Assembly (NCBI RefSeq): GCF_004137855.1
Contig: NZ_QBKB01000002.1
Location: 75,855 to 139,854, forward strand
Length of the DNA: 64,000 bases
Reading direction: 5' to 3'
From: Methanohalophilus profundi
Lineage (GTDB): Archaea > Halobacteriota > Methanosarcinia > Methanosarcinales > Methanosarcinaceae
Shown: positions 1 through 64,000 of the stretch, piece by piece
How positions within the stretch are numbered: position 1 is the stretch's first letter
How the letters are laid out: each line of letters opens with the position of its first letter
Made by a program: the position numbers and the translations under genes
The notes under the pieces: generated by a model
Database searches by the model: none
Seen by the model: the letters and a program-made list of their open reading frames with translations, nothing else
Told to the model about the DNA's origin: nothing

Positions 1-2
1 TT

Positions 3-50
3 AAAGATCAAGAAACAAAATTCGACAGGTACTTAAAGAAGATAAATTAA
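3..50 (+). CDS. C-terminal end of an upstream protein (partial)
   Basis: An open frame enters from the left edge and ends at TAA 48-50, giving a charged tail ending YLKKIN. It is followed after 9 bases by a well-spaced GTG start with an AGAGGA ribosome binding site, so it may be the end of a co-transcribed gene. Too little is visible to name it, and it could be a chance frame. Confidence 0.35.
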   Translation, partial: KDQETKFDRYLKKIN

Positions 51-59
51 AGAGGAAAT

Positions 60-812
60 GTGAAAGAAATAATGGGGGAAATTATTCCTATGCAGAACAA
101 AAATCAAGAATACGAAAATCCCATAATAGTTTTCCTATGGAATGCAGAAAAGGACTGGCCGGTTGAATTTGTATCCGACAACATACAGCAATTCGGATAC
201 AACGCCAATGATTTTATATCCGGGGACAAGACCTATGCACAGATAATCCATCCACACGACATCGATGAAGTCAGAGAAAACATACGCCGCATCTGCAAGG
301 AAGGCATCAAAGAATACACCCATCGGTACAGGATACTAACTGCTGATGACCAGGAAAGATGGGTGCTGGAAAAGACCCTTGTAGAAAGGGATATCGAGGA
401 TGAGCCATGCCATTTCCAGGGTTTTATTATGGACATCACGGGCCAGATGGATTCCGAAGAGATGAGTGTGGATATGATATCTACAAAAAGTCCTGTTGTA
501 GCATTTGTCTGGAAAGTAGAAAAGGGGTGGCCTGTAGAATACGTTTCAGATGAAATTGAAAAGTATGGCTACACAACCGAAGAATTCCTGTCCGGCAATC
601 TTAATTACGGGGACATTATCCACAAAGACGATCTAAAAAGAGTAGAGGAAGAACTGAGCAGGAGATGCCGGGAAGGATACAATGATTTCTATCAGGAATA
701 TAGGATATACACAAAAGAAAGCCAGATACGCAAAGTTGCTGAAAGGACCCTTATAATTCGTGATGAGAATGGCAATCCTTCAAAATACCAGGGAATCATT
801 GAAGACCTCTGA
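60..812 (+). CDS. tandem PAS-domain sensor protein without output domain
   Basis: The 250-residue protein is two copies of one PAS unit (about residues 18-125 and 140-250). Each has the motif FxWxxExxWPVEFVSDxI early and an RxxxERTL/EKTL segment near the end, the PAS plus PAC layout seen in Methanosarcinales sensors. No kinase, HTH or receiver domain follows, so it probably binds a ligand or works with a separate protein. The GTG at 60 is chosen because AGAGGA lies a few bases upstream. The same PAS unit recurs in the gene at 13589. The signal sensed cannot be told from the sequence. Confidence 0.75.
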   Translation: MKEIMGEIIPMQNKNQEYENPIIVFLWNAEKDWPVEFVSDNIQQFGYNANDFISGDKTYAQIIHPHDIDEVRENIRRICKEGIKEYTHRYRILTADDQERWVLEKTLVERDIEDEPCHFQGFIMDITGQMDSEEMSVDMISTKSPVVAFVWKVEKGWPVEYVSDEIEKYGYTTEEFLSGNLNYGDIIHKDDLKRVEEELSRRCREGYNDFYQEYRIYTKESQIRKVAERTLIIRDENGNPSKYQGIIEDL

Positions 813-860
813 TTCCCAGATAAATTATATATAAAATAATATTATATTTTGATAGTAAGT

Positions 861-1556
861 ATGCGTGCCTACATCAACAGAAAAGGTTTGAGAGATTACA
901 TAATATACACACTTGCCCTGATTCCTATGACCATGTTGTGTTACAAGCAGCAGCTGGCTCTTGGACCAATTTCATCATACCCTCTGTTTTTTATCTTACT
1001 CCTGATGCCAATTGCATCAAATATAGAAATACCGATAACCAAAATCAGAACTCGCAAAAACCAGCACATGCACAGGGACGCCCTTCTTCTGGAGGAAACG
1101 TACGGTGTACCCGTAGTAAATGAACTTAATACAGGCACAAACCTGATCTATGACACAAAGATCACACTTAATGTCGGTGGATTTTTAATTCCTATGTTAA
1201 CAATTCTTTACCTACTTTTCAGTGAAATGGATTTTGTTGCATTGGAAATAATGCTCATAGTACTGGTTGTCGTTGCATTACTGGCGGATTTTGTTGATGG
1301 AGTAGGAATAGCAATACCCGCATATGTAGGGATATTTACAATTCCACTGGCATTGATATTGGCCCCTCATAATGCTGCTACTATCATATTCATCGCCGGG
1401 ACAGGCGGAATCATAGCAGGCTCTGTGGCATCCCTGATGGCCTTGAAAAGAGAAGAAAAAGGAAGCGCTTATATCGATATAGGTGGAGCAGCCTGTTTTC
1501 AGGCAATATACATAACCGCCTTAATGGCCGCATTAATATCCGGGTTCATTCCTTGA
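861..1556 (+). CDS. DUF1614 family integral membrane protein
   Basis: About 230 residues with several hydrophobic spans: an N-terminal pair, then a run of four or five in the second half containing the Gly-rich segment AGTGGIIAGSVASL. This matches the DUF1614 family of methanogen and bacterial membrane proteins, whose function is unknown. I start at ATG 861 rather than an in-frame TTG at 849, because an AT-rich TATA-like stretch (about 822-848) lies right upstream. The 3' end overlaps the convergent KaiC-like gene by 24 bases. Confidence 0.7.
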   Translation: MRAYINRKGLRDYIIYTLALIPMTMLCYKQQLALGPISSYPLFFILLLMPIASNIEIPITKIRTRKNQHMHRDALLLEETYGVPVVNELNTGTNLIYDTKITLNVGGFLIPMLTILYLLFSEMDFVALEIMLIVLVVVALLADFVDGVGIAIPAYVGIFTIPLALILAPHNAATIIFIAGTGGIIAGSVASLMALKREEKGSAYIDIGGAACFQAIYITALMAALISGFIP

Positions 1557-2441
1557 ATAAGGACTACTATTGCCTTGATTTCCAATTTTATTTTGCAGGA
1601 CTTTTGATGTTTGGATGGAACGATATTTTTCAATCCCTTTCTCACCGAACCTGAATGATTGAGGCGTGGGATCTATTTTTGTGGCCCTCATTTTTTGTAT
1701 AGCCATAACAGGAGTTAAGGTGTTATCAATATCATTTAATTGCATGGAATCAAGAAATATGATACCATCACCCAGAAAATCATATTCATCAAAATCTTTG
1801 GTTTCAATACCATGCTTTTTTTCCGTTATTAAAAATGAAGTTATATCCCTATTCTTAATCGTTCTGTGTAACGAACGCCAGCCCCCGGAATTGCGGAATT
1901 TTTCAGGATTGCTAAAAACATTAAGGGAATCAAACACTATGCGGCGAGGCTTATACGTCTCAATAATCTCTGTGATCTCTTCAAAGGTCAACATCGACAT
2001 CCCAAAAACTTCCAGGTAGCCATCATCGATGTATTTCGCAACATCCCAGTCAAATCTCATGAATTGCTGCACCAGCTGTGGAAGACGTTCTTCAAAGGAA
2101 AAAAGGACACACTTCTCTCCTTTGGTTACACCCTCCATAAGATATTGCATGCAAAGAGTAGTCTTTCCCGTGCCCGGAGGACCTGTAACAATCACTGAGA
2201 AACCTTCCGGTATACCTCCTTCCAGCATATCATCCAGCCCAACAATACCGGTACTTATCCTTTTTATTGAATATTGGAAATTACCGGCATCCATTTTTGA
2301 CCTGAAGCGCCCTTTGTCAAGCGAGAGTAAAGCTTTCTCGAGTACAAGGTTTTTAGCACCAAGTTCTTTTTCATACCTATCAAGAACTTTAATGGCATCC
2401 GAACTGAGTGTCGTATGAACCGGATATTTGTTACGTACCAT
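1533..2441 (-). CDS. KaiC-like RecA-superfamily ATPase
   Basis: A 302-residue protein. Residues 1-45 resemble a short ribbon-helix-helix-like segment (HTTLSSDAIKVLDRYEKELG). A single KaiC/GvpD-type ATPase domain follows, with Walker A GPPGTGKTTL near residue 88 and Walker B-like RRIVFDSLNVF near 167. Archaeal single-domain KaiC homologues are thought to act in signalling, often next to sensor proteins, and the PAS protein nearby fits that loosely. The upstream region carries a TATA-like TTTTATAT without a clear Shine-Dalgarno, suggesting a short-leader transcript. The target is unknown. Confidence 0.75.
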   Translation of the reverse strand: MVRNKYPVHTTLSSDAIKVLDRYEKELGAKNLVLEKALLSLDKGRFRSKMDAGNFQYSIKRISTGIVGLDDMLEGGIPEGFSVIVTGPPGTGKTTLCMQYLMEGVTKGEKCVLFSFEERLPQLVQQFMRFDWDVAKYIDDGYLEVFGMSMLTFEEITEIIETYKPRRIVFDSLNVFSNPEKFRNSGGWRSLHRTIKNRDITSFLITEKKHGIETKDFDEYDFLGDGIIFLDSMQLNDIDNTLTPVMAIQKMRATKIDPTPQSFRFGEKGIEKYRSIQTSKVLQNKIGNQGNSSPYSRNEPGY

Positions 2442-2516
2442 GCTTTAAGGATATAGTCCATAGTGCATATAAAATTTTGCGCACCATGGACACAAAAAAA
2501 GAAAGAAGTATGTACA

Positions 2517-3884
2517 TCAATCGTCGTCTTTAACAGAGCCGGCACCCGGAAGGAAATTACCCCTTCCCCGCCTTCCCACAATATCACCATCCCAGATAAT
2601 CTCCCCGCGAGAAATGGTATATTCAGGGAATATGCCTTCCATCCCTTCATACGGAGTCCATCCTGCCTTACTGTGCAGCATGTCTGAATTAATAGGTTTC
2701 ACATTACCCGGATCCATGACTATTAAATCAGCATCATACCCTTCAGCAAAAACACCTTTTCCATGGTTGTCAAGTCCGAAAATTCTTGCCGGATTGCTGC
2801 TTGTGACTTCAATGAGGCGCTTGAGGGGGAAAAGATTTCTTTTAGCCCCCACCATCATAAGGGGCATAAGGGTTTCCACTCCCGGTACACCCGATGGAGC
2901 GCTCTTAATGTCTCCCTCCTTCTCCGATTCCCTGTGAGGAGCATGATCTGAAGCTACAACATCCACTGTACCATCATTTATTCCATTAACAAGTGCTTTC
3001 ACACTTTGCCTGTTCCTCAGGGGAGGATTCATTTTACCGAAAGTATCAAGTCTCTCCCAATCACGATCTGATAGGAAAAGGTGATGGGGAGCTACCTCAA
3101 AGCTTAAATGACGCGAAACATCCTCTTTTTCAAGAATATATTTTTCCCTTTTTAGCTGACCAAAAGCTTCCAGGGTACTGATGTGGCAAAAATGAGTATT
3201 TACGGAGGTCAAACCGGACAGCTCAAGCGCATTCTTAACTGCCATTGCCTCACATTGATTGGAGCGAATCCGGGAATGGGACTGGGGAGTGAAATCTTTC
3301 TTGAGTAAAATTTCATTATCGCATTTGATATTTTCATCCTCAGCATGGATACAGGCCAATGCTCCAAGTTGCTGGATTGTTTCAAGGGCCTCTTTTAGCA
3401 AATCTGAATCCAATCCCAGACCAGCAGTGGATTCTGCCATGAAAATCTCCCCAAAAGCCGTAACACCCAGCCCCCAGAGACTTTCCAGTTTTTCAGTGTT
3501 CTTTCCCACACCACCATTAATTCCAAAATCAACGATGGATTTACGGTTTGCCAGTTTGAATTTTTCCCTGAAAGACTTCCTGTCAAGAACCGGCGGCAAT
3601 GTGTTTGGGTGTTCCACAACTGTCCCAATACCACCCGCAGCAGCTGCACAGCTTCCTGAATACCAATCTTCTTTGTGAGTCATACCGGGCTCCCGGAAAT
3701 GCACATGTACATCGATACCTGCTGGAATAGTAAGTCCCCCGTGTGCATCAATATGCCTGTCCGCATCCTCGCCCTTCAGATTTTTGGCAATTTTTTTTAT
3801 TTTACCTTCATCTATAAGCACTTCACCGGGTTGCAACTGATTTTTATAAAACACTTTAGTGTTCTTAATTAATATGTCATTCAT
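2517..3884 (-). CDS. pyrC: dihydroorotase
   Basis: This cyclic amidohydrolase interconverts N-carbamoyl-aspartate and dihydroorotate, the third step of pyrimidine synthesis. The metal-binding DVHVHFREPG motif lies near residue 58. Other visible landmarks are THFCHIST (about 230), EVAPHHLF (about 263) and the late ASDHAPH (about 313). The 455-residue length fits class I dihydroorotases. The gene stands alone between the KaiC-like gene and the phosphate region, and its 5' end faces a 400-base gene-free stretch. Allantoinase or hydantoinase is possible but less likely given the PyrC-like motifs. Confidence 0.9.
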   Translation of the reverse strand: MNDILIKNTKVFYKNQLQPGEVLIDEGKIKKIAKNLKGEDADRHIDAHGGLTIPAGIDVHVHFREPGMTHKEDWYSGSCAAAAGGIGTVVEHPNTLPPVLDRKSFREKFKLANRKSIVDFGINGGVGKNTEKLESLWGLGVTAFGEIFMAESTAGLGLDSDLLKEALETIQQLGALACIHAEDENIKCDNEILLKKDFTPQSHSRIRSNQCEAMAVKNALELSGLTSVNTHFCHISTLEAFGQLKREKYILEKEDVSRHLSFEVAPHHLFLSDRDWERLDTFGKMNPPLRNRQSVKALVNGINDGTVDVVASDHAPHRESEKEGDIKSAPSGVPGVETLMPLMMVGAKRNLFPLKRLIEVTSSNPARIFGLDNHGKGVFAEGYDADLIVMDPGNVKPINSDMLHSKAGWTPYEGMEGIFPEYTISRGEIIWDGDIVGRRGRGNFLPGAGSVKDDD

Positions 3885-4281
3885 ACTCTTCCCTTCGACT
3901 AGTTATTGGTAGGTATGCATATTATTTTTCCCATTTTACATCTTCCGACCGGATGGAAATAATGATTTAAAATTTCATATATGGATATATGGGATAAAGT
4001 ATATATTGATGAAATACAATATTTATTTTGGTGGAGGAAGTGATAGACAATATGAAATGCATTGAGAAAAATGAAAGGGGACTCAATATAGGGGAAAATC
4101 AACGGAAAGCTTGACAATGAAGAAATGGACCTTTACAGATTCCTCATAGGTGGAATCGAAGGAAAATGAGTGCAAAAACATTGGCCTAGGCTGTGCCAGG
4201 CAATGTACAATGTTATTTTTGTAGCTCAGATCTTGAGGACAGACGCCCGAGAAATATGGCCATATAAAGCCGTAGATATCG
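3885..4281. other. gene-free region upstream of the pstS remnant
   Basis: No coding region is supported here. Around 3970-4010 there is a dense AT-rich run with ATATATGGATATATGGG and AAAGTATATATTG, resembling a promoter. It precedes the pstS fragment as the comparable AT-rich block at 4526-4600 precedes the intact pstS. It may be the old promoter of the decayed copy. Confidence 0.4.
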
Positions 4282-4466
4282 ATGCCAGGAATGGAATGGT
4301 TGAGCCTACTTCCGGAAATATCCTTACAGGCAAATATCCACTGGCCAGACCCCTTCACTTATACACAGACGGACAGCCTACAGGTCTTGCAGCAGACTTC
4401 ATAGAATATATCCTGAGCGAGGAAGGGACAATAATTATAGATGATGTGGGGTACTTCCCCGTCTAA
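4282..4466 (+). pseudogene. C-terminal fragment of a second pstS
   Basis: This stretch encodes about 60 residues nearly identical to the end of the intact PstS just downstream. Shared blocks include YPLARPL, YTDGQPTGLAADF, EYILSEEGT and VGYFPV, about 46 of 57 identical by my hand count. It ends in TAA like a real gene end. Upstream of 4282 I cannot recognise the rest of PstS. It is best read as a tandem duplicate that lost its first 80 percent. Function as a protein is unlikely. Confidence 0.8.
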
Positions 4467-4525
4467 AATCCTAAAACAAAAGCCTGCTGATAACCCTCTA
4501 TTCTTTTTTAAGTACCCCGACTTTA

Positions 4526-4600
4526 CATGCACAATATATCTATATAGACTATATGTGCGGATATAGTGTAGTATAGAATATTGCGATAAAGACTATAAGT
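4526..4600 (+). promoter_or_regulatory. putative pst promoter region
   Basis: A run of TATA-like elements (ATATATCTATATAGACTAT, then GGATATAGTGTAGTATAG) lies 60-130 bases before the pstS start. Several half-sites of CTATATAG/GGATATA type overlap, as might be expected of a promoter with a bound regulator. Which TATA is used, and whether a phosphate-responsive regulator binds, is not visible. Confidence 0.4.
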
Positions 4601-4659
4601 ACGGTATCCATTACATTTTCCGAGGTTTAAGCCTTCAAAAGGAAAAGGATAATGTAACT

Positions 4660-5571
4660 ATGGTAGAAAGGTCAAAAATACTTTCAATAGCACTTACTTT
4701 AATAATGGTGCTGGCGTTATTCACCGCCGGCTGTGTCAGCAATGACGAGGAAACAGCAGAAAGCCCTGATGAAAGTTCAACTGGTGCTGAAGAAACTGCA
4801 GAAGATGAAGAAATCAATGTAAAAGGTTCAACAACTGTGCTCCCCCTCGCACAGGCAGCAGCTGAAACCTACATGGAAAACCATCCTGAGGCTTCAATCA
4901 GTATCAGTGGTGGCGGTTCCGGTACAGGTATTGCAGCCCTGATAGATGGCGACGTTGATGTTGCAATGAGTTCCAGAAAGATGAAGGATTCCGAAATAAA
5001 AGCAGCAGAATCAAACGGAATTAACCCTGTAGAACACGTAATCGCATGGGATGGACTCACAGTAGTTGTAAACCCCGACAACCCTGTTAATCAGCTTACA
5101 TACGACCAGATAAAGGGGATCTATGATGGTTCCATCAGCAACTGGGCAGATGTAGGTGGCCCTGACAAGGAAATCGTAGTTATTAACCGTGACAGCAGTT
5201 CCGGTACCTATGGCTACTTCCAGGAAGAAGTACTCGGTGAAGACAATGAATTCCGCCCGGACGCACTTGCACAGAGTTCAAACGGTGCAGTATTACAGTA
5301 CGTTTCACAGAACGATGTAGCAATCGGCTACATTGGTTTTGCTTACCTCACTGACAATGTAAAAGGCCTTGATGTCAACAAGGGAGACGGAATGGTTGCA
5401 CCAACTTCCGAAAACATCCTTGCAGGCGACTACCCACTTGCCAGACCTCTTCCCTTCTACACAGACGGACAGCCTACTGGACTTGCCGCAGACTTCACAG
5501 AATATATTTTGAGTGAGGAAGGTACAGAGATCGTCTACGAAGTAGGATACTTCCCTGTGTTGAGTAAATGA
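4660..5571 (+). CDS. pstS: phosphate ABC transporter substrate-binding lipoprotein
   Basis: PstS captures phosphate outside the membrane for the PstCAB importer. Residues 1-25 form a lipoprotein signal with lipobox FTAGC. An acidic Asp/Glu-rich linker (residues 27-50) follows, then the binding domain beginning VKGSTTVLPLAQ. Phosphate-contacting elements are visible: GGGSGTGIAAL near residue 84 and RDSSSGTYGYF near 178. The acidic linker fits a salt-adapted cell surface. It is the first gene of pstSCAB-phoU, with pstC 29 bases downstream. A decayed second copy lies just upstream. Confidence 0.92.
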   Translation: MVERSKILSIALTLIMVLALFTAGCVSNDEETAESPDESSTGAEETAEDEEINVKGSTTVLPLAQAAAETYMENHPEASISISGGGSGTGIAALIDGDVDVAMSSRKMKDSEIKAAESNGINPVEHVIAWDGLTVVVNPDNPVNQLTYDQIKGIYDGSISNWADVGGPDKEIVVINRDSSSGTYGYFQEEVLGEDNEFRPDALAQSSNGAVLQYVSQNDVAIGYIGFAYLTDNVKGLDVNKGDGMVAPTSENILAGDYPLARPLPFYTDGQPTGLAADFTEYILSEEGTEIVYEVGYFPVLSK

Positions 5572-5600
5572 TTTGAAGCATGAACCCTTAGAGGTGAGCG

Positions 5601-6494
5601 ATGTTTCACAGAAGACTTAAAGAGAAGGGCATTGAAATCAGCCTGTTCTTAGCAGCGGCAACGACTGTCGTTGTCCTTCTCTTCATTTGTATTTTTCTTT
5701 TCAGAGATGGATACCTGTTATTCGAAACAAGTTCTTTTACGGGTTTCATAACCGGTAGTTCATGGTACACCGCTTCAACACCACCACGTTTTGGAATACT
5801 TCCCCTTTTATTCGGCTCATTTCTGGTCACAGCAGGCGCAATAGCCATAGCTGTTCCCCTGGGTGTTGCTGCAGCAATATATATTTCAGAGCTGGCAAGC
5901 CCAAAAATCGCAGACTTACTGAAACCATTCATTGAAATCCTTGCAGGCATACCTTCCGTTGTATACGGTTTCTTCGGTCTGGTAGTCCTGGTCCCCCTTG
6001 TAAAAGATATTTTTAATATACCCACAGGCCAAACAGCCCTTACAGGTTCTATAATGCTTGCAATGATGGCACTACCCACAATAATTTCAATTTCCGAAGA
6101 TTCCATTAATGCAGTACCACAGGCACTTAAAGAAGGTTCTTTAGCCCTGGGGAGTACACAATGGCAGACTATTTATAAAGTGACGTTGCCGGCTGCCCTT
6201 TCCGGAATATCCGCCGCAGTGATATTGGGAGTAGGCAGAGCAATCGGTGAAACAATGACAGTATTGATGGTAACAGGTAACATGGCCATAATACCTGGAT
6301 TCCCTGAAGGATTTCTTGATCCTGTCAGGACAATGACAGCAACTATTGCACTTGAAATGGGAGAAGTACCCAAAGGCAGCCCGCATTTCCATGCATTGTT
6401 TGCAGTTGGTTCTGTATTGTTTATTACAACCTTCATAATAAATATGGTTGCAGATAAGATAAAGAGAAAATATAAACTCAAGGAGGGGCTCTGA
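5601..6494 (+). CDS. pstC: phosphate ABC transporter permease PstC
   Basis: One of the two membrane channel subunits of the phosphate importer. The protein has 297 residues with about six transmembrane spans. The cytoplasmic EAA-type coupling loop is visible (PQALKEGSLALGSTQWQT, then GRAIGETM). The ATG at 5601 follows a GAGGTG ribosome binding site at 5591. The gene ends at TGA 6492-6494, directly against the TTG start of pstA, so translation of the two is probably coupled. Confidence 0.92.
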   Translation: MFHRRLKEKGIEISLFLAAATTVVVLLFICIFLFRDGYLLFETSSFTGFITGSSWYTASTPPRFGILPLLFGSFLVTAGAIAIAVPLGVAAAIYISELASPKIADLLKPFIEILAGIPSVVYGFFGLVVLVPLVKDIFNIPTGQTALTGSIMLAMMALPTIISISEDSINAVPQALKEGSLALGSTQWQTIYKVTLPAALSGISAAVILGVGRAIGETMTVLMVTGNMAIIPGFPEGFLDPVRTMTATIALEMGEVPKGSPHFHALFAVGSVLFITTFIINMVADKIKRKYKLKEGL

Positions 6495-7346
6495 TTGGAC
6501 TCAAGAACTACTGAAAAATTAGCATTTGGTTTCCTCAGAGCATGTATATGGATTGTTGTTGCATTTGTAGCAATCCTTATACTCTACATTGTAATACAGG
6601 GATACAGCATAATGAGCTGGGAGTTCTTGACTGAAATGCCCACAAACCGGATGACTGAAGGTGGCATTTATCCTGCTTTGATGGGAACAGCATATCTTGT
6701 TGGCATATCCATGGCTGTAGCAATTCCCCTTGGCGTTCTTTCAGCTATCTACCTAAATGAATATGCAAAAGAAAGCCGTTCAACCTGGATCATAGAAATG
6801 GCAATCAACAACCTTGCCGGAACCCCTTCCGTAGTTTTCGGATTGTTCGGATTGGCATTGTTTGTTAAATATTTAGCATTTAATCCGTCAATTATCTCGG
6901 CATCCCTTACCCTCTCCCTCTTGATATTGCCAGTTGTAATAAGAACAAGCAAAGAAGCCCTGATAACCGTTCCTCAGGCACACAGGGAAGCTTCTCTTGC
7001 CCTTGGCGTAACAAAATGGAAGACCATAAGTAGTATAGTATTACCAGAAGCATTACCCGGAATCGTAACCGGGATAATCCTGAGTATCGGCAGGGTTGCA
7101 GGTGAAACCGCCCCTATAATGTTCACAGGTGCAGCTTTCTTTTTGCCACGTCTGCCGGATTCTGTATTTTCACAATTCATGGCATTGCCATACCACCTTT
7201 TCATAATGGCGACCTCCGGACTCAACCCAATGGAAACCAGACCCATACAGTACGGAACTGCTCTTGTGTTATTGATATTGGTACTGCTCATAAACAGCAT
7301 AGCAATTGTTATCAGAAAACATTACAGGAAAAAACTTCACAGATAA
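6495..7346 (+). CDS. pstA: phosphate ABC transporter permease PstA
   Basis: Second membrane channel subunit of the phosphate importer, 283 residues. It has an N-terminal span, then the conserved permease core with coupling loop PQAHREASLALGVTKWKT and the GRVAGETAP motif near residue 200. It starts at TTG 6495, immediately after the pstC stop, with a strong AAGGAGGGG site at 6479-6487. pstB follows after 17 bases. Confidence 0.92.
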   Translation: MDSRTTEKLAFGFLRACIWIVVAFVAILILYIVIQGYSIMSWEFLTEMPTNRMTEGGIYPALMGTAYLVGISMAVAIPLGVLSAIYLNEYAKESRSTWIIEMAINNLAGTPSVVFGLFGLALFVKYLAFNPSIISASLTLSLLILPVVIRTSKEALITVPQAHREASLALGVTKWKTISSIVLPEALPGIVTGIILSIGRVAGETAPIMFTGAAFFLPRLPDSVFSQFMALPYHLFIMATSGLNPMETRPIQYGTALVLLILVLLINSIAIVIRKHYRKKLHR

Positions 7347-7363
7347 TTATTCGAGGATAAAAT

Positions 7364-8129
7364 ATGAGTGGAATTAATGATTTCGCAGACATAAAAGTCG
7401 AGGATCTCAACCTAAGGTATGGATCCAATCAAGCTCTCCAGGACATAAATATTAAAATCCCCAGCAAAAGTGTAACCGCCCTTATAGGTCCTTCAGGATG
7501 TGGAAAATCCACATTCCTGCGCTGTATAAACAGGATGAATGATCTTATAAAAGTATGTCATATCGAAGGCAGGGTAAAAATCGATAATAAAAACATCTAC
7601 GATGAAGATGTAGATGTAGTTGAACTCAGAAAGAAGGTGGGCATGGTTTTCCAGAAACCAAACCCATTCCCCATGTCAGTTTTTGATAATATTGCCTATG
7701 GTCCAAAAATTCATAAAGTTCCCAAAAAAGACATAAAGGGGATTGTTGATAAAACCCTGCAGGATTCAGCTCTTTACGGAGAAGTATCTGACAGGCTGGA
7801 TTCATCAGCCCTGGACCTCAGCGGAGGACAGCAGCAGAGACTCTGCATTGCAAGGACCATGGCCGTAGAGCCGGAAATCATACTTTTTGATGAGCCTTGC
7901 AGTGCCCTTGACCCCATATCTACAAATAAGATAGAAGACCTGATTCTTGAATTGAAGAAAGATTACACAATTGTAATTGTTACCCACAATATGCAGCAAG
8001 CAGCCAGAATTTCTGACTACACCGCATTTTCCTTATGGGAAAATAATCGAGTTTGGAGAAACAAACCAGATCTTCGAAAATCCTAAGGAAAAACGTACTG
8101 AAGACTACATCACGGGAAGATTCGGGTGA
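7364..8129 (+). CDS. pstB: phosphate ABC transporter ATPase PstB (frameshifted near its end)
   Basis: The ATPase that powers PstCA. Walker [10 protein letters not shown] lies near residue 42, the signature LSGGQQQR near 152, Walker [13 protein letters not shown] and the switch THN after it. As written, the frame runs to TAA at 8084-8086 with an aberrant tail after DYTAF. From about 8040 the expected tail (KIIEFGE, then [19 protein letters not shown]) is in the +1 frame and ends at TGA 8127-8129, five bases before phoU. The frame change lies between 8027 and 8039, equivalent to two missing bases or one extra. The nucleotide-binding motifs are unaffected. I treat it as sequence error or a very recent mutation. 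Confidence 0.9.
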
Positions 8130-8133
8130 TTAA

Positions 8134-8784
8134 ATGGTTCGTGAGAAATACCACGCTGAACTTGATGAACTAAAAGAAAACATCTCTGATATGAGCGCCG
8201 TGTCCCAGGAAATGTTCAGGAAGTCTATAAAGGCACTTGCAAATATTGATAAAGAACTTGCTCAGGAAATCATTGAAATGGATCAGATAGTAAATGATTT
8301 TGAAGAGAAAGTTGAAAATCGAATAACAAGATTACTGGCATTACAGCAGCCAATTGCCAGTGACCTGCGACTTATAACGGCTTCTTATCGAATATCAATC
8401 GACCTTGAAAGAATGGGCGATCTGGCGGTGGATGTGGCCAAAAGAATAAAAAAGATGGATGCTGAGAAGGCTCTTTCAATTTCTGAATGTAAACCTATTA
8501 TATCCACATGTGAAGAGATGATAGAACAATCCATTAAAGCCTATTCTGAATTGGATACTGAACTGGCAAAAGATATCACTACAAAAGATGACATCGTCGA
8601 CAGGAATGTCTACGCAGGCTGGCAGGATCTGGTCCAGATGATGATCGACAACTCAACTGTTATTGAAAATGCAGTGGAAATGATGTTTGTTCTCAGGTAT
8701 CTGGAACGCATTGCAGACCATACATGCAACATATGTGAAAGTATTGTATACATTGCAACCGCTAAAAGGGTCGATCTTAACTGA
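8134..8784 (+). CDS. phoU: phosphate uptake regulator PhoU
   Basis: 216 residues forming two PhoU three-helix repeats (about residues 15-105 and 115-205). Metal-binding type acidic motifs are visible in each half, near DLERMGDLAVDV and YLERIADHTCNI. PhoU proteins moderate Pst transport activity. In bacteria they also link it to PhoR, but archaea lack PhoBR, so a direct effect on the transporter is more likely here. It is the last gene of the pst operon. A T-rich stretch follows at about 8790-8805. Confidence 0.92.
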   Translation: MVREKYHAELDELKENISDMSAVSQEMFRKSIKALANIDKELAQEIIEMDQIVNDFEEKVENRITRLLALQQPIASDLRLITASYRISIDLERMGDLAVDVAKRIKKMDAEKALSISECKPIISTCEEMIEQSIKAYSELDTELAKDITTKDDIVDRNVYAGWQDLVQMMIDNSTVIENAVEMMFVLRYLERIADHTCNICESIVYIATAKRVDLN

Positions 8785-8891
8785 TTGATCCTTTATTTTT
8801 TCATTGTTCATCCTATTTTTCAATTCGTAAAATTAATATGCTGAAGGTCTCTTCTATGACCCCTGAATAACGAAAAATAGAGGCTTTCAAC

Positions 8892-10018
8892 GTGACCCAA
8901 GAACTTTTGATCTAAATATAGGATATATCCATTTCAAAAATCCAGTCGCCATCGCTCCAATGGCGGGTATTACAGACAGCTCATTCGTAAACAGTTATGG
9001 CAAAAATGCCGCACTTGTGATAATGGGCGGATACAACCTTGATGAGAAAACCAATGCTGCAGCATGTGAACTCATAGAAAGGGGAAGAAAAGAATTCGTA
9101 TCACAGGAGCCAATCGAATATATCACAAAAGAGCTAAATGCCGTTGATTTCGATGGGACAATGGGAATAAACCTGCGCAGCAGTGAACTTAAACCCTTAC
9201 TTGATGTGGCGGGAATCATCAGGGACGGCGGTGCTATAATGGAACTGGATGCACACTGCCGCCAACCTGAGATGAAAGAAGCAGGAGTTGGAGAGGCCCT
9301 TATGGAAGACCTCCCACGTCTTACAGAATGGATAAGGCAGATAAAAGAAACTGGTGTCGTACTTTCTGTTAAGATCAGGGCGAACATTGTTGATGATATA
9401 CAACTTGCAAAAGCAATTGAAAGTGCAGGTGCCGATATTATCCATATCGATGCCATGAAAGAAGGTGCAAGTGCCGACCTTGATGCCATACGCCGTGTAA
9501 GGGATGCAACACGTATATTCCTGATAGGCAATAATTCGATACAGAGCTTTGATGATGCAAAGGAGATGTTTTCCAGAGGTGCAGATATGGTATCTGTGGG
9601 AAGACAGGCAATGGACTCCCCGGAAATTATAGATTCCCTTGTAGAGGCTGTTTCTGAATTTCAGGAAATTACCGGCTGGTATAATGCTCCAAAACATATT
9701 TGCAGAGGACAGGGCGATATGCGAGGACTAACGTTCTGTTGCCTCCCGGTAAAGCCCTGTGCTGTAAATAATAAGGCCAAACAACTGGGTTTCAGTCCCC
9801 GGGAATTTGCAAACCTGAAAATGGAATTTGTAAAAGGTACCCCCCTTGAATACGGTGACAGTACCTGCTTTGGCAGTCTTGCATGGTGTTGTAAGATCAC
9901 AAAACCGTGTTTCATGAGAGATGGTGTGCTGGATCTTATAGACCTCTCCCCACAAGAGTACATGAAACTCAAAAAACAAATGGCTGACTACATCCTCGAC
10001 CAAGCCAAAGAAAAATAA
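8892..10018 (+). CDS. methanogenesis marker 9 protein with DUS/DHODH-like TIM barrel
   Basis: The N-terminal 240 residues form a flavoenzyme-like TIM barrel related to tRNA-dihydrouridine synthase and dihydroorotate dehydrogenase (APMAGITD near the start, DIIHIDAMKEG mid-barrel, GADMVSVGRQAM late). The last 110 residues are the Cys-rich methanogenesis marker 9 domain, with HICRGQGDMRGLTFCC, then KPC, and a second WCCKITKPC. The conserved barrel start lies upstream of the first in-frame ATG (8960), and no normal start exists in that frame. GTG 8892 has an AGAGG site and joins the frame if the TTTT run at 8905-8908 were five T. The biochemical role is unknown; the family is tied to methanogens. 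Confidence 0.75.
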
Positions 10019-10028
10019 ACGGTGGGAT

Positions 10029-10949
10029 ATGAACTCCTGTTACAAAATGCAACCCTCTGAAATTGCCCGCAGTGCCCAGCTTGCAATGATACTGGAGGTA
10101 TCGGCATCACCCAAACCCGGAAATATTGACAGGATGCATGATTATGCCGATACCCGCTATGAGCATTTCCTCGCATCTGCAACAGGCGTTTATCCAGTAT
10201 TTGAAAGGGCTGCTTCCGGAAAAGAAAAGATAGGGGAATTGCTTAAAGAAGCTGTACTTGAAAGCAATAAATGGCAAAAGGGGGGAAACACACATTTCGG
10301 TGCTTTCCTACTCCTTCTTCCCCTGGCAAAAGCTGCAGGTCAGCTGAGTCAGGAAAATGAAAAGTTTGATATGAACAAAATCGTTGAGAGAGCCCACTTG
10401 ATAGTTAAACACACAGATGTAGAGGACTCGATTAATTTCTATCAGGCTTTTGGAAAAGCAAATGTCTGCGTACAGGATGTAGAAGATCTTGATCTCAACG
10501 ATTCGGATTCCATCACAAACTTAAGGAAAAATCAAACCAGCCTTTTCGAATTGATGGAAATATCCGAAAACTACGACATGATAGCTAAAGAGTGGACCCA
10601 TGGTTTTGAACTGTGCTGCCGATGCAGCAAACAAATCACTGATCTTATGGAAGGAAAAGGGATTTGTACAGATATAAATTGCTCCATTGTTTACACTTTT
10701 CTCAAGTTATTGTCGAATAATCCCGATACATTCATACAGACTAAATTCAACCGGGAAACTGCAGTAGAGGTTTCAGAAAAGGCAACCGCTATTGTCACAC
10801 AGATAGAAGCATCCGGGTATGAAGCATCCCTTCCTTCAATAATTGAACTTGATGAGGATTTACTCAAAAAGAAAATAAATCCCGGTTCAACTGCAGATAT
10901 AATTATAGGGGGACTTTTCCTTTCAATCATTGGAGGCATGCGGTTTTGA
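10029..10949 (+). CDS. triphosphoribosyl-dephospho-CoA synthase family protein (CitG/MdcB-like)
   Basis: A 306-residue member of the CitG family (PF01874), with conserved ASPKPGNIDR near residue 30 and GGNTHFGAFLLLLP near residue 88. Bacterial CitG makes the prosthetic-group precursor of citrate lyase from ATP and dephospho-CoA. Methanogens lack citrate lyase, so the archaeal substrate must differ. From memory, related genes also sit near tetrahydromethanopterin or methanofuran genes in methylotrophic bacteria, so a C1-cofactor role is an inference. It follows the marker 9 gene by 10 bases and its TGA overlaps the next start. Confidence 0.75.
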   Translation: MNSCYKMQPSEIARSAQLAMILEVSASPKPGNIDRMHDYADTRYEHFLASATGVYPVFERAASGKEKIGELLKEAVLESNKWQKGGNTHFGAFLLLLPLAKAAGQLSQENEKFDMNKIVERAHLIVKHTDVEDSINFYQAFGKANVCVQDVEDLDLNDSDSITNLRKNQTSLFELMEISENYDMIAKEWTHGFELCCRCSKQITDLMEGKGICTDINCSIVYTFLKLLSNNPDTFIQTKFNRETAVEVSEKATAIVTQIEASGYEASLPSIIELDEDLLKKKINPGSTADIIIGGLFLSIIGGMRF

Positions 10950-11572
10950 TGGAAGTTTCAGAACTTGACAAATACGGCATATGCGATGGAATTTCCGAGA
11001 TCATATTGACATCCGGAATAGAATATCCCAATGCTGCTCCAATTGGCCTGATTCGCAAAGATAACAGGGTTTTCATAAGACTTTATAAAGGTTCTACAAC
11101 TTATGAAAATGTGAAACAGGATAAAGTTTTTGCGGCCAATGTGACCTGTGACCCTTTACTTTTTATAAAATCGACTTTTTCCAATCTCGAAAAGGAGAAT
11201 TTCGAATACTATCCCCTGAATTCAACAAAAATACCACTGCTAAAAAATTCAGCCAGCAGTGTTATTTTCAGATGCGGTGAAATAAAACATACAGAGCAGG
11301 CTATGACAGCAGAAATCATTCCAATGGATGCAGTGGCCAATGATTATAGACCAAGGGCCATTAACCGGGGCCTTACAGCAGTTATTGAGGCAGCTGTCCA
11401 CGCTACTCGTTATGAATTAACAGGAAATAGTGATTTTCTCGACTTGATTGATAGGTGTCTGGAAACTACCTACAAATGCGGAGGACAGAGGGAAAAAGAT
11501 GCCGCTGAAATCCTCTTAAATGAGATTAATGAAATTAAAAAACGTGTAGCCGGAGGCAAAGACACTGAATAA
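10949..11572 (+). CDS. DUF447 family protein (split-barrel, FMN-binding type)
   Basis: About 207 residues of the DUF447 family, found mainly in methanogens and in bacteria with methanopterin-type C1 metabolism. The early segment EIILTSGIEYPNAAPIGLIR is typical of the flavin-reductase-like split barrel, and the C-terminal third is helical. I use ATG 10949, which shares bases with the TGA of the CitG-like gene; an in-frame TTG sits just before it. The tight overlap suggests co-translation. Function is unproven. Confidence 0.75.
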   Translation: MEVSELDKYGICDGISEIILTSGIEYPNAAPIGLIRKDNRVFIRLYKGSTTYENVKQDKVFAANVTCDPLLFIKSTFSNLEKENFEYYPLNSTKIPLLKNSASSVIFRCGEIKHTEQAMTAEIIPMDAVANDYRPRAINRGLTAVIEAAVHATRYELTGNSDFLDLIDRCLETTYKCGGQREKDAAEILLNEINEIKKRVAGGKDTE

Positions 11573-11576
11573 TTTC

Positions 11577-12028
11577 ATGGAAATTGCCATTGAGCAGGCA
11601 CGACTGGGAATGAGAAACAATCTGGGCGGGCCCTTTGGAGCTGTAATTGTAAAAGATAAAACTGTAATCTCCAGGGCACATAACAGAGTGCTTGATTCTA
11701 ATGATCCCACGGCTCATGCTGAAATAATGGCAATCAGGATAGCCTCGTCAAAGCTGGGAACATTTGACCTGTCTGACTGCGAAATATATACTACCTCTTA
11801 TCCATGCCCTATGTGTATGTCAGCTCTGTACTGGGCACGCATCAAAACGCTTTATTATGGGACAACAACAACCGAGGTAGAAAAAATCGGATTTGACGAC
11901 GGACAGATATACAGGGCCCTCTGTAATGATTATACTGATACAGGAATGAATATGGAAAATATGGACAGCAAAAGTGCCAACAATTGCTGTCCGAATGGGA
12001 AGAAAAAGAAGACAAATATATGTACTGA
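11577..12028 (+). CDS. nucleoside/guanine deaminase of the CDA family (frameshifted near end)
   Basis: A zinc-dependent deaminase with the catalytic HAEI motif near residue 44 and zinc ligands in PCPMC near residue 79. The early NNLGGPFGAVIVKD and late KIGFDDGQIYRAL favour guanine deaminase over cytidine or tRNA-adenosine deaminase. As written the frame slips into unrelated residues after MENMDSK and runs to 12074, into the neighbouring gene. Adding one A to the AAAA at 11970-11973 restores an expected tail (LSEWEEKEDKYMY) ending at TGA 12026-12028, just before the convergent TPR gene. The zinc site is unaffected. Confidence 0.75.
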
Positions 12029-12034
12029 AGATAC

Positions 12035-12919
12035 TCACTCTTTCTCTTCAGCAGGAGTGGCAGGTTTTATGTGATCTTTTGCCTGAGAGTTTTCAGGATC
12101 AAGTTCCAATAACTTTGCAAAGGCTTTGTTGGCCCTATCCTTGTCTCCAGTTTTCAGGTAAGTATTTGCAAGACCCTGCCATATTTGTGGAGATTCTGGC
12201 TCTATATCAATGGCACCATTAAAGGCTTCTATAGCCTCATCGAACCGTTCCAGTTTGAACAAGGTATTACCTTTCCCATATAAAATGCCTGCAGCATCTT
12301 TTTTAAGTTTGGGTTTTGGATTTATGTTCAAAAATGAATATCGTGGAAATGCAAAATCCTTGACATCTGAATGTTGGGCTGCCAGTTCATAACATTCAAG
12401 GGCTTGCGTAAATTCACCATTGTGATAAAGAAGAGTGGCTTTACAATACCAGGCATCTGAGAAAGCATGATCCAGATCCAGACATTTCGAAAAGGATTCA
12501 ATCGCTTTTTGATGCTGTCCTATCGATTGCATTACAAATCCATGTCCAAACCATTTACCGGCATCTTCCGGGTCATCCTCAAGAAAACCATCTATCACTT
12601 CAAGAGCCTCTTCATGCTTTCCCATCTTGTAAAGGACAAAACAACGGCTATAAAGAACATTCTGGCATTTTTTTCTCAAAACGGCCAGGTCATCTTCCAT
12701 ATCATCTTCAAGCTCACTTAATTTATTTTCCAGTTCACCCCATATAGCGGCCGCCTCATTGTATTTATCCAGCGCTTCTTCATAATTGCCCATTTCAAAA
12801 AGTACATATCCATTCCCATAGATTTCTTCACCACGTCTATAAAGAGTTGTGAATTGTTTTTTCCGGGAAACTTTATCGTACCATTTTTTCAGAAAACTCA
12901 TGGCAGTAGAATAAGCCAT
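12035..12919 (-). CDS. tetratricopeptide repeat protein
   Basis: 294 residues made mostly of TPR units. Clear examples are GNGYVLFEMGNYEEALDKYN (about 35), YSRCFVLYKMGKHEEALEVI (about 90), two more through about 175, then GKGNTLFKLERFDEAIEAFN and a final ANTYLKTGDKDRANKAFAKL. There is no signal peptide or enzyme domain, so it is probably a cytoplasmic scaffold for protein interaction. The start could also be the ATG at 12901. It converges on the deaminase gene with a six-base gap once that gene's frame is restored. Confidence 0.8.
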   Translation of the reverse strand: MAYSTAMSFLKKWYDKVSRKKQFTTLYRRGEEIYGNGYVLFEMGNYEEALDKYNEAAAIWGELENKLSELEDDMEDDLAVLRKKCQNVLYSRCFVLYKMGKHEEALEVIDGFLEDDPEDAGKWFGHGFVMQSIGQHQKAIESFSKCLDLDHAFSDAWYCKATLLYHNGEFTQALECYELAAQHSDVKDFAFPRYSFLNINPKPKLKKDAAGILYGKGNTLFKLERFDEAIEAFNGAIDIEPESPQIWQGLANTYLKTGDKDRANKAFAKLLELDPENSQAKDHIKPATPAEEKE

Positions 12920-12965
12920 CTATGTATCATATATCTTTTGTAATATAGGCACATCAAATTTGTAG

Positions 12966-13446
12966 ATGGCAAAAAAAAGGACTTGAGCCGATAATTCACC
13001 ACGATACCGAAATCTTAATTCTGGGGTCCCTGCCAGGAGAAGAATCCCTCAGACAACAAAAACATTATGCCAATAAAGGAAATGATTTCTGGAAACTCAC
13101 AGGTGATGCTATCGGAGAGGAACTTGACAATAAAGAATATCCAGAAAAATTAAGGATTCTAAAAGAACATAAAATAGGCCTCTGGGACGTTTTCAGGGAA
13201 GCAGAAAGAAAGGGAAGTGGTGATTCTGAAATCAGGTATGAGGTTATCAATGATTTTTCCCTGCTTAAAATGATAGCACCCAACATACGTAAAATCCTTT
13301 TTAATGGAAAAACAAGAGCCGGGAAATACGAGTATTTGTTACAGGAAAAGGGATACGATACTGCAGTATTACCTTCATCCAGTGGCGCCAACCGACAAAA
13401 CAGAATTGAAAGAAAAAAAATATGGAAACAGCAATTGAAATGCTGA
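12966..13446 (+). CDS. DNA-deoxyinosine glycosylase, MUG/UDG superfamily (frameshifted at start)
   Basis: The frame 12979-13446 encodes about 155 residues with ILILGSLPGEESL at the start, HYANKGNDFWKL soon after, IGLWDVF mid-protein and a late LPSSSGANR. These are hallmarks of the hypoxanthine-DNA glycosylase branch of the uracil-DNA glycosylase superfamily, which removes deaminated adenine from DNA. No start codon exists in this frame. ATG 12966 followed by eight A (12971-12978) joins it if one A is removed, giving a start MAKKGLEP. The gene is easy to miss. The substrate call rests on family resemblance. Confidence 0.72.
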
Positions 13447-13588
13447 TTCGATACAGTATATTATATAAGTGTTCAGATTCCAATTTTAATAAATAAGATC
13501 AATCAGTAGAAGTGATAACATCGCAACTCCCAATCATCCATCCCCTAAAAATGACAGTTCTTTTTCTGCAGGTATTGACACACCTACA

Positions 13589-16110
13589 ATGAAAAGTGTA
13601 CTTGAAGATATTGTCAATGCAAGCCCTGCAATTGTTTTCGTATGGAAGGAGGAGGACAGGTGGCCTGTGGAGTTTGTCTCGAAAAACATCTCTCTTTTTG
13701 GCTATACTCCCGATGATTTTATATCGGGCGCCTTAAGGTACAGTGACATAATCCATCCGGATGACCTTGAAATGGTAACTGAAGAGGTGGAAAAACATCT
13801 GGAAAGTGGAGATGAACAGTTTAATCTTACCTATCGTGTCCTCACCGGGAAAAAAGATGTACGCTGGGTCGAAGAACGTACCATAATCCATCACAATCCA
13901 GATGACACCTACTATGAGGGAATTATCATGGATATTACTTCCAGAAAGATGGAAGATAAAAAGGTCATTGATGGTGCCCTGGGAATGAAAAAAGCCCTCG
14001 AGACAGTAATCAATTCAAGCCCTGTAATTGTTTTCCTGTGGAGAGCAGAAGATGACTGGCCCGTGGAATTTGTCTCGGAAAACATTACACAATTCGGTTA
14101 TGAAGTTGAAGAATTCACATCAGACAAACTGGTGTACGGTGATATCGTTCACCCTGATGATATAGAGAAAGTGCGCCAGGGGAGGCCCGGTGTGTTGCAG
14201 AGGGTAACAGAGAGTTCGCCAAAGAATATCGTATCCTGACAAAAGATGGATATGTACGCTGGGTGGATGAACGCACAAAAATCCAGCAAAATGATACAGG
14301 TGATGTGACATATCTTCAGGGTATAATTGTTGATATTACAGATAGAAAGAATGTGGAAAATGCTCTCTATCTTGAAGAGAAACGTCATGAAGCTCTTTTA
14401 AAACTATATGCCATGTCTGATTCCTCAATTCAGGAAATTATGGATTATGCGCGTGAACAGGCAGTCTTACTAACTGAAAGCAAAATTGGCTTTCTGGCAT
14501 TCCTGGATGAAACAGAAACAAACTATGCGGTTATTTCCTGGTCAAACGGCAAACAGAGTTCAGACGAAGCTCCGGCAGAGAGCTACAGTATCTGGGATGA
14601 AGCACTTTACCATCGCACACCCATAATGAACAACGAATATTTAGCTGAGAAAGATACTGATCCTAAATTAATCCAGAGAAATCTGAGCGTTCCCATTTTT
14701 GAAGGCGGTAGAATTGCAGGTATTGTGGGTGTTGCCAATAAGGAGCAAGATTATACATCTACAGATGTGAGGCAGTTAAAATTGCTCATGCAGGGAATGT
14801 GGAATATAATCCAGCAAAAAGTGGCTGATGAAGAGTTATACCAATATATGGAAGATTTGAAAAGATCAAGTGAAATAAAATCAGTCCTTTCTGATGTCAT
14901 TAAGAACAGCCCTGCAGTCGTATTCATATGGTGGGCCGAAGAAGACTGGCCTGTTGAATTCGTCTCCGAAAATGTAACACAGTTTGGCTACACTGTGAAT
15001 GATTTTCTGTCGGGTAAGCTGGTCTACGCCGATATCGTACACCCATATGACCTGAAAAGGGTCCAGAAAGAACTTGCAAAAAGAATCGATGCGGGACAGA
15101 CTGATTTCAATCAGGAATACAGGATAATGACGAAATTTGGAGATGTCCGATGGATAGATGAAAGGACTTTTATCAAATATGATGAGGATGGAAAAGTAAC
15201 GTATTTACAGGGTATCATTGTTGACATCACAGAAAGAAAGCATTCCGATGATTTCATGCACCTGCAGTATGATCTTGACAGTGTTCTCAGCTCTGCCACA
15301 TCAAATAGCGAGACATTCAACAGGCTACTGGATCTTGCACTGAAAATCACACCCATTGATTCAGGAGCCCTATACCTTGTTGACGATAAAACAGGAGACC
15401 TGGATTTGGTAGCTCATCACGGGCTGTCTGAGCAGTTTGTGAATAGTACCTCCCACTATGAAAGGAATTCAGTACAGACACGACTGATTATGAGCGGACA
15501 GGCGGTGTATAAACATCATTCCGAACTCAGCGCAATTACCAGCGGCAAGAACCTCCGGTACGAAGGTTTGCATGCTACTGCAATAATTCCGATTAGATAC
15601 CACAGCGAGATAATAGCTGCTCTCTACCTGTCCTCACATTCTGAATATGAAATCCCCGATAAATCCAGACATGACCTCGAAACTATAGCAAAACAAATCG
15701 GGGAAGTCCTATCAAATATGCACAAAGAAGCATCCGCCCAAAAGGAGATCAGTGATTTGCAGATATTGATTGACAATGTAAAAGAAGGGATTGCAGTTAC
15801 TGATAAAAAGGGAGCATTGCTTTATACAAATAAGATACTTGAGAAATGGATAGGATACTCTGCAGATGAACTTAAAAAGATGGAGATTACAGATCTATAT
15901 CCGCTGAGATACAGGCATGTCCTGGATTCCGTAAACAAGCCAATAAACCAAAACCAGGCTTATAGCGAAGATATCAGGCTGCATTCAAGCACAGGGAGGG
16001 AAATTCCCTGCAGAGTAACTTTTAAGAATATAAAATGGAACGAAAAGGATTGCATACTTGGAATCTACGAACATATCAATACTTCAGCAACCTCCATTCA
16101 TAATACATAA
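13589..16110 (+). CDS. multi-PAS/GAF sensory protein (frameshifted)
   Basis: Restored, this is about 840 residues: PAS (residues 1-115), PAS (130-250), GAF (265-420), PAS (430-550), GAF (560-710) and a divergent PAS (720-830). Three PAS units carry the WPVEFVS motif and the RWxxERT end. No kinase or output domain follows. As written, the frame breaks at the GGGG run 14179-14182. One more G joins the two parts and restores the PAS spacing seen in the paralogous units (ARCVAEG aligns with RRCREGY). It resembles the smaller protein at 60-812. The ligand and the partner kinase are unknown. Confidence 0.75.
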
Positions 16111-16182
16111 AGTCCGAAGATATTTATATATTAGAAGGACTATCGTAGTTAAATTCAACAGGGATGACTGCGGAGTGAATTC

Positions 16183-17050
16183 ATGAGTCCTAGAAAAAAA
16201 AGATGAAAAAAAATATACAAAATATGTAGGTATATTCCTTGCAGTAATAATGGTCGGATCAATCGGCATGTTCTTTTTCAGCGGCGGGTCAACCAACAAC
16301 AATAATGAACAATCTGAAAATGCTCAGGTATCTGGTTTTGAGAGTGTGCCGGGTCAACATGTAAGTATTTCCTTCAACTCCGTCCAAGACGGTCTGAAAG
16401 CCACTCCAGAGAATGTTAGCAATGCCATGTATATAGATTTTGCTTCCACTTATGTAAAAATGTACACTAATGCAAATATTTCAATGTACAATAACTTTTA
16501 CAAATCAAATGTTACAAAAATGTATATTGCTGGATATGGAAATTCCTCACGGATAGAAATGCACGATATAAATCCACAAATCGTGGCATTTCCTTATTAT
16601 ACGACACCTAAAACCTATAAAGGATATCAACCTCTTTTATTGAATCAAGGGACTACAATCATTGGAAACCCAATTCTCATCGGGGATCAGCAGAGTGTCG
16701 AGGATACCATTGATGTCATCGAAGGAGATGCTAACTCTAGCCAAAATTTCAAACAAATTTTGAGATTTGCAAATGAAAACGCCCCCATACAACAAATAGT
16801 TGATTTGGATGACGGATTTGCAGATGAATATTATATTGAATGGAATATTGATGGATACAATACTATTAGAAGAACCTTCATTTATGGCAGTCCTACAGAA
16901 AGTACAATGACTAACCTTACAGAAAGAGCTTCTAATGCAAGTCAAAGAGGACTCGAATATAATATCACAAATTACGGAAATATTACCAAGGTGGACATCA
17001 CTGCCAATGCATCTGATTTGGGTGCACTTCGGGGAGAGCCAGCTCAGTAA
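16183..17050 (+). CDS. membrane-anchored extracellular protein, unknown family (frameshifted at start)
   Basis: A short basic N-terminus (SPRKK) leads into one membrane span (YVGIFLAVIMVGSIGMFFF), then an Asn-rich linker and about 220 residues facing outside. The exterior part is rich in Asn/Ser/Thr with many N-glycosylation sequons. ATG 16183 has an upstream GGAG, but its frame meets TGA after the AAAAAAAA run (16193-16200). Removing one A joins it to the long frame. Without repair the first start would be ATG 16250 inside the span. I recognise no family or catalytic motif. Confidence 0.6.
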
Positions 17051-17076
17051 TTTTTCCTTTTATTTTTTTATTATTA
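17051..17076 (+). terminator. T-rich terminator
   Basis: A T-rich stretch (TTTTTCC, TTTTATTTTTTTATT) directly follows the preceding stop codon, as expected of archaeal oligo-T termination. There is no hairpin. Confidence 0.45.
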
Positions 17077-17132
17077 AGTACGACATTGTCTGATTAGATA
17101 AAAAAAAGAAATCGGGATAATGCTGAATAGAC

Positions 17133-18095
17133 TTAATCATTATATTTTTTGCTGAAAAACAACCCCATAATTAATAGAACAAACATTGAAATTCCAAATG
17201 TGAAACCTGGCAATACATTTGATGATTTCTCATATTCTTCAGTTCTATCTAGCATTGATTCATAAAACCACTGAGTATCACTTTCCAATGTATTTTCCAT
17301 TGATTCCCAATATGCTATATTTGACTCTGTTGTGTCTTTTTCATACATTAGAAAAGACAAATCATCACTTCTGTAAGTGTTCCATTCTGATTCACTAATA
17401 CCATAGTTATAATTACTATTTAAGATAGTGTCATAAATTGCAGGAGTTGTTTCGATAGCTTCATTTAACTTCGATAAAGATTGTTTTTCGATGTAGTAAG
17501 CTTGCTTTTCAGCTTCAATAAGATCTTCAGCATCTTGGAGAGTTCCACCCTTTTTTATTCTGTTTTGGATATTAATTATTTCAATGGTCACCTCAACTTT
17601 ATTCTGATATATATTTTTTATAGCAAGAGAAATATCGGCAGCTTCTTGTGCATTTTGCCTTTGTTCCTTTGTAATTGCATCATCTCGAATATCAGTCCAA
17701 AAATTAAAATATGACTCAAACGTGTCAATGTTTTTTCTGTATGTATCTGCATTTTGTATATTTAGACTATAGCTATTTTCGTCAAAAAGATAATAAAGAG
17801 CTAAATCATGTTTTATCAGATATTTTACCGTATTTTCATCTGTAACAAGGTCGCCAGTGTTTGCATCAATAACAATTTGGGATTTTATGCTGTCCGCCTC
17901 ATAAATAGTACAAACATAATACATGTTATTGTTATATTCATAAGGCCCATAGGCTTCACATGTTTCCCCTTCATAAGCATAAGAGGACGCAATATTTGAA
18001 GCTTCATATTCACTTATCTCGGCTGCAATTGCCGGAAAAGAACTCAAAATTAATATAAAGAGTATTATGCTTATTGCTTTCCAAAATTTCATCAA
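17133..18095 (-). CDS. secreted, C-terminally anchored coiled-coil protein (PGF-CTERM-like)
   Basis: 320 residues with a signal peptide (about 1-24, ending PAIAAE). A PepSY-like region of 70 residues comes next (VIDANTGDLVTDENTVKYLI), then a long helical, probably coiled-coil section. The end is LPGFTFGISMFVLLIMG followed by FFSKKYND: a Pro-Gly-Phe motif, one span and a short basic tail. That layout is typical of archaeosortase (PGF-CTERM) substrates of the S-layer surface, an inference from pattern only. AT content is high relative to neighbours. It converges with the surface-protein gene before it. Confidence 0.6.
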   Translation of the reverse strand: MMKFWKAISIILFILILSSFPAIAAEISEYEASNIASSYAYEGETCEAYGPYEYNNNMYYVCTIYEADSIKSQIVIDANTGDLVTDENTVKYLIKHDLALYYLFDENSYSLNIQNADTYRKNIDTFESYFNFWTDIRDDAITKEQRQNAQEAADISLAIKNIYQNKVEVTIEIINIQNRIKKGGTLQDAEDLIEAEKQAYYIEKQSLSKLNEAIETTPAIYDTILNSNYNYGISESEWNTYRSDDLSFLMYEKDTTESNIAYWESMENTLESDTQWFYESMLDRTEEYEKSSNVLPGFTFGISMFVLLIMGLFFSKKYND

Positions 18096-18254
18096 ATCAC
18101 TTCACAAAATATAATAATATAACGTTATTAATATTGCAATATTGGCCATATAAAGTTTTCTATATGATATGTTTTTTCGATAATTTATTTATTGACAAAA
18201 AGCGTTCTTATAAATAAAGTGAACAGTACCAGAAGTTTTATAATCGATAGGCAT

Positions 18255-18479
18255 ATTCAACCCGTAAAGCAGGAGTCCTCTTCCGTGAGGTAGGGGAGGA
18301 ATGCGTCTAATAATTCACAGTAAGGTGTTTATAGATTGCGTGTGTATATAGTAGTATATTATTAAACACAAAACACGGGATTACAGGTATATCCTGGAAT
18401 CTCAGGGGTGCTTGTCAGCCACCCAGACGAATGCTTAATTGACATTCAAGCCCCTTGCCGTAAGGGAGGGGCAGTTGAC
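18255..18479. mobile_element. putative IS200/IS605-derived non-autonomous remnant
   Basis: Two GC-rich hairpins flank about 150 bases of AT-rich, non-coding sequence. The left is 18277-18299 (CCTCTTCC, loop GTGA, then GG..GGGGAGG). The right is 18450-18472 (GCCCCTTGCC, loop GTAA, then GGGAGGGGC), followed by AGTTGAC. Subterminal hairpins of this form, with TTGAC or TTCAA-like tetramers beside them, are what IS605-type ends and tnpB omega-RNA scaffolds look like. No transposase or TnpB gene remains. It lies just upstream of the rpl7ae promoter. Confidence 0.45.
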
Positions 18480-18643
18480 GAAGTGCTATCGAGTTGTCGC
18501 AAGTTATATATGTACCAGTGGCGATTCATACCAAATACTCCAATGAATGTAAACAGTATGGTAGAATTGACCTTTGTTTGCATCTATACAATGAATAATG
18601 ACAAACCGCGGTGTAAACCGTGATTTCGAAGGAGATAGAAATT

Positions 18644-18997
18644 ATGGCAAAATTTGATGTTCCAGATGAACTAATAGATAAAGCTCTTGAAGCAGTAGAA
18701 GTTGCCAGAGATACTGGCAAGGTAAAAAAAGGAGCTAACGAAGCTACAAAGGCTGTAGAAAGAGGTATTGCAAAACTGACAGTCATTGCAGACGATGTTG
18801 AACCTGCAGAAGTAGTAGCTCACATTGGTCCCCTTTGTGAAGAAAAGAATGCACCTTACATCTACGTAAAACAGCAGAAAGAACTTGGGGCTGCCTGCGG
18901 AATAGGCGTTGGCTGTGCTGCAGTAGTAATTACAGATGCAGGTAAGGGCGCAGAGACCATCGAGGACCTGGCCGAAAAAGTCAGTGCCCTCAAATAA
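18644..18997 (+). CDS. rpl7ae: ribosomal protein L7Ae
   Basis: 117-residue kink-turn RNA-binding protein of the large subunit. In archaea it also forms part of box C/D and H/ACA RNPs and RNase P. Conserved [10 protein letters not shown] and the late [13 protein letters not shown] are visible. ATG 18644 is chosen for the GAAGGAGAT site at 18628; an upstream in-frame start would add about eight poorly conserved residues. It heads a translation cluster with S28e, L24e, Ndk and aIF5B. A TATA-like TTATATATG lies near 18506, leaving a leader of about 110 bases. Confidence 0.93.
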
Positions 18998-19026
18998 ACT
19001 TACCCATAAAAAAGGAGTAATTCTCC

Positions 19027-19242
19027 ATGGCAGATGAAAACTTAGGATATGCCGCGGAGGTCATAGATGTCATCGGCAACACCGGTATGCATGGCGAAGC
19101 AAGCCAGATCCAGTGCAGGGTACTGGATGGCCGGGACAAGGGCAGGATCATCACCCGTAACTGCATGGGCCCTGTTCGTATCGGCGATGTGCTGATGCTG
19201 ATGGAGACTTCCAGAGAGGCAAAGAAACTTACAACAAGGTGA
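19027..19242 (+). CDS. rps28e: ribosomal protein S28e
   Basis: 71-residue small-subunit protein of the archaeal/eukaryotic set. It has an OB-like fold with [17 protein letters not shown] in the middle and the conserved end [14 protein letters not shown]. It sits 29 bases after rpl7ae and 6 bases before rpl24e, the usual order in Methanosarcinales. ATG 19027 is the natural start, with GGAG a few bases upstream. Confidence 0.93.
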
Positions 19243-19248
19243 TGCGCA

Positions 19249-19437
19249 ATGGAAACCAAGAAATGCTCTTTCTGCGGAACTAAACTGGAACCTGGAACTG
19301 GTATCCTTTTTGCAAAGAAGGACGGTTCTACCTACAATTTCTGCTCCTCTAAATGCAGGAACAATTACAAGATGGGTAGACTTCCAAGGCGTACTATCTG
19401 GACCGAAACGGGCAGAACCTACATGAAAAAAGCCTGA
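19249..19437 (+). CDS. rpl24e: ribosomal protein L24e
   Basis: 62-residue zinc-ribbon protein of the large subunit. The metal ligands are visible as CSFCG near residue 5 and CSSKCRNNY near residue 31, and [13 protein letters not shown] closes the conserved core. The stop codon TGA (19435-19437) overlaps a possible ATG of the next frame, but ndk more likely starts at 19452. Confidence 0.93.
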
Positions 19438-19451
19438 TGAGGAATAAATCA

Positions 19452-19901
19452 ATGGAACGCACATATGTTATGATCAAACCAGACGGCGTCCAGAGGGGAC
19501 TTATTGGAGAGATCATAGGAAGAATCGAAAGGAGAGGCCTCAAGATAAGTGCAATGCGCATGAATGTTATCGATGAGAATGACGCAAAGGAACATTACAG
19601 TGAACACTGCGAAAAGCCATTTTTCGGTTCACTTATATCCTATGTGACTTCCGCTCCTTCAGTTTCAATGATTGTTGAAGGCAAGGATGCAATAAAATCC
19701 ATGAGGACAATAAATGGTGCCACCAATCCATCCGAAGCAATGCCTGGTACAATCAGGGGCGATTTTGCTCTTGAAACAGGTAGAAATGTGGTACATGCAT
19801 CCGATTCAGTAGAATCAGCTGAAAGAGAAATCAGCATCCATTTCAAGGATGATGAGACAAACGAATATTGTCGTATAGACGAAGAATGGCTCTATGAGTG
19901 A
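19452..19901 (+). CDS. ndk: nucleoside diphosphate kinase
   Basis: 149-residue enzyme that passes phosphate between nucleoside triphosphates and diphosphates. It has the start [16 protein letters not shown] and the catalytic His in [17 protein letters not shown] use ATG 19452 instead of the in-frame ATG 19437, because the core family begins there and GAGGAAT lies upstream. The 3' end overlaps a GTG of the infB frame, which is not the likely infB start. Confidence 0.93.
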
Positions 19902-19939
19902 GTACCCTTTTGCTCACTCCCCTGTTTCTTAAGGAAGGG

Positions 19940-21721
19940 ATGCATATTACCGATAACGAAAATCTCAGGACACCCATTGTATGCGTTATGGGACATGTGG
20001 ATCACGGTAAGACCACACTGTTAGACAGGATACGCGGTAGTTCTGTGGCTGCAGGAGAAGCCGGTGCAATCACCCAGCATATCGGTGCAACGGAAGTAAC
20101 GATCGATTCCATAATCGAACATAGTGGTACTTCCGGGATGAAGAACAATTTCATAGTACCCGGCCTTTTATTCATAGATACACCGGGCCACCATGCATTC
20201 ACATCCCTGCGTAGCAGAGGAGGAGCACTTGCAGATCTGGCAGTGGTAATTGTAGACATTAATGAGGGCTTCATGCCCCAGACAAAAGAAAGTCTGCAAA
20301 TACTCAAGCGGTTCAAAACTCCTTTTGTTGTTGTTGCAAATAAGATCGACAGGATACATGGCTGGCAACCACATGAAAGTGCAAGTTTTCTGGAAACTTA
20401 CAACAAACAAAGTGAACGTGTAAGAACTGATCTTGATAACAAGTTCTATGAAATTGTCGGGGAACTATATAACAGTGGTTTTAATTCCGAACGCTATGAC
20501 CGTGTTTCTGACTTCCAAAGAAATATAGGAATAATACCAATAAGCGCGGTTACCGGCGAAGGTATACCTGACCTGCTTATGGTATTACTCGGGCTGGCCC
20601 AGAAATTCCTCGAATCTAATCTTCATTATAACGCAAGTGGACCTGGTGAAGGAACAATACTTGAAGTAAAGGAAGAAAAGGGATTGGGAACCACCATCGA
20701 TATTATTCTCTATGATGGAACCTTCAAAAAAGGGGACACTATTGTAGTCGGAAGTCTTGGGGAGCCGATTCAGACCAAAGTGAGGGCTTTGCTAAAACCC
20801 AATCCAATGGGAGAAATATCCTCCGAGGAAAAGTTCCAGAATGTGGAATCAGTTACGGCTGCTATTGGTGTAAAGATATCTGCGCCAAATCTTGATGATG
20901 CCCTGTCAGGAGCCACTGTAAGAGCGGCTAACCCGGAAAACCTTGAAACAATCGTCAAAGAGGTTCAAGAGGAACTTGACGAGGTACAGATTAGTACGGG
21001 CACCACAGGTGTGACTCTTAAAGCAGATACAATCGGATCACTGGAAGCGCTTGTTAATGAACTCCAGAAGGAGGATATACCCATCAGAAAAGCCGAAGTA
21101 GGAGACATATCCCAGAGGGATATTATCGAGGTTTCGGCTATCGAAGATCCTTTTAATGCGGTTCTTATCGGCTTTAATGTAAAGATGTTACCTGATGCAA
21201 AAGAAAAAGCAAAGGGTGGCGATCTTAAAATATTCCAGAATGATGTTATTTACAGGCTTATTGATGATTACAAAGACTGGGTCAAAGAAAAGAAGGAGAA
21301 ATCCGAAAAAACAATATCCCAGCTCATAGTCAAGCCTGCAAGATTCCTGCTTCTTCCAGACTGCACGTTCAGACAAAGCAAACCTGCTGTTGTTGGTGTC
21401 AGAATCACAGGTGGAAAGGTCAAAACTAACATCGGTGTTACAGATAACAGTGGCAGCGTTGTAGGTACAATCAAAGGACTCCAATTAGAAGGAGAAAACA
21501 TCAAGGAAGCCAGTGCAGGGATGGAAGTTGCAATGGCGATTGATGGACCTACAATAGGTCGCCAGATCAAAGAAGGTGATGTACTTTATTCAAATATCCC
21601 CGAAAAGCATGCAAAGGTGCTTGAAACGGAGATACTTGACTCACTTTCAGCAGATGAAATGGAAACCCTCGATGCTTTCCTTGAAATCAAACGCAGGGAT
21701 AATCCGTTCTGGGCCAAGTAA
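19940..21721 (+). CDS. infB: translation initiation factor aIF5B (IF2 homologue)
   Basis: GTPase that promotes initiator tRNA binding and subunit joining. The G motifs are GHVDHGKTT near residue 16, DTPGHHAF, NKID and a late SAVTGEG. Domain II and the C-terminal domains III-IV follow (GTTGVTLKADTIGSLEAL, then FRQSKPAVVGVRI). About 593 residues fits the archaeal form, which lacks the long bacterial N-terminus. ATG 19940 is preferred for its AAGGAAGGG site at 19931; an in-frame GTG at 19898 would extend the protein into the ndk end. No intein is present. Confidence 0.93.
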   Translation: MHITDNENLRTPIVCVMGHVDHGKTTLLDRIRGSSVAAGEAGAITQHIGATEVTIDSIIEHSGTSGMKNNFIVPGLLFIDTPGHHAFTSLRSRGGALADLAVVIVDINEGFMPQTKESLQILKRFKTPFVVVANKIDRIHGWQPHESASFLETYNKQSERVRTDLDNKFYEIVGELYNSGFNSERYDRVSDFQRNIGIIPISAVTGEGIPDLLMVLLGLAQKFLESNLHYNASGPGEGTILEVKEEKGLGTTIDIILYDGTFKKGDTIVVGSLGEPIQTKVRALLKPNPMGEISSEEKFQNVESVTAAIGVKISAPNLDDALSGATVRAANPENLETIVKEVQEELDEVQISTGTTGVTLKADTIGSLEALVNELQKEDIPIRKAEVGDISQRDIIEVSAIEDPFNAVLIGFNVKMLPDAKEKAKGGDLKIFQNDVIYRLIDDYKDWVKEKKEKSEKTISQLIVKPARFLLLPDCTFRQSKPAVVGVRITGGKVKTNIGVTDNSGSVVGTIKGLQLEGENIKEASAGMEVAMAIDGPTIGRQIKEGDVLYSNIPEKHAKVLETEILDSLSADEMETLDAFLEIKRRDNPFWAK

Positions 21722-21749
21722 TAGTATAAATTGATGTTGGAGGTAAATA

Positions 21750-22154
21750 ATGGTAGATTTCAAAGTTGTCGTATCAGATCCAAAAGCCAAAGCATACCAG
21801 TTCGATGTGAGTGGTGGCGAGGCAAATAAGTTCATAGGAAAAGCAATAGGCGAAACTGTAGAAGGAACAGTAGTCGGTCTTCCCGGTTACACCATCCAGA
21901 TTACTGGAGGAAGTGACAGAAGTGGTTTTGTCATGCGCAAGAATGTACCCGGTCCCAAAAGGCAGAGGTTACTCGTAGCCGAGGGTGTCGGATATAAGCC
22001 AAAAGACAAGGGCATGCGTCGTCGTAAATTCCTTAGAGGAAGAGAAATAGCTCCGGATATTGTCCAGATCAATACGAAAGTTGTTGGATACGGAGACAAA
22101 ACCATCGAAGAAATTCTCGGTGGCGGGGAAGAGGGAGAAACTTCCGAAGAGTAA
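21750..22154 (+). CDS. rps6e: ribosomal protein S6e
   Basis: 134-residue small-subunit protein. Typical features are the start [20 protein letters not shown], then [19 protein letters not shown] and the basic [11 protein letters not shown]. The acidic tail EEGETSEE is common in archaeal forms. ATG 21750 follows GGAGGT at about 21738. It lies 28 bases after infB, so it is probably the last gene of the cluster; a T-rich stretch follows. Confidence 0.93.
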
Positions 22155-22180
22155 ATCTCCCGCTCTTTTTTATTTCAATT
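22155..22180 (+). terminator. T-rich terminator after rps6e
   Basis: CTCTTTTTTATTTC begins about 8 bases after the rps6e stop, and no gene follows for 150 bases. This fits oligo-T termination of the translation cluster. Confidence 0.4.
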
Positions 22181-22305
22181 GATATTTCACATCTGAACAT
22201 TCCTTGTTGGCTACACATTATTATATCTTCAATTGCATTTAATACAATAGTTATTTATAAAAATTAATTATATTGTATATATAGAGAATTGGGGATAGAT
22301 GTGAC

Positions 22306-22665
22306 ATGGATATCCGGAATTCAAATATAAAACAGCTTTTCTCTTATGAGAAGAAAGCCAGCAGACTTGAATTGTTTTTCAGGATCATTTATTCCATTCT
22401 TATAGGAATTGTACTCTATATATACGGGATATTTACCGGAATCTGTCTTGTCCTTCAATGGTTCGTAATCCTTATTGCAGGAAGGAGAATCGAGAGACTA
22501 AACCATATCGTAAAGGGCTACCTTGAGTACTACACTCATGTCATAGGATATCTTTTCCTCACAACTGATATAAGGCCATCTATAAAGCCACCTTCAATAG
22601 CAATATTTGAAAAGAAACTGTACTATGATAAGGATACGGTAGAGATTATTGAAAAGGGGAACTGA
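22306..22665 (+). CDS. DUF4389-type small membrane protein
   Basis: 119 residues with one long hydrophobic region made of two adjacent spans (about 27-60) and soluble ends. The pattern RLELFFRIIYSILIGIVLYIY, then FVILIAGRRIERLN and YLEYYTHVIGYLFLTTD, matches DUF4389, a family of unknown function. The promoter region is very AT-rich (AATTATATTGTATATATAG near 22263-22283). It stands alone between the ribosomal cluster and a regulator gene. Confidence 0.65.
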   Translation: MDIRNSNIKQLFSYEKKASRLELFFRIIYSILIGIVLYIYGIFTGICLVLQWFVILIAGRRIERLNHIVKGYLEYYTHVIGYLFLTTDIRPSIKPPSIAIFEKKLYYDKDTVEIIEKGN

Positions 22666-22754
22666 TAATAAACGGTACTCACTTTAAAATTTAAATAAAT
22701 ATAATCCAATATACATAAAATACATAAATCAAATATAAAACAGGAAAGATAGAT

Positions 22755-23546
22755 ATGAGGCGCTCACTTATTGATATAACATGTTTTTCCGAAAAACGTA
22801 AGGGTCTTCTTCTTCTCCTGCTTATGGAAGGTAATAAGGATATTGATGAAATAAAAGAAATCCTTGATGAAACTTCTCCTTCAATTCTTCCCCAGATAAA
22901 AATATTGAAAGAAAACGGCCTCATAGTCCAGGAAAATGGTACGTATTCATTAACCAAGATTGGCATGCTGCTGGTGCACATGCTTCAGGAGGTCTTTAAA
23001 ACATTTGATGTACTTGAAGATCATTTCGATTATTTAAATGAACATGATTTAACCCCTATTCCAAAAGAATTATTGCATCGTATCGGAGAATTAAATAATA
23101 GTGAATATATCGTACCATCCCTTACAGATGCATTCGATCCTTTCGCAAAAATAAAACCACTTACAAAAGCGTCTATCTGGATTAAAGCTTTTATTGCAGT
23201 CTATCATCCAGAATGTCCTCCGTTTGCCTCTGAAATGGCCTCAAAGGGAGCAAACTTATCGCTGATAATGACAGAACCGATATTTGAAAAAATGAAAAAT
23301 GATTATCCTGAAGCAACCCGGATACTAAAAAATTCAGACAATTCCCGGATATTGATCTACAAAGGAGAAGCTATGCCCTCTTTAATCATTGCTTCTGATC
23401 AATATTTTCTGTTATCCCTTATGTTGAAAACCTGCCGTTATGACAACAGCTACCTTATGGGTACAGAAAAAGAAGCCATCGAATGGGCAACCAAGCTGTA
23501 TGAATGGTATGAAAAAAAATCAGAGTTAGTCCCAAAAAAGGACTAA
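22755..23546 (+). CDS. FilR1-type winged-helix transcriptional regulator
   Basis: 263 residues. Residues 1-85 form an ArsR-like winged helix (LLLLLMEGNKDIDEIKEIL, then SPSILPQIKILKENGLI). The rest matches the FilR1 middle/effector region found in many Methanosarcinales regulators (NSEYIVPSLTDAFDPFAK). Family members have been linked to control of methanogenesis and cell morphology. Its neighbours do not reveal the target. The AT-rich stretch 22690-22740 probably holds its promoter. Confidence 0.8.
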   Translation: MRRSLIDITCFSEKRKGLLLLLLMEGNKDIDEIKEILDETSPSILPQIKILKENGLIVQENGTYSLTKIGMLLVHMLQEVFKTFDVLEDHFDYLNEHDLTPIPKELLHRIGELNNSEYIVPSLTDAFDPFAKIKPLTKASIWIKAFIAVYHPECPPFASEMASKGANLSLIMTEPIFEKMKNDYPEATRILKNSDNSRILIYKGEAMPSLIIASDQYFLLSLMLKTCRYDNSYLMGTEKEAIEWATKLYEWYEKKSELVPKKD

Positions 23547-23553
23547 CATAATT

Positions 23554-23958
23554 TCAGAGCAACTTCTTTCCAGCTTCAGGGCCACCTTTACACTCAAAGA
23601 CATCGGTAATTTTCATGACAATCAGGGCTTTGGCAGGATATTTCTCTCCTTTTTCCTTTGCCATGGCATATGCAGCATCGTAATCATCGCCTTCAGTCTT
23701 AATTTCCACATCACCTTTTATCTGGAAACAGCCCTTTGAGCCTTCACCCCATACATAAAGTGATGCTTTAGGATTTTCTTCAAGGTTATTGCGGGTTTTC
23801 AAAAAATAATTATCCACAATCCAGATAGTTGCATCATCCACAAGTTTGCACATACCAATTGGAATTACATTTGGTATACCGTCTTTAGAGGCGGTAGCAA
23901 GGGGAAGCGGCCTGACATTGGCAATCGATTCTTTCATATCTTCTGTGAGTTTTACCAT
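23554..23958 (-). CDS. pyridoxamine 5'-phosphate oxidase-like FMN-binding protein
   Basis: 134 residues forming one split-barrel domain: ATASKDGIPNVIPIGM near residue 22, then WIVDNYFLKTRNNLEENPKA and a C-terminal ECKGGPEAG. Such small archaeal proteins bind FMN or F420, but the substrate is usually unknown. The nearby pdxS/pdxT genes make PLP de novo, yet this is unlikely to be a true PdxH. A good AAGGAG site precedes ATG 23958. Confidence 0.75.
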   Translation of the reverse strand: MVKLTEDMKESIANVRPLPLATASKDGIPNVIPIGMCKLVDDATIWIVDNYFLKTRNNLEENPKASLYVWGEGSKGCFQIKGDVEIKTEGDDYDAAYAMAKEKGEKYPAKALIVMKITDVFECKGGPEAGKKLL

Positions 23959-24033
23959 ATTTAGATCTCCTTGATAATGATAAAAATAGTAAGGTAGAGG
24001 TATATTACATTTATGATTTTTAAATTTCTGACT

Positions 24034-24633
24034 TCAGGTAACTGAAATCATATCCAGGAAATAATGATGCAACCGTAAATCAGGTGTCAATTCAGGGTGG
24101 AAAGCAAGAGCAAGTACATTTTTTTGTCTTGCTGCTACAATTCTCCCATTAATCGTTGACAATACATCAACTTCCGGGCCTGCATCCATTATTGCGGGTG
24201 CCCGGATGAAAATTGCTGTATAGGGAGAGTCCAGGAATGGAAGATCCAGATCAACTTCAAAGGACTCCCGCTGCCTTCCGAAAGCATTCCGGTTCACTTT
24301 TACATCCATCAGCCCGAGAAGATGCTGATGGGTCTTATGCACCTGTTCGTCCCCGCGGGTTGCAACAAGGATCAAGCCGGCGCAGGTGCCAAGTACAGGA
24401 ATACCGTCCTTCGCAGCATTCTGAATTTCACCTGCAATTCCTTCTCTCTCAATCAGACGGCCCAATGTTGTACTTTCCCCTCCGGGTAGTATGACGGCGT
24501 CACAACGGGGCACAATGCCTTCATGACGGATTTCCAGCACTTCACCTCCAATGCCCCTTTCGCAAAGGGCACGTTCTACGGCATCAACATGTTCGGAAAC
24601 ATCACCTTGTATGGCCATTATACCGATACGCAT
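24034..24633 (-). CDS. pdxT: pyridoxal 5'-phosphate synthase glutaminase subunit
   Basis: PdxT releases ammonia from glutamine and channels it to PdxS. Visible parts are IGIMAIQGDVSEH at the start, PGGESTTLGR near residue 48, the nucleophile Cys in LGTCAGLIL near 80 and the His-Glu pair in LAFHPELTPD at the end. About 199 residues is the usual length. I start at ATG 24633, because residues before it lie in the pdxS gene end and are not conserved. pdxS lies 19 bases upstream in the same operon. Confidence 0.93.
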   Translation of the reverse strand: MRIGIMAIQGDVSEHVDAVERALCERGIGGEVLEIRHEGIVPRCDAVILPGGESTTLGRLIEREGIAGEIQNAAKDGIPVLGTCAGLILVATRGDEQVHKTHQHLLGLMDVKVNRNAFGRQRESFEVDLDLPFLDSPYTAIFIRAPAIMDAGPEVDVLSTINGRIVAARQKNVLALAFHPELTPDLRLHHYFLDMISVT

Positions 24634-24652
24634 CAATTTCACCGGTGATAAT

Positions 24653-25549
24653 TTACCAGCCACGTGTCTGCAGAGCTTCTTCGGGGGGTATAGTGTCAGC
24701 ACTCATGCCCTTCATTCCTGAACCGATTCCCCTGGAAATTTCTGCCAGTTTTTCGGGGTTATCATAATTATTAACTGCTTCCACAACTGCTTTAGCCATC
24801 ATTTCAGGATTTTCAGCCTTGAAAATTCCAGAGCCTACGAATACACCATCTGCACCCAGTCTCATCATGAGAGCAGCATCTGCTGGAGTGGCAACACCAC
24901 CTGCTGCAAAGTTTACCACAGGCAAACGCTGTAAGTCTGCAGACTCCAGAACAAGTTCTATGGGTGCTTCGATGTCACGGGCAACCTTGATGAGTTCTTC
25001 TTTGTCCTTGCCAGAAAGTTCACGTACTTCCCCCATGATCTTTTTCATGTGGCGAACTGCCTCACGGACATCCCCGGTACCTGCTTCACCTTTGGTACGT
25101 ATCATTGCCGCACCTTCATTGATACGTCTCAGGGCTTCACCGAGATTTCTCGCACCACATACAAAAGGAACAGTAAAACCGGTTTTATCAATATGATACA
25201 TTTCGTCTGCAGGAGTCAGGACTTCAGACTCATCGACCATATCAGCTCCCAGCGATTCAAGGATTTCAGCTTCCACAAAATGCCCTATCCTGGCCTTTGC
25301 CATTACAGGAATTGTTACAGTATCAATGATCTGTGCGACGATTTCCGGATCTGCCATCCTGGCCACTCCGCCGGCCTTACGGATATCAGCCGGAACTGCC
25401 TGCAGGGCCATTACAGCCACAGCCCCTGCTTCTTCGGCAATTCTAGCCTGCTCAGGGTTGGTTACATCCATAATAACCCCGCCTTTCTGCATTCTGGCAA
25501 AACCTCTTTTAATGAGTTCAGTACCGTGCCTTAAGTTTTCAAGTTCCAT
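24653..25549 (-). CDS. pdxS: pyridoxal 5'-phosphate synthase subunit PdxS
   Basis: TIM-barrel synthase that builds PLP from ribose 5-phosphate, glyceraldehyde 3-phosphate and ammonia from PdxT. The 298 residues include [36 protein letters not shown] (first active-site Lys), [19 protein letters not shown] (second Lys region upstream) and [13 protein letters not shown]. It is the first gene of pdxS-pdxT. The 5' flank has T-rich sequence and then the 317-base spacer before the symporter gene. Confidence 0.95.
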
Positions 25550-25866
25550 CTCATAAGCCTTCTTTTTTTTTAATCGGATATAGGGTCAATAGTAAGTATA
25601 TTTACATAAAAAGATTTGGTCGCAGCATCCTTCTGCGGAATTATATTGAAATGTCTCACGTGCCCTATATTCTTTTTGGGTAATCCAACAGCTTGCATGA
25701 AACTCGTTGATTGCCAGAAATAAGACAACATCCGGCGCTTTCTTTATTGAATAAAAAAGGAACAGGCGAGTGGCCCCCATATATTAACAATGTTAACCAT
25801 TCCAATAAAAACATATTTATGAAATATGTTAACATGTGCCAATATAGCATATGTAGAGGTGCCCTC
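25550..25866. other. intergenic region between pdxS and the symporter operon
   Basis: No gene is supported in these 317 bases. The right half holds several palindromes, listed separately, and AT-rich promoter-like sequence; the left half has an oligo-T/oligo-A tract beside the pdxS start. Confidence 0.5.
25784..25835. promoter_or_regulatory. palindrome cluster upstream of symporter operon (putative operators)
   Basis: Three perfect inverted repeats occur in 52 bases: TTAACA-A-TGTTAA (25784-25796), AACATATTT-ATG-AAATATGTT (25810-25830) and ATGTTAACAT (25826-25835). The octamer ATGTTAAC occurs at 25790 and again at 25826, 36 bases apart. The cluster ends about 30 bases before the first start codon, a suitable place for a repressor or activator site. 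Confidence 0.5.
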
Positions 25867-25992
25867 ATGCTTGGAATAGAAGACCCCAAAATATGGATAG
25901 CATATATCCTGTGTATAGCAGGTGCGATAAGCTGTATGATATATGGTATAATGAAATGGAATGATGGCGAGGAAACGGAGGTCTGCTCATGA
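25867..25992 (+). CDS. symporter small accessory protein
   Basis: 41 residues with one membrane span (PKIWIAYILCIAGAISCMIYG) and an acidic tail. It begins at ATG 25867 with a GAGGTG site, and its TGA overlaps the ATG of the symporter by four bases (ATGA). Tiny single-span proteins coupled to sodium:solute symporters are known accessory subunits, so the context is strong. Longer in-frame starts upstream would run through the palindrome region and are unlikely. Confidence 0.7.
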   Translation: MLGIEDPKIWIAYILCIAGAISCMIYGIMKWNDGEETEVCS

Positions 25993-27572
25993 TAAGCACC
26001 CCCGTCCTTGGTGTAATTGTCCTGATCTACCTTATGATAATTTTTTATCTGGGAATGCTTGGATACAAAAAGACAAAGGAAATCGACGATTATATGGTCG
26101 CCGGCAGGCACATCAACCCCTATATACTTGCCCTTTCCTATGGTGCTACATTTATCAGTACCTCAGCAATCATTGGTTTTGGCGGGGCTGCCGGTGCACT
26201 GGGAATGGGATTGCTCTGGCTTGCGGTAATGAACATTATTGTCGGGATTCTCATCGCATTTGTGTTTTTCGGATCCAGAACACGCCGCATGGGATTAAGA
26301 CTAAAAGCAGTTACATTTCCTGAATTACTGGGACGCAGATTCCAGTCACGTTTCATACAGGGTTTCTCGGGTGCCCTCATTGGGATATTTATGCCCCTTT
26401 ATGCAGGAATTGTACTGATCGGAGGGGCCCGTTTTGTCGAAACCACACTAGGCATTAATTATGATGTGGCAGTCCTTTTACTTACAGTAATTGTTGCAGC
26501 ATACGTTATCACCGGGGGATTGATAGCAGTTATGTACACAGATGCCCTTCAGGGAGTATTCATGTTTATAGGAATGCTGGTCCTGCTTGCACTTACCTAC
26601 GTCAAACTGGGAGGAATCGCTGAAGCACATCAAGCACTCACAGCAATGACACCCCTTGTTCCTGATTCACTTGCAGCAGGGGGACATATGGGATGGACGG
26701 CAATGCCCGCCTTCGGCTCGCCTATATGGTGGACACTGGTATCTACTCTGATACTTGGAGTTGGTGTTGGAGTACTTGCCCAACCTCAACTGGCTGTTAG
26801 ATTCATGACTGTGGAAAATGACAGGGCATTGAACAGGGCAGTCCTTGTGGGTGGCCCATTTATTTTAATGATGACAGGAGTTGCCTTTACGGTAGGCTCT
26901 CTTTCCAATGCTTTCTTTTACAACACAGAAGGGCTGATATCCGTAGCTGTAGCTAAAGGAAATACCGATCTGATAATACCACAATATATCAACAGTGCCA
27001 TGCCGGAAACTTTTGTAATCCTATTCATGTTAACCTTATTGGCAGCCGCCATGTCAACCTTAAGTTCCCAGTATCATACAATGGGAACATCTATAGGGCA
27101 CGATTTCTATCGTCAGTTTATTAAAAGAGGAGAAGTTGGCAATACGGTCAATATTACAAGGTTGGGAATTGCAACGACCATTCTGATAAGTGTTATATTG
27201 GCTTACATCCTGCCCATCAGTATAATTGCCCGCGCTACAGCGATATTCTTTGGATTATGTGCAGCAGCCTTCTTGCCTATGTATGCAGGAGCTTTGTTCT
27301 GGCCACGCATGACAAGAGAAGGAGCTATTGCAAGCCTGATTGTCGGGACATTTGCAAGCCTGTTCTGGTTGGGCTTTGTTCATGCAAAAGAAGCAGTCCC
27401 GCTTGGAATCTGCAAATTCATATTCGGCACGGATACTCTCCTGACCGGAACCTGGACAGTTGTGGACCCGATTCTCGTTGCAACCCCCCTTGCAGCAGTC
27501 GTAGCCGTTGCAGTAAGTTATATGACAAAACCGACATCTACAGAACATCTGAAAAAATGTTACGGGAAATAA
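25989..27572 (+). CDS. sodium:solute symporter family protein
   Basis: 527 residues with about 13 membrane spans of the SSS family. Family landmarks are DDYMVAGR near residue 33, YGATFISTSAIIGFGGAAG near 54 (sodium-site region) and LAAAMSTLSSQYHTMGTSI near 350 (second sodium-site region). The substrate is not determinable; acetate, proline, glycine betaine or pantothenate-type substrates are all possible. An osmolyte would suit a halophile but is speculation. It is co-translated with the small accessory protein upstream. Confidence 0.88.
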   Translation: MISTPVLGVIVLIYLMIIFYLGMLGYKKTKEIDDYMVAGRHINPYILALSYGATFISTSAIIGFGGAAGALGMGLLWLAVMNIIVGILIAFVFFGSRTRRMGLRLKAVTFPELLGRRFQSRFIQGFSGALIGIFMPLYAGIVLIGGARFVETTLGINYDVAVLLLTVIVAAYVITGGLIAVMYTDALQGVFMFIGMLVLLALTYVKLGGIAEAHQALTAMTPLVPDSLAAGGHMGWTAMPAFGSPIWWTLVSTLILGVGVGVLAQPQLAVRFMTVENDRALNRAVLVGGPFILMMTGVAFTVGSLSNAFFYNTEGLISVAVAKGNTDLIIPQYINSAMPETFVILFMLTLLAAAMSTLSSQYHTMGTSIGHDFYRQFIKRGEVGNTVNITRLGIATTILISVILAYILPISIIARATAIFFGLCAAAFLPMYAGALFWPRMTREGAIASLIVGTFASLFWLGFVHAKEAVPLGICKFIFGTDTLLTGTWTVVDPILVATPLAAVVAVAVSYMTKPTSTEHLKKCYGK

Positions 27573-27593
27573 GTGTAACCTTAAAGGTTGCAC

Positions 27594-30068
27594 TTACTCC
27601 TCTTTTTTAATTCTGGCCAAGTTGACCACTTTATCCTTCTCCCTGATATTCATAATTTTTACCCCCTTGGTATTACGTCCCTGCACTCTAATATCTGTCA
27701 CAGGGATACGTATCACAATGCCGGCAGAGCTTGTCAGGATGATCTCGTTATCATCTTCCACTGTTTTTACAGTGACCACGGGACCATTGCGCATATCAGT
27801 GAAAATGGTTATCACTCCCTGCCCTCCACGACGAAGGGTGCGGTACTCATCAAATGGCGTGCGTTTACCAAAACCATTCTCTGTAACGGTCAGCAGGGTA
27901 GCATCAGAATCTACAACATCCAGGCTTACAATAACATCCTCACCTGTCAGTTTCATACCCCTCACACCACGTGCCGTCCTGCCCATCACACGCACATCTT
28001 CTTCAGAGATACGGAGGGCTTTGCCATGCCTTGAAGCCAGCATTATATCCTGGTTTCCGTCGGTCTGGAGGACATTTACAAGTTCATCCCCTTCTTTCAG
28101 GGAAATCGCAATAATACCGGCCTTGCGAGGATTACTGAAATCCGAAAGACTGCAGCGTTTCACTGTCCCATCACGGGTACCCATGAAAAGGTAACGATCC
28201 TTCTCAAAATCATGTACCGGAATCATAGCATTTACGGATTCACCTTCAGCAAGTTCAAGCAGGTTAACAATAGCCTTGCCTCTGGACTGGCGGCTTCCCC
28301 TGGGAATATCATAGACCTTTTGCCAGTAAACCTTACCGCGATTTGTGAAAAAGAGGATGTGATCATGGGTAGAGGCCACAAAGATGCTTCCCACAGTGTC
28401 ATCTTCCTTTGTTTCCATACCTCTAACACCACGACCGCCCCGATGCTGCATATTATATGTCTGAAGAGGAATATTCTTGATATAACCACTCTGGGTAGAG
28501 GTTACAACCACTTCTTCTTCGGGTATCAGGTCTTCATCCGCAAGTTCTTCACGGCTACCCTGAATAAGGGTTCTGCGCTCATCACCATATTTATCTTTCA
28601 ACTCCAGAACTTCATCCTTAATAATCGCATATTTACGCTCATCATTTGCAAGGATGTCCTTAAGATCGGCAATCGTATCGATCAGACCATTATACTCTTC
28701 ATCGATCTTTTGCCTCTCCAATCCAGTCAGACGCTGCAGCCTCATATCCAGAATGGCTTTGGCCTGGATTTCATCCAGATCGAAATTACTTATAAGCCCT
28801 TCTTTTGCCTCCTCTGTGGTAGAAGAACCGCGTATCAATTTGATAACTTCATCGATATTATCCAGGGCTGTTTTAAGCCCCTGAAGAATATGTGCTCTTT
28901 CCTCGGCTTTTCTTAGATCAAAAGCTGTACGTCGACTGATAACATCTATACGATGTTTGAGATATATCTGGATCAGTTCCCTGAGATTAAGCACGCGGGG
29001 GACCCCGTCAACCAGAGCCAGGTTAATGATACCAAATGTGGTTTCAAGCTGGGTCTGTTTGTAGAGCTGGTTGAGCAGGACTTTGGGGTTGGCTGCCTTC
29101 TTAAGTTCAATAACCACCCGCATACCTTCCCTGCCGGATTCATCCCTCAAATCCGAAATACCCTCAATTTTTTTATCCCTTACGAGGTTGGCGATGGATT
29201 CTACAAGACGTGCTTTGTTCACCTGATAAGGAAGTTCGTATACCACTATGCGATATTTATCATTCTTCATCTCCTCTATCTCGGTCACGGCACGCAGGTG
29301 GATAGGGGAGCGTCCTGTCTCATAAGCACTCTTGATCCCACTGGTACCCATTATGATACCACCAGTAGGGAAATCCGGTCCTTTCACGATCTTTCGAAGT
29401 TCTGAAAGTTCAGTGTCAGGATCATCAATCAATTTGACAGTAGCATCCACAACCTCCCCGAGATTATGGGGGGCCATGTTGGTTGCCATCCCCACAGCAA
29501 TACCGGTGGAGCCGTTCAAAAGCAGGTTGGGCAACTTTGAAGGCAGGACTTCAGGTTCCTCCAGGGAACCATCATAGTTAGGCTTGAAATCAACAGTTCC
29601 CTTCTTGATATCTTCAAGCATTTCAGTGGTTATCTTATCCATGCGGACTTCTGTGTAACGCATTGCTGCAGCAGAATCACCATCAACAGACCCAAAGTTA
29701 CCCTGCCCGTCTATTAACGGATAACGCAGGGAAAAATCCTGGACCATACGCACCAGACTGTCATACACTGCAGTATCACCGTGTGGATGGAACTTACCCA
29801 ATACATCACCCACTACACGGGCAGATTTCTTGTACGCCTTATCATGGGTTATACCGGCTTCATTCATCGAATGAAGAATACGGCGATGAACCGGCTTCAA
29901 ACCATCACGGGCATCAGGCAGGGCCCTTCCCACAATAACACTCATCGAATAATCAATATAAGAACGCTTCATCTCATCCTGGATAAGCACCGGAACTACA
30001 CGTCCGCCTTCCCCGTCATGCTGTTCGATTCTTTTATCGAGAGGATTTATACCATTATCATCTGTCAT
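27594..30068 (-). CDS. gyrA: DNA gyrase subunit A
   Basis: Breakage-reunion subunit of gyrase, which introduces negative supercoils. About 824 residues. The catalytic Tyr is in [10 protein letters not shown] near residue 120. The C-terminal six-bladed DNA-wrapping domain carries the GyrA-box variant [10 protein letters not shown], supporting gyrase over topoisomerase IV. I start at ATG 30068, behind a GAGGTGG site, rather than at the upstream in-frame ATG. It follows gyrB closely on the same strand. Euryarchaeal gyrase genes are considered to be of bacterial origin. Confidence 0.94.
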
Positions 30069-30079
30069 TTTATACCACC

Positions 30080-32008
<1,929 letters not shown>

Positions 32009-32237
32009 TTAAATAATAAATGCAAAAAATAAACAAAAAGAGAACACAAAAACTGTAGCTAGCGTCTCCTATTGAGTTTTGCTCTCCATACGTGTTCATT
32101 TATTAAATAGTTAAGTATAATCTGTTAGTTTTTCCTTTAACAAATGGTTAGATATATCTACAGGAATGTTTTTTAAGAGGAAAACCGGTAATGACCAGAA
32201 ATCATATTCACAATATCAATAAAATCAAGGTGAGCAA

Positions 32238-33569
32238 ATGTCATTGGCAAATTTAAGGACGCATTATACGACACAGATCGATCCCGGTAAAATCGGAGAC
32301 GACAAGGTTGCTCTTGCAGGTTGGGTACATGAGGTACGTGATCTTGGAGGAATTTGTTTTGTTGTATTAAGGGACAGACAGGGAAGAGCCCAGATTACTC
32401 TTGTAAAGAAGAAAATTGACAGGGAACTGTTTAATTTCGCCAGAAAGCTTATCCGGGAATCAGTTATCTCTGTCAGGGGCAGTATTAAGCCCGAAGAAAA
32501 AGCCCCTAATGGTTATGAATTGATACCTGATGAGATCGAACTGCTCAATGAAGCAGAATCTCCCCTGCCTCTGGACACCACAGGAAAAGTGGATGCTGAA
32601 CTCGACACAAGACTGGATTCACGTTTCATAGATTTGAGAAGAAGCAGAACAAATGCCATATTCAGGATAAGACATGAGGTTCTGCATGCTGTCAGGAATT
32701 ATCTTGCAAATGATGGATTCCTGGAAACTTCAAGTCCCAAGGTTGTGGCCACAGCAACCGAAGGAGGTACTGCCCTTTTCCCGATTACTTATTTCGACAG
32801 GGAAGCCTTCCTCAACCAGAGTCCCCAGCTTTTCAAGCAGATCCTGATGTCCGGTGGAATGGACAGGGTATTTGAGATCGGGCCGATTTTCCGTGCAGAG
32901 GAACACGATACCCGACGCCACCTGAACGAAGCTACATCTATTGATATAGAGGCGAGTTTTGTCGACCACTTCGATGTAATGGAAATCCTAGAAAACATGG
33001 TGGAATACGTTTACAATCAGGTCATAGAGAACGTACCCGATGCTCTTGAAGTAATGGGAATCGAACTCAGGGTTCCAAAAACCCCTTTCCTCAAACTGAC
33101 ATATCAGGAAGCGATAGATATTGTCAACTCCCATGGTGAAGAGGAATTGAAATGGGGAGACGATCTTTCCACCCTTTCCGAGCATACCATAGGGGAACAT
33201 GTTTTCCAGGAAACGGGAGAAGAACACTATTTCATCATTGACTGGCCAACCGAAATTAAACCGTTCTACGCCATGCCCTACGAGGAAAAACCTGAATTCT
33301 CCAAGTCCTTTGACATGATGCACAGGACCATGGAACTTTCCTCCGGTGCACAGCGCATACACGTTCCGGAAATGCTCAAAAACAGGATAGCAGATCAGGG
33401 ACTTGACCCTGAAGGGTTTGATTTCTATCTCCGCGCTTTCAGTTACGGAATGCCCCCACACTCCGGCTGGGGCCTGGGTTGTGAAAGATTTGTGATGACC
33501 ATGCTTGGCGTGGAGAACATCCGTGATGTCGTACTGTTCCCCAGGGACCGCAGGCGTCTTTCCCCATAA
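32238..33569 (+). CDS. aspS: aspartyl-tRNA synthetase, archaeal type
   Basis: Class II synthetase, 443 residues. It has an N-terminal OB anticodon-binding domain ([23 protein letters not shown]) and a catalytic domain with motif 2 [19 protein letters not shown] and motif 3 [14 protein letters not shown]. The short form without the bacterial insertion is archaeal; many such enzymes also charge tRNA-Asn, which I cannot test here. ATG 32238 follows AGGTGAGC. rpiA starts 12 bases after the stop. Confidence 0.94.
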
Positions 33570-33581
33570 GAAGGCAATACA

Positions 33582-34274
33582 ATGGCAGACAGAAATGCAA
33601 AAGGTCACCATTCAGGCAAGGAAGCCGCCGGCAGGGCCGCAGCAGAACTTGTGGATGACGGTATGATCGTGGGGCTGGGTACCGGCTCCACAACTGCTTA
33701 CGCAATCAAAAGCCTGGGAGAAAGAGTCAAAAAGGGACTGGATATAAGGGCAGTTGTAACTTCCTACCAATCTGAAATGCTGGCGATACAGGCAGGCATC
33801 CCCCTGACAAGCCTGGCCGAGAATCCCGTGCTGGACATCGCAATTGACGGTGCCGATGAAGTCGATGCAAAACTCAATGTGGTAAAGGGAGGCGGAGGTG
33901 CACACTTCCGGGAGAAGGTAGTTTCCCTTTCAGCAAAGAAATTCATTGTAGTGGTGGATGACTCCAAGATAAGTGAAACAATATCAATGGCGATTCCATT
34001 GGAAGTCCTGCCATGTGCCCGTGAACTTGTACAGCAACAAGTTGCACGAATGGGTGGAGAAGCCAGTATACGCCCTGCATCCAGAAAGGATGGACCGGTA
34101 ATCTCCGACAATGGTAATTTCATTATGGATGCTGCTTTCGGAGAGATCCCGGATCCGCAGGAATTTGCAGATAAACTGTCAAATGTTGTCGGAATCGTAG
34201 AACATGGAATATTTACCAATACCGATAAAGTGTATATCGGTTACAAAGACGGAAAAATAGAACTGAGGGAATGA
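33582..34274 (+). CDS. rpiA: ribose-5-phosphate isomerase A
   Basis: Interconverts ribose 5-phosphate and ribulose 5-phosphate, feeding nucleotide and PLP synthesis. The 230 residues include [12 protein letters not shown] near residue 30, [20 protein letters not shown] near 87 (catalytic acid and Lys) and [13 protein letters not shown]. It follows aspS by 12 bases. Its TGA (34272-34274) directly abuts the restored stop of the convergent srp54. Confidence 0.93.
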
Positions 34275-35594
34275 TTACATTCCCATTTTTTCATCATTTT
34301 CTTCATATTAAATTTGCCGCCACGCATTCCTTTCATGGCATTTTGCATCTGCTTGTGATATTTCAGCAGCTCACGAACGGTTTCCGGATTGGAACCAGCA
34401 CCTATGGATATTCTTTTAATGCGGGAACTGCCGATTATACGCGGATTTGTCATTTCTTCTTCTGTCATTGAATCCATGAGGGTTTTGTACTGTGCCATTT
34501 TCTGTCCCGTGACTTCATAAGCCTCGTCGGAAACTTTCATGCCCATACCACCCAGTGGCAACATTTGCATGATCTGCTTCATGGGACCCATCTTGTTCAT
34601 GGCTTCAAGCTGTTTGTACATGTCCTTGAGGGTAAATTTCCCCTTCATCATGGACTCAACATCGAGTTCATCTTCTGAGAGGGATTCTTCTGCCTTTTCC
34701 ATCAGGGACTTAAGGTCTCCCATCCCAAGCAGGCGGGAGATGAACCTGTCTGCCTCGAATTTTTCCAGGTCTTCTGGTGTTTCACCAACACCAATGAAAG
34801 CTATCGAAGAATCTGTTGCGGCAACAGCAGACATAGCACCGCCACCTTTTGCGGTACCATCAAGTTTTGAGATTACAACACCGGAAATTCCAACTGAGTC
34901 ATTGAATGCTTTTGCCTGTTCACTTGCCTGTTGGCCGATACCGGCATCGAGTACAAGCAATTTATAATCCGGATTGGAAATTGCATGGATTCTCTCCATC
35001 TCATCTATAAGATCGTTTTCAAGAGAGTGGCGACCTGCTGTATCAATGATTTTCACATCATACTTGTCTATTTCAGCAAGGCCCCGTTCAACTATACCCA
35101 CAGCATCAGGGTTGCCTTCTTCACCATAGAACGGCACATTCAGGGATTCACAAAGGGTTTTAAGCTGCTGGTAAGCCCCGGGCCTGAAAGTATCAGCACA
35201 GACCACAGCAGGTTTGAGCCCTTTACGCTGGAAATAACGGGCAAGTTTGGACGTGGTTGTAGTCTTACCACTACCCTGCAATCCAATCATCATTATTTTC
35301 TGGGGTTTTAGCGGGATATTGGTACCTTCACCCACAGTTTTCATTAGTTCCTCATAAACGATGCGTATCACATGTTCCCGGGGATTCATACCCTGGGGAA
35401 CGTTCTCATCAAGAGCTCTCTCCTTTATGCTCTTGGAAAGCTGCATCACCATCTTGACATTAACATCGGATTGAAGAAGTGCCCTCTGGATATCCTTTAC
35501 AACATCGTTTACCGTACGCTCATCAATGCGTCCGGCACCTACGAGTTTTTTTAAGGGCATCCTGCAGGGAATTACTGAGTTTGTCCATTACCAT
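34275..35594 (-). CDS. srp54: signal recognition particle protein SRP54 (frameshifted at both ends)
   Basis: GTPase that binds signal peptides and SRP RNA for membrane targeting. The G domain has [22 protein letters not shown] and [11 protein letters not shown]. The Met-rich M domain forms the C-terminal third ([18 protein letters not shown]). The conserved start [17 protein letters not shown] needs one fewer base in the seven-base run at 35546-35552. The end needs one more in the six-base run at 34286-34291, giving MMKKMGM and TAA at 34275-34277. Unrepaired, the frame spans 34241-35560. Two errors in one essential gene argue for sequencing error. Confidence 0.92.
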
Positions 35595-35679
35595 AATAGG
35601 GATCGTCCTTTTTAAGTTCTGCTTCAATAGTACTCGATTGTTTTATATAATTATTTTGTGACAAATGGTCAGTACCCTA

Positions 35680-36531
35680 TCAAGCAGACAGCAAAATAAC
35701 TGAAAACAAAGCCATCAATACTCCCACCCATTGTCTGGAAGATAGATATTCACCAAGCACTATCCAGGAAAGCAGGACTGTGCCTGCCGGGTAAAGAGCA
35801 GATGTGACCGTGGCAATATCCAGCCTCCCTACCTGACTTGCTGCTGTGAAAAAGATGCTGCCTGCAGTGTCACCAATACCTGCGATAAGAATAGGCAAAG
35901 CCACTTTTCTAACCGGTATGCATAGGTTGCCTTTTGAGAATAGAAACAACAGCAATATTATTGCACCTTCAATTTTAGCAACTGCCAGTGTCCAGAAGAT
36001 TGAAACTCCACTGAAATTACTTATTGAGATATAAGCCAATCCAAATCCCAGTCCTGCAAGAAAGGGGAGTTTGAGATCACCTATATTAATTTTTGACATA
36101 CTGCTGCTGCTTGAGACTAACCAAACACCTACAAGAGCAATACTAAATCCCAAAATTTTATGGAATGCAGGTAACCCTTCTGTAAAAAGGCTGTAAATAA
36201 CAGGAACAAGAACGGCAACAACCGCAGAAACAGGCGCTACAAGGCCCATTTTTCCCGATGAGAGGCCCTTGTAAAGGGAAAGAATTCCTACATTCCCGAA
36301 TATCCCTACCAGAAGGGCCCATAAATAATCAATTTTTAGAGGGAGGGGTTCCGAGGTTATGTGGCCTGTAGTAACAAGTAAGAAGAAACCTATGAACTGG
36401 GTTATCATAACAACCATATAAACACTGGTCTTTCTGGTTGCAATACCGCCACTGAAATCTCCCGTACCCCAGGACATAGCAGCTGCAAGACCAAAAACTA
36501 CGACTAGCAATTCAGCAGGAAATGGAAACAT
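35680..36531 (-). CDS. EamA/DMT-family transporter
   Basis: 283 residues with about ten membrane spans, arranged as two EamA repeats (1-135 and 145-283). Characteristic pieces are AAMSWGTGDFSGG near residue 18, VAPVSAVVAVLVPVIYSLF near 97 and ALYPAGTVLLSWIVLGEYLS near 245. Members export or import small metabolites such as amino acids or nucleotide sugars; the substrate is unknown. It lies between srp54 and the initiator tRNA on the same strand. Confidence 0.85.
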   Translation of the reverse strand: MFPFPAELLVVVFGLAAAMSWGTGDFSGGIATRKTSVYMVVMITQFIGFFLLVTTGHITSEPLPLKIDYLWALLVGIFGNVGILSLYKGLSSGKMGLVAPVSAVVAVLVPVIYSLFTEGLPAFHKILGFSIALVGVWLVSSSSSMSKINIGDLKLPFLAGLGFGLAYISISNFSGVSIFWTLAVAKIEGAIILLLFLFSKGNLCIPVRKVALPILIAGIGDTAGSIFFTAASQVGRLDIATVTSALYPAGTVLLSWIVLGEYLSSRQWVGVLMALFSVILLSA

Positions 36532-36613
36532 ATTGCCTAGAATGAGTCTGGACCCTTAAATTTGACGACATTAAAGTAGAAATCAAAGTTAATATGTTCA
36601 AAAGAAGAGTGTA

Positions 36614-36688
36614 TAGCGGGGGATGGATTCGAACCATCGGTCTACGGGTTATGAGCCCGTCGGGATCTCCTGGCTACCCCACCCCGCT
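36614..36688 (-). tRNA. initiator tRNA-Met (CAU)
   Basis: 75 bases fold as a full cloverleaf on the minus strand. The acceptor arm is AGCGGGG with CCCCGCT and an A discriminator. The anticodon stem-loop is GGG-CTCATAA-CCC with anticodon CAU, and the T arm is GATGG-TTCGAAT-CCATC. The three G-C pairs in the anticodon stem and the A1-U72 pair identify the archaeal initiator rather than elongator Met. There is no intron, and CCA is not encoded. Confidence 0.93.
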
Positions 36689-36823
36689 ACGGGTGGCTTA
36701 TATTGCGTTTGTCGAGGAACCTGATAACGGTATTATGGTACATAAAGGTTGTGCATGGAAAAACTATATGAAAAAAGATATAACACAGCACGGTTAAACC
36801 ATTCCATAGCAGGAGGAAATTCA

Positions 36824-37522
36824 ATGGCATTACCTGATAAATTCAAATGTGTTATTACAAACTGGGATTACATCTATAATCTTTGCAGGGACGTTTCTGA
36901 AGACGTTAAAAATTCTGGTTATGAACCCGATATCATTATTGCACTGGCCAGAGGCGGATGGTTTGCCGGTCGCGTGATGTGTGACTTTCTGGGACTGGAT
37001 GATCTTACAAGCCTTAAGATCGAACACTATACAGGAACTGCCGTTGCAGGCGACGAACCAATAATACGCTACCCATTGGCAGAAAGTGCCGCTACCGGCA
37101 AGAAAGTACTTATCGTGGATGATATTACAGACAGTGGCCAGAGTATGCTTCATGCAAAGGATTATATTCAGAAGCAGGATCCAAAAGAGATCAGGACCGC
37201 TACCCTCCAGTACCTCTATAACTCTGCCCTTGAACCCGATTATTGTGGTGAAAGATTGGAGGAATGGGCATGGATAGTTTTCCCTTGGAATTTCATCGAG
37301 GATATGACCGACATCATTACCGGCACCATGGAACATGAAGAAGCCGAATACTGGGACATTCCCGCTCTGAAACATACCCTTTATGAACATCATTCAATGG
37401 AATCCACATCTTTTGAAATAGCCCAACCTGGCCGTCTTGTTGAGGTTCTCAGGGAGATGGAAAGAAGAGGAATTATAACTTCCGAAATCACAAAGGGCAA
37501 AACATTCTGGAAAAAACTTTGA
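36824..37522 (+). CDS. purine phosphoribosyltransferase-like protein
   Basis: About 232 residues. A type I phosphoribosyltransferase domain occupies the first 150 (PDIIIALARGGWFAGRVM, then the PRPP loop VLIVDDITDSGQS near residue 100), and the C-terminal part is helical. It resembles archaeal hypoxanthine/xanthine/guanine transferases. The next gene is an MTA/purine nucleoside phosphorylase, so together they look like a base-salvage pair. ATG 36824 follows a perfect AGGAGG site at 36811. Base preference is not readable from sequence. Confidence 0.8.
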   Translation: MALPDKFKCVITNWDYIYNLCRDVSEDVKNSGYEPDIIIALARGGWFAGRVMCDFLGLDDLTSLKIEHYTGTAVAGDEPIIRYPLAESAATGKKVLIVDDITDSGQSMLHAKDYIQKQDPKEIRTATLQYLYNSALEPDYCGERLEEWAWIVFPWNFIEDMTDIITGTMEHEEAEYWDIPALKHTLYEHHSMESTSFEIAQPGRLVEVLREMERRGIITSEITKGKTFWKKL

Positions 37523-37537
37523 AAATAAGGTGATATA

Positions 37538-38397
37538 TTGAAAGGACATGCAGACATTGCGATCATCGGCGGAAGCGGCGTATATGACGTAAGTCTATTT
37601 GACAACGTCCGCCAGATAGAGGTGGATACACCTTTTGGCAAACCGTCGGATTCGATTACAGTGGGAGATTTTGGCGAAAAAAAGTCTGTTTTCTACCAAG
37701 ACATGGGACAGGACACAGGGTCTCTCCAACCAACCTGAATTCCAGAGCCAACATCTTTGCCCTGAAAAAACTTGGTGTCAAACAGATAATAGCCGCCTCA
37801 GCTGTTGGAAGCCTGAAAGAAGAGATAAAGCCTCTGGATATTGTAATCCCTGACCAGATATATGACAGGACAAAACTTCGCCCTTCAACTTTCTTTGATC
37901 AAGACATAGTTGCTCACACGGGTTTTGCTGATCCTTTTTGTTCCGGGATGTCTAATTTGCTCCATAAAATTGCAATCGAAAACGGCTACAACAGTCATCC
38001 CAAAGGAACCTACGTATGTATAGAAGGGCCCCAGTTTTCAACCAGGGCCGAATCAAATGTTTATAGGTCACTGGGTTTTGATATAATCGGAATGACTGCC
38101 ATACCTGAGGCAAAACTTGCACGTGAAGCCGAAATCTGCTATAGCACCATTGCAACTGTGACTGATTATGATGTATGGCATGAAGAAGATGTGACTATGG
38201 AAACAATCATTGGAAATGTAGTAAAAAACGAAAAAGCAGTTAGAACTATTATTCGTCAGGCACTTGAATCCCTTGATATTGAACAGGATTGTGAATGCAG
38301 GCATGCTCTTGATGGAGCAATAATGACTGATCCTGAGATGATACCTTACGAAACAAAGTACAGACTAAAAACTCTTATTGGTAAATATATCGACTAA
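37538..38397 (+). CDS. mtnP: S-methyl-5'-thioadenosine phosphorylase family protein (frameshifted)
   Basis: Cleaves methylthioadenosine or a related purine nucleoside with phosphate. The N-terminus shows [10 protein letters not shown]; after the break [42 protein letters not shown] and the late [10 protein letters not shown] are all typical. As written the frame stops at 37738. One more A in the run of seven (37677-37683) restores a protein of about 286 residues to TAA 38397. It starts at TTG 37538 after AAGGTGAT, 15 bases behind the phosphoribosyltransferase gene. Methylthioinosine phosphorylase is an alternative. Confidence 0.82.
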
Positions 38398-38458
38398 AAT
38401 AAGCCATTTACTCGTAAGGGTTAAAAGACAGATAGCCAAATAGTAAACCGGTGAACTA

Positions 38459-38887
38459 ATGCCCCACAAATGTACTAAATGTGAGACTGTATTTGAAGAC
38501 GGGGCCGAAGTTATCCTCAATGGCTGCCCGAACTGTGGATGGAACAAATTTCTCTACGTAAGCAATGAGTCCGAAAAGGAAACTGATGAAGTAGAGAAAG
38601 GTAGTGAAACCGCAAAAGAAGTTACTGAGGAAAAAGAAAAGACATCTCCTTCCGAGGAATTCATTCATGAAGTTGATGAATTCATAGGGATTGAGCATAA
38701 AGAAAGCACCATTATTGAAGAAGACGGGGAGAAAGTTGAATCTGTACGTATTATTGGTCCCGGGTCCTATGAGTTGAACCTTGATTCCCTGCTTGAACGC
38801 GAGGAGATTATCATGGCAATCAAGGAAAACGGGACCTATGCAGTAGATCTGGCCTCCACATTCCATGGCAAGCGCAAGAAAAAATGA
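38459..38887 (+). CDS. Zn-ribbon protein, OapC-like (COG3364)
   Basis: 142 residues. A zinc ribbon at the start has CTKCETVFEDGAEVI and CPNCGWNKFLY. A long acidic, Lys/Glu-rich linker (about 38-80) follows, then a conserved C-terminal segment (VRIIGPGSYELNLDSLLERE). This matches the archaeal Zn-ribbon family called OapC for its association with replication origins; function is unproven. No origin repeats or orc1/cdc6 are visible here. Confidence 0.7.
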   Translation: MPHKCTKCETVFEDGAEVILNGCPNCGWNKFLYVSNESEKETDEVEKGSETAKEVTEEKEKTSPSEEFIHEVDEFIGIEHKESTIIEEDGEKVESVRIIGPGSYELNLDSLLEREEIIMAIKENGTYAVDLASTFHGKRKKK

Positions 38888-38902
38888 TATTATCCTTTTT
38901 TC

Positions 38903-39676
38903 ATGGTAAAATCAATGGTACTGCCTGAGCAACGTTTCTGGGAGGTTGACCTTTTGCGGGGCTGTGCCATTGTCCTCATGATTATATACCATACATTCTA
39001 TGACCTGGACCTGCTGGGCAATTTTTCTTTCGCAGTTAATCAGGGCAAATTATGGATAATCGGTAGAAGTTCAGCTGTTCTCTTTATATATACTGCAGGA
39101 ATTGCCCTGGGCCTTAGTTATTCACGATACCGTTTGAAACATCCAGAAAACAGAAATCCCTGGCACAAATATGTAAAAAGGGGAATTCGGATATTTTTCT
39201 GGGGAAGTCTGATTACTTTAGTAAGCTGGTTTGCGTATCCCTCTATGCCAATCATTTTCGGGATTCTGCATTTTCTGGGAATCTCAATAATAATTGCCTA
39301 TCCGTTGATTGAAAAGAAACATGCCAACCTAATTGTCGCGGGAGTTGTAATCGCAATTGGATTTTACCTGAAAACAATACGTGTGCCAAATGACTGGTTT
39401 TTGTGGCTGGGAGTGCATTCCACATCATTCCAGACACTTGATTATTTTCCCCTGCTTCCCTGGTTTGGTCTTGTACTGATAGGAATTGCCACCAGCAATC
39501 ACCTGTATCCGGCCTATGAAAGAAGATTTAACATTCCTGATATGACAGGCTTTGCCCCGGTAAGACTGCTCACTGCAATGGGAAAAAGGTCCCTTGCAAT
39601 GTACCTGTTGCACCAGCCGGCCATAATCCTGGTCCTTTACCTGCTGGGTCTGATCAGGTTTCCATTTTCATTCTGA
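38903..39676 (+). CDS. DUF1624/heparan-alpha-glucosaminide N-acetyltransferase-like membrane protein
   Basis: 257 residues with about seven spans. The start FWEVDLLRGCAIVLMIIYHT contains the Arg-Gly and His typical of this acyltransferase superfamily, followed by WGSLITLVSWF, FGILHFLGISI and LLPWFGLVLIGI. Members acylate cell-surface sugars or lipids; the acceptor here is unknown. It starts 16 bases after the zinc-ribbon gene. Its end overlaps the convergent polymerase gene by 9 bases. Confidence 0.78.
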   Translation: MVKSMVLPEQRFWEVDLLRGCAIVLMIIYHTFYDLDLLGNFSFAVNQGKLWIIGRSSAVLFIYTAGIALGLSYSRYRLKHPENRNPWHKYVKRGIRIFFWGSLITLVSWFAYPSMPIIFGILHFLGISIIIAYPLIEKKHANLIVAGVVIAIGFYLKTIRVPNDWFLWLGVHSTSFQTLDYFPLLPWFGLVLIGIATSNHLYPAYERRFNIPDMTGFAPVRLLTAMGKRSLAMYLLHQPAIILVLYLLGLIRFPFSF

Positions 39677-40768
39677 TCCCCCTCTTATGAAATCTTCCAG
39701 GGTAGTCTGTTGAGAATCTATCTTTATCAGGCTCGAAACACCTATCCCGATTAGCCTTACCTTCTTCTTGCAGCTGAATTCCTGTAACATACGGGTGCCT
39801 ATCTTGCAGATCACAGAAAGGTCATTGCTGGTTGCCCTGAGAGAAAAAGCCCGTGTGTATGTAGTAAAATCCTCGAACCGTATCTTTAGGTTGACAGTAC
39901 GGAATACATAACCGTGCCTGACCAACCTGCTGTGTACCTGTTGCGCAAGCCTGTCCATAGTTTCCCTTAATAGTTCCATATCCCCGACATCTTCTTCAAA
40001 GGTATCCTCCTTGCTTATGGATTTAACCTCACTTTTACCGGCCACCTTACTGTAATAATTACCCAGCGCCATCTGGCGCAATTTAAGGGCGGATTTGCCC
40101 AGGCGTGATACAAGCAGTTGCACATCGGTGCGTGCAAGGTCCCCAATGGTCAGGATGCCCATTTTACCCAGGATCTCACGGGTACGCCTGCCTACACCGG
40201 GAATGGCAGATACTTCCATCGGAAACAGGAATTCCTGTACATTTTCAGGCTTCACAACCGTCAGACCGTCGGGCTTCTGGTAATCAGAAGCAATCTTAGC
40301 CACAATCTTGTTGGGTGCTATCCCGATAGAACAGGTGAGATCCTCATCATCATACATTTCTTTCTTTATCCTGAAAGCAAGGTCCTGTGCCTCAGTGTAG
40401 GTTTTCACAATATCAGTAACATCCAGATATGCTTCATCCACACTTACCTGCTGGAAAACAGAAGTGTAGCGCTGCAGTAGTAGCATTATATTTTCCGATG
40501 CCTGCTTATAGAGGGGCATATTCACCCGCAAAAAGACCGCATCCGGACAAAGCATATAGGCTTTCGAAATAGGCATTGCCGAATGGATGCCATAATTGCG
40601 CGCCTCATAGGAACACGTACTTACCACACCCCTTCCTTCCCCTTTTTTTGGGTCAGAGCCAACCACGACCGGGAGGCCCTTAAGGGATGGTCTCTCACGC
40701 ACTTCTACTGAGGAGAAAAAACTGTCCATATCAATATGGAAAATTATTCGGGATGGAGGCATCTGCAT
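39668..40768 (-). CDS. dinB: DNA polymerase IV (Y-family)
   Basis: Translesion polymerase of 366 residues. The palm begins IIFHIDMDSFFSSVEVRE. The second catalytic motif is VSVDEAYLDVTD near residue 103, and GIAPNKIVAKIASDYQKPDG follows. Helix-hairpin-helix and little-finger regions are visible (AIPGVGRRTREIL). The tail LEDFIRGGSE has a possible PCNA-binding stretch (QTTLEDFI). The start may be ATG 40768 or the second Met at 40762. Confidence 0.92.
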   Translation of the reverse strand: MQMPPSRIIFHIDMDSFFSSVEVRERPSLKGLPVVVGSDPKKGEGRGVVSTCSYEARNYGIHSAMPISKAYMLCPDAVFLRVNMPLYKQASENIMLLLQRYTSVFQQVSVDEAYLDVTDIVKTYTEAQDLAFRIKKEMYDDEDLTCSIGIAPNKIVAKIASDYQKPDGLTVVKPENVQEFLFPMEVSAIPGVGRRTREILGKMGILTIGDLARTDVQLLVSRLGKSALKLRQMALGNYYSKVAGKSEVKSISKEDTFEEDVGDMELLRETMDRLAQQVHSRLVRHGYVFRTVNLKIRFEDFTTYTRAFSLRATSNDLSVICKIGTRMLQEFSCKKKVRLIGIGVSSLIKIDSQQTTLEDFIRGGSE

Positions 40769-40906
40769 ATCTTCTGTTGTCCAGAATTAAAATGTTTCCA
40801 CCATATATCGTGATACCTGTAAATTAAATAATCCTTTCACCACTTACTCAAAACTATTTATCTCTGGAGAACTATTAAACCTAAAAGAAACAAGGAAGGT
40901 ATACAA

Positions 40907-41959
40907 ATGGAAATAGAAAAACTTCTTGAAGAACTGGCAAATGCCCACGGAATTTCCGGCAATGAAGAAAGTATCCGCAAAATCATGGAGAGGGAAATCA
41001 AGCCCTATGTAGATACTATAGAAGTAGATAAAATGGGAAACCTCATAGGTACTAAAAAGGGCACAGGTCCTTCCATTATGCTTGCTGCACATATGGATGA
41101 GATAGGGCTTATGGTTAAATACGTCGATGAGAACGGATTTCTCAGATTTGTGACTATCGGTGGCTGGTTTGACCAGACCCTGCACAGCCAGCGTGTCATG
41201 GTGCACACTACCAAGGGACCTATCCCGGGTGTCATCGGTTCCAAACCTCCTCACGTGATGAAAGATGAGGATAAAAAGAAACCGATAAAGGCAGAAGAAA
41301 TGTTTGTGGATGTCGGGGCAAAGGACAAGGAAGATGCCGAAAACCTAGGAATCGAAGTTGGTACACCCATTTCTATAGACAGGAACTTCGTGGCATTGCA
41401 AAATGGTCTCTACACCTCCAAAGCCTTTGATAACCGGGTTGGGGTGGCCATGGTGATCGACGCCCTGAAACAGATTTCCGAGATGGATATTGATGCCACA
41501 ATTTATGCTGTGGGAACGGTCCAGGAAGAGGTGGGACTTAAAGGTGCACGCACATCTGCTTTCGGTCTGAATCCGGATATTGCAATTGCAACAGATGTCA
41601 CCATCCCCGGTGACCATCCCGGCATAGAAAAGAAAGATTCAGCCCTGGAAGTTGGCAAGGGTCCGGTAATTACTGTAGTTGATGGTGCTGGCAGGGGCCT
41701 GATGGCAGACAAACAGGTTGTCAAATGGCTAAAAGAAACAGCACAGGAGAATGACCTGCCCCATCAGCTCGATGTGGGAGACGGAGGAACCACCGACGCA
41801 ACCGCAATACACCTGACAAGGGAAGGTGTTCCGTCAAGTACAATCAGTGTGGCTGCAAGATACATTCACTCACCGGTAGAAGTGATTTCCATTGATGACC
41901 TTAAAGCAAGCGCCTCTCTTGTTGCAAAAGCAGCTAAAAATGTAGGGAAGTATTTCTAA
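40907..41959 (+). CDS. M42-family metallopeptidase (tetrahedral aminopeptidase type)
   Basis: 350-residue cytoplasmic zinc or cobalt aminopeptidase, often a dodecameric peptide-trimming complex. Metal and catalytic residues are visible in LAAHMDEIGL (His), KAFDNRVGVAM (Asp), GTVQEEVGLKGA (Glu pair), AIATDVTIPG (Asp) and ARYIHSPVEVI (His). ATG 40907 has an AAGGAAGG site. The older label endoglucanase for this family is a misannotation. It is transcribed alone, followed by a 187-base spacer. Confidence 0.92.
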   Translation: MEIEKLLEELANAHGISGNEESIRKIMEREIKPYVDTIEVDKMGNLIGTKKGTGPSIMLAAHMDEIGLMVKYVDENGFLRFVTIGGWFDQTLHSQRVMVHTTKGPIPGVIGSKPPHVMKDEDKKKPIKAEEMFVDVGAKDKEDAENLGIEVGTPISIDRNFVALQNGLYTSKAFDNRVGVAMVIDALKQISEMDIDATIYAVGTVQEEVGLKGARTSAFGLNPDIAIATDVTIPGDHPGIEKKDSALEVGKGPVITVVDGAGRGLMADKQVVKWLKETAQENDLPHQLDVGDGGTTDATAIHLTREGVPSSTISVAARYIHSPVEVISIDDLKASASLVAKAAKNVGKYF

Positions 41960-42015
41960 TACTTCTCCAATTACTTTTCACATTAAAACCGGCTTATACC
42001 ATCAATTATTTTAAT

Positions 42016-42029
42016 AATAGAATTCTATT
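42016..42029. promoter_or_regulatory. perfect 14-base palindrome upstream of the leucine/isoleucine operon
   Basis: AATAGAATTCTATT is perfectly self-complementary and lies about 75 bases upstream of a TATA-like CTTATATTTAATATG (42091-42110) preceding the synthase gene. It could be an operator for a dimeric regulator, but short AT-rich palindromes also arise by chance. Confidence 0.3.
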
Positions 42030-42146
42030 TTCAAAGCATTTCATGATTTACCTTTTGTATGCATGAAAGGCTAACAGTCATATGGTCAACGCGAACTTAT
42101 ATTTAATATGAGCGTGTCACATGGTTGCACAATATTCATAAAAATC

Positions 42147-43635
42147 GTGAGGGATTGTATTATTCGAAAATGTACGCTTTCTGGACACTACCCTGAGAGA
42201 CGGTGAACAAACACCCGGTGTAGCACTGACTTGTGAAGAAAAACTCTGGATCGCCCGTAAACTGGACGAAATGGGAGTACACATCATCGAAGCAGGATCT
42301 GCTATCACCTCCGAAGGTGAGAGAAACGCTATAAGAGGAATCACTGCTGAAGGTCTTGATTCTGAAATATGCAGTTATTGCCGTATAATGCAGCAGGATG
42401 TAGACTACGCCCTGGAATGCGATGTGGATTCCATCCATCTGGTCGCACCTGTATCAGACCTGCATATCAATGTGAAATTGAAAAAGGACAGGCAAGCAGT
42501 CAGGGAAATGTCAACCCGTGTCATTGAATACGCAAAAGATCATGGATTGATTGTTGAATTCAGCGGGGAAGATGCATCCAGGGCAGATTTTGATTTCCTG
42601 AAGAGCCTCTACCAAGACGGTATCGATGCCGGAGCCGACAGGTTATGCTATTGTGATACTGTGGGAATGCTGGTTCCCGAAAAAACGGAAAATATTTTCA
42701 GCGAACTTTCCAGTACATGCAGTGTACCGGTAAGCATTCACTGCCATGATGATTTCGGACTATCCGTAGCCAATACCATAGCTGCCCTGAAAGCCGGGGC
42801 CGGGGAAGCCCATATGACCATAAATGGGATCGGTGAAAGGGCCGGGAATACCTCACTGGAAGAAGTTGTGATGATCCTGGAATGGCTTTATGATCACAGA
42901 ACTGGTATAAAATCAGAAGAACTTTATAAAACATCCAGACTGGTCAGCCGCTTGACCGGCATACCTGTGGCCATCAATAAATCGCTCGTTGGAGGCAATG
43001 CATTCACCCATGAAGCAGGCATTCATGTACACGGACTGCTGGCAGACACTTCTACATATGAGCCCCTGAAACCCGAAGTTCTGGGCAGGGAAAGAAAAAT
43101 AGTTCTGGGCAAACACGCCGGCAAAAGCTCAGTAACCCTGGCATTGAAAGAACTCGGACTGGAAGTAGACGATGCCCAGCTCAATGAAATCCTCACCCGG
43201 GTCAAAGAAATAGGGGACCATGGAAAACATGTCACAGATTCCGATTTACAAACAATTGCCGACACCGTCCTGAACATTTACAGGGAATCCCGGGTCAAAC
43301 TCAAAGATTTCACCATCGTATCCGGTAACCAGGTTATGCCAACCGCATCGGTAAGGATAACCGTGGATGGTGAGGAAGTTGTGGAAGCCGATATCGGGGA
43401 TGGTCCCGTAGATGCAGTTGTAAAAGGAATACGCAAGGCTGTATCAGGTATAGGGGATGTACAGCTGGAAGAATACCACGTCGACGCGATAACCGGCGGT
43501 ACTGATGCGCTGGTGGAAGTGCGTGTTAAACTTTCAAAGGATGGAAAAATGGTTAGCTCCCGGGGTGCCCGTACAGATATAATCACAGCATCCGTTGAAG
43601 CTGTGATAAATGCAATAAACCAGCTAATGAATTGA
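42147..43635 (+). CDS. 2-isopropylmalate / (R)-citramalate synthase family protein
   Basis: HMGL-type acyl-CoA condensing enzyme. It has [15 protein letters not shown] at the start, [19 protein letters not shown] and [16 protein letters not shown] mid-barrel, and the LeuA-type C-terminal dimer/regulatory domain from about residue 380. Position before ilvBNC suggests leucine or citramalate-route isoleucine synthesis; I cannot separate LeuA from CimA by eye. The conserved start lies upstream of ATG 42271 in a frame lacking a normal start. GTG 42147 joins it if the AAAA at 42167-42170 had three A. True start uncertain. Confidence 0.82.
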
Positions 43636-43669
43636 AGTTAGAAGCAAGAGAAGAAAACGAAGGGATATA

Positions 43670-45367
43670 ATGAGTGAAAATAACAACAAGATGACAGGTG
43701 CACGCGCAATCATCGAGTGCCTCTATGAAGAAAATGTGGAGGTTATCTTCGGCTATCCCGGTGGTGTCCTTCTTCACATATATGATGAGATATACAAATC
43801 CGATCTCAGACACATTCTTGTCAGGCATGAGCAGGCAGCAGCCCATGCCGCAGAAGGATATGCAAGGGCAACCGGCAAGGTTGGTGTATGTCTTGCAACC
43901 TCCGGACCAGGTGCCACCAACCTTGTAACCGGTATTGCAAATGCCTACATGGATTCTATACCAATGGTCGCACTCACAGGACAGGTGCCCCGTTCAATGA
44001 TAGGCAACGATGCGTTCCAGGAAGCAAATATCACCGGCATCACAATGCCAATCACCAAACACAACTATCTTGTGCAGGATGCAAAGGACCTGCCCCGTAT
44101 AATCAAAGAGGCTTTCCACATTGCATCCACAGGAAGACCCGGACCCGTGTTGATAGATCTACCCAAGGATATAACAACCGAGGAAATCGAATTTTCCTAT
44201 CCGGATAAAGTGGACCTTAAAGGGTACAAACCCACCTACAAGGGAAATCTCCAGCAGGTTAAGCGAGCTGCCTCCGCAATTGAAAAAGCCCATTAGCCTT
44301 TGATATATGCAGGTGGCGGAATACTTGGATCAAATGCCAGTGAAGAGCTACTGCAGTTTGCCGAACATGTACAGACACCTGTAACCACAACCCTTACCGG
44401 TATAGGTGGTTTCCCGACACAACATCCCCTTTACGTGGGAATGCCCGGCATGCACGGAACCAAATATGCCAATTACACCATACAGGAATGTGACCTTCTA
44501 ATAGCAGTCGGTGCAAGATTTGACGACCGCGTGACGGGTAAACTTGCATCCTTTGCACCCAACGCAAAAATCCTGCATATTGACATCGATCCTGCCGAGA
44601 TTTCCAAGAACATAGCGGTGGATATACCGATTGTCGGGGACGCAAAGAACATCCTTGCCTCCCTTAACAAATACGTAAAACCTGTTGAGAAAGAAAACCG
44701 GAAAGAGTGGCTGGACAGGATAGAGGGCTGGAAAAAATCCTATCCTCTGCACTATGTTGGTGAACAGGACGGACTCAAACCCCAATACATTATTGAACAG
44801 ATCTATGAAGCATGCAAAGATGCTATCATAGTTACTGAAGTCGGCCAGCACCAGATGTGGGCAGCCCAGTATTACAAGTTCAGTGAACCCAGGAGTTTCA
44901 TCACATCCGGAGGACTTGGGACAATGGGATACGGCTATCCTGCGTCAATCGGTGCCAAGGTCGGAAAACCGGATAGAGTGGTATTCAATATTGCAGGCGA
45001 TGGTTCATTCCAGATGAATTCCCAGGAAATCGCAACTGCTGTCCAGAATGACATTCCGGTGATCGTAGCCATAATGAACAACGGTTACCTGGGGATGGTC
45101 AGGCAGTGGCAGGAATTGTTCTTTGAAAAGCGTTATTCACATACCTGCATCCGGGACAGTGTTGATTTTGTGAAACTGGCCGAAGCTTATGGTGCGGTTG
45201 GTATCAGGGTTGAGAAAACTTCCGAGGTAAAACCGGCCCTTGAAAAAGCGATGGATTCCGGAAAACCGGTAATTATAGACTTTATTGTAGAATGTGAGGA
45301 AAACGTATCGCCAATGGTGCCTGCAGGTGCACCTATCAATGAAATACTTGACCTAGAGAGGAAATAA
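43670..45367 (+). CDS. ilvB: acetolactate synthase large subunit with in-frame TAG
   Basis: TDP- and FAD-dependent enzyme joining two pyruvates, or pyruvate and 2-oxobutyrate. The first part has [32 protein letters not shown] and [12 protein letters not shown]. After the break come [22 protein letters not shown] and the TDP motif [14 protein letters not shown]. At 44294-44296, codon 209, a TAG sits between IEKAH and PLIYAGGG with no frame change, where many homologues have a charged residue. Reading through gives about 565 residues, the normal length. TAA overlaps the ilvN ATG. Confidence 0.9.
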
Positions 45368-45852
45368 TGAGACACACACTTGCAGTTCTGGTAGAGAACA
45401 AGTTCGGAGTGCTGTCCAGGGTGGCAGGGCTCTTTGCAAGACGTGGATATAATATCGATAGTCTTGCAGTAGGAGTTACTGAAGATCCTAACGTTTCCAG
45501 AATGACCCTGGTGGTCCGCGGAGACGACCATGTCGTAGAACAGGTTAGCAAACAACTGAATAAGCTGATCGATGTGATTCGTGTTACCGATCTTGGTGCT
45601 GACGAATCCGTGGAAAGGGAACTGGCTCTTATCAAGGTTAAGTCCGATAAGGATACAAGGGCTGAGATAATCCAGATAGTTGATATCTTCCGTGCACGTA
45701 TTGTTGACGTAGCGTCAAAATCCATTACCATTGAAGTTACCGGTGATGAAGAAAAAATTGCCGCTATCGAGAAACTTCTCAAACCCTTCGGAATCAAGGA
45801 ACTTGTCCGTACAGGAAGAATTGCCCTAACAAGGGGCTCAAAAAGTTCATAA
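45367..45852 (+). CDS. ilvN: acetolactate synthase small regulatory subunit
   Basis: 161 residues: an ACT domain ([32 protein letters not shown] begins it) plus the ALS-ss C-terminal domain ([21 protein letters not shown]). It activates the large subunit and confers valine feedback inhibition in related systems. ATG 45367 overlaps the ilvB stop by one base, so synthesis of the two subunits is probably coupled. ilvC follows after 29 bases. Confidence 0.94.
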
Positions 45853-45881
45853 CTATAATATTTAACAGGAGATTGAAATAA

Positions 45882-46889
45882 ATGGTAGATCTATATTACG
45901 ATGAAGATGCTGATTTTTCAGTGATGGATAGCAAGAAGATCGCAGTTATCGGTTATGGCAGCCAGGGACACGCCCAAGCACAGAACCTTCATGACTCCGG
46001 TCTTGATGTAGTGGTCGGCCTGAGGGTTGGTAGCAGACGCTGGAAACAGGCAGAAGAAGATGGCCTGAAGGTCATGTCTGTTGAAGATGCTGCAAGGGAA
46101 TCTGATATCATCCAGATTCTCATGCCCGACGAAGTACAGGCTGATGTATACAGGGATAAAATCGAGCCGGGACTTGAAGGAGGTAATGCACTTGTCTTTT
46201 CCCATGGGTTCAACATCCACTACAACCAGATCGTGCCCCCTGCAGATGTTGATGTCTACATGGTTGCTCCAAAGAGTCCGGGACATTTAGTCAGGAGGAC
46301 CTACATGGACAATGCAGGTGTGCCCGGTCTGATCGCGATCTACCAGGATGCTACAGGCAATGCAAAGAAACTGGCCCTTGCCCATGCCCGGGGTGTGGGA
46401 TGTACCCGTGCGGGTGTCATCGAAACAACTTTCCGTGAGGAAACCGAGACCGATCTGTTTGGTGAACAGGTAGACCTCTGTGGCGGTGTAGCTTCCCTGA
46501 TCAAGAACTCTTTTGAAGTACTGGTCGAAGCAGGTTACAAGCCTGAAATGGCCTATTTTGAAACACTTCACGAAGTCAAACTTATCGTAGACCTCATCCA
46601 CGAAGGTGGACTGGAAAAAATGTGGTATTCTGTCTCCAACACAGCAGAATACGGTGGAATGACAGTTGGACCTAAGGTCATCAACGATGAATCCCGCCTG
46701 GCAATGTATGAAGCCCTGGATCGCATCCAGAACGGTGAATTTGCAAAAGATTTCGTACTGGAAAATAAGGCCAACAATCCTGTCCTCAAAGCAATGGAAC
46801 GTCAGGACAGGGAACACCCGGTTGAAGAGGTAGGCAGGAAACTGCGTGCCATGATGCCCTGGCTTAACAGTGAACTCAACGAAAAGTAA
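45882..46889 (+). CDS. ilvC: ketol-acid reductoisomerase
   Basis: Class I enzyme, 335 residues, that isomerises and reduces acetolactate. The Rossmann motif is [15 protein letters not shown] near residue 22, and [17 protein letters not shown] carries the cofactor-phosphate contact. Metal-site elements are [19 protein letters not shown] near 190 and [19 protein letters not shown] near 225. It is the last gene of the operon and is followed by an oligo-T terminator. Confidence 0.95.
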
Positions 46890-46920
46890 TCTTTTTTTCT
46901 CTTTTTTCCTTTCCTTTTTT
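46890..46920 (+). terminator. T-rich terminator after ilvC
   Basis: TCTTTTTTTCTC, TTTTTTCC and TTTTTT follow the ilvC stop at once, a strong archaeal oligo-T signal. The ribosome binding site GGAGG of the next gene begins right after it. Confidence 0.55.
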
Positions 46921-46930
46921 GGAGGAAAAC

Positions 46931-47449
46931 ATGAACACGTTAGATAATATCTACAACCGCAGAAGTGTACGCCATTTTACAGATGAGGATGTGGATGATG
47001 AGGCCATCACAACTCTGTTAGAATGTGCCCGCTGGGCTCCTTCAGGACTCAATAACCAGCCCTGGAAGTTTGTGGTGATTCGCAGGGCAGACACTATTGA
47101 AGCGTTATCCAATTGCACCCATTACAGTGACACTGTGAGAGGGGCAAAAGTGCTTGTTGCTTTCTATTTCGATAAGGAAAGCGGATACAATCGTACCAAG
47201 GACATTCAGTCCATAGGTGCTTCGATAGAGAACATGCTTCTTGCATGCAATGAACTTGGCCTGGGTGCTGTCTGGCTGGGAGAAATACTCAATCAGGATG
47301 AAAAAGTGAACTCAATTCTCAAAGCACCGAAAGATATGGAATTTATGGCAGTTATCGCAATAGGTCATCCGACAGATGAAGAAAGGTCATCCACAAGGAA
47401 ATCCCTGGCAGAAATTACATACAGGGATAATTTTGAGAATGAATGGTGA
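46931..47449 (+). CDS. nitroreductase family protein
   Basis: About 172-residue FMN-dependent oxidoreductase: NRRSVRHFTDEDVDDEAI at the start, WAPSGLNNQPWKFVVI near residue 36 and GASIENMLLACNELGLGAVW near 100. The native substrate is unknown; relatives reduce quinones, nitro compounds or flavins. ATG 46931 is chosen for the GGAGG site at 46921. Its stop nearly touches the convergent DUF123 gene. Confidence 0.88.
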   Translation: MNTLDNIYNRRSVRHFTDEDVDDEAITTLLECARWAPSGLNNQPWKFVVIRRADTIEALSNCTHYSDTVRGAKVLVAFYFDKESGYNRTKDIQSIGASIENMLLACNELGLGAVWLGEILNQDEKVNSILKAPKDMEFMAVIAIGHPTDEERSSTRKSLAEITYRDNFENEW

Positions 47450-47452
47450 TCC

Positions 47453-47896
47453 TCAGGAATCATCATTTTCACTCAATATTTTTGGTTTTTGCCCGCTTTC
47501 CTCGATTGCTGCTTGTATTTCATTTACAGGACAGGTCAACCTGTGGAAAAGATGGGATTGACAGGAACAATCCGAACAACCGAATTTCGACACATAAGTT
47601 CCCTGCAGATTGGCAGCAATGCCACATTCGATATGTTTTTCAGAGCAGGTGTAGACAACATCCACAAATTCAAAATCCGGATGGACAAGTAAATAATCAA
47701 TATGCCACATGGGTTTTTTGTCCTTTTCCCGGGCCAGCTTTTGGTGGCGATGCATACGTTTTAGTCCGCCGGGACCCAGGGCAGAGCCCACATAAATATA
47801 GTAGCCTGCTTCAAATACTATGGATTTGAGACTGCCTACACCAACAGTACAACCATCCGTTTTCAGTATAAGACAGTAGGTCCCTCTGGGACACAT
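47453..47896 (-). CDS. DUF123 / GIY-YIG-type (Uri superfamily) endonuclease-like protein
   Basis: 147 residues. The first half is a DUF123 domain with GYYIYVGSALGPGGLKRMHRH, a variant of the GIY-YIG fold. WHIDYLLVHPDFEFVDVVYT follows, and a Cys-rich part with FGCSDCSCQSHLFH. The domain is common in archaea and also occurs fused to endonuclease III or helicase parts. Its substrate is not established. It is followed closely by topA on the same strand. Confidence 0.8.
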   Translation of the reverse strand: MCPRGTYCLILKTDGCTVGVGSLKSIVFEAGYYIYVGSALGPGGLKRMHRHQKLAREKDKKPMWHIDYLLVHPDFEFVDVVYTCSEKHIECGIAANLQGTYVSKFGCSDCSCQSHLFHRLTCPVNEIQAAIEESGQKPKILSENDDS

Positions 47897-47905
47897 AATA
47901 TAACC

Positions 47906-50237
47906 TCAGAGCAGATTCTTGAATTTTTTATTGCATTTGCGGTTAATGCAATAATGCCTGGCATCCTTCTTGGGTTCCTTTACCCTGACTATTTTCCACC
48001 CACATTCTTCACAGGTCTCCTTGCGCAGTGTAACACGACCCTTTTTGGGGTATGAACATGTAAAACCACAGCGTCTTGCACATCCCAGGAATTTCGAATC
48101 TTTGGTCTCAATCAATATCATATCAGAGCCACAGGGAGGACATTTTCCTATAACAGTAGGCGGGAAGCATAGTTTTTGCTTTTCACAATTAAAGCATGGA
48201 CCAACTCCAACACTCCAGTAATATTTTCCACCACCGACCTTGAGTACGGCAAATCCGCCCATTTTGCACTCCCGGGAGCGCATTACATCCAGGGAACCTT
48301 TTCGGGGAAGAGGATACGTGTTGCGACAATCCGGATAGCCGCTGCAACCTACAAAACGACCCTTATCAGTACGTATAATGCTCAGCGTCCTGCCACATTT
48401 ATCGCATTTTCCAATGTGATTATTCCTATCTTCAGCCAGTTTTTCATCCTTTATAGAACCTGCAATACGCAGCACAATATCGCCTTTACCGGACTTGAGC
48501 CGGGTATACATTTTCTGTATAAGGACGGTACCTTCACTGATTGCCTCGTCAAAGGATTTCTTTCCCTTTTCAACATCCTCTATCAACCCTTCAATTTTTG
48601 CCCTGATTTCAGGTTGTATCAATATAGGTACTGAAACCCCCAGTGCGTCCATGAGATTAAAACCGGTATCCAGCATCGAAATGGTCTTGCCTTTAATCTC
48701 AAAATAGCCTCTTTTCTTGTTTGTTTCGATGTGTGAAGGGGCTGTTGCCTTGGTTCCTATACCATGTTTATCCATGAGGGTCAGAAGTTCGGCTTCAGTT
48801 AGGCGTTTTGGGAGGTGTGGTCTGGGATTTGGTGTTTGTGAGTTTGTTTACAGCCACCTTGTCCCCTTCTGCCACCGGAGGAAGGAGCTTTTCTTTTGAT
48901 ATCTCAAACGGATAGACCTGTTTCCATCCTTCGGACTTCATAACCGAACCCTTACAATCAAAAGGTTCATCCTTCACATGCACTTCCATGTGAGTTTTTT
49001 CAAAGAGGGCAGAATCCATAAGATTGGCAAGAAAATGACGTACAATCAGGTCATATACTTTCCAGGAATTATCCAGTTTAACTGCATTTTTGATCTGTTT
49101 TTCGGAAACTGCTTTTATAGGATGGATAGGGGGGTGATCATGGCCATCCTTTTTCCCATTACGGGGAGATACTGTCGTTTTGAGTAAATTTTCTGCAAAG
49201 GAAGCGTATTCACCTATCCTGAGCAGGTTTTTAAGCATGGATTTAAAGTCATGATCCTCAGGATAGAGGTTTGTTTCTGTCCTGGGATAACTGATAAAGC
49301 CGGCCAGGTAAAGCTGCTCTGCTATTTCCAGGGCTTTTTCCGGACTGATATCTAGGAATTGGGAAGCCCGTTTGAGGAATTCATTCGTATTTAGAGGATA
49401 AGGAGGATTGATCTGTTTTTCTTTGATATTGAGGCGAAACACGGTCGCTTCTCTGGTGCCCTGCAGTTTTTCATATATTTGTTTTGCAAGTTCAATGTCC
49501 CGAATGTTGCCTTTACGGTGCACACCTTCAAATTCACTGGATCCTGCCTGGAAAACCGCTTCTATTTTCCAGAAATCCTCGGGTTTAAAATCACGGATGG
49601 CTTTTTCCCTTTCATATACAAAACCGCAGGTTGGAGTCTGGCAGGGACCAATTGACAAAATATTTTTTGTGTATGCTTTCTCCCGCACAGCAAGGGTCAT
49701 AAAACGGGTGAAAGCCGCACCCATTCTCAGGTCAAGTATCTGACGGGTATCCGCGGACATGGCCAAATTGGTATCCGGCTCTACGAGATCATCAAAGGCC
49801 TTTTCAACCTCATTTGCAGACAGAGAAGAAAATCTGGCCCTTTTTACCGGCACTTTTCTTACCTGCAGAGCAATATCACGTGCCTCAAAACCGATATTTT
49901 CTCCTTCCCGGTCATAGTCACAGGCAAGTACAATGGAATCGGCCTGCTTTGCAAGTTGCCTGACAGCCCGTTCATAATTTTTCTTGGTGATATTTTTGAT
50001 AGGATTGGCTGTCAGCAGGACCGCAGGGTCAATTGCCTTCCAGTCCCTGTAAGCCGGATCAAAATCATAGGATGTAATGTGCCCGGCAAGACCAATGATC
50101 TTGTATTCATCTCCTTTAGCCACAAAGGAATAAACCGGCAGGTCAGCCACATGCTCTCTTGTACTATTACCTCCGCTCAAAATAGTCGCAAGTTTGGCTG
50201 CAGCCTTGTTTTTTTCAGCAAATACAACAATAGTCAT
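47906..50237 (-). CDS. topA: DNA topoisomerase I, type IA (frameshifted)
   Basis: Single-strand passing topoisomerase. The first part has the TOPRIM start VVFAEKNKAAAKL, ACDYDREGENIGFEA and the active-site Tyr in GFISYPRTETNLYP. The second part continues with LMDKHGIGTKATAPSHIE and three or four zinc-ribbon modules, such as CDKCGRTLSIIRTDKGRFVGC. As written the frame stops after QTTPPK. Removing one base from the four-base run at 48807-48810 gives KRLTEAELLTL and rejoins the two halves, about 776 residues in all. Confidence 0.9.
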
Positions 50238-50460
50238 ATACAGGGCAACTAGATGTTGCCATAATTACATAAAGGTAGCTGGAAACGTTTCATTAAGTGT
50301 TCATTAAGACAAAATTTATATTATTAATTTATATATAAACAAGTACAATCAAAAAATTAAAATAAATGCAGCTTTTTTGTATATACATAACATAACCAAA
50401 AATATAGTCATGTAAAACATTATATGCCTAAAAATCGTTAACTCTACACTGGAGAGTGCT

Positions 50461-52422
50461 TTGTTGAATAGGGAAAAGATGTTAGCCTTGCAGAGAGATA
50501 TTGCTATTGAGCTTGGCGCATCAAGCAATTTAGAAACTGCTTTTCATTCTTTGTCAAAACACATTCTTTCACTGGAAGATATTGACGTCACAGCGATATA
50601 CCTCAGGTCAAAAAATGAAGGATCGAATCTCATAGCTTATGGGGGAGACGTTCCTGAAGACATCCTGAAAAATATCCAGCATTACCCTGCGGATTCATTG
50701 CAGGCAAAGATCGTTGAAGAAGGTAAAATTCGTTATATGCCACCTGAAGAAATTGCAGGCACCCTTCAGGACAAACAGTATTTCAAAGAAATGAAAACAA
50801 TTGGCATAATCCCTATAAAAAAAGAAGATGGAGAGGTAATAGCTTCATTTGTTGTCTTTTCTTTTACTCAGGAAGGAATTGCGGAAGATACAAAAATAGT
50901 TCTGGAATCAATTGCTAGTCAGATAGGAAACTTGATTTTAAGACTTTCAAGTGAAAATACCCTTAAAAAAAGCGAGTCGAAGTTTAAGAATTACATAAAT
51001 AATGCTCCTGATGGTATTTTTGTTGCAGACGAAAACGGAAATTATATTGAAGTCAATACAGCAGCCTGTGAAACTACAGGATATTCGCAAGAGGAACTCC
51101 TCTCGATGAACCTCATATATCTTATACCCCCAGAAGATCATGAAAAGGTCACTGAAGCTTTTAGAACCGTCGTTAAAAAAGGATTTGTTGATGCTGAATT
51201 CCATTTTATAAAAAAGGACGGAAGCAGAAGATGGTGGCGTGTGACTTCTACTAAACTTTCAGATACCCGTTATTTAGGTTTCACAAAGGATACCACAGAA
51301 TCCAAACTTATGGAAGAGGAATTGATCGAGAGCAAGTTGTTCCTGAACAGCATTATTGAGAGCATAAATGATGGAGTCAGCATACTTGATGCAGACCTGA
51401 ATATCATACGTGTAAATAATACCATGAATAAGTGGTTTGCAAGAAATACACCTCTTGAAGGCAAGAAATGTTATGAAGCTTATCATGACAGGGACAGCCC
51501 CTGTAAAACCTGCCCTATAATGAGATGCATGGAAACAGGAGAGACAGAAAGAAATATTGTACAGGGTTTGCCGGACTCAGAAGCACAATGGTTCGAACTC
51601 CTGGGTTATCCATTAAAAGACCCCACTACCGGTGAAATTACCGGTGTAGTTGAATTTGTTAACGATATTACAGATCACAAGCTTGCTGAGGAAGAACTTG
51701 CAGAAGCCAGGCTTCATGCCAGGGAAGTAAGCAAAACAAACTCTGAGTTAAAGGTCAATTTGAGTCGTGAACTGAGAACTCCGTTGGGTAACATAATTGG
51801 TTTTAGTCAGATATTTCAGAATGATATATATGGAAAACTCAATCCAAAACAGCAAAAGCACATTCAAGGTATACAAAAAAGTGCTGAACAGTTGATGGGT
51901 TTAATTGATGATATTCTGGAAATATCAGATGTTGAAGCAGGAAAAATGGAACTTAATATTGAGATGGTTTCCATTCCCGGGTTACTCAATGAAATTTTGA
52001 AATTCCTCAAACCTTTCGCAGAGGACAGAAATGTAGAAATAACTACCGACATACCTGAATACCTACCGGAAATAAGTGTGGACAAAGTAAAAATCAAGCA
52101 GGCAATATATAATCTCATCATCAATGCAATACACTTTACCCCTGAAGGAAGAGACGTACATATCAGTATGGAATACAGCAGTTATGATCTGAGGTTTGAA
52201 GTAAATGATTCCGGAATCGGCATTTCTCCGAGCCATTTAGAAGAATTGTTCCGACCTTTCAAAGAAATATATTCCGAATCCGGAATGAAACCACATGATA
52301 GTATCCTGAGCCTTTCACTGGCTAAAGAATATATAGAATTACATGGTGGAGAGATAGAAGTGGAAAGTGAACCCGGAGCCGGAAATTCCTACATATTCAC
52401 AATTCCAATCCAACCCATATAA
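50461..52422 (+). CDS. GAF-PAS-PAS histidine-kinase-like protein lacking catalytic residues
   Basis: 653 residues: GAF (about 15-160), PAS (175-285), PAS (295-410), then HisKA and HATPase regions. The phosphoacceptor motif reads NLSRELRTPLGN, with Arg where His is expected (codon CGT versus CAT). In the ATPase domain the N box (LIINAIHFTPEG) and DSGIGI remain. The G2 glycine box, normally GxGLGL, is DSILSLSL. It therefore probably cannot autophosphorylate and may be a pseudokinase that regulates a partner or binds a ligand. It starts at TTG 50461 or 50464 after GGAGAG. Confidence 0.8.
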   Translation: MLNREKMLALQRDIAIELGASSNLETAFHSLSKHILSLEDIDVTAIYLRSKNEGSNLIAYGGDVPEDILKNIQHYPADSLQAKIVEEGKIRYMPPEEIAGTLQDKQYFKEMKTIGIIPIKKEDGEVIASFVVFSFTQEGIAEDTKIVLESIASQIGNLILRLSSENTLKKSESKFKNYINNAPDGIFVADENGNYIEVNTAACETTGYSQEELLSMNLIYLIPPEDHEKVTEAFRTVVKKGFVDAEFHFIKKDGSRRWWRVTSTKLSDTRYLGFTKDTTESKLMEEELIESKLFLNSIIESINDGVSILDADLNIIRVNNTMNKWFARNTPLEGKKCYEAYHDRDSPCKTCPIMRCMETGETERNIVQGLPDSEAQWFELLGYPLKDPTTGEITGVVEFVNDITDHKLAEEELAEARLHAREVSKTNSELKVNLSRELRTPLGNIIGFSQIFQNDIYGKLNPKQQKHIQGIQKSAEQLMGLIDDILEISDVEAGKMELNIEMVSIPGLLNEILKFLKPFAEDRNVEITTDIPEYLPEISVDKVKIKQAIYNLIINAIHFTPEGRDVHISMEYSSYDLRFEVNDSGIGISPSHLEELFRPFKEIYSESGMKPHDSILSLSLAKEYIELHGGEIEVESEPGAGNSYIFTIPIQPI

Positions 52423-52535
52423 TAAATATGAATATTTAATAATAGACTTTCATTCTAATTCCTTTTTTACCTGTGAAACCTATATATGCGAATACCTATT
52501 ATTCTGGACTAAATTAAGCACGGCAGGCGTTAAAA

Positions 52536-53816
52536 ATGACATTGATGGATGAAGCAAAGAAGGGAAACATCACCCCGCAGATACATAAGGTTGCAGAGGA
52601 AGAGGGTATTGATCCCGAAATAGTAAGAAAGTATGTTGCAGAGGGTCTTATTACTATCCCAAAAAATGTGTTGAGGGAAACGTCCCCCAAAGCCATCGGA
52701 AAATGTATGGGTGTCAAGGTCAACGCCAATATCGGAACCTCACGAGATTTTGTCGATGTGGAAGATGAAGTTAAAAAGGCAGAAACTGCTATCAGGTACG
52801 GGGCAGACAGCATAATGGACCTCTCCACAGGGGGAGATCTTGATTCCACTCGCAAACGTCTCATGGAAACCGTAGATGTACCCTTTGGCACAGTGCCAAT
52901 CTATCAGGCGGCTTCATCCCAAAACACTGTAGTTGACATGACATCCGATGACATCATCAATGCTGTGCGCAAACATGCAGAAGATGGTGTGGATTTTGTG
53001 ACAATCCATGCAGGAGTGAACCAGAACGCTCTGCAACGCCTGCGTAAAGGGGAAAGGGTAATGGATGTTGTCAGCAGGGGAGGCTCCTTTACAATTGCCT
53101 GGATGATCCACAATGAGCAGGAAAATCCTCTCTACAGTGAATTTGACTACCTGATAGAAATAGCAAGAGAATATGACATGACCCTGAGCCTGGGTGACGG
53201 AATGCGTCCAGGTTGTATCCATGATGCCTCGGATAATGCAAAATTCATGGAATTCATAACCCTGGGTGAACTTGTAAAAGAGGCACGTAACTCCAATGTC
53301 CAGACCTTTGTGGAAGGGCCCGGTCATGTGGCGGCTGACGAGGTACAACTGAGTGTGAAAAGCATGAAACAACTCTGTCACGAAGCCCCCCTCTACCTGC
53401 TCGGACCGCTTGTCACGGATATTGCACCCGGCTATGACCATATTACAGGCGCAATTGGTGGAACCATTGCCGGCATGTCTGGAGCGGACTTCCTGTGCAT
53501 GACCACTCCTGCAGAACATCTTGCCCTTCCCACCGCAGACGATATCCGGGAGGGAGCGATTATCACAAGGATAGCAGCACATGCTGCCGATCTTACACGG
53601 CAGGGACAGCGCGGAAAGGCAAGACAAACAGACCTCCGGATGGCACAAGCCAGACGTGACCTCGACTGGGAGAAACAATTTGACATTGCAATTGACAGTG
53701 AAAAACCTGCTGCCATCCGCCAGAGCCGCAAGACAGGAAGTGATGCATGTTCCATGTGCGGTGAACTCTGCGCCCTGAAAATCGTACAGGATGCCCTGAA
53801 AGGTAATACTAAATAA
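52536..53816 (+). CDS. thiC: phosphomethylpyrimidine synthase ThiC
   Basis: Radical-SAM enzyme that rearranges aminoimidazole ribotide into the thiamine pyrimidine. The 426 residues include [39 protein letters not shown] and [13 protein letters not shown]. The C-terminal iron-sulfur motif reads CSMCGELC, C-x2-C-x3-C, one residue tighter than the bacterial C-x2-C-x4-C. No TPP riboswitch is evident in the 110 bases upstream. Methanogens often carry two thiC paralogues; only one is here. Confidence 0.92.
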
Positions 53817-53837
53817 CAGGCCTACAATTTTTTCTTT

Positions 53838-54677
53838 ATGCAAATTACAGTGCTTGTGGATAATAATACTCTGATAGACAATTATTTTGAAGGTGAACCT
53901 GCTCTTTCCTTTTTTATCGAAGAAGAAGGAAAAAAAGTTCTTTTTGATACCGGTTATTCAGATTTGTTCCTGAAAAATGCTGCCCTAATGGAAATAGATC
54001 CTGAAATACTGGATTATGTAGTATTATCCCATGGACATCTGGATCATACTTGGGGATTGACCGAACTGATAAAGTACTACACAAACCGGGAATTTCAGGG
54101 AAAATCGACACACAATCCTGCACTTTTGTGCCATCCCCTTGCTCTGACACCTACTATTTTTGAAAATACAACCCATATTGGCAATATAATAAACGATGAG
54201 GTTTTCAAAAATTATTTTAATCTGAATTTAACAACAGAACCCTTCTGGATTACTAAAAATCTTGTTTTTCTGGGGGAAATCCCCCGAAAACTGAAATTTG
54301 AAACCACGGAGGCTATTGGAGAAAAGCAAAATCCCAACGGGGATGTCATACCTGACAAAATGTATGATGATTCGGCACTTGTGTGGTGCTCGGATGAAGG
54401 AATAATTATCATAACCGGCTGTTCACATTCGGGAATTTGCAATATAACTGAATATGCAAAACAGGTCTGTAAAAATGATACAATTATTGATATTATAGGT
54501 GGTTTTCACCTTTTATCTGCTTCTAGACAACAACTCCAGAAAACAGCAGAATATCTATACCAGAGAAATGTAAAAAACATCCACCCCTGCCATTGCACTG
54601 ATCTTGAAGCAAAGATATTCCTTTCCAGATACTGCAATGTTAGAGAGGTGGGTGTCGGTTCAACTTTTAAGTTTTAA
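53838..54677 (+). CDS. MBL-fold metallohydrolase (COG1237)
   Basis: 279 residues. The metal-binding motif is VVLSHGHLDHTWGL near residue 57; later ligands are in ITGCSHSGICNI and GGFHLL, with HPCHCTD near the end. The layout fits the COG1237 group, to which the methanopterin-precursor synthase name is sometimes attached; that function is not established for this protein. It follows thiC by 21 bases on the same strand and may share its transcript. Confidence 0.82.
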   Translation: MQITVLVDNNTLIDNYFEGEPALSFFIEEEGKKVLFDTGYSDLFLKNAALMEIDPEILDYVVLSHGHLDHTWGLTELIKYYTNREFQGKSTHNPALLCHPLALTPTIFENTTHIGNIINDEVFKNYFNLNLTTEPFWITKNLVFLGEIPRKLKFETTEAIGEKQNPNGDVIPDKMYDDSALVWCSDEGIIIITGCSHSGICNITEYAKQVCKNDTIIDIIGGFHLLSASRQQLQKTAEYLYQRNVKNIHPCHCTDLEAKIFLSRYCNVREVGVGSTFKF

Positions 54678-54799
54678 CTTTTTCGTCTCACATCTGCACA
54701 TATTAGAAGTAACTCGTCTATATATCGTAAAGTATATATGTACCAGTCGCATAGTCCAACCTGTCCAAAAATAGACAGATATTGCTATAATATAGAGGT

Positions 54800-54970
54800 G
54801 TGAATGGATGCAGCAACCTGAAAGAGAATACACAACAGCATGTAACCCAGCTATCGAAACAAATAGCAGCAGGTTTTATAATTTCAGTCTTTGTAGGGCT
54901 TGTAGCAGGGGTATATCCTGCCAAGAAGGCTGCAAAGATGAATCCGACAGATGCTTTAAGAAACGAATGA
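54800..54970 (+). pseudogene. C-terminal remnant of a MacB/FtsX-type ABC permease
   Basis: A 56-codon frame from GTG 54800 (GAGGTG just upstream) ends with one span and GLVAGVYPAKKAAKMNPTDA, then LRNE at TGA 54968-54970. This is the standard end of MacB-like permeases; compare the intact permease at 59001, which ends LYPAWKASMMNPLDALRYE. The rest of the permease and its ATPase are missing. The following PLDc_N gene starts 9 bases later, so the fragment marks a deleted transporter. Confidence 0.75.
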
Positions 54971-54979
54971 GGTGATGGA

Positions 54980-55198
54980 ATGTTTGATTGGATAGCACTA
55001 CCTTTCTTTAATGTTATCTTCTTTTTGGGGGTAGGATTACTCGCAACGGCATTCTGGATATGGATGCTTATAGATTGCATCACAAAGGAAACAGACCGAA
55101 GTAATGAGAGACTGATCTGGATAATAGTTATTGTGTTTACCCATTTACTGGGAGCCATACTATATTTTATCCTCAGGAAGAATAAACGCAACCGATAA
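54980..55198 (+). CDS. PLDc_N-domain small membrane protein
   Basis: 72 residues with two spans (about 8-28 and 45-66) and the family motif WMLIDCITKE between them, then RLIWIIVIVFTHLLGAILYF. The PLDc_N domain is named from cardiolipin synthases but occurs alone in proteins that accompany ABC exporters. ATG 54980 follows GAGGTGATG. The next gene, also a membrane protein, starts 27 bases later. Confidence 0.75.
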   Translation: MFDWIALPFFNVIFFLGVGLLATAFWIWMLIDCITKETDRSNERLIWIIVIVFTHLLGAILYFILRKNKRNR

Positions 55199-55225
55199 TA
55201 AAAATATAATACAGCAGGATTTGTG

Positions 55226-55888
55226 ATGAGAAACATAAACAAATTGTTCAGTTCATTTTTTGGTGTGATTTTTCAACGCCAGACCTACCTGAACCTGCTT
55301 TATGTCATATTCACATTTCCGCTGGGTACCGCCTATTTCTTATTCCTGACATCTGGCCTGCTTGTAGGCTTAAGTTTTTCCATAATTATCATAGGACTAC
55401 CAGTCCTTCTGCTGGTACTGGTGGCATGGTTGGAACTGGTAAATTTTGAAAGGGAACTGGCAACCAGATTGCTTGGTGTAGATATACCTCCGCTTTCCTA
55501 TGAGGAAAAACCCCTTGTAAACTTCTGGAGTGACATTAAAAATCGGTTTGTAGATCCAACTGCCTGGAAGGGAATGATGTTTTTATTCATCAAATTTCCG
55601 TTCGGAATATTTACACTTATAATACTGGCTATCTGCTTTACCCTGACCCTTGGACTTATATTCGCACCGTTTACCACTATCTACTGGTCGTTAGGAAACT
55701 CAAAAATCCTGATAGACAGCTTGCCTGAGGCACTTCTAACCTCCATTCTGGGAATAATAATTGCAGTCTGTACACTTCACATAACCAATATCCTTGCGGC
55801 CATATCCGGCAGTCTTGCAAAAATTATGCTTGGAAAGAATAACAGTAGCGTTCATCCGGACACATTGGATGAACAAAAATCCTATTAA
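55226..55888 (+). CDS. sensor-domain membrane protein (PF13796-like)
   Basis: About 220 residues with four spans in two pairs. The pattern RQTYLNLLYVIFTFPLGTAY near residue 18, WLELVNFERELATRLLGVDI near 72 and a second span pair near 120-165 fits the 'putative sensor' family found fused to or beside transporters and kinases. ATG 55226 is chosen; an in-frame start exists one codon earlier. With the PLDc_N gene and the HTH gene it resembles clusters that normally surround an ABC exporter. Confidence 0.7.
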   Translation: MRNINKLFSSFFGVIFQRQTYLNLLYVIFTFPLGTAYFLFLTSGLLVGLSFSIIIIGLPVLLLVLVAWLELVNFERELATRLLGVDIPPLSYEEKPLVNFWSDIKNRFVDPTAWKGMMFLFIKFPFGIFTLIILAICFTLTLGLIFAPFTTIYWSLGNSKILIDSLPEALLTSILGIIIAVCTLHITNILAAISGSLAKIMLGKNNSSVHPDTLDEQKSY

Positions 55889-55891
55889 GAA

Positions 55892-56173
55892 TCAATCGGC
55901 AAACTCGTGAATACGATCATAGAATTCAAGGACAAGCTGTGTCAATTCACTATCCATATTGAGACTGAAAGTACGTATCTGTTTTCCCAGGGGTTTCTCC
56001 TTAACAATACCTGTTTCTACAAGAGGTGCTATGACACGGGCAACACTCGAATGAGACAAGCCTGTCTCTTCTGCAATTCCTGAGAGATAGGTAGAGTCAC
56101 CCTTATGGGATATCAGGTTTTTGAGAACTGTCATCTGTGCAGTCTTGCCGAATATCTTTTCAAGAACATCCAT
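55892..56173 (-). CDS. winged-helix transcriptional regulator
   Basis: 93 residues with one winged helix: MTVLKNLISHKGDSTYLSGI, then ETGLSHSSVARVIAPLVETG as recognition region and a wing near KEKPLGKQIRTFSL. It converges with the sensor-domain gene (3-base gap) and is divergent from the response regulator. It probably controls one or both. No ligand domain is present. Confidence 0.78.
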   Translation of the reverse strand: MDVLEKIFGKTAQMTVLKNLISHKGDSTYLSGIAEETGLSHSSVARVIAPLVETGIVKEKPLGKQIRTFSLNMDSELTQLVLEFYDRIHEFAD

Positions 56174-56318
56174 CCTGTTTACTTACAATATTATATTTTA
56201 TAAGGTTTTCTAATTATGGTCAACTTATATCTCTAAATAACAGGTCTTCCATATATTTGGAAAGGCTTTAATAGCATAGACTATTTGATAGGAATACCGA
56301 GATTATTTAGTGGTCCTT

Positions 56319-56831
56319 ATGCCCGAAAAAGAACTTGACGATAAGATACTCAGCCTTCTTGAAAAGAATCCGGCCCTTTCTGCAGTCGAACTGGCAGATG
56401 TACTGAAAATATCTGAAGAAGCAGTACAAACAAGACTTGAAGAGATGGGAGATTCCAGGCAAACCATCCTGATAATAGATGACGAGCCCGATGCCATAAT
56501 TGCTGCAAAAAGAGCATTGCAGGCAGAAGGATATAATGTTATTGAGGCCTATAACGGGAAAACCGGTCTCGAAGCAATTGAGGAAAAAATACCAGACCTT
56601 ATTCTTCTGGATGTCATGATGCCGGATATGGATGGTTTTGAAGTATGCAAACAACTGAAAGAAGATGAGCTGCATAACCACATCCCCATAATAATGCTTA
56701 CTGCAAAAGGCGAAGTTGACGACCGGGTAGAAGGAATCGAGACAGGCGCAGACGATTATATTGCAAAACCCTTCAACCTGAGAGAACTGAAAGCCCGCAT
56801 TCGAATGGTATTGCGACGGGCACAAAACTGA
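56319..56831 (+). CDS. response regulator with N-terminal HTH
   Basis: About 170 residues. Residues 1-45 look like an AsnC/Lrp-type helix-turn-helix (DDKILSLLEKNPALSAVELA). A receiver domain follows with TILIIDDEPDAI, the phosphoacceptor Asp in LILLDVMMPDMDG and the Lys in DDYIAKPFNLRELK. HTH before the receiver is the reverse of the common order. It lies 8 bases before the histidine kinase, so the two form a pair. An in-frame GTG at 56310 is an alternative start. Confidence 0.82.
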   Translation: MPEKELDDKILSLLEKNPALSAVELADVLKISEEAVQTRLEEMGDSRQTILIIDDEPDAIIAAKRALQAEGYNVIEAYNGKTGLEAIEEKIPDLILLDVMMPDMDGFEVCKQLKEDELHNHIPIIMLTAKGEVDDRVEGIETGADDYIAKPFNLRELKARIRMVLRRAQN

Positions 56832-56839
56832 CCATTCCC

Positions 56840-58565
56840 ATGTTTTTCAGTAATCGGCGATATAACATAATAATCATAACTTTCATTGCCCTTCTTTTTA
56901 TAGGTTCTGTTGTTTTTTTGGGGGCACGTTCAAACCTTGAAGTCCAGGAAATCTTTGAGGAACAATATACAGAACAACAGACCCTCAATGCAAAACAAAT
57001 TTCATCGGGTGTCACAGCGTTTCTGAATGAGAAGATAGTGGCCCTGGAAGTAATAGCAGGTGCTGAAAATGGGGTTCCTGATGACTTCTATATGAGATCC
57101 TTCAAATCCCTGTACGAAAGGTCGCAGGGATTTTATGCTCTTGAGTATATCGATGAAAGCGGCACCATTGTCTCAGGTTATCCTGAAGATAGAACACCTC
57201 TGGGATATAACCTGTATGAAAACAACATGGAGCAAGCTTTCCAAAAAACAAAATCTATGGGCAGGACCTATATTACCGATCCTACATACACGTTTGAAGA
57301 CGAACTTGCAATGTATGTGTGGGTTCCCGTGTATTCTGGAAATGATTTCAAAGGAACTGTCCTGGCAATAATACGTATCGAAGAAATCACAGAAAGGGTC
57401 ATACAAAGTTATGATTCATCAGCCGGTTATGTCTACATTATCGATGATAGGGGAAAACTGCTGTATCACAGTGACAACCCAAACGAAACAGGAAAAAATT
57501 ATTTCGACATTCTTAATGAGCCCGACCAGGACCGTCTTTACATACTTGGGGAACAGACAGAAGGAAAGAAGGTGGCGGTCGTTTTGAAGAACTTAATAAA
57601 AACAATGAACTGGAAGAAAAACTCGTATCATACGTACCAATAAAATGGTACAATCAGGTGTGGTCTGTAGGTGTTGTGACACCTGTTCCTTTCATAATTT
57701 CAATTGTGCGCTCCATATACCTGAAACAGGCAACCTTTATGTTAATAACGACATTTTCATTTTGTTCTTCACCTCATTGATATCATTGATCTTTTTCTCC
57801 TGGAATCGTAAACTAGAGGAAGAAGTACATAAAAAAACCGAACAACTTGAAAATTCCAACCAGCGCCTGCAAAAACTCAACCGCGTGAAGAATGAATTCC
57901 TATCCATGGTATCCCATGAATTGAAAACTCCTCTCACAGCCATGCGCACATCAAGTGAGTTCCTCCGGGAAGAAGACTGTGACAAAGAAACACAGGAAGA
58001 AATGCTTGACCTCATAATCCGCAATATAGACAGGCAATCCCGGATGGTTGATGACCTGCTTGATATTTCCCGCATTGAATCTGGCCGGATGGTTTTCAAA
58101 AAGGAAAAGATCAACCTCAAAGAAACCATTGATAATGCAATCCAGATGATGGAACCAATGGCAACAAAACATGGAATTGCCATTGAAAGAGAAGTGGATA
58201 ATAATCCACAGGTCAAAGCAGACAAGGATAAACTGCTGAGAGTTTTTGTCAATTTACTCAACAATGCTATCAAATTCACAGCTGATAAAGGTAAAAACAT
58301 AAAAATTAAAACTGAAGATACCAGAGATTTCGTGGAAATAAGTGTCATAGACAGAGGTATCGGTATACCCGAAAACGAACAGGAAAAAATATTTGAAAAA
58401 TTCTATCAGGTAGACAGTACCTCCCGCCGCAAAGTGGGAGGTAGTGGCCTTGGGCTTGCAATTATCAAGGGAATAATAGAAGGCCAGGGTGGTTCTATAA
58501 GGGTGAAAAGTGAGCCCGGGGTTGGCAGCATATTTACATTTACATTGAGGAAGTGGGAAGAATGA
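56840..58565 (+). CDS. membrane sensor histidine kinase (two frameshifts)
   Basis: Restored, about 575 residues: a span at 9-28, an extracellular Cache-like sensor (30-270), a second and third span, then HisKA with SMVSHELKTPLTAM and HATPase with NLLNNAIKFTAD, DRGIGIPENE and GGSGLGLAIIKG, all intact. As written the frame breaks twice. One base is missing near 57566-57572, after which RFEELNKNNELEEKL continues. A second is missing at the TTTT run 57760-57763, after which LFFTSLISLIFFSWNRK continues. It pairs with the preceding response regulator. Confidence 0.82.
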
Positions 58566-58996
58566 AAAAAATAGTAATGATATGTGTAGTTCTGTTCCTG
58601 TTGACTGCAGGATGCCTACATGATTCAGAAGAACAACGTGCAAAGGAATATGCAGACCCCATTGCAAATCAGCTTATTAGAGGGATGCAACAGGATAATT
58701 ACACGCTTTTTTCGGAAAAATTCACACCTACTATGAAAAAGGCCCTGCCTGAGGAAACCTTCTATGAAGTAAACGACATGTTGATGTCCACCGTAGGCAA
58801 ACCTGTATCATTGGAATATCTCAAGGCTGTTGAAGGTGAAAGGTTTGTAACTATTGTTTATACCGTTACATTTGAAGACGGTTCTGAAGGACTTTTCAGT
58901 ATAGCCTTAAAAGAAGAAAACGGGGAAACAAAGGTTGCCGGTGCCTGGATTGATTCCCCGAAATTGCGCCAGGAACAGGAAAATGTGACCCGTTAA
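58562..58996 (+). CDS. DUF3887-type lipoprotein
   Basis: About 144 residues. Residues 1-18 form a lipoprotein signal with LLTAGC, and the rest is an alpha/beta fold with NYTLFSEKFTPTMKKALPEE and FVTIVYTVTFEDGSEGLFSI, fitting DUF3887 (NTF2-like). ATG 58562 overlaps the kinase stop (ATGA), so it may be a surface partner of that sensor. Convergent with the permease gene after it. Confidence 0.7.
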   Translation: MKKIVMICVVLFLLTAGCLHDSEEQRAKEYADPIANQLIRGMQQDNYTLFSEKFTPTMKKALPEETFYEVNDMLMSTVGKPVSLEYLKAVEGERFVTIVYTVTFEDGSEGLFSIALKEENGETKVAGAWIDSPKLRQEQENVTR

Positions 58997-59000
58997 CGGG

Positions 59001-60167
59001 TCACTCATAACGTAGTGCATCCAGGGGGTTCATCATTGAAGCTTTCCAGGCGGGATATAATCCACCTATTAAACTGGTAACAATGCCAAAGAAAATACCT
59101 GCAATTATGTACAGGAAAGTAGTGGGGTCAAAAAAGTAGGTGACATCTTCCATTATAAAGTAAATCAGGGTTAAACTGCCCACTACAGTAACAATCCCAC
59201 CTAACAGACTGGCAAAAATTCCCAGAATCAAGGCTTCCAGCAGGAACATGCGCAATACATCTGACCTGGAGGCACCCACAGCTTTCATGATACCAATCTC
59301 GCGGGTTCTCTCCATTGTTGACATGAGCATTACATTCAGTATACTTACCCCTGCAACGAGTAGAGAGATGGAACCGATACCCATCAGGAACATGGAAATT
59401 GACTGGAAAGCAGACTCTATCTGCTCATTAATAGAATTGGCAGCAAATATCTCTATTTTCTTTTCCCTTTTATTTAATGTATCTTCAAGTTCTGTTTTCA
59501 CAGTGTCCACAAGAGCAATATCTTCCACAATTACGATCACCTGCCGATAATCCTCCTCAGCATCCGGATAAAGTTTACTGTACATGTCATGGGATACAAA
59601 CACACCACTATCCGTACTGATGTCCACAGACATCCCTCGCTCCTTGAGTATCCCCACCACACGTAATCGAGTGTCTTCGATCTCTATCTTGCTTCCAACT
59701 TCCAGTTCCAGGTTGGAAGCTACAGAACTGCCCAGAACACAATCTGTGGAGCCTTCCTTAAAAAATCTCCCAGATTCCATGTCAACAAGGTGACGTAGGT
59801 TAGACTCCTTCATACGATACACGGTCCCATAACTGGTTTCATCCCTGTATTCCACTGCCTCACCTGAACTGCGATAGGGAATAATATGTTCTATACCGGC
59901 AATCCTTTCCATCCTGTTTACCTGGTCCTGCGTGACTGAGTCCTCTCCCATCGCAGGGTAGATCACAAGTTTATCACCTACATCACTGAACGATTCGGAT
60001 ACCGACAGTTTGAGAGTATTGCCCAGAATCCCCATGGAAGCAATTGCCATGACACCAATAATAATACCAATGGCAGCCAGTGCAGTGCGTACCTTCTGGC
60101 GCCTGAGGTTGCGCTCAGCAAGCTGGGCATACATATTACGACGTATACGTTTAATCAATTTCATCAA
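59001..60167 (-). CDS. MacB/FtsX-type ABC transporter permease
   Basis: 388 residues: first span near 27-50, a large extracytoplasmic MacB-PCD domain (50-250), then three spans in the FtsX core (ISLLVAGVSILNVMLMSTME, IMKAVGASRSDVLRMFLLEA) and the end LYPAWKASMMNPLDALRYE. It works with the ATPase whose gene overlaps its start by 17 bases. Related systems export peptides or lipoproteins or act as mechanotransmitters; the cargo here is unknown. Confidence 0.9.
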   Translation of the reverse strand: MMKLIKRIRRNMYAQLAERNLRRQKVRTALAAIGIIIGVMAIASMGILGNTLKLSVSESFSDVGDKLVIYPAMGEDSVTQDQVNRMERIAGIEHIIPYRSSGEAVEYRDETSYGTVYRMKESNLRHLVDMESGRFFKEGSTDCVLGSSVASNLELEVGSKIEIEDTRLRVVGILKERGMSVDISTDSGVFVSHDMYSKLYPDAEEDYRQVIVIVEDIALVDTVKTELEDTLNKREKKIEIFAANSINEQIESAFQSISMFLMGIGSISLLVAGVSILNVMLMSTMERTREIGIMKAVGASRSDVLRMFLLEALILGIFASLLGGIVTVVGSLTLIYFIMEDVTYFFDPTTFLYIIAGIFFGIVTSLIGGLYPAWKASMMNPLDALRYE

Positions 60168-60837
60168 CTACCTCCCCATCCTGCAGGTAGATTGTCGTGT
60201 TTGAATATTCGATTATCTTAGGATCATGGGTGACGACAATCAGTGTTTTTCCTTTCCTGTTCAGATCACTCAAAAGTTCCATAACACCTTTACCGGTTTT
60301 TGAGTCCAGATTACCGGTGGGTTCATCAGCAAGGATAATCGGAGGATCATTTGCAAGAGCTCTTGCAATTGCCACTCTTTGTTGCTGGCCGCCGGATAAC
60401 TCGCCCGGCTTGTGAGTTGCATATTCGCGCCCAAGCTGTGCCAGTTCAAGCATCCTCAGGGCTTTTTTCCTGCGTTTTTTGGGGCTTAGGCGTTTGAAAA
60501 TCATCGGTATTTCCACATTTTCCAGTGCCGTAAGAGTGGGTATCAGATTGTATTGCTGGAAAATAAAACCGATATTATCCCGGCGTATGTCTGTCAGGCC
60601 GTCATCGTTGAGCTTGGCAATATTTACACCATTGATATGGATAGTACCTTTTGTAGGTTTATCCAGGCAACCGATAAGATTCAACATCGTGGATTTGCCT
60701 GAACCCGAAGAACCCATGATGGCCAGGAAATCACCTTCCCTGACCTCAAATGAGACTCCTTTAAGAGCGTGTACCTTCGATGAACCCATACGATAGGTGC
60801 GTACCGCATTATTCACTTCAACTATAGAGGTCATCAT
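60151..60837 (-). CDS. MacB-type ABC transporter ATPase
   Basis: About 228 residues. Walker A is [11 protein letters not shown], the signature [15 protein letters not shown], Walker [16 protein letters not shown] and the switch VVTHDPKI. The start ATG 60837, or 60834, has an AAGGAG site and lies inside the end of the preceding gene. It energises the permease next to it. Together with the NEW3-type protein and Yip1 protein upstream it forms a four-gene overlapping operon. Confidence 0.92.
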
Positions 60838-62074
60838 CGTCTTCTCCTTCATCCTCCTCATTTGTGGATCTCTTCCAGGAACGATAGATTACAAAGCCAA
60901 TCACAGCTAGCACAAGGACAAGGCGCCCCAGTAAGTAACAGGCATTTCCTCAGAAGTATCTGAAGAACTGTATTCAGAAGAAAATGAGATGGCAGACTCT
61001 TCCAGAGGGATATCATCGGTTACACTTGCATAGGCATTATTAGTATCCCTGAATTCAATAAGCACAGGAACCGAAGAAACATTTTCAGATTCAACTCTGG
61101 CTGAAAGCTCAAAAGTGCTGAAGTCGTCCTCTTCCAGTGTCCCGACAAAATAACTCGCATAGGGTTGAAGAGGGACAACTGAATCACTTCCCGTTATAGA
61201 AACAATTATATTTTTCGCCTGTGTCGTACCAAAATTATTGATATCCCCTGAAACACTGTAGCGTTCTCCCTGCCTGATAATCTCCAGATTTGTGAAGATC
61301 AGGGATGGGCGTTCTACTATATCAATACCAGAATTGGAAGATATACTTGTATGTTTGTTATCACCGTTGTAGTAATCAGTGGTAAAATAGACATCTTTTA
61401 AACCGGCATGGGAATCCATAGTGTTTAATGTGAAATTAGCAGTAGCTTTATCCCCGGCTTTTACTGTGCCGACAAACAGTTCTTCCGGTTTAATGGATAA
61501 ACCTTCCCCGTGTGGTACTACTGTAACTCCTGTAACATCCCCGGAACCGGGATTTACTACATCCACTGAAACTTCACATATTTCATTGATAACTATACCG
61601 GGCAGATTATCAACTATCAATCGCACTTCGCGGTCATCAACCTTAACCGGAATCTTATAATTCAGATCCGACATATCGCTTCCCCCCACTACCTCAAGAT
61701 TCAGGTAATGGGTACCGGCAGAAGCATTTTCATTCGCCTTTATGTTAAAGGTCAGAGACAGTGAATCTCCCGGCCCCAGGAGGCCCACATCCGTATATTT
61801 GGTACCGCCGGACAGCACATCCCCGTCACCTTTCAGGGTTGCACCGGCAAGATAGGCATTCATGTCAAAAGTTTCATCGTCTTCTTCCACATAGACTGCC
61901 CCATCTGCCATATTTTGCATTTCAAAGGTAACCGTCCCAATGTCGCCTGGAAGCAAGGCCTGTGGTTGTACACTGTAACTTACCGCTACTGTTGGACTTA
62001 TTTCTGTATCGGCAGAAACTGTCGGTGAAAGAAAAAAGAAAAGAAGAAATAGAATAAATATTCCTTTTTTTCAC
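60818..62074 (-). CDS. COG1361/NEW3-type surface protein with C-terminal anchor (frameshifted at both ends)
   Basis: Restored, about 418 residues: a signal peptide (GIFILFLLFFFLSPTVSAD), several Ig-like/NEW3 repeats with LLPGDIGTVTFEM, LGPGDSLSLTFNI and GTVKAGDKATANF, then a C-terminal span (LVLVLAVIGFVIYRSW) and an acidic tail. GTG 62074 overlaps the Yip1 stop (GTGA) but needs one fewer base in the seven-base run 62065-62071. The span is reached only if the four-base run 60926-60929 gains one base. Such proteins accompany MacB transporters in Methanosarcinales; the role is unknown. Confidence 0.72.
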
Positions 62075-62700
62075 ACAATTCCTCCAATATAAGTAATGAG
62101 GGAATAGGTAATCAAAAGGCCTACAGGCAGTCCTACTGAGATCAGGGCCCCACGAAGGTTTAAGTTACGTGCATTCTTGAGACCAAAAATCCAGATATTG
62201 GCACTCCACAGTTGGAATATGATACCAACAAGTGTTGCAACCTGCATCATGGGATCATTGGCAAGCATCTGGGCCATCTGTGCGGGGTTTGCAGCAGTCG
62301 CCTGTAGAGAATCTGATATCTGGTTTATAACATACAGACCAAAGATAGAGTTCAATAGGGCCGGGATGTAACCATAGCCGACAAACTCAAGGCTGCGCTT
62401 AAATGAGCCTTCCCCGCCAAACAATGCTGACAGTCCATAGAATACCGCTGTGTAAATTGGCCACACTATGAGAACACCCAGAAAACCTCCCACGGCACCA
62501 AAAATTGCACCTGCACCTGAAAAACCTCCCCCAACAGCTGCGGATGATAAAATTGCCTTTGTCATAATATAACCTGAAATTGCTCCCATCAGGGCATTCA
62601 GGATTACTATAAGAGTAGGGGCTTTGAATTGTATTCTTTCTGTCATCCTTTCTTTGAAAAAACTGTCCGGGTTTGTAAGTACATTGATTATTTCGCTCAA
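62071..62700 (-). CDS. Yip1-family membrane protein
   Basis: 209 residues with five spans: one begins PTLIVILNALMGAISGYIM, then a Gly/Ala-rich pair (GGFSGAGAIFGAVGGFLGVL), FVGYGYIPALLNSIFGLY and two near the end. The N-terminus INVLTNPDSFFKERM is typical of archaeal and bacterial Yip1 proteins, of unknown function. It starts at TTG 62700 behind TGAGGTGA. It heads the ABC operon and its stop overlaps the next start. Confidence 0.78.
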   Translation of the reverse strand: MSEIINVLTNPDSFFKERMTERIQFKAPTLIVILNALMGAISGYIMTKAILSSAAVGGGFSGAGAIFGAVGGFLGVLIVWPIYTAVFYGLSALFGGEGSFKRSLEFVGYGYIPALLNSIFGLYVINQISDSLQATAANPAQMAQMLANDPMMQVATLVGIIFQLWSANIWIFGLKNARNLNLRGALISVGLPVGLLITYSLITYIGGIV

Positions 62701-63056
62701 AGAATCACCTCATGAAATTATTAAATTGAAATTTGCCAGATGAAGCGAAATACTTAGAGGGGGTAGTAAGGTGGCATCAATACGGATTGATGGTGCAGTA
62801 ACCTTCATCTGGCAGCATAGAAAGAATAGACTATATAATTGATAAACCTTTCCATATTTAGACAAGTGTGAGTTGTAAACGTCGCTTGCTTTTATATGTA
62901 GTATTCATAGAAACCGTATTAGCTAAAATCACTTCTCCAATGAACCAATTATAAACAGCAGCATGAACCAGATTCATAACCGGCATAATGTATGAGAACT
63001 TAGTGCGCACGCAATCAGGAGAAATTATATTACCCGGAAAAAGAAAAAGTGATTAC
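62701..63056. other. intergenic region with structured leader upstream of Yip1 operon
   Basis: No gene is supported in these 356 bases. The part nearest Yip1 holds nested inverted repeats, listed separately. The rest (62815-63056) is AT-rich with several TATA-like stretches and no repeats I could define. Confidence 0.5.
62734..62814 (-). ncRNA. candidate structured RNA or nested inverted repeat in the Yip1 leader
   Basis: Outer arms TGCCAGATGAAG (62734-62745) and CTTCATCTGGCA (62803-62814) are perfect 12-base complements. Inside lies a second perfect stem, CATCAAT (62775-62781) with ATTGATG (62786-62792), around a four-base loop ACGG. The GG-rich strand between them may pair partly with GCAGTAACC. 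It would be transcribed in the Yip1 operon leader, 34 bases before the TTG. It could be a regulatory RNA, a protein site or a mobile palindrome. Confidence 0.4.
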
Positions 63057-63830
63057 TTATATTAAAGTAATCAGTGTCGCCTGAGCAATCGGTGGTATAC
63101 TTGCCGTCATAGCCGGTCCGGCGAAAACCCTGACAGCCATACCTTCTTCCAGATTTGTCACATCATAAAGTCCGCCGGCAGGATCCTGTATCACCGTCTC
63201 TTCAGATATCACGAATTTAATCCCCCTGCCATGTCCTGACCCCGTTATCTCCTGACTTTCAACCAGAATCATCGGGGATGAAGAATTGAGATTAATAGAA
63301 GATATAGTACCGTTAAATTCCAGAAGTTGCCCGGTAGTTCCAAGATTATCTTCGATTAATTCAACAGGTACTTCAACAACATTTTCGACACCCGAATATG
63401 GCACATCAACATGTTGGGTCGATAGGTAGTCGCCTCCTGAAATAACACCATCCCCATCAACATCCACATGTGCAGAGAGGGAATAAGTGTGACCCTCCCG
63501 AAGTGTTCTATAGCTGATTTCAAAAGGAATATCCGAATCAGTAATATTATTGCGGGAAACATTTTCAAGAGTTGTTTGACCGATTATAGTTGAAGGAGCG
63601 TCCGCAAGACTTACATCTTCAATTGTAATGTTAACAGTAACGTTGGAAAATGGTTCTTCCAGTGAGTCAAAGGTAACTGCTCCATCAAATGTATTTCCGG
63701 TTTCTTCTGAAATCACCACATTTTCATCGTAGTCACCGATACCTACATAATTTATGGTCACAAGACTGACAACCGCCAATACAATAACCAGAATAATACC
63801 TATAAGGACATTAATTGTTTTCATATTCAT
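63057..63830 (-). CDS. membrane-anchored YbaY/YscW-like protein
   Basis: 257 residues. An N-terminal span (VLIGIILVIVLAVVSLVTI) anchors it outside the membrane. Residues 45-155 resemble the YbaY/YscW lipoprotein domain (NVTVNITIEDVSLADAPSTI, then YRTLREGHTYSLSAHVDVDG with a calcium-like DVDGDGVISGGD). The last 90 residues form a separate beta domain (FNGTISSINLNSSSPMILVE). The domain assignment is by eye. Function is unknown. Confidence 0.6.
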   Translation of the reverse strand: MNMKTINVLIGIILVIVLAVVSLVTINYVGIGDYDENVVISEETGNTFDGAVTFDSLEEPFSNVTVNITIEDVSLADAPSTIIGQTTLENVSRNNITDSDIPFEISYRTLREGHTYSLSAHVDVDGDGVISGGDYLSTQHVDVPYSGVENVVEVPVELIEDNLGTTGQLLEFNGTISSINLNSSSPMILVESQEITGSGHGRGIKFVISEETVIQDPAGGLYDVTNLEEGMAVRVFAGPAMTASIPPIAQATLITLI

Positions 63831-64000
63831 ACCTCTTAATAGACAGATAGGGAGAGAAGATATATAGTTACCTTTAACTGCGAACCACTTTGAAGTCTAA
63901 TGATATCGTTTTTAAAACCTGGATTAGTTGTGCAATCAAAATGCAAAACTTATATATTAAGCAGTAATGTGCCATGAACATAATATCTTCACATTTAAAA

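Follow-up and report, generated by a model that had tools for sequence, protein, structure and literature searches.

Does the in-frame TAG inside ilvB of Methanohalophilus profundi end the gene, or is it translated? The codon lies in the window, by which we mean the whole stretch of 64,000 nucleotides that was analysed, and a reading made from that sequence without database searches (below, the sequence-only reading) had suggested that it is translated as pyrrolysine (Pyl) at residue 209. The comparisons described here support this suggestion: the host carries pylTSBCD, close congeners have CAG or CGG at the site, TAG is scarce at gene ends, and other housekeeping genes contain TAGs at variable positions. 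We consider it probable (roughly 0.72) that the TAG reflects a real C-to-T change, private to this genome, which replaces Gln by Pyl at a tolerant residue and still yields a full-length enzyme.

The ilvB frame and the history of codon 209

The ilvB frame at 43670-45367 contains 565 codons, and its single internal stop is the TAG at codon 209, with no change of frame (Table 1). The codon is present in the assembly exactly where the sequence-only reading had placed it, and the rest of that description held as well: the two parts that flank the stop, of 208 and 356 amino acids, fit a single 561-residue model of the acetolactate synthase large subunit, NF004710, in an unshifted frame, and ilvN and ilvC follow as open frames, ilvN being recognised also by its own family model. 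When the two parts of ilvB were scanned separately, they scored 420.4 and 670.6 bits with NF004710 (whole-protein cut-off 976) and 351.1 and 513.7 bits with TIGR00118 (whole-protein cut-off 538.35). We take ilvC to encode ketol-acid reductoisomerase, keeping the name that the sequence-only reading had given it.

Table 1. Coordinates of the ilvB locus (window positions) and of other in-frame TAG codons in the genus
Feature	Position	Strand	Remark
ilvB before TAG, codons 1-208	43670..44293	+	NF004710 model residues 1-207
In-frame TAG, codon 209, candidate pyrrolysine codon	44294..44296	+	CAG in 4/5, CGG in 1/5 close congeners
ilvB after TAG, codons 210-565 and TAA	44297..45367	+	NF004710 model residues 210-560
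ilvN, acetolactate synthase small subunit	45367..45852	+	Open; TIGR00119 222.8 bits, cut-off 56.9
ilvC	45882..46889	+	Open frame
proS TAG, this genome	G000:C2:161534-161536, locus L243	minus	Residue 195 of G003 frame
proS TAG, G002	G002:C14, locus L257		Residue 77 of G003 frame
Acetolactate-synthase-like gene, this genome	L178:7972-9690	minus	CAG to TAG, codon 225
ThiE-like gene, this genome	L139:9174-9863	+	230 aa; TAG at codon 130
Congener deep TAG, G007	G007:C1, block coordinate 22287 of C1:831000		Residue 75 of 1043-aa frame; one-contig genome
Congener deep TAG, G004	G004:C18, 50975 of C18:265000		
Congener deep TAG, G001	G001:C2, 9627 of C2:52000		

Codon 209 was a sense codon in all 29 relatives in which the ilvB site was read; the conservation of UAG among homologues that is seen in catalytic Pyl enzymes was thus absent. 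An alignment of sister genes at this codon, which the sequence-only reading had proposed, gave CAG in G003, G006, G001 and G004 and CGG in G007, these five close congeners having IlvB proteins that are 97-99% identical; the residue in the remaining relatives was Arg, Asn, Lys, Gln or Thr. The same reading had offered AAG or CAG as the precursor codon, and of these CAG stands, while AAG occurred in none of the five. Because four of them have CAG and one has CGG, the ancestral codon was likely CAG, and the TAG would have arisen by one private C-to-T transition. In an alignment with 36 relatives, position 209 was matched or exceeded in variability by 5.0% of the 565 IlvB positions, and it ranked fourth by this measure among the 23 Gln residues of G003 IlvB. 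Of the changes in ilvB that are private to this genome, most affected the third base of a codon, and beyond the TAG this held for 20 of 23 coding changes, a bias suggesting that the downstream part of the gene stayed under selection along this branch; the TAG may postdate most of these changes.

Pyrrolysine genes and the use of TAG as a terminator

The pylTSBCD genes, on which the sequence-only reading had made its proposal depend, were found in the genome: tRNA-Pyl, with anticodon CUA, immediately precedes an intact PylS of 405 amino acids, followed by PylB, PylC and PylD, and all four proteins score above the NCBIfam curated cut-offs. The genome also gave a full-length match to mtmB with one in-frame TAG. 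All seven congeners have PylS, and a search of 60 genomes gave it in 33, this one included. We considered an aRF1 that had lost its reading of UAG and set the idea aside, as the one aRF1 above cut-off is open, contains the NIKS and YHCDSDF motifs (to which we assign their presumed meaning in this factor) and has nothing obvious to suggest such a loss. A local read-through signal at the ilvB TAG found no support, since the RNA downstream formed no unusual PYLIS-type stem-loop (z -0.54; 60 of 200 shuffles folded equally well or better). A cis signal has been reported to be unnecessary for the decoding of UAG as Pyl (PMC8211752), and mass spectrometry has shown Pyl in the MttB protein of Methanohalophilus portucalensis (PMC4928046). 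PMC8211752 contradicts itself in that Methanohalophilus is said to be without a Pyl system, yet M. mahii is listed with one; we take the sentence denying it as a slip. For one Pyl bacterium, the same source reports that UAG is read as Pyl only on trimethylamine.

We counted TAG at gene ends by two rules. The first took only conserved gene ends, meaning those that agreed between congeners in the fetched stretches, which sampled about one third of this genome. By this rule one of 295 conserved genes ended in TAG in this genome and one of 239 in G003, and none did so in the sampled stretches of G006 (190 genes), G007 (82), G004 (73) and G001 (64). Both TAG-ended cases are one frame of 104 amino acids, identical between the two genomes in the part compared, and perhaps not a gene. 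The second, cruder rule took every ORF of at least 200 amino acids in all genomes alike; TAG then ended 12 of 368 ORFs in this genome and 3 of 673 in five congeners, one of the three being the in-frame case in G001. Two of the 12 were the in-frame cases of ilvB and the acetolactate-synthase-like gene; among the remaining ten, six had TAA or TGA within six codons. In three PylS-negative relatives, TAG ended 11 of 81, 7 of 23 and 1 of 12 ORFs of at least 200 amino acids (19/116 in total). The scarcity of TAG ends gave a Fisher P of 2e-10; as this value contrasts the conserved-gene count with the cruder ORF count, it compares two unlike rules. In the stretches sampled, TAG appears hardly to serve as a terminator in this genus.

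The corresponding counts in six PylS-positive genera outside this one were 0/55, 0/55, 0/41, 0/24, 3/47 and 7/51, so two of the six still terminate ORFs with TAG; to judge by these numbers, Pyl genera vary in the extent to which UAG has been cleared. In the genus with 7 of 51 (G011; stretches L163, L164, L239 and L240), five of the seven TAG-ended ORFs had TAA or TGA no more than 10 codons away.

The best reading of these data is that UAG would be, in effect, a pyrrolysine sense codon in this genus. We propose that the private C-to-T change turned the tolerant Gln codon 209 of ilvB into a pyrrolysine codon; PylB, PylC and PylD would make pyrrolysine, PylS would charge tRNA-Pyl (CUA) with it, and the charged tRNA would read UAG in competition with aRF1 and without a cis signal, giving full-length IlvB with Pyl at 209. 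Because UAG has been nearly cleared from conserved gene ends, the step from CAG to TAG would cost little and would amount to a near-neutral missense change, not a nonsense mutation. We infer that the base is correct, that the codon is translated, that Pyl is the residue inserted and that the enzyme works.

Other in-frame TAG codons in the genus

In a survey for in-frame stops, congener ORFs were aligned to the stretches, and frames were kept if differences piled up at third positions; we also asked that the flanks be similar and that the sequence beyond the stop show a coding pattern. The comparison with G003 covered 260 genes and 76,675 codons, and those with four other congeners covered overlapping sets. 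All rows past the first filter comprised 9 TAG, 10 TAA and 2 TGA, and hence no excess of TAG; one TAA site enters the count from four genomes, and of the remaining rows most lay no more than 43 codons from the frame start. We called a stop deep if it was separated from the start of the gene by more than 50 codons and from its end by more than 20. Seven of the nine deep stops were TAG, where a share of 0.41 was expected (P 0.03, with a limit chosen after the rows were seen), and in this genome alone four of five (P 0.10), the fifth being TAA; the congeners contributed one TAG each in G007, G004 and G001 and one TAA in G006. The four deep TAGs of this genome lie in ilvB, the prolyl-tRNA synthetase gene proS, a second acetolactate-synthase-like protein and a ThiE-like protein.

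Prolyl-tRNA synthetase is the strongest single control. Each of the eight genomes of the genus has one match to this family above cut-off, and in two of the eight there is a TAG inside the gene, at different residues. In this genome TGG has become TAG in a protein that scores 639.3 bits with TIGR00408 (cut-off 437). Judged from eight other sequences only, residue 195 (W, G, S, K or A) is in the top 1.4% of 486 positions for variability and residue 77 (Q, E or K) in the top 6.6%; combining these two ranks with the 5.0% for ilvB by Fisher's method gave about 0.003. Neither errors nor nonsense mutations, if random, would be expected to favour tolerant positions.

The TAG site of the acetolactate-synthase-like protein, which scores 497.6 bits with TIGR00118 and so falls under the cut-off of 538.35, is variable as well, three congener orthologues having Gln, Gln and Lys there. 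In the ThiE-like gene, AAA in the two congeners read has become TAG by two base changes, and the gene is free of stops in six congeners. The label ThiE-like, like the label acyl-CoA-synthetase-like in our annotations, is a presumed one. Among the 41 rows of family PF00133 over the eight genomes of the genus there was no internal stop, and among the matches listed for PF00005 over the same genomes there was no TAG and one TAA, in this genome at C2:934283-934711.

Several further TAGs were set aside: one of the C2:67330 type (block coordinate), at residue 3 and so near the start; C2:1111259, ahead of a stretch matching the polymerase II small subunit model; C2:180234 and C2:132405, in doubtful frames that failed the survey filter; C2:270429, which failed the same filter; and own-block 166311, which adjoins a frame break. 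The TAG at C2:88776 (window 12922; 12920-12922, minus strand) was also set aside: in the congener frames it corresponds to a residue between 11 and 18 of a TPR protein, perhaps upstream of the true start. It directly precedes an ATG in the gene's 5' part, where congeners have GAG AAG or GAG AAT, and it points to a start that has moved or to a further Pyl codon.

Competing readings and related systems

The main rival to pyrrolysine at codon 209 is a base-call or assembly error, the true base being C and the codon an ordinary CAG for Gln in an ordinary IlvB, whether or not UAG is read as Pyl elsewhere in the genus. We regard this as unlikely, even though the assembly gives some grounds for it. 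Frame-broken, multi-piece matches were seen for 13 of 136 genes (one of the 13 resembling a repeat instead of a break); run the other way, the comparison gave 3 of 143 for G003. A DNA topoisomerase gene (Topoisom_bac, Toprim; window 47909-50237, minus strand) is broken near 48806, where a short run of T is one letter too long, most likely through an error of assembly, and the argument that an essential gene should be free of error therefore fails on its own for this genome. The ilvB TAG is moreover private to this genome, three of its four deep TAGs come down to a C-to-T change when both strands are considered, and at proS the sequence around the site reads CCTGG, a context in which a methylated C can be miscalled as T. 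Against an error, private substitutions at codon positions 1 and 2 were not in excess (0.328, compared with 0.310, 0.326, 0.344, 0.407 and 0.297 in five congeners). The contexts of the C-to-T changes are unlike one another, and a single methylation motif behind them was rejected in spite of the CCTGG at proS. The TAGs in ilvB, proS and the acetolactate-synthase-like gene all sit at variable residues, and G002, a separate assembly, carries a proS TAG of its own.

If instead UAG stopped translation, ilvB would be lost and the strain would import its branched-chain amino acids. The recent and private nature of the change would fit such a loss, but the rest of ilvB, together with ilvN and ilvC, is intact, the pyl system is present, and the same reasoning would kill prolyl-tRNA synthetase in two species, which makes true nonsense very improbable. 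A split enzyme, in which translation stops at UAG and restarts downstream and the halves assemble, has a precedent in a split Thg1 reconstituted in vitro, but that form was judged unlikely in vivo (PMC6471195) and the scarcity of terminal TAG would be left unexplained, so that we give the idea hardly any credence.

Pyrrolysine is usually regarded as a speciality of the methylamine methyltransferases. Like MtmB, MtbB and MttB, of which the first is represented in the same genome, ilvB has an in-frame UAG; in those enzymes, however, Pyl is catalytic and conserved, whereas the ilvB TAG is private to one genome and lies at a variable residue. A code in which all TAG codons mean pyrrolysine was reportedly described from archaea in 2025. 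TAG there is said to be almost absent from gene ends and present within ordinary genes, as in this genus, although the ilvB case comes from sequence and not from proteomics. The closest likeness is to Thg1 (tRNA-His guanylyltransferase) of Methanosarcina acetivorans, a gene that also lies outside the methyltransferases and also has an in-frame amber codon private to its species; for Thg1, unlike ilvB, there is physical proof of Pyl. Its amber codon, or Pyl itself, was reported to be dispensable for activity, and a neutral acquisition of Pyl was proposed (PMC2933860; PMC6471195), as it was for some predicted genes (PMC3639795). M. acetivorans is reported to use UAG ambiguously (PMC2933860), whereas the present genus hardly ends conserved genes in TAG.

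Capture of Pyl by ordinary proteins is thus a known kind of event, Thg1 being the example. Within the limited literature compared, what is new is the genes affected and the possible dependence of housekeeping functions on Pyl; the word 'acetolactate' is absent from the main text of PMC3639795, a study with M. mahii among its genomes. A wider proposal, which we hold tentatively and put slightly short of an even chance, is that UAG is practically no terminator in this genus, that Pyl has drifted into the housekeeping proteins IlvB, prolyl-tRNA synthetase and the ThiE-like protein, and that Pyl is consequently needed on any substrate. In M. acetivorans, by comparison, deletion of pylT was reported to be harmless on methanol, only the use of methylamines being lost (PMC2933860). 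If the wider proposal is true, the near-neutral capture of a codon would have turned Pyl, the 22nd amino acid, into an indispensable one. A genus with UAG nearly gone from gene ends and present inside ilvB and proS would be a natural and testable case of stop-codon capture. It also bears on how Pyl archaea tell stop from sense, a distinction that this genus may hardly need to make. Standard gene callers split such TAG-containing genes in two.

The sequence-only reading had ascribed the other damaged genes of the window to run-length indels; the frame breaks were confirmed, and only some of them fall in runs of one base. Two more genes in the window were frame-broken relative to G003, a PAS/GAF sensor gene (13589-16083) near 14183 and a dCache/histidine kinase gene (56840-58562) near 57565 and 57756.
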